DNA from: Anaerolinea sp.
Lineage (GTDB): Bacteria > Chloroflexota > Anaerolineae > Anaerolineales > Anaerolineaceae
Assembly: GCA_013824385.1 (NCBI GenBank)
Contig: PNNU01000046.1
Span: 1 to 12,988 of the forward strand
Length of the DNA stretch: 12,988 nucleotides
Direction of reading: 5' to 3'
Position numbers and translations under genes: made by a program. Of the stretch, positions 1 through 12,988 are shown piece by piece. A model generated the notes under the pieces. The model saw nothing but the letters and a program-made list of their open reading frames with translations, was not told the DNA's origin and did no database searches. The stretch's first letter is position 1; the number at the start of each line of letters is the position of its first letter.

Positions 1-17
1 TTCAGCGGGGTTTGATT

Positions 18-725
18 TTATTCGGGATTGTGTTTTCTGCGGTTCTGGGGCTGGGTGCCTGAGCTGTCAATATCCAGCCGGTAGCCCACGCCGCGGATGG
101 TTTTGATATATTCCGGGTGGCGCGGATTTTCTTCAATCGCCTGTCGCAGCCAGCTCATGTGTACATCCAGTGAACGGGTGTCACCGGTATAATCGGTTTC
201 CCACGCTTTGCGGAACATTTCTTCACGGTTGATCACCTCTCCGGCATGTTCCATTAAGATCTTCAACAAAACCACCAGCCTTGGTGTAAGTTGGATCTGT
301 TTATCTTTCAAGATGACCCGATGCTGTTCCACATCCAAAATCAAAGGTCCTGCCTGTAAACCGCCGTTATTAATAATGGGCAGCAAGTGTTTTACCCTGT
401 TTACCAGTTTCTGCATGGTAAAAGGCAGGAACAAAACCGAGTTGGCATCATAATTATCTTTGGGGTCGGCATCTTTATCCAGCACAAGGATCACTGGCAG
501 ATCAACGTTCTGTTGATGAAGTGATTGACAGATGCGTTTACCGTTGGTGCGCATTGAAGAGGCATCGATTACCACTAAATCGGGTTTACTGCTTTCAAGG
601 TGAGATAAAGCAGCCGCTCCACTTGGCACACTTTCAACCAGATAACCTTTTTTGGTTAATCCAGCTGCAAATGAAGGGTGGTCTGTTCTTTTGCCTTCAA
701 CGAGTAAAATTCTTGGTTTAATCAA
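18..725 (-). CDS. OmpR-type winged-helix regulator with degenerate receiver domain
   Basis: A 235-aa two-domain response-regulator-like protein. Residues about 4-116 resemble a CheY-type receiver; residues about 126-218 form an OmpR/PhoB winged helix, with a recognition-helix region near S185-I197 and the usual C-terminal hairpin ending IRGVGYRL (210-217). The phospho-acceptor Asp is kept (D54 in VVIDASS). However, the acidic pair after the first strand reads VEGKR (E10, G11) instead of E/D-D, the conserved Thr/Ser after strand 4 is L82, and the switch Lys before PF is L100. The protein therefore probably acts without classical phosphorylation, as known atypical OmpR-family regulators do; that is inference. 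No histidine kinase gene is adjacent. The start is a TTG at 725: an in-frame stop lies 6 codon bases further upstream, and no Met occurs before M58. No clear Shine-Dalgarno precedes it. Its target genes cannot be read from the sequence. Confidence 0.88.
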   Translation of the reverse strand: MIKPRILLVEGKRTDHPSFAAGLTKKGYLVESVPSGAAALSHLESSKPDLVVIDASSMRTNGKRICQSLHQQNVDLPVILVLDKDADPKDNYDANSVLFLPFTMQKLVNRVKHLLPIINNGGLQAGPLILDVEQHRVILKDKQIQLTPRLVVLLKILMEHAGEVINREEMFRKAWETDYTGDTRSLDVHMSWLRQAIEENPRHPEYIKTIRGVGYRLDIDSSGTQPQNRRKHNPE

Positions 726-931
726 TGATTCTTAATTCCAGTCCATATTTTGATAATAGTAACAGTACCCTGTTGTTTCTGATAGTTGTGTTATTACAAA
801 ATCCTGCTTGCAGTCTGATATCCCATGATTTTCATGAGATGCATAGTCATTGTCGCTCTGTCTGTCAATTGAATAAATTCCCCACAAAAAACAAAACTAA
901 ATCATGCAGACAGTTGAAGGTGATAAAACAA

Positions 932-971
932 TTACTAGTAACTATTATACTCCAATCTTAAAAAAATCAAG
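932..971 (-). promoter_or_regulatory. Possible minus-strand promoter with palindrome at the start site
   Basis: On the minus strand a perfect TATAAT lies at 949-944, with a poor -35 (ACTTGA, 972-967) at 17-base spacing. Transcription would start near 937, inside the perfect palindrome TTACTAGTAA (932-941), and give the regulator gene a leader of about 210 bases. The palindrome could be an operator, for example for autoregulation, but only its symmetry supports this. Confidence 0.3.
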
Positions 972-1031
972 TTAAAAGAATTGTAAGCCTTAAAAAAACT
1001 AACCCAATATAAAAACAGTGGGTCAGGCAAG

Positions 1032-1060
1032 TTGCGTAGCGTTTTGGCGCGTGTTAGAAT
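1032..1060 (+). promoter_or_regulatory. Sigma-70-type promoter of the bfn-dnaB-dnaD-loader operon
   Basis: A -35 box TTGCGT (1032-1037) is followed by exactly 17 bases and the -10 box TAGAAT (1055-1060), preceded by the extended -10 TGT (1052-1054). The start of transcription should be near 1067. This leaves about 40 bases of leader before the ATG at 1108 and excludes the longer open frame beginning at 1018. Confidence 0.7.
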
Positions 1061-1091
1061 ACTATATATCTTTTATGTATAATTTACGTGT

Positions 1092-1100
1092 GAGGAAGAG
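1092..1100 (+). promoter_or_regulatory. Ribosome binding site that fixes the bfn start
   Basis: The purine-rich GAGGAAGAG lies 7 bases before the ATG at 1108. The in-frame upstream GTG at 1018 lies before the promoter -10 box, so 1108 is the preferred start. Confidence 0.65.
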
Positions 1101-1107
1101 AAAATTA

Positions 1108-1701
1108 ATGTCCGAGATGGTTGAAGTGATGATCGACAGTTTGAGGGTAAGCCTCACTAATCAGCAGCGCATAGTATTGCTGCGTGAAATGGGCGTAGAC
1201 CGCTACCTTCCGATCTGGATTGGCCCTTATGAAGCAGATGCCATCATCATTTCGCTGCAAGAAACAGAAATTGCGCGCCCTCAAACCCATGATCTCCTTA
1301 TTGAGACCCTTGAAAAAACACATTCAAGGCTGACCCGAGTGGAAGTTATCGCCCTGCGTGGGGATATTTTTTATGGCAATTTGGTTATCGAGTCAGGCGG
1401 CGAAATCATCCTCATTGATGCAAGACCTTCCGATTCGATTGCCTTGGCAGTCAGGGCGCATGTGCCCATCCTTGTGGCGCGTGATATTCTTGAAACGGCT
1501 GGTATCACTCCCGAATCGGATATTCAACAAGAATTGGAAGAGGAAGAATCCAAACAGGCTGCTGCTGAAGCGGGTGAATCAAAAGAACGGCTGTCTGTTT
1601 TTGAAAGTTTTCTGTCAAACGTCAAGCTTGATGAAGAACCGGATGAAGATAAACTCTCTGACCCGGATGACGATCCAGATCATCCTTCCCAAGACCAATA
1701 A
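1108..1701 (+). CDS. Bifunctional nuclease family protein (BFN / DUF151)
   Basis: A 197-aa protein with an N-terminal BFN (DUF151) domain, about residues 4-140. Family hallmarks are the segment YLPIWIGPYEADAI and the conserved RPSDSIALAVRA block. Characterised relatives have RNase/DNase activity, though the cellular role of most bacterial members is unknown. The tail, after about residue 140, is low-complexity and strongly acidic, rich in E and then D, and probably disordered. The start at ATG 1108 is chosen from the promoter and ribosome binding site; the frame is open back to 1018, but that N-terminus looks non-native (Arg/Lys and aromatic mix) and would lie upstream of the transcript start. 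It is the first gene of a probable operon: dnaB follows after 42 bases with no terminator between. A link to replication or repair is suggested only by this position. Confidence 0.9.
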   Translation: MSEMVEVMIDSLRVSLTNQQRIVLLREMGVDRYLPIWIGPYEADAIIISLQETEIARPQTHDLLIETLEKTHSRLTRVEVIALRGDIFYGNLVIESGGEIILIDARPSDSIALAVRAHVPILVARDILETAGITPESDIQQELEEEESKQAAAEAGESKERLSVFESFLSNVKLDEEPDEDKLSDPDDDPDHPSQDQ

Positions 1702-1743
1702 ATTTGTACCACTAATCTGATAATTGGAGAACCCGGGTACCCC

Positions 1744-3132
1744 ATGAGCAATTTTCAATCTCCAGATGATAACTCTGTTACCGAGATCCAGTCGCAGCCG
1801 AACAGTCGTGAGGCTGAAGAGGCCGTACTGGGGTCCATTCTAATCAATCCCGAGTCTTACTATGATGTTGCTGAAATTTTGCATGAGGACGATTTCTACA
1901 TAATCCGCAACCAGTGGGTGTGGAGTTCTTTCGTTCGATTAAATGAAAAACGCGCCCCCATTGACATCCTTACAGTTAGTGAAGATTTGCAGAATCATAA
2001 TCAACTCAGTGATATTGGCGGTCAATCTTACCTGATCTCTCTGGTGAACCAGACCCCTACCTCGCTGCACGCGCAATCTTATTCTCATATCGTGGAGCAA
2101 AATGCCATCCGCAGGCGCATGTTAGCCGCGGCCAACGAGATGGCCAAGTTAGCCTACGACCAGGAAAAAGACGTGGATACGATCATCGATAAAGCCGAAA
2201 TGTCCGTCTTTGGCTTGAGCGAAAGGCGAGTGCGTCACGACCTTGAACCGATTGAACGCGTCTTAAGTAATTTCTATGATCATGTAGACGAACTCTCCCA
2301 AAGGGATGAAGAAATTTTTGGCGTTCCTACAGGGCTAACCGATCTGGATAAATTGCTGGGTGGTCTGCAAAAATCGGATTTGTTGATCATTGCTGGTCGC
2401 CCGGGTTCTGGTAAAACCGGCTTCATGCTTTCCATTGCCAAGAATGCCGCACAAAAACACAAAAAACATGTGGCTTTTTTCTCACTTGAAATGTCTAATG
2501 AACAGCTTGTGCAGCGTTTAATTGCGCAAGAAACAAAGATCGACACCCAACGGCTGCGCACCGGTAAATTGGCGGATGAAGAATGGCCGCTGTTCACTCA
2601 CGCGGTCGAAGTGCTGGGCGATACTCACATGTGGCTGGATGATACCCCGGCCATTACTCCGCTCCAACTTCGCACCAAGTGCCGCCGACTGCACATGGAG
2701 CACAGCCTGGATTTAATCATCATCGACTACCTGCAGTTAATGGGCAGCGATTCTCGAAACGAAAACCGTGTTCAAGAAGTTTCGCACATTTCCCGTAGTC
2801 TCAAAGTGCTGGCGCGTGAACTAAATGTGCCGGTTTTGGCAGGCGCACAGCTCTCTCGTGCCGTTGAGCAGCGTGAAGGCAAGAAACCTGTACTTTCCGA
2901 TTTACGTGAATCAGGCTCTCTCGAGCAGGATGCCGATATTGTCATGTTCATCCACCGGCCTGACATGCTTGAAAAAGACAATCCTCGCCAGAATATTGCC
3001 GAGTTGATCGTGGCCAAGCATCGTAACGGCCCCACTCACCCGGGCATTGAATTGGTCTTCTTAAACAACCTGGCCAAGTTTGAAAACGCAGCCACTTTTT
3101 CGGGCGATTTCAAGGATAAAAAGAGAATTTAA
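1744..3132 (+). CDS. dnaB: Replicative DNA helicase DnaB
   Basis: A 462-aa hexameric 5'-3' replicative helicase that unwinds the fork ahead of the polymerase and binds primase. The N-terminal DnaB domain covers about residues 17-120 (SREAEEAVLGSIL at its start) and the RecA-like motor about 185-450. The Walker A loop is GRPGSGKT (218-225), Walker B ends at D328 in IIIDYLQLM, and the conserved KHRNG (425-429) carries the arginine finger. The length is normal and no intein is present, although dnaB is a common intein site. The start is ATG 1744; a GGAG at 1726-1729 is 14 bases away, rather far, so translation may be partly coupled to the upstream gene. The DnaD-like gene begins 8 bases after its stop. 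Confidence 0.97.
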   Translation: MSNFQSPDDNSVTEIQSQPNSREAEEAVLGSILINPESYYDVAEILHEDDFYIIRNQWVWSSFVRLNEKRAPIDILTVSEDLQNHNQLSDIGGQSYLISLVNQTPTSLHAQSYSHIVEQNAIRRRMLAAANEMAKLAYDQEKDVDTIIDKAEMSVFGLSERRVRHDLEPIERVLSNFYDHVDELSQRDEEIFGVPTGLTDLDKLLGGLQKSDLLIIAGRPGSGKTGFMLSIAKNAAQKHKKHVAFFSLEMSNEQLVQRLIAQETKIDTQRLRTGKLADEEWPLFTHAVEVLGDTHMWLDDTPAITPLQLRTKCRRLHMEHSLDLIIIDYLQLMGSDSRNENRVQEVSHISRSLKVLARELNVPVLAGAQLSRAVEQREGKKPVLSDLRESGSLEQDADIVMFIHRPDMLEKDNPRQNIAELIVAKHRNGPTHPGIELVFLNNLAKFENAATFSGDFKDKKRI

Positions 3133-3140
3133 GGCAGGCG

Positions 3141-3827
3141 ATGTCTCCATTCAGCGGATTTAATGCGTCCACGGGTAAGAACACTCCCCTCCCGGCGGCA
3201 TTCTTCACCGACTTGCTGCCTCTGGTCACTGACCTGGATGAGCTGCGTGTCATCTTGTGGGCGTTCAAAAGTCTAGATCAGCAGCAAGGTGATTTGCGCT
3301 ATCTGACTGTTGAAGATTTCATCAAAGCCGAAGAATTCATCCCGTGCCTGGGGAAGACTGAAAAAGAGCAAAAAGAAAGACTCTCTAAAGCACTGGAAGG
3401 CACAATTAGATTGGGAGTGATCCTAACGGCTGAAAGTGCTGACCAGCACCTTTTCTTTCTAAACTCTGCCAGAGGCAGGGCAGCCCTCGAGGGACTTTCG
3501 CAGGGCGCCTGGAAGCCCGAGGCGCATCACACTGCCGGTTTTGCAGCCAGCTGCCCCAATATTTTTGCCTTATACGAACAGAACATCGGTCCGCTGACCC
3601 CGTTAATCGCGGATGAATTGCGCGACGCTGAAGGCCAATATCAGGCAGACTGGATCAATGATGCATTCAGAATTGCCGTCACCCGAAATGCCCGCAACTG
3701 GCGCTATATAGAAGCTATTTTACGCTCGTGGAAAGAGAAAGGCCGTGATGAAAGAGATCAACGATCCACTCAAGAAGATCGCAAACTCGATAGTGAAGGG
3801 CAATATGGCGACTACATCCTCCACTAA
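3141..3827 (+). CDS. DnaD-like primosome / replication initiation protein
   Basis: A 228-aa protein with the two-part DnaD plan. An N-terminal winged-helix-like region (about 20-100) contains the typical string of short helices around DLDELRVILWAF. A C-terminal DnaD/DnaB-type helical domain (about 140-198) follows, with ALYEQNIGPLTP and the signature Y-x3-I-x3-W (Y189, I193, W197 in YIEAILRSW). In Bacillus, DnaD domains bridge the origin or restart machinery and the helicase loader, and bind DNA. The position between dnaB and a DnaC/DnaI-like gene fits that role closely. Translation starts at ATG 3141 after an AGGCAGG-like purine stretch (3131-3138), 8 bases past the dnaB stop. The last 23-80 bases overlap the loader gene in another frame. 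The charged tail after W197 is probably disordered. The exact partner (DnaA, PriA or other) cannot be read from the sequence. Confidence 0.85.
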   Translation: MSPFSGFNASTGKNTPLPAAFFTDLLPLVTDLDELRVILWAFKSLDQQQGDLRYLTVEDFIKAEEFIPCLGKTEKEQKERLSKALEGTIRLGVILTAESADQHLFFLNSARGRAALEGLSQGAWKPEAHHTAGFAASCPNIFALYEQNIGPLTPLIADELRDAEGQYQADWINDAFRIAVTRNARNWRYIEAILRSWKEKGRDERDQRSTQEDRKLDSEGQYGDYILH

Positions 3828-5145
3828 CTCTGAAAAGCAAAAAGAGGATGTCTGCCCGATCTGCGGTGGAGTTGGATTTGTGCGCAAGGATGTGCCGATC
3901 AGCGACCCTGATTTTGGTAAATTAACCATGTGCGTCTGCAAACAAAACGATCAAAATCGCACCGCTCAAGAACGTTTGCTGCGCATGAGCAATCTTGAAG
4001 CCTTTAAACAAATGACCTTTCATTCGTTTTCAGTGCAGGGCAGGCTGGGGCTCGGAGATGAGCAGATTCAATCGCTGCAATACGGCTTGAGCCAGGCGCA
4101 GCAGTACGCCGCCACCCCCCGCGGGTGGATGGTGCTGATGGGCACCTACGGCTGCGGCAAGACCCATCTGGCAGCCGCCATCGCCAACACCTGCGTGGAA
4201 TATGGTATGAACACGCTTTTCCTGACCGTGCCTGACCTGTTGGATTGGCTGCGTTATTCATATGATACCCCCGATACCACTTTTGAACAGCGTTTTGAAG
4301 AAATTCGCAACGTTGGTCTATTGGTGCTTGATGATCTAGGCTCTCAGAATTCCACCAAGTGGGCCGCTGAAAAGCTCTTCCAAATCATTGATTACCGTTA
4401 CTCGCGCAAACTTCCGTTGGTCGTCACCACCAACCTGACCTTTGAAGACCTGGATGACCGCATCCGTTCACGGCTGCAAGACCCTGACCTTTCCACCCGT
4501 GTGCGCATCTCTGCACCCGATTACCGGGCACCGATCAAAGACAGCAAAGATCCTCTTGTCTACCAGCTTCAATTGTTGGGGGACCGTTCTTTTGGCAACT
4601 GGAGCGGAAGAGAACCGGAGAGATTGCCTGTTGAAGTTCAAACCAACCTTGAGAATGTACAAAGAGCTGCCCAAGATTTTGCCGAGTCGCCGCGCGGCTG
4701 GCTGGTTATGACGGGCACCTACGGTTGCGGAAAAACCCATTTGGCCGCTGCCATTGGCAACTACCGCAAGGGGATGGGAGACGATCCCATTTTTGTGGTT
4801 GTCCCCGATCTGCTGGACCATTTGCGCGCCACTTTCAGCCCTGCCAGTAATGTGTCTTATGATGAGATGTTTAACCGCGTTAAAGGGGCTTCTGTGCTGA
4901 TCCTCGACGATCTGGGCACGCAAAGCGCCACCCCGTGGGCGCGTGAGAAACTTTATCAGATATTTAATGAGCGCTACAACGCCAAGCTGCCCACGGTGAT
5001 CACCATGTCAGGCAACCTTGACGATCTGGATGCACGCATTCGCAGCCGCATGTTGGACGGACGCTTATGTTCGATATATGAGATTATGGCGCCATCCTAC
5101 CGCGGCGGCATGCAGCGTACTGAACGTCCACGCAAGAGCAAATAG
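3748..5145 (+). CDS. Tandem DnaC/DnaI-like helicase loader with two AAA+ modules
   Basis: A 465-aa protein that looks like two helicase-loader ATPases fused head to tail. It opens with a Cys cluster, C36-x2-C39-x22-C62-x-C64, probably a zinc finger; the N-terminal helicase-binding domain of Bacillus DnaI also holds zinc. Module 1 has Walker A GTYGCGKTH (132-140), Walker B LVLDDLG (D195, D196), sensor-1 VVTTN and the arginine-finger box RIRSR. Module 2 repeats this: GTYGCGKTH (323-331), LILDDLG (D387, D388) and RIRSR, but with VITMS where module 1 has VVTTN. The Walker A loops are 191 residues apart. Ordinary DnaC/DnaI/IstB-like loaders are about 240-310 aa with one module. The inferred job is loading DnaB onto DNA, supported by the dnaB and dnaD-like genes directly upstream. 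The start is uncertain: GTG 3745, ATG 3748 (AAAGG at 3738-3742) or ATG 3805 (GAAGGG at 3795-3800); all begin inside the DnaD-like gene, implying translational coupling. Confidence 0.9.
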   Translation: MKEINDPLKKIANSIVKGNMATTSSTNSEKQKEDVCPICGGVGFVRKDVPISDPDFGKLTMCVCKQNDQNRTAQERLLRMSNLEAFKQMTFHSFSVQGRLGLGDEQIQSLQYGLSQAQQYAATPRGWMVLMGTYGCGKTHLAAAIANTCVEYGMNTLFLTVPDLLDWLRYSYDTPDTTFEQRFEEIRNVGLLVLDDLGSQNSTKWAAEKLFQIIDYRYSRKLPLVVTTNLTFEDLDDRIRSRLQDPDLSTRVRISAPDYRAPIKDSKDPLVYQLQLLGDRSFGNWSGREPERLPVEVQTNLENVQRAAQDFAESPRGWLVMTGTYGCGKTHLAAAIGNYRKGMGDDPIFVVVPDLLDHLRATFSPASNVSYDEMFNRVKGASVLILDDLGTQSATPWAREKLYQIFNERYNAKLPTVITMSGNLDDLDARIRSRMLDGRLCSIYEIMAPSYRGGMQRTERPRKSK

Positions 5146-5161
5146 AAAAAACCACTGTAAA

Positions 5162-5602
5162 TTAAACCGGTTTTACTTCTGAGGTGCAGTGCGGGCAGCG
5201 GCTGGCCTTCTTTGATATTTCTGTCATACAGTAAGGACATTCGCGAGTGGTTGTTTCGACAGGTTTTTCTTCTTTTTTAGATAACCGGTTCATACCGCGA
5301 ATCATCAAGAAGATGATCAAGGCCATGATCAGAAAATTGACCACGTTATTTAAAAAGAGGCCGTAATTCAGGGTGGGAGCGCCGGCGGCCTGAGCCTCAG
5401 CCAAACTGGCAAAGGTTTTTCCACTCATATTGATATATAGATTAGAAAAATCCACTTTACCGAGCAGTAAGCCTATGGGGGGCATGATAACGTCATTGAC
5501 GAGAGAAGTAATGATTTTACCAAAAGCTCCGCCGATGATCACCGCTACCGCCAGATCAATCACATTACCGCGCAAAATAAATGCCTTAAATTCTTTAAGC
5601 AT
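5162..5602 (-). CDS. mscL: Large-conductance mechanosensitive channel MscL with C-terminal zinc ribbon
   Basis: A 146-aa inner-membrane channel that opens under membrane tension to release solutes during hypo-osmotic shock; MscL forms homopentamers. The family N-terminus is clear ([20 protein letters not shown]), with TM1 about residues 14-46 including the glycine/alanine pore helix, a periplasmic loop about 47-80, and TM2 about 81-103. In place of the usual C-terminal helix alone there is a Cys4 zinc ribbon, C122-x2-C125-x10-C136-x2-C139, on the cytoplasmic side. It is slightly longer than E. coli MscL (136 aa). The gene has a strong Shine-Dalgarno and its own promoter (5634-5663), and converges on the loader gene with 16 bases between stops and no obvious terminator between them. 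Confidence 0.96.
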
Positions 5603-5606
5603 AATT

Positions 5607-5613
5607 CCTCCTC
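5607..5613 (-). promoter_or_regulatory. Strong Shine-Dalgarno of mscL
   Basis: On the minus strand GAGGAGG lies 4 bases before the mscL ATG. It is the best ribosome binding site in the window, in contrast with the neighbouring MFS gene, which has none. Confidence 0.75.
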
Positions 5614-5633
5614 TGATTTAATAAATAATTTTA

Positions 5634-5663
5634 AATTTACAACGAATGGATTTGGTTTGTCAA
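5634..5663 (-). promoter_or_regulatory. Promoter of mscL
   Basis: A consensus -35 TTGACA (minus strand, 5663-5658) is followed by an 18-base spacer and a -10-like TAAATT (5639-5634). The start near 5627 would give a 25-base leader containing the Shine-Dalgarno. Confidence 0.6.
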
Positions 5664-5688
5664 ATCTTTTTATCTGGAGATAAAGCGT

Positions 5689-5734
5689 AGGGGAGGTTCA
5701 CGCGAAGCGTCCACTTGCTGGATGAACCTCCCCT
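5689..5734. repeat. Palindromic element able to form a three-way junction
   Basis: A perfect 12-base inverted repeat, AGGGGAGGTTCA (5689-5700) and TGAACCTCCCCT (5723-5734), encloses two small hairpins that fill the whole loop: CGC-GAA-GCG (5701-5709) and TCCA-CTTGC-TGGA (5710-5722). No base is left unpaired at the junction. No T-run follows on either strand, so it is not a classical terminator. The GC-rich symmetric form suggests a dispersed REP/MITE-like intergenic repeat; other copies cannot be looked for here. Confidence 0.75.
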
Positions 5735-5764
5735 CAACGACGGAATATAAATCCTTTGTCACCG

Positions 5765-5773
5765 TGTTAGAAT
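5765..5773 (+). promoter_or_regulatory. Extended -10 promoter of the MFS gene
   Basis: TGTTAGAAT (TGn at 5765-5767, TAGAAT at 5768-5773) has the same ten-base core GTGTTAGAAT as the promoter before the nuclease gene. No good -35 lies at 17 bases. Transcription would begin near 5780, only about 4 bases before the ATG at 5784. Confidence 0.5.
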
Positions 5774-5783
5774 AATTCTCATC

Positions 5784-7025
5784 ATGATTGCCCGACTGAA
5801 AACCGCTCAAAAAGAATACCCCGGCCAGTTCTGGATTCTGTTCATTGGTATGCTGATCAGCACCATTGGACAATCCATGATTTGGCCGTTCCTGATGATT
5901 TATGTCTCCAAAAAGTTGGAGCTTCCGCTGGCTCAGACCGCCAGCCTGATTAGTATGAATGCGGGCATGGGGCTGGTCTTTTCTTTTGTAGCTGGACCCA
6001 TCATCGACCGCCTTGGACGTAAGTGGGTCATGGTGGTGAGCCTTATAGGCATGGGCGTAATGTATTTCATCATGAGCACGGCAGCCACATTTATCGAGTT
6101 TGCTGTGGTGCAGTGCCTGATGGGTGCCCTGACCCCCCTCTACCGTGTTGGTGCAGACGCCATGCTGGCCGATATCATCCCTGCCGAGAAACGCACGGAT
6201 GCCTATTCTTTGCTGCGTATGAGCAATAATGCTGGAGTAGCCATTGGACCGGCCATAGGCGGCCTTGTAGCTTCCACATCCTACTCTTTGGCCTTTTACC
6301 TTGCTGCAGCCGGATTGAGTTTTTACGGGCTGCTGATTGCCTTTAAAGCCAAAGAAACCCTGCCCAGCGGGGTCTCTGAAACCTTGAAGGGTAAGTTCGT
6401 TTTTGCGGGCTATGGTCATATCTTCAGGCACGGCGAATTCATGGGCTTTATTGGAGCTTTTACGCTTACCTCCATGTTGGCAACTCTGGTGTGGGTGCTG
6501 CTGCCGGTATACACCAATACAAATTTCGGGCTGCCTGAAAAGTTATACGGCCTCATCCCCACCACAAATGCATTAATGGTGGTGACACTGCAATTTTTGG
6601 TTACCCAAATCTTCAGGCGGCGCAAACCTATGGTCGTACTGACCATAGGCACCGCATTTTATGCTGCTGCAACTCTGATGGTGGCTTTCTTCAGCGGTTT
6701 CTGGGGGTTTTGGTTCTGCATGGTGATATTGTCCATTGGAGAGCTGATTATCAGCCCTACTGCCACAACCTACACGGCCAACGCCGCCCCCGCCGATATG
6801 CGCGGTAGATACATGAGTGTTTTTGGTTTGACACACAGTGTGGCTTCTTTGATCGCGCCTGTTCTGGGCGGGGTGATGAGCGATCAATTTGGCGGGCGTA
6901 CCATTTGGTTGGGTGGGGGTGTGATCGGCTTGTTGGCGATTGGTGCTTTCTTGTGGCTGACCATTTTAATTAATAAACGTGATCAAAACAGAACATCAAC
7001 GATAAATCCAATAAACACTCAATAA
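5784..7025 (+). CDS. Major facilitator superfamily transporter
   Basis: A 413-aa integral membrane protein with about 12 hydrophobic segments, typical of a drug- or metabolite-efflux MFS carrier in the cytoplasmic membrane. The MFS loop 2-3 motif A is intact: G71-x3-D75-R76-x-G78-R79-K80. The segment NNAGVAIGPAIGG, a motif-C-like glycine/proline pattern of TM5, favours an exporter (antiporter) over an importer, but the substrate cannot be told. The second half begins after a central polar loop near KAKETLPSGVSETLKGK. ATG 5784 is used because the hydrophobic core starts soon after it. No Shine-Dalgarno precedes it and the -10 box is about 10 bases away, so the mRNA is probably leaderless. The exported protein gene follows after 49 bases with its own promoter. 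Confidence 0.92.
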   Translation: MIARLKTAQKEYPGQFWILFIGMLISTIGQSMIWPFLMIYVSKKLELPLAQTASLISMNAGMGLVFSFVAGPIIDRLGRKWVMVVSLIGMGVMYFIMSTAATFIEFAVVQCLMGALTPLYRVGADAMLADIIPAEKRTDAYSLLRMSNNAGVAIGPAIGGLVASTSYSLAFYLAAAGLSFYGLLIAFKAKETLPSGVSETLKGKFVFAGYGHIFRHGEFMGFIGAFTLTSMLATLVWVLLPVYTNTNFGLPEKLYGLIPTTNALMVVTLQFLVTQIFRRRKPMVVLTIGTAFYAAATLMVAFFSGFWGFWFCMVILSIGELIISPTATTYTANAAPADMRGRYMSVFGLTHSVASLIAPVLGGVMSDQFGGRTIWLGGGVIGLLAIGAFLWLTILINKRDQNRTSTINPINTQ

Positions 7026-7032
7026 ATCGGCA

Positions 7033-7047
7033 GCTATTGCGAATAGC
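7033..7047. promoter_or_regulatory. Dyad overlapping the -35 box of the exported-protein gene
   Basis: GCTATT-GCG-AATAGC is a perfect 6-base inverted repeat around a 3-base centre and covers the -35 box TTGCGA (7037-7042). It could be an operator. Alternatively, with the T5 run at 7054-7058, it could be a weak terminator for the MFS gene; the 6-base gap before the T-run makes that less good. Confidence 0.4.
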
Positions 7048-7065
7048 CATCGATTTTTGTATAAT
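7037..7065 (+). promoter_or_regulatory. Promoter of the exported repeat protein
   Basis: TTGCGA (7037-7042), a 17-base spacer and a perfect TATAAT (7060-7065). The expected start is near 7072, three bases before the ATG at 7075, predicting a leaderless transcript. Confidence 0.7.
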
Positions 7066-7074
7066 AAGTAATTG

Positions 7075-8025
7075 ATGAAGAAATTACGCTGGGCTTCCGT
7101 TTTTCTCATTCTGGCCTTACTGATCGCATCTATTCCACAAGCGGTTAAGGCGCAGACCTCTGATTCCGTCTATGTCTCAGAAACCGGGCATTGGCTCTGG
7201 GGTGATTTCTTGCGCACCTACAACAGCGTGAGCGATCCGCTGCTTTATTTTGGTTATCCCATAACGGATGATTTCCTTGATCCGCAGTCCAACCAGCGCG
7301 TACAGTACTTCCAGCGCGCGCGTTTTGACCTGGTGGATACTGCCGAGGGGCCAATGGTGCAGATTGCACCTCTTGGCAAGCTCTTGCATCAAGAAGGTGC
7401 ACAACTCGCGGATATCCCTCGAGAGGGACCTACCTGCCGCAACTTCAATTCGGGCTTAACAGTCTGTTATGCTTTCTTGCAATTTTATGATGCTTACAAT
7501 GGCGCCGCCTGGTTTGGCGAGCCTATTTCCGAAGTCGAAGTTGCCGACGGACATTATGTGCAGTACTTCGAGAACATCCGCATGGAATGGTGGCCCGACA
7601 ACCCCAGTGGGCAGCGTGTGATGATTTCGGATCTTGGACGTATCTATTTTGATAAAGAAGTTCGCAATCCTGAGTTATTAAAACCCAGTCAACCTGCCAG
7701 TATTGCCGGCAAGCTGATTAATCCAGTTGTCAATGTGTTTGCGCTGAAATCTCTGGTGGGGGTTGGAGAGTCGCAGACTATTTTTGTGATCCTTCAGGAT
7801 CAAAATCTTGCGCCGGTAGCTAATGCCCAGGTGGGAGTGACCCTTTACTATCCTGACGGCAGCAAGCAGTTCTACCGTCTCGCCGAGACCAATGAATTTG
7901 GCATCAGCCAATTCAGCTTCACGGTGGATCAGCTTGAGGTGCGCACTGTCGTGAACGCGGTCGCCGAGATCAACATCCGTGGAGAATCCATCTCGGGAAA
8001 AACCTGGTTTCGTATCTGGTGGTAA
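7075..8025 (+). CDS. Exported protein with two aromatic repeats and an Ig-like tail
   Basis: A 316-aa secreted protein of unknown function. Residues 1-26 are a clear signal peptide: KK/R start, hydrophobic core, and a VKA site before Q27. Two related repeats follow. Repeat 1 (about 39-104) has FLRTYN, YFGYPITDDF, VQYFQRARFDL and PLGKLL; repeat 2 (about 131-193) has FLQFYD, WFGEPISEVE, VQYFENIRMEWW and DLGRIYF. Both share an order of helix, (F)G-x-P-I-(T/S), VQYF and LG. C121 and C131 could form a disulfide. The last about 95 residues (VGVGESQTIFVILQD onward) look like a bacterial Ig-like beta-sandwich with the typical 'T-N-E-F-G-I-S' turn. Similar repeat proteins are, as I recall, common in Chloroflexi and are thought to act at the cell surface. 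No lipobox or sortase signal is seen. ATG 7075 is chosen over the TTG at 7072 because it begins the signal peptide. Confidence 0.82.
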   Translation: MKKLRWASVFLILALLIASIPQAVKAQTSDSVYVSETGHWLWGDFLRTYNSVSDPLLYFGYPITDDFLDPQSNQRVQYFQRARFDLVDTAEGPMVQIAPLGKLLHQEGAQLADIPREGPTCRNFNSGLTVCYAFLQFYDAYNGAAWFGEPISEVEVADGHYVQYFENIRMEWWPDNPSGQRVMISDLGRIYFDKEVRNPELLKPSQPASIAGKLINPVVNVFALKSLVGVGESQTIFVILQDQNLAPVANAQVGVTLYYPDGSKQFYRLAETNEFGISQFSFTVDQLEVRTVVNAVAEINIRGESISGKTWFRIWW

Positions 8026-8098
8026 AGAATTGGTTTTGCATTAAGTAAAATCAAGAAACATTTCTTCTTGGTAATCAAAACTGAGAGAGCGGGTCAAA

Positions 8099-8506
8099 AT
8101 GAGAAAAATCGATTGGAAGGATGCATATTCGGTTGGGGTGAAAATATTTGATGAGCAGCACAAAGAGATAGTGGATTATCTGAATAAAATGTTTGTAATT
8201 ATTGACCAGAATTCCCAACAGGATCAATTAAAAGATCTATTTACCAAGATTGATGAATATGCTCAAGTTCATTTCACCACAGAAGAAGGAATATTAAATA
8301 AATTTAAATATCATGATTTGGAGGGGCATAAAGAGGAGCATCAAATTTACATTGCCAAAATGGAAACATTTCGAGATAGACTCATTTCAACTGACGAACA
8401 TGTTAGTGAAGATATTCTAGGTTTTCTTGCTGATTGGTGGATGGGGCACATTCAGGGGTGTGATAAAGAATACACGAGGTTTCTCAATAATTGTGGGGTT
8501 TTTTAA
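8099..8506 (+). CDS. Bacteriohemerythrin
   Basis: A 135-aa single-domain hemerythrin, a four-helix bundle with a di-iron centre that binds O2 reversibly and may act in oxygen sensing, storage or scavenging. All seven expected iron ligands are visible: H21 (FDEQHKEI), H58 and E62 (HFTTE), H77 and H81 (HKEEH), and H117 with D122 (HIQGCD). W6 and the SVGV stretch are family hallmarks. The length is typical of the stand-alone bacterial form, with no fused signalling domain. Only a weak GAGAG (8083-8087) lies before the start, and I see no good promoter in the 73-base gap. The gene is visibly more AT-rich than its neighbours, which may reflect a different history. In an anaerobe its likely use is oxygen handling; that is inference. 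Confidence 0.94.
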   Translation: MRKIDWKDAYSVGVKIFDEQHKEIVDYLNKMFVIIDQNSQQDQLKDLFTKIDEYAQVHFTTEEGILNKFKYHDLEGHKEEHQIYIAKMETFRDRLISTDEHVSEDILGFLADWWMGHIQGCDKEYTRFLNNCGVF

Positions 8507-8510
8507 AGCT

Positions 8511-8538
8511 AAAGTCGCCGTTTTTACAGCGACTTTTT
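8511..8538 (+). terminator. Rho-independent terminator between convergent genes
   Basis: An 8-base stem, AAAGTCGC (8511-8518) with GCGACTTT (8529-8536), has a 10-base loop and runs into TTTTT (8534-8538). It lies just after the hemerythrin stop. The complementary strand has a T-run only within the stem (ACTTT), so it may also serve the TPR gene, less efficiently. Confidence 0.8.
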
Positions 8539-8539
8539 A

Positions 8540-10870
8540 TTACTTCTTCTGGTTTCTTAACTCTTCATACAATCTGCGATAATCGTTGCTGTTGGGGGGG
8601 TTCAAGGCAATCAGATTTTGCAAAGTTGCCAATGCACCGTCGCGATTTTCCTGACGCAGACACTTTTCAGCCAGGGCATCCAGTTTTTCGATGATCTCTG
8701 TCACTCTATTTTGATTTTGATAATATCGGATCAGGCGTTTTTGGATATCAATGTTGTCAGGTCGATCCTCCAACAGATTATCTAAAAAGTGCTCTGATCG
8801 ATCAGAATGACCGGCAGTCTCAAGCAATTTGAGATAACCATCCAATTCAGTCATGGCTCCCGAAGGCAGGCCGATTCGTAGGTAGAGGTCAATCAAAGTT
8901 GCGCGTGTTGTGGCGTCCAACGGTTCGAGACTGCGCAGCTGCTCGAGTATTTTGATGGCCTGTTTCAGGTCCAGACTCTGCAATTCAATATCTGCAAGTT
9001 TATTTAAAATTTGTACAGCCCAAGAGCGTGAAGCAACTGTTTTTTGTGAAAGTGTCAGGGCTTTCTGATAGTCATCCCTGGCCAGATCCAATTCGGCTAG
9101 CAGGTAATGAACGTTTGCAATATCCATATATTGCTGGACGGCTTCATCCATACGGTTTGAAGAGATTAGCAGGTCTATCAGCATGCCCCTGATTGAAAGA
9201 TCCATCGGGGCAAGTTTTGCCACGCGGGTTAATAGTCTCACTGCCTGGTTAATTTCACCTCTCACATTGTAAAGGTAGGCTACCAGGTTGAATTTTTCAA
9301 CAGCCTCATGGATGCGTCCTTCCATAATTAACAATTCACCAATTTGCACATGCAATGGCAGGTAGGTGGGTGCATGGGTGAGGGCGTGAAATGCTTCTTC
9401 CATGGCAGTGCGGAATTTGCCTTCTGCTGCCAATTGTTTGATGAAGGTAAGAGCTTCGATGACCTGACTGTTAGTAGTTTCGAGCATCATTTCAGCCAGG
9501 GGGATGGGTGGACTGCCCTCGGGTTGGCGGGGCAGTTGACTGCGTGCCACTTTTAAATACTCACGCCAATCAGAACGCATCAGTTGGGCTTGAATTGTTT
9601 TGGTGATATTGGCAAGGTCTTTTTCTACCTTGATGCGTTCATGCGCTTCAAGGATCGGTTCATAGAGTTGCGTGAGTTCACTCTCAAGGTCTTTTGATAC
9701 AGATTGTATGTCTGCCAGTTTTAACGCTTGCAGTGCATAAGTGCTTGAGTCTTTCATTTGCCCGGCTTTTTCTTGAATAACAGCCATTAGTAAATTCGAA
9801 GCAAGTGCGTAAGCAGGGTTTCTCACTGCTTTTTGCAGATGTTTGAGTGATTTTTCCGGGCTGGATTGATAGGTTAGCAAGGCGAGCACATATTCCGCGG
9901 CAGAAAGATTGAGTCCGAGATCAATGGCTCTTTCAAGTTCCACGGCAGCTTCATCATCTTTACCCCCGGTTTGCAAATCGATCGTACGACTGAGATGAGT
10001 TCGCGCACGCGAACGCTCGGCATCTTTTGAAGAAAGGTCGCCAGTTCCGCGCAGTAGGTGAATCTGGCGGCGCATTGGAACTTTTTCTTCAGTATTTGCA
10101 CCTTCAGATTGTTCAAACAGCAGGCCAGCCAATTCTTTTAATGCAACCAATCGAGCCTCGATTAGAGGATCATATTTCGGCAATAATTCTTGTGATTGGG
10201 AAGGATTTTCCATCTGTTTTACTTGCGACATGCGTACAGGGCCTGTTCCGCCTTTGATGGGTTGGGGCAGGTTCATCTGTTGGCCGGTTTTTAGCAGCAT
10301 GAGGGCATTTTGAGCTGCCTGGTTTTGCGGTTCCAACCCGAGGGAATATTGCACCACCTGGCTGGCTTTGGCTGTGTCCCCGCTGTACTGCATTAGTGCA
10401 GCCACAAATAAGTATTCTGCGATACATTCACTCTTCAATCCCATTTTGTCGTAGATCATGGCTAGGCGCATGCGCACAGTCTGATTGTTTGGGTCTAGGC
10501 GGATGGCTTCTTTAAATGCTGCGATGGCATGTTCCGCATCTCGGGCTTTAAGTTGTTTTTCTCCGCATTGCATAAACGCTTTAACAGCTTCTATGATAGA
10601 GCCGGTATGTTCAAAAATGCGTCCCATTTTTTCAAATGGCATGGGGTCGTCTGGCGTCAGACTGGAGCAGCGCAGATAAAACTTTAAAGCCTCATCATAT
10701 TGCTCCAATTGATAACAAGCCAACCCGGCACTGGCAAGCGCCATTGCATCTTGAGGATTTTCCAACAATGCCAGACGGTATAATTCCAATGCCATGGCCC
10801 AGTCTTGCTCCCAGGCAGCGGTGTGCCCCTGGCTCATTAAAGTTTGAAATTGGGCGGATTCTTGGCTCAT
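8540..10870 (-). CDS. Large cytoplasmic TPR-repeat protein
   Basis: A 776-aa soluble protein made almost entirely of tetratricopeptide repeats, with no signal peptide or membrane segment. Clear units include the N-terminal ones around AAWEQDWAMALELYRLAL, ACYQLEQYDEALKFYL and AIAAFKEAIRLDPNN, a middle one near KDDEAAVELERAIDLG, and C-terminal ones such as YQKALTLSQKTV and LKQAIKILEQLRSLEPLD. A less regular, charged linker lies about 205-285 (KYDPLIEARLVALKELAG, then RRQIHLLRGTGD). TPR solenoids are protein-binding scaffolds, so partners rather than a reaction are expected; none is identifiable. ATG 10870 is chosen, with AAAGAG 5-10 bases before it; an in-frame GTG at 10876 is the alternative. 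The start is 21 bases after the polA stop, so the two are very probably cotranscribed. It ends at the terminator shared with hemerythrin. Confidence 0.88.
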   Translation of the reverse strand: MSQESAQFQTLMSQGHTAAWEQDWAMALELYRLALLENPQDAMALASAGLACYQLEQYDEALKFYLRCSSLTPDDPMPFEKMGRIFEHTGSIIEAVKAFMQCGEKQLKARDAEHAIAAFKEAIRLDPNNQTVRMRLAMIYDKMGLKSECIAEYLFVAALMQYSGDTAKASQVVQYSLGLEPQNQAAQNALMLLKTGQQMNLPQPIKGGTGPVRMSQVKQMENPSQSQELLPKYDPLIEARLVALKELAGLLFEQSEGANTEEKVPMRRQIHLLRGTGDLSSKDAERSRARTHLSRTIDLQTGGKDDEAAVELERAIDLGLNLSAAEYVLALLTYQSSPEKSLKHLQKAVRNPAYALASNLLMAVIQEKAGQMKDSSTYALQALKLADIQSVSKDLESELTQLYEPILEAHERIKVEKDLANITKTIQAQLMRSDWREYLKVARSQLPRQPEGSPPIPLAEMMLETTNSQVIEALTFIKQLAAEGKFRTAMEEAFHALTHAPTYLPLHVQIGELLIMEGRIHEAVEKFNLVAYLYNVRGEINQAVRLLTRVAKLAPMDLSIRGMLIDLLISSNRMDEAVQQYMDIANVHYLLAELDLARDDYQKALTLSQKTVASRSWAVQILNKLADIELQSLDLKQAIKILEQLRSLEPLDATTRATLIDLYLRIGLPSGAMTELDGYLKLLETAGHSDRSEHFLDNLLEDRPDNIDIQKRLIRYYQNQNRVTEIIEKLDALAEKCLRQENRDGALATLQNLIALNPPNSNDYRRLYEELRNQKK

Positions 10871-10891
10871 GATCACTCTTTCAAAGTTTCG

Positions 10892-12988
10892 TCAACTTTT
10901 AAGCACTTGCATGCTTCCCCAATTGATGCCGCTTCTGGCTTCAGTGAGCAGGGGGATTGAAAGCTGATAAGCCTCAGACATTACTGTTTGTACAACTTTG
11001 GCAGTATCGGCTAATTCTTTTTCTGGTACATCCAAAACTAATTCATCGTGTACTTGCAGTAGAATTTTAGCCTGTAATTTCTTGGCTTCAAGTGCGGAGG
11101 GCAGGTGGATCAAGGCTAGTTTCATAATGTCCGCAGCCGTACCCTGGATCGGAGCGTTAATAGCCTCGCGTTCTTCACGGTTTTTCATATTAACGTTAAT
11201 CGGATTAGCCAGGTTGGGGAAGTAGCGTCTGCGTCCAAGCATGGTTTCAACGAACCCCTGGCGGGTTGCCAATATACGGATGTTATCCAGATAGCTTTTC
11301 ACACCCGGGAAGTTTTCGAAATATCCTTTGACAAAATTTTCAGCTTCACCAAGGGTCAGGTCGGTGGAACGGCTTAACCCAAAAGCGCTCATACCGTAGA
11401 TCAATCCAAAATTAATCGCTTTGGCGTGACGCCGCTGATCTTTGGTGACCTCTTCAAGCGGAATGCCGTTAATGGCAGCGGCTGTTGCAGCGTGAATATC
11501 CTGCCCGGCGCGGAAGGCATTCAACATGGCTTCATCACCAGACATGTGCGCCACGATCCGCAGCTCAATTTGTGAATAATCCACAGAAAGCAGCACGCAT
11601 CCGGGCGATGCAATAAACCCAAGGCGCACCTGACGTCCAATTTCGGTGCGCGTTGGGATGTTTTGTAAATTCGGGTCAGAAGACGCCAGACGGCCGGTGA
11701 CCGAGCCGGTTTGGTTGAAATTGGTATGCACCCTGCCAGTGCGTGGATTGACCTGTAGTGGCAACGAATCGAGATAAGTGGATTTTAATTTGGCCAGTTC
11801 GCGGTATTCCAATAATAAATCCACCACCGGGTGTTTGCCGCTTAGTTCATCCAACACTGCTGCCGAAGTGGAGAAATGTCCGCTGGCAGTTTTCTTGTTG
11901 CGGTCAGGTGGAACGAGTCTGAGAGTCTCAAACAGTACTTTTGAAAGCTGCTGGGTTGAATTAAGATTAAAGGGGTAACCAACGGCTTGGTAAACCTGAT
12001 CTTCAATTTCTTGCAGCCGAATGTTCATTTCACCACTGAACTTCTTAAAGAATTCGGTATCCAGCAAGATGCCGTGGCGTTCCATCTGCATCAAGACAGG
12101 AACCAGGGGCATTTCAATATCCTTAAATATCCGGGTGCATTTGCGATCTTCCATCTTCTTTTCAACCAGCGGAGCCAGTCTGAAGGTGACTTCAGCGTCC
12201 GCGGCAGCGTAGGGTGCAGCCGATTCGACCGGCACCTGGTCCATGGTGATCTGGGTCTTACCTTTGCCGATCAACTCTTCAATGTGGGTCATACTGGCAT
12301 TGAGATAGTCGCCCGCCATGTCTTTGAGTCCGAGGTTGTGTGAAGATGGGTCAATCAACCACTCGGCTAACATGGTATCAAAGGAGAGCGGGGTGGTTTC
12401 AAGGCCATAATTACCCAACACCAGCGCATCATATTTGATGTTGTGCCCGACCTTTTCGATCTTGGGATCTGTGAAAGCTGGTCTCAGCGATTGAATGACT
12501 TCTGCAATGGGCAGCTGGGCGGTCAGGCCGGTGTGTCCAACGGGGATGTAATATCCGGTGCCTTCTTTGACCGACACAGAAATTCCTACAAGGTCGGCTT
12601 TAAGTGGGTCAGTGGATGTAGTCTCGGTATCAAAAGCGATTCTTGGCGATGATTTTAATAATGCCGCCAATTCGCCCAGTTTTTCTGGATTGTTGACTAT
12701 GACCGTCTCAAGCGAATATTGTGAAGGGAGTCCGATTTCATGAACTTCGCTGGCGAAGAGATTCATCTGTCCCTTCGGCGCGGATTTGATAAACGGAGAT
12801 GCAACAGTATGCAGGCGGGTGACCAGAGTGCGGAATTCAAGTTCTCTGAAAAGGGCTTCGACGGCAGGTACATTGATGTGATCGGTTCTGGCGTCATCCA
12901 GTTTCAGGGTTATGCCTACATCCGTTTTAATTCTGGCCAAGGTCTGACTCATATAAGCAGAATCTTTACCTTCAGCGATCTTACTCCC
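10892..12988 (-). CDS. polA: DNA polymerase I, 3'-5' exonuclease and polymerase domains (5' end off the window)
   Basis: Family A DNA polymerase for gap filling, Okazaki fragment processing and repair. The frame is open to the window edge: the 12 codons before the Met at 12952 encode GSKIAEGKDSAY, running into SQTLARIKTDV, the usual Pol I linker. The gene is therefore cut by the window, and the missing part is expected to carry the 5'-nuclease domain. The 3'-5' exonuclease looks active: FDTET (near 12617-12634), a GHNIKYD segment, and Y-x3-D in YAAADAEVT. Polymerase motif A DYSQIELR (11558-11581), motif B KAINFGLIYG (11393-11422, with the O-helix Phe) and motif C VHDEL (11039-11053) are all intact. 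The C-terminus continues a few residues past the usual end (SMQVLKS). The TPR gene follows closely. Confidence 0.96.
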   Translation of the reverse strand, partial: GSKIAEGKDSAYMSQTLARIKTDVGITLKLDDARTDHINVPAVEALFRELEFRTLVTRLHTVASPFIKSAPKGQMNLFASEVHEIGLPSQYSLETVIVNNPEKLGELAALLKSSPRIAFDTETTSTDPLKADLVGISVSVKEGTGYYIPVGHTGLTAQLPIAEVIQSLRPAFTDPKIEKVGHNIKYDALVLGNYGLETTPLSFDTMLAEWLIDPSSHNLGLKDMAGDYLNASMTHIEELIGKGKTQITMDQVPVESAAPYAAADAEVTFRLAPLVEKKMEDRKCTRIFKDIEMPLVPVLMQMERHGILLDTEFFKKFSGEMNIRLQEIEDQVYQAVGYPFNLNSTQQLSKVLFETLRLVPPDRNKKTASGHFSTSAAVLDELSGKHPVVDLLLEYRELAKLKSTYLDSLPLQVNPRTGRVHTNFNQTGSVTGRLASSDPNLQNIPTRTEIGRQVRLGFIASPGCVLLSVDYSQIELRIVAHMSGDEAMLNAFRAGQDIHAATAAAINGIPLEEVTKDQRRHAKAINFGLIYGMSAFGLSRSTDLTLGEAENFVKGYFENFPGVKSYLDNIRILATRQGFVETMLGRRRYFPNLANPINVNMKNREEREAINAPIQGTAADIMKLALIHLPSALEAKKLQAKILLQVHDELVLDVPEKELADTAKVVQTVMSEAYQLSIPLLTEARSGINWGSMQVLKS

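Follow-up and report, generated by a model that had tools for sequence, protein, structure and literature searches.

A probable resident helicase loader with two linked, probably non-equivalent AAA+ modules in Anaerolinea sp. and other Chloroflexota

The window, a stretch of 12,988 nucleotides of Anaerolinea sp. (contig PNNU01000046.1, positions 1 to 12,988), carries dnaB, a DnaD-like gene and a gene for a protein with two AAA+ modules, in this order and all on the forward strand (Table 1). The 3′ end of the DnaD-like gene overlaps the start of the third gene by 80-83 bases, and the latter is a single reading frame without interruption. Residues of its product are numbered here from the GTG start.

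Table 1. Genes of the window and features of the two-module protein
Feature	Position	Strand	Remarks
Bifunctional-nuclease domain protein	1018-1701		
dnaB, replicative DNA helicase, presumed client	1744..3132	+	NCBIfam TIGR00665 544 bits, cut-off 385
DnaD-like gene, DnaB_2/DnaD domain, presumed co-loader	3141..3827	+	PF07261 46.8 bits, TIGR01446 48 bits
Two-module probable helicase loader	3745..5145	+	Intact ORF; 466 codons from GTG 3745, 465 from ATG 3748; NF005992 228.5 bits
N-terminal extension, residues 1-36	3745..3852	+	Short helix pattern M-K-x-I-x-x-x-L-K-x-I in many relatives; low model confidence
Four-cysteine motif C37-x2-C40 ... C63-x-C65, candidate zinc site	3853..3939	+	One per chain
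AAA+ module 1, residues about 80-263, with sensor-1 Asn230	3982..4533	+	
Walker A of module 1, GTYGCGKT	4141..4164	+	
Sensor-1 triplet T-T-N of module 1	4426..4434	+	Asn in 56/57 and 126/149
R239-I-R-S-R243 of module 1, candidate arginine coupler/finger	4459..4473	+	Both Arg in 57/57
AAA+ module 2, residues about 271-455, sensor-1 Asn lost	4555..5109	+	
Walker A of module 2, GTYGCGKT	4714..4737	+	
Sensor-1 position of module 2, T-M-S replacing T-T-N	5002..5010	+	Asn in 0/57 and 12/149
R431-I-R-S-R435 of module 2	5035..5049	+	R431 in 54/57, R435 in 57/57
MscL channel	5162-5602		
MFS transporter	5784-7025		
Hemerythrin	8099-8506		
TPR protein	8540-10876		
DNA polymerase I with 3'-5' exonuclease domain	10892-12952		

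The Pfam search that the original prediction had proposed as a check placed PF01695 (IstB_IS21, the DnaC/DnaI family) on the two-module protein in two stretches, at 129.3 bits against a cut-off of 24.1. Among the 20 NCBIfam models listed, NF005992 was the sole one to pass (228.5 bits, cut-off 189). The protein thus has the IstB/DnaC-type AAA+ core of DnaC/DnaI loaders, but it departs from the known members in carrying two modules per chain. Bacillus subtilis DnaI has one, and its NCBIfam model (NF006505) reached 142.5 bits, below its cut-off of 228. Escherichia coli DnaC likewise has one module and works with equal subunits, and its model (NF005931) reached 126.1 bits against a cut-off of 357; the likeness to DnaC was judged without the N-terminal parts.

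The repeat unit covered approximately residues 80-263 and 271-455, while the N-terminal CPICGG...CxC part was present once. The modules were 47% identical over 154 residues (BLASTP E 7e-51), their local alignment scored 371 where the maximum among 2000 shuffles was 52, and a profile-profile comparison spanned 184 columns (E 4.5e-93). The motif GTYGCGKTH was found at residues 133-141 and 324-332, LDDLG at 195-199 and 387-391, and RIRSR at 239-243 and 431-435; the motif positions originally given are correct when counted from the ATG at 3748. The proposed head-to-tail duplication of a DnaC/DnaI-type AAA+ module in one chain is borne out by the double PF01695 match and the profile-profile comparison.

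The first 36 residues are partly encoded in the overlap with the DnaD-like gene, yet their helix pattern is kept in many relatives. Among 81 aligned rows, Leu occupied residue 9 in 70 and Ile residue 5 in 54. A helix was predicted at residues 6-17, with pLDDT <50 over much of the extension, and it is possibly a docking helix. All four cysteines (C37, C40, C63 and C65) were kept in 57/57 aligned sequences, and we consider them candidate zinc ligands because the N-terminal domain of DnaI has a zinc-binding fold (excerpts of PMC3791466). The predicted structure of the single chain had a pTM of 0.47, too low to place the two modules relative to each other. Whole-length structure matches to this model, p97-type proteins included, had rmsd values of 11.7-18.4 Å in Foldseek and 6.1-9.4 Å in VIA-align 2, and the p97-type matches were not taken as evidence of placement.

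In a scan of named genomes the best 80 of 149 relatives were kept, at 46-95% identity. The titles of these 80 loci all named Chloroflexota or its subgroups (Anaerolineaceae, Anaerolineales, Thermoflexales, Caldilineae, Ardenticatenia and others). Both modules lay in one frame in 77 of the 80, including the isolates Thermanaerothrix daxensis, Anaerolinea thermolimosa and Ornatilinea apprima and a metagenome-derived chromosome record (CP070764). The original prediction had named two ways in which it could fail: a sequencing or assembly error that joined two adjacent genes, and close relatives with two separate single-module genes. Both fail, since the modules share one frame in 77/80 loci. The three broken loci have the opposite fault, two being interrupted by frame shifts (L013, L074) and one round a masked stretch (L037). 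With cultured isolates among the intact loci across this range of identity, an artefactual fusion of neighbouring genes was ruled out, and we give it practically no credence. In seven close pairs, non-silent differences per site in both modules were 0.014-0.149 against 0.575-0.862 silent ones, the silent values being near saturation in some pairs.

The setting of the gene recurred with it. A DnaD-like match was found in 80/80 and a DnaB match in 75/80 of the named loci (the best 80 of 149, some of which stop at contig edges), and the corresponding counts in 110 further survey loci were 104 and 98. For the phylum survey of 301 Chloroflexota genomes, a strong loader relative was defined by E 1e-10 or better; the weakest one had 3.0e-24. 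Such a relative was present in 183 genomes and DciA in 97; none had both and 21 had neither. The 183 pool single- and two-module forms and may include some IS21 helpers. A further 56 survey genomes gave weak matches (E 1.4e-10 to 8.7e-4), presumably to other AAA+ proteins, and 49 of these 56 had DciA; the threshold falls in the gap between weak (1.4e-10 or worse) and strong matches (3.0e-24 or better). In the twelve genomes known to carry the double loader DciA was not detected (0/12) by the search that was positive in 7/14 control genomes. PF01695 matched the double loader twice per frame in 12/12 of them and matched other frames as well: those of about 180-290 codons we take to be IS21 helpers and those of about 450-540 codons to be DnaA, and there were a few short or weak matches besides.

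The counts of 183 and 97 with no overlap, single and double forms pooled, have the pattern of a resident gene that replaces dciA. They agree with Brezellec et al. 2016 (PMC5109545), excerpts of which describe the domestication of a resident dna[CI] in Chloroflexi and the loss of dciA upon its arrival, in a data set that included Anaerolinea thermophila. Since strong loader relatives and DciA never co-occurred in the 301 genomes, we read the window gene as a resident helicase loader. That the protein is a helicase loader at all we hold with high confidence, and it is most likely the resident loader of the replicative helicase of this Chloroflexota (Anaerolineae-type) bacterium. The identity is well supported by family (NF005992 above its cut-off), by the dnaB and DnaD-like neighbours and by the exclusion of DciA, and the original assignment to the helicase-loader family stands. 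A competitor on family grounds is an IS21-type transposition helper, IstB, whose name the best-scoring Pfam family bears. However, the NCBIfam IS21 helper model gave 144.8 bits, below its cut-off of 200, the neighbours were dnaB and the DnaD-like gene, a transposase was found in 0/9 window proteins scanned with Pfam, and the exclusion of DciA counts against it too. This identity was rejected on score and neighbours and is highly improbable. IstB belongs to the same Pfam family as the window protein, and its oligomers are built from dimers (excerpts of PMC11208146). It differs from the window protein as a transposition helper with one module per chain that dimerises via its N-terminal domain.

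The doubled architecture was not universal in the phylum. The 110 survey loci comprised one per genome, 30 given and 80 hand-picked from the listed rows, a sample that leans to good matches. Two modules were present in 71 loci and one module in 25, and in the remaining 14 a single module followed a long N-terminal stretch of low complexity. The last form was seen at L137 and L148-L160, many of which had a short recurring motif such as YGDWE in that stretch. A DnaD-like match accompanied 37/39 of the single-module loci and a DnaB match 28/39. Because single-module loaders occur in 39/110 loci, doubling is not needed for the job. One single-module gene, L162:2965-3882, grouped with the C-terminal modules and had T-T-C at the sensor position, as some of those do; module 1 appears to have been lost from it naturally.

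Relatives in phages and plasmids were single-module by match span, which was 564-834 bases in all 60 rows listed (of 654 + 1348 records); a match at one IMG/VR locus covered 690 bases. In nine fetched phage or plasmid loci, an annotated DnaD or replisome-organiser gene lay directly upstream in five, as in the window, and overlapped the loader start in three, again as in the window; the cassettes differ from it in having a single module. In our reading the Chloroflexota unit arose from a mobile-element DnaD-loader cassette whose AAA+ module was duplicated later.

A comparison of the two halves with single-module homologues, which had been suggested as a check, gave a mixed answer. The first module tree had 85 rows, with 51/197 units kept as representatives and a bootstrap that had not settled. 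In it most N-terminal modules were separated from most C-terminal modules, but neither type formed one group (4 changes for N, 2 for C), and single modules fell mostly among the C-terminal ones with weak support. A quick, pruned tree of 68 rows left out the 8 rows of single modules along with nine more: five from phages or plasmids on long branches, the L113 pair and the L197 pair. There, a branch with SH-aLRT 95.8 separated the 32 C-terminal modules from the rest, and an N-terminal clade was not rejected (AU p 0.345). Thus one old duplication is the simplest reading of how the two modules arose; it fits the pruned tree and depends on the pruning, while the 85-row tree gives neither clade. Pairwise scores showed that 148/149 C-terminal modules scored higher against the window's C-terminal than against its N-terminal module, while only 79/149 N-terminal modules scored higher against the window's N-terminal than against its C-terminal module, so the N-terminal modules are the more varied set. 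Signals of single-module ancestry conflicted: the grouping with C-terminal modules, together with the higher score of 23/25 single-module loaders against module 2 than against module 1 of the window, stands against the sensor-1 Asn that 24/25 of them keep.

The comparison of the two halves drew on 149 two-module proteins: the survey supplied 71, and the window together with the named loci 78, two genes being counted twice. A P-loop GK[ST] was present in 149/149 of both modules, and the canonical form in 149/149 first and 133/149 second modules. Walker B DD was found in 148/149 first and 140/149 second modules, the first Arg of the R-x3-R box in 147/149 and 117/149, and the second in 144/149 and 136/149. 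The sharpest difference concerned the sensor-1 Asn, which was present in 126/149 first modules and absent from 137/149 second modules. Counted per protein, 114 had it solely in module 1, 12 had it in both modules and 23 lacked it altogether; no protein had it solely in module 2. In the window's own family of 78 proteins it was kept in 77/78 first modules and in 1/78 second modules, and single-module loaders had it in 24/25 plain forms, 14/14 forms with the low-complexity stretch and 8/9 phage or plasmid forms. Module 1 of the window protein has Walker A, Walker B and the sensor-1 Asn, the last of which is missing from module 2. The original description of two complete AAA+ modules therefore does not hold, and with the Asn absent from 137/149 second modules the two halves are probably non-equivalent.

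The ssDNA tetrad of DnaC (K143/F146/S177/Y179) aligned with R170/Y173/T204/W206 in module 1 and with R361/F364/T396/W398 in module 2. These matches to the DnaC residues are conservative, and the Arg and Trp were kept in 57/57 sequences in both modules. Since P-loop and tetrad are kept in both halves and the sensor-1 Asn in module 1, both halves seem capable of holding ATP and ssDNA, and only module 1 seems fully competent for hydrolysis. In E. coli DnaC, change of any of five motif residues, including sensor-1 N203 (N203A), abolished ATPase activity; among the active-site mutants, loading was most impaired in that of sensor 1, and a Walker A mutant was about equal to wild type in loading (excerpts of PMC8213410). 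Because of the latter result, loading need not change when one half no longer hydrolyses ATP. R243 aligned without gaps with the coupler R216 of DnaC, not with the finger R220, and the roles of R239 and R243 as coupler and finger are candidate assignments based on spacing.

The asymmetry had exceptions in both directions, with Asn in neither module in 23/149 proteins and in both in 12/149. Loss from both modules was seen at L063, L108, L109, L116, L119, L134, L161, L163 and L165 and at the further loci L184-L189, L191-L194 and L196-L199. In proteins without the Asn in either module, both sites may be weakened, or another residue may serve. The distant relatives L061, L063-L069, L071, L072 and L075-L079 had one extra residue in the P-loop of module 2, which in most of them took the form GNGKTH or ANGKTH.

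According to excerpts of PMC3791466, DnaI on DnaB forms three dimers, and the two monomers of each contact the helicase differently. The fused dimer acting as a trimer of dimers, which the original prediction had suggested, fits this published arrangement. A protein such as that of the window would be the expected product of fusing a DnaI dimer whose halves then specialised. We infer the stoichiometry and geometry of the DnaB-loader complex accordingly to be as follows. The single N-terminal part would dock each chain on the helicase, three chains would sit on each DnaB hexamer, and together their six modules would make up one open spiral that keeps the DnaB ring open and takes hold of ssDNA. 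ATP would be hydrolysed at module 1 sites, and module 2 sites would mainly hold ATP and give arginines to the neighbour, so that hydrolysing and slow sites would alternate round the spiral. Hydrolysis at module 1 would then lead to departure of the loader. Of these parts, inequality of the ATP sites is reasonably likely in view of the motif loss, and the arrangement of three chains in one spiral is evenly balanced. We lean slightly towards the general reading of a natural DnaI/DnaC-type dimer in one chain, with one N-terminal docking part, one hydrolysing and one mainly ATP-holding half, and three chains per DnaB hexamer. The combination of an obligate trimer with alternating hydrolysing and ATP-holding sites in one spiral, derived from one old duplication and maintained in much of Chloroflexota instead of DciA, is put forward tentatively.

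Two other geometries have to be weighed against three chains per hexamer. Six chains could bind each DnaB hexamer in two tiers, with the first modules forming one ring or spiral and the second modules another on top of it, the arrangement of type II AAA+ proteins; we consider this unlikely. Alternatively, loading could fall to six module 1 domains, with module 2 placed outside the spiral in an adaptor or regulatory role, such as binding the DnaD-like protein, DnaA or ssDNA. The loss of the sensor-1 Asn from module 2 would suit such a role, as would its greater motif drift (in the R239 position and the canonical P-loop, with the counts given above) and the existence of relatives with single-module loaders. 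However, the second module has retained GK[ST] throughout, Walker B DD and the R243 position in most proteins (140 and 136 of the 149) and the tetrad Arg and Trp without exception, and its non-silent changes are few. An adaptor role is also improbable in our judgement, and we slightly favour the paired arrangement of three chains.

A loader gene of this family was already known from Chloroflexi. The words tandem and duplicat are absent from the main text of PMC5109545, which thus gives no account of a two-module form in such terms, and a two-module loader was not found among the matches listed in the main texts of the open-licence literature. This accords with the earlier statement that no characterised loader of this form is known, and as far as those matches show the two-module form is new.

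Many Chloroflexota thus carry a probable helicase loader as two linked ATPase units, the second of which seems short of a key catalytic residue, and they offer a natural test of whether loaders work in pairs. With identical subunits it is difficult to establish the number of ATP sites that have to fire in a DnaC/DnaI loader, or to tell whether six equal subunits or three pairs are at work. In clamp loaders and ORC, positions can be mutated one at a time; where two modules are tied together and one has a changed catalytic residue, each position could likewise be mutated alone. A core factor of chromosomal replication has here changed its subunit architecture within one phylum, where the forms with one and with two modules have much the same genes around them. 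The DnaB next to the loader varied as well: it carried an intein (Intein_splicing and LAGLIDADG_3) at L129:4498-6831, L147:4535-6700 and L180:3744-6317, and the DnaB of the window, at 462 amino acids, is free of one.
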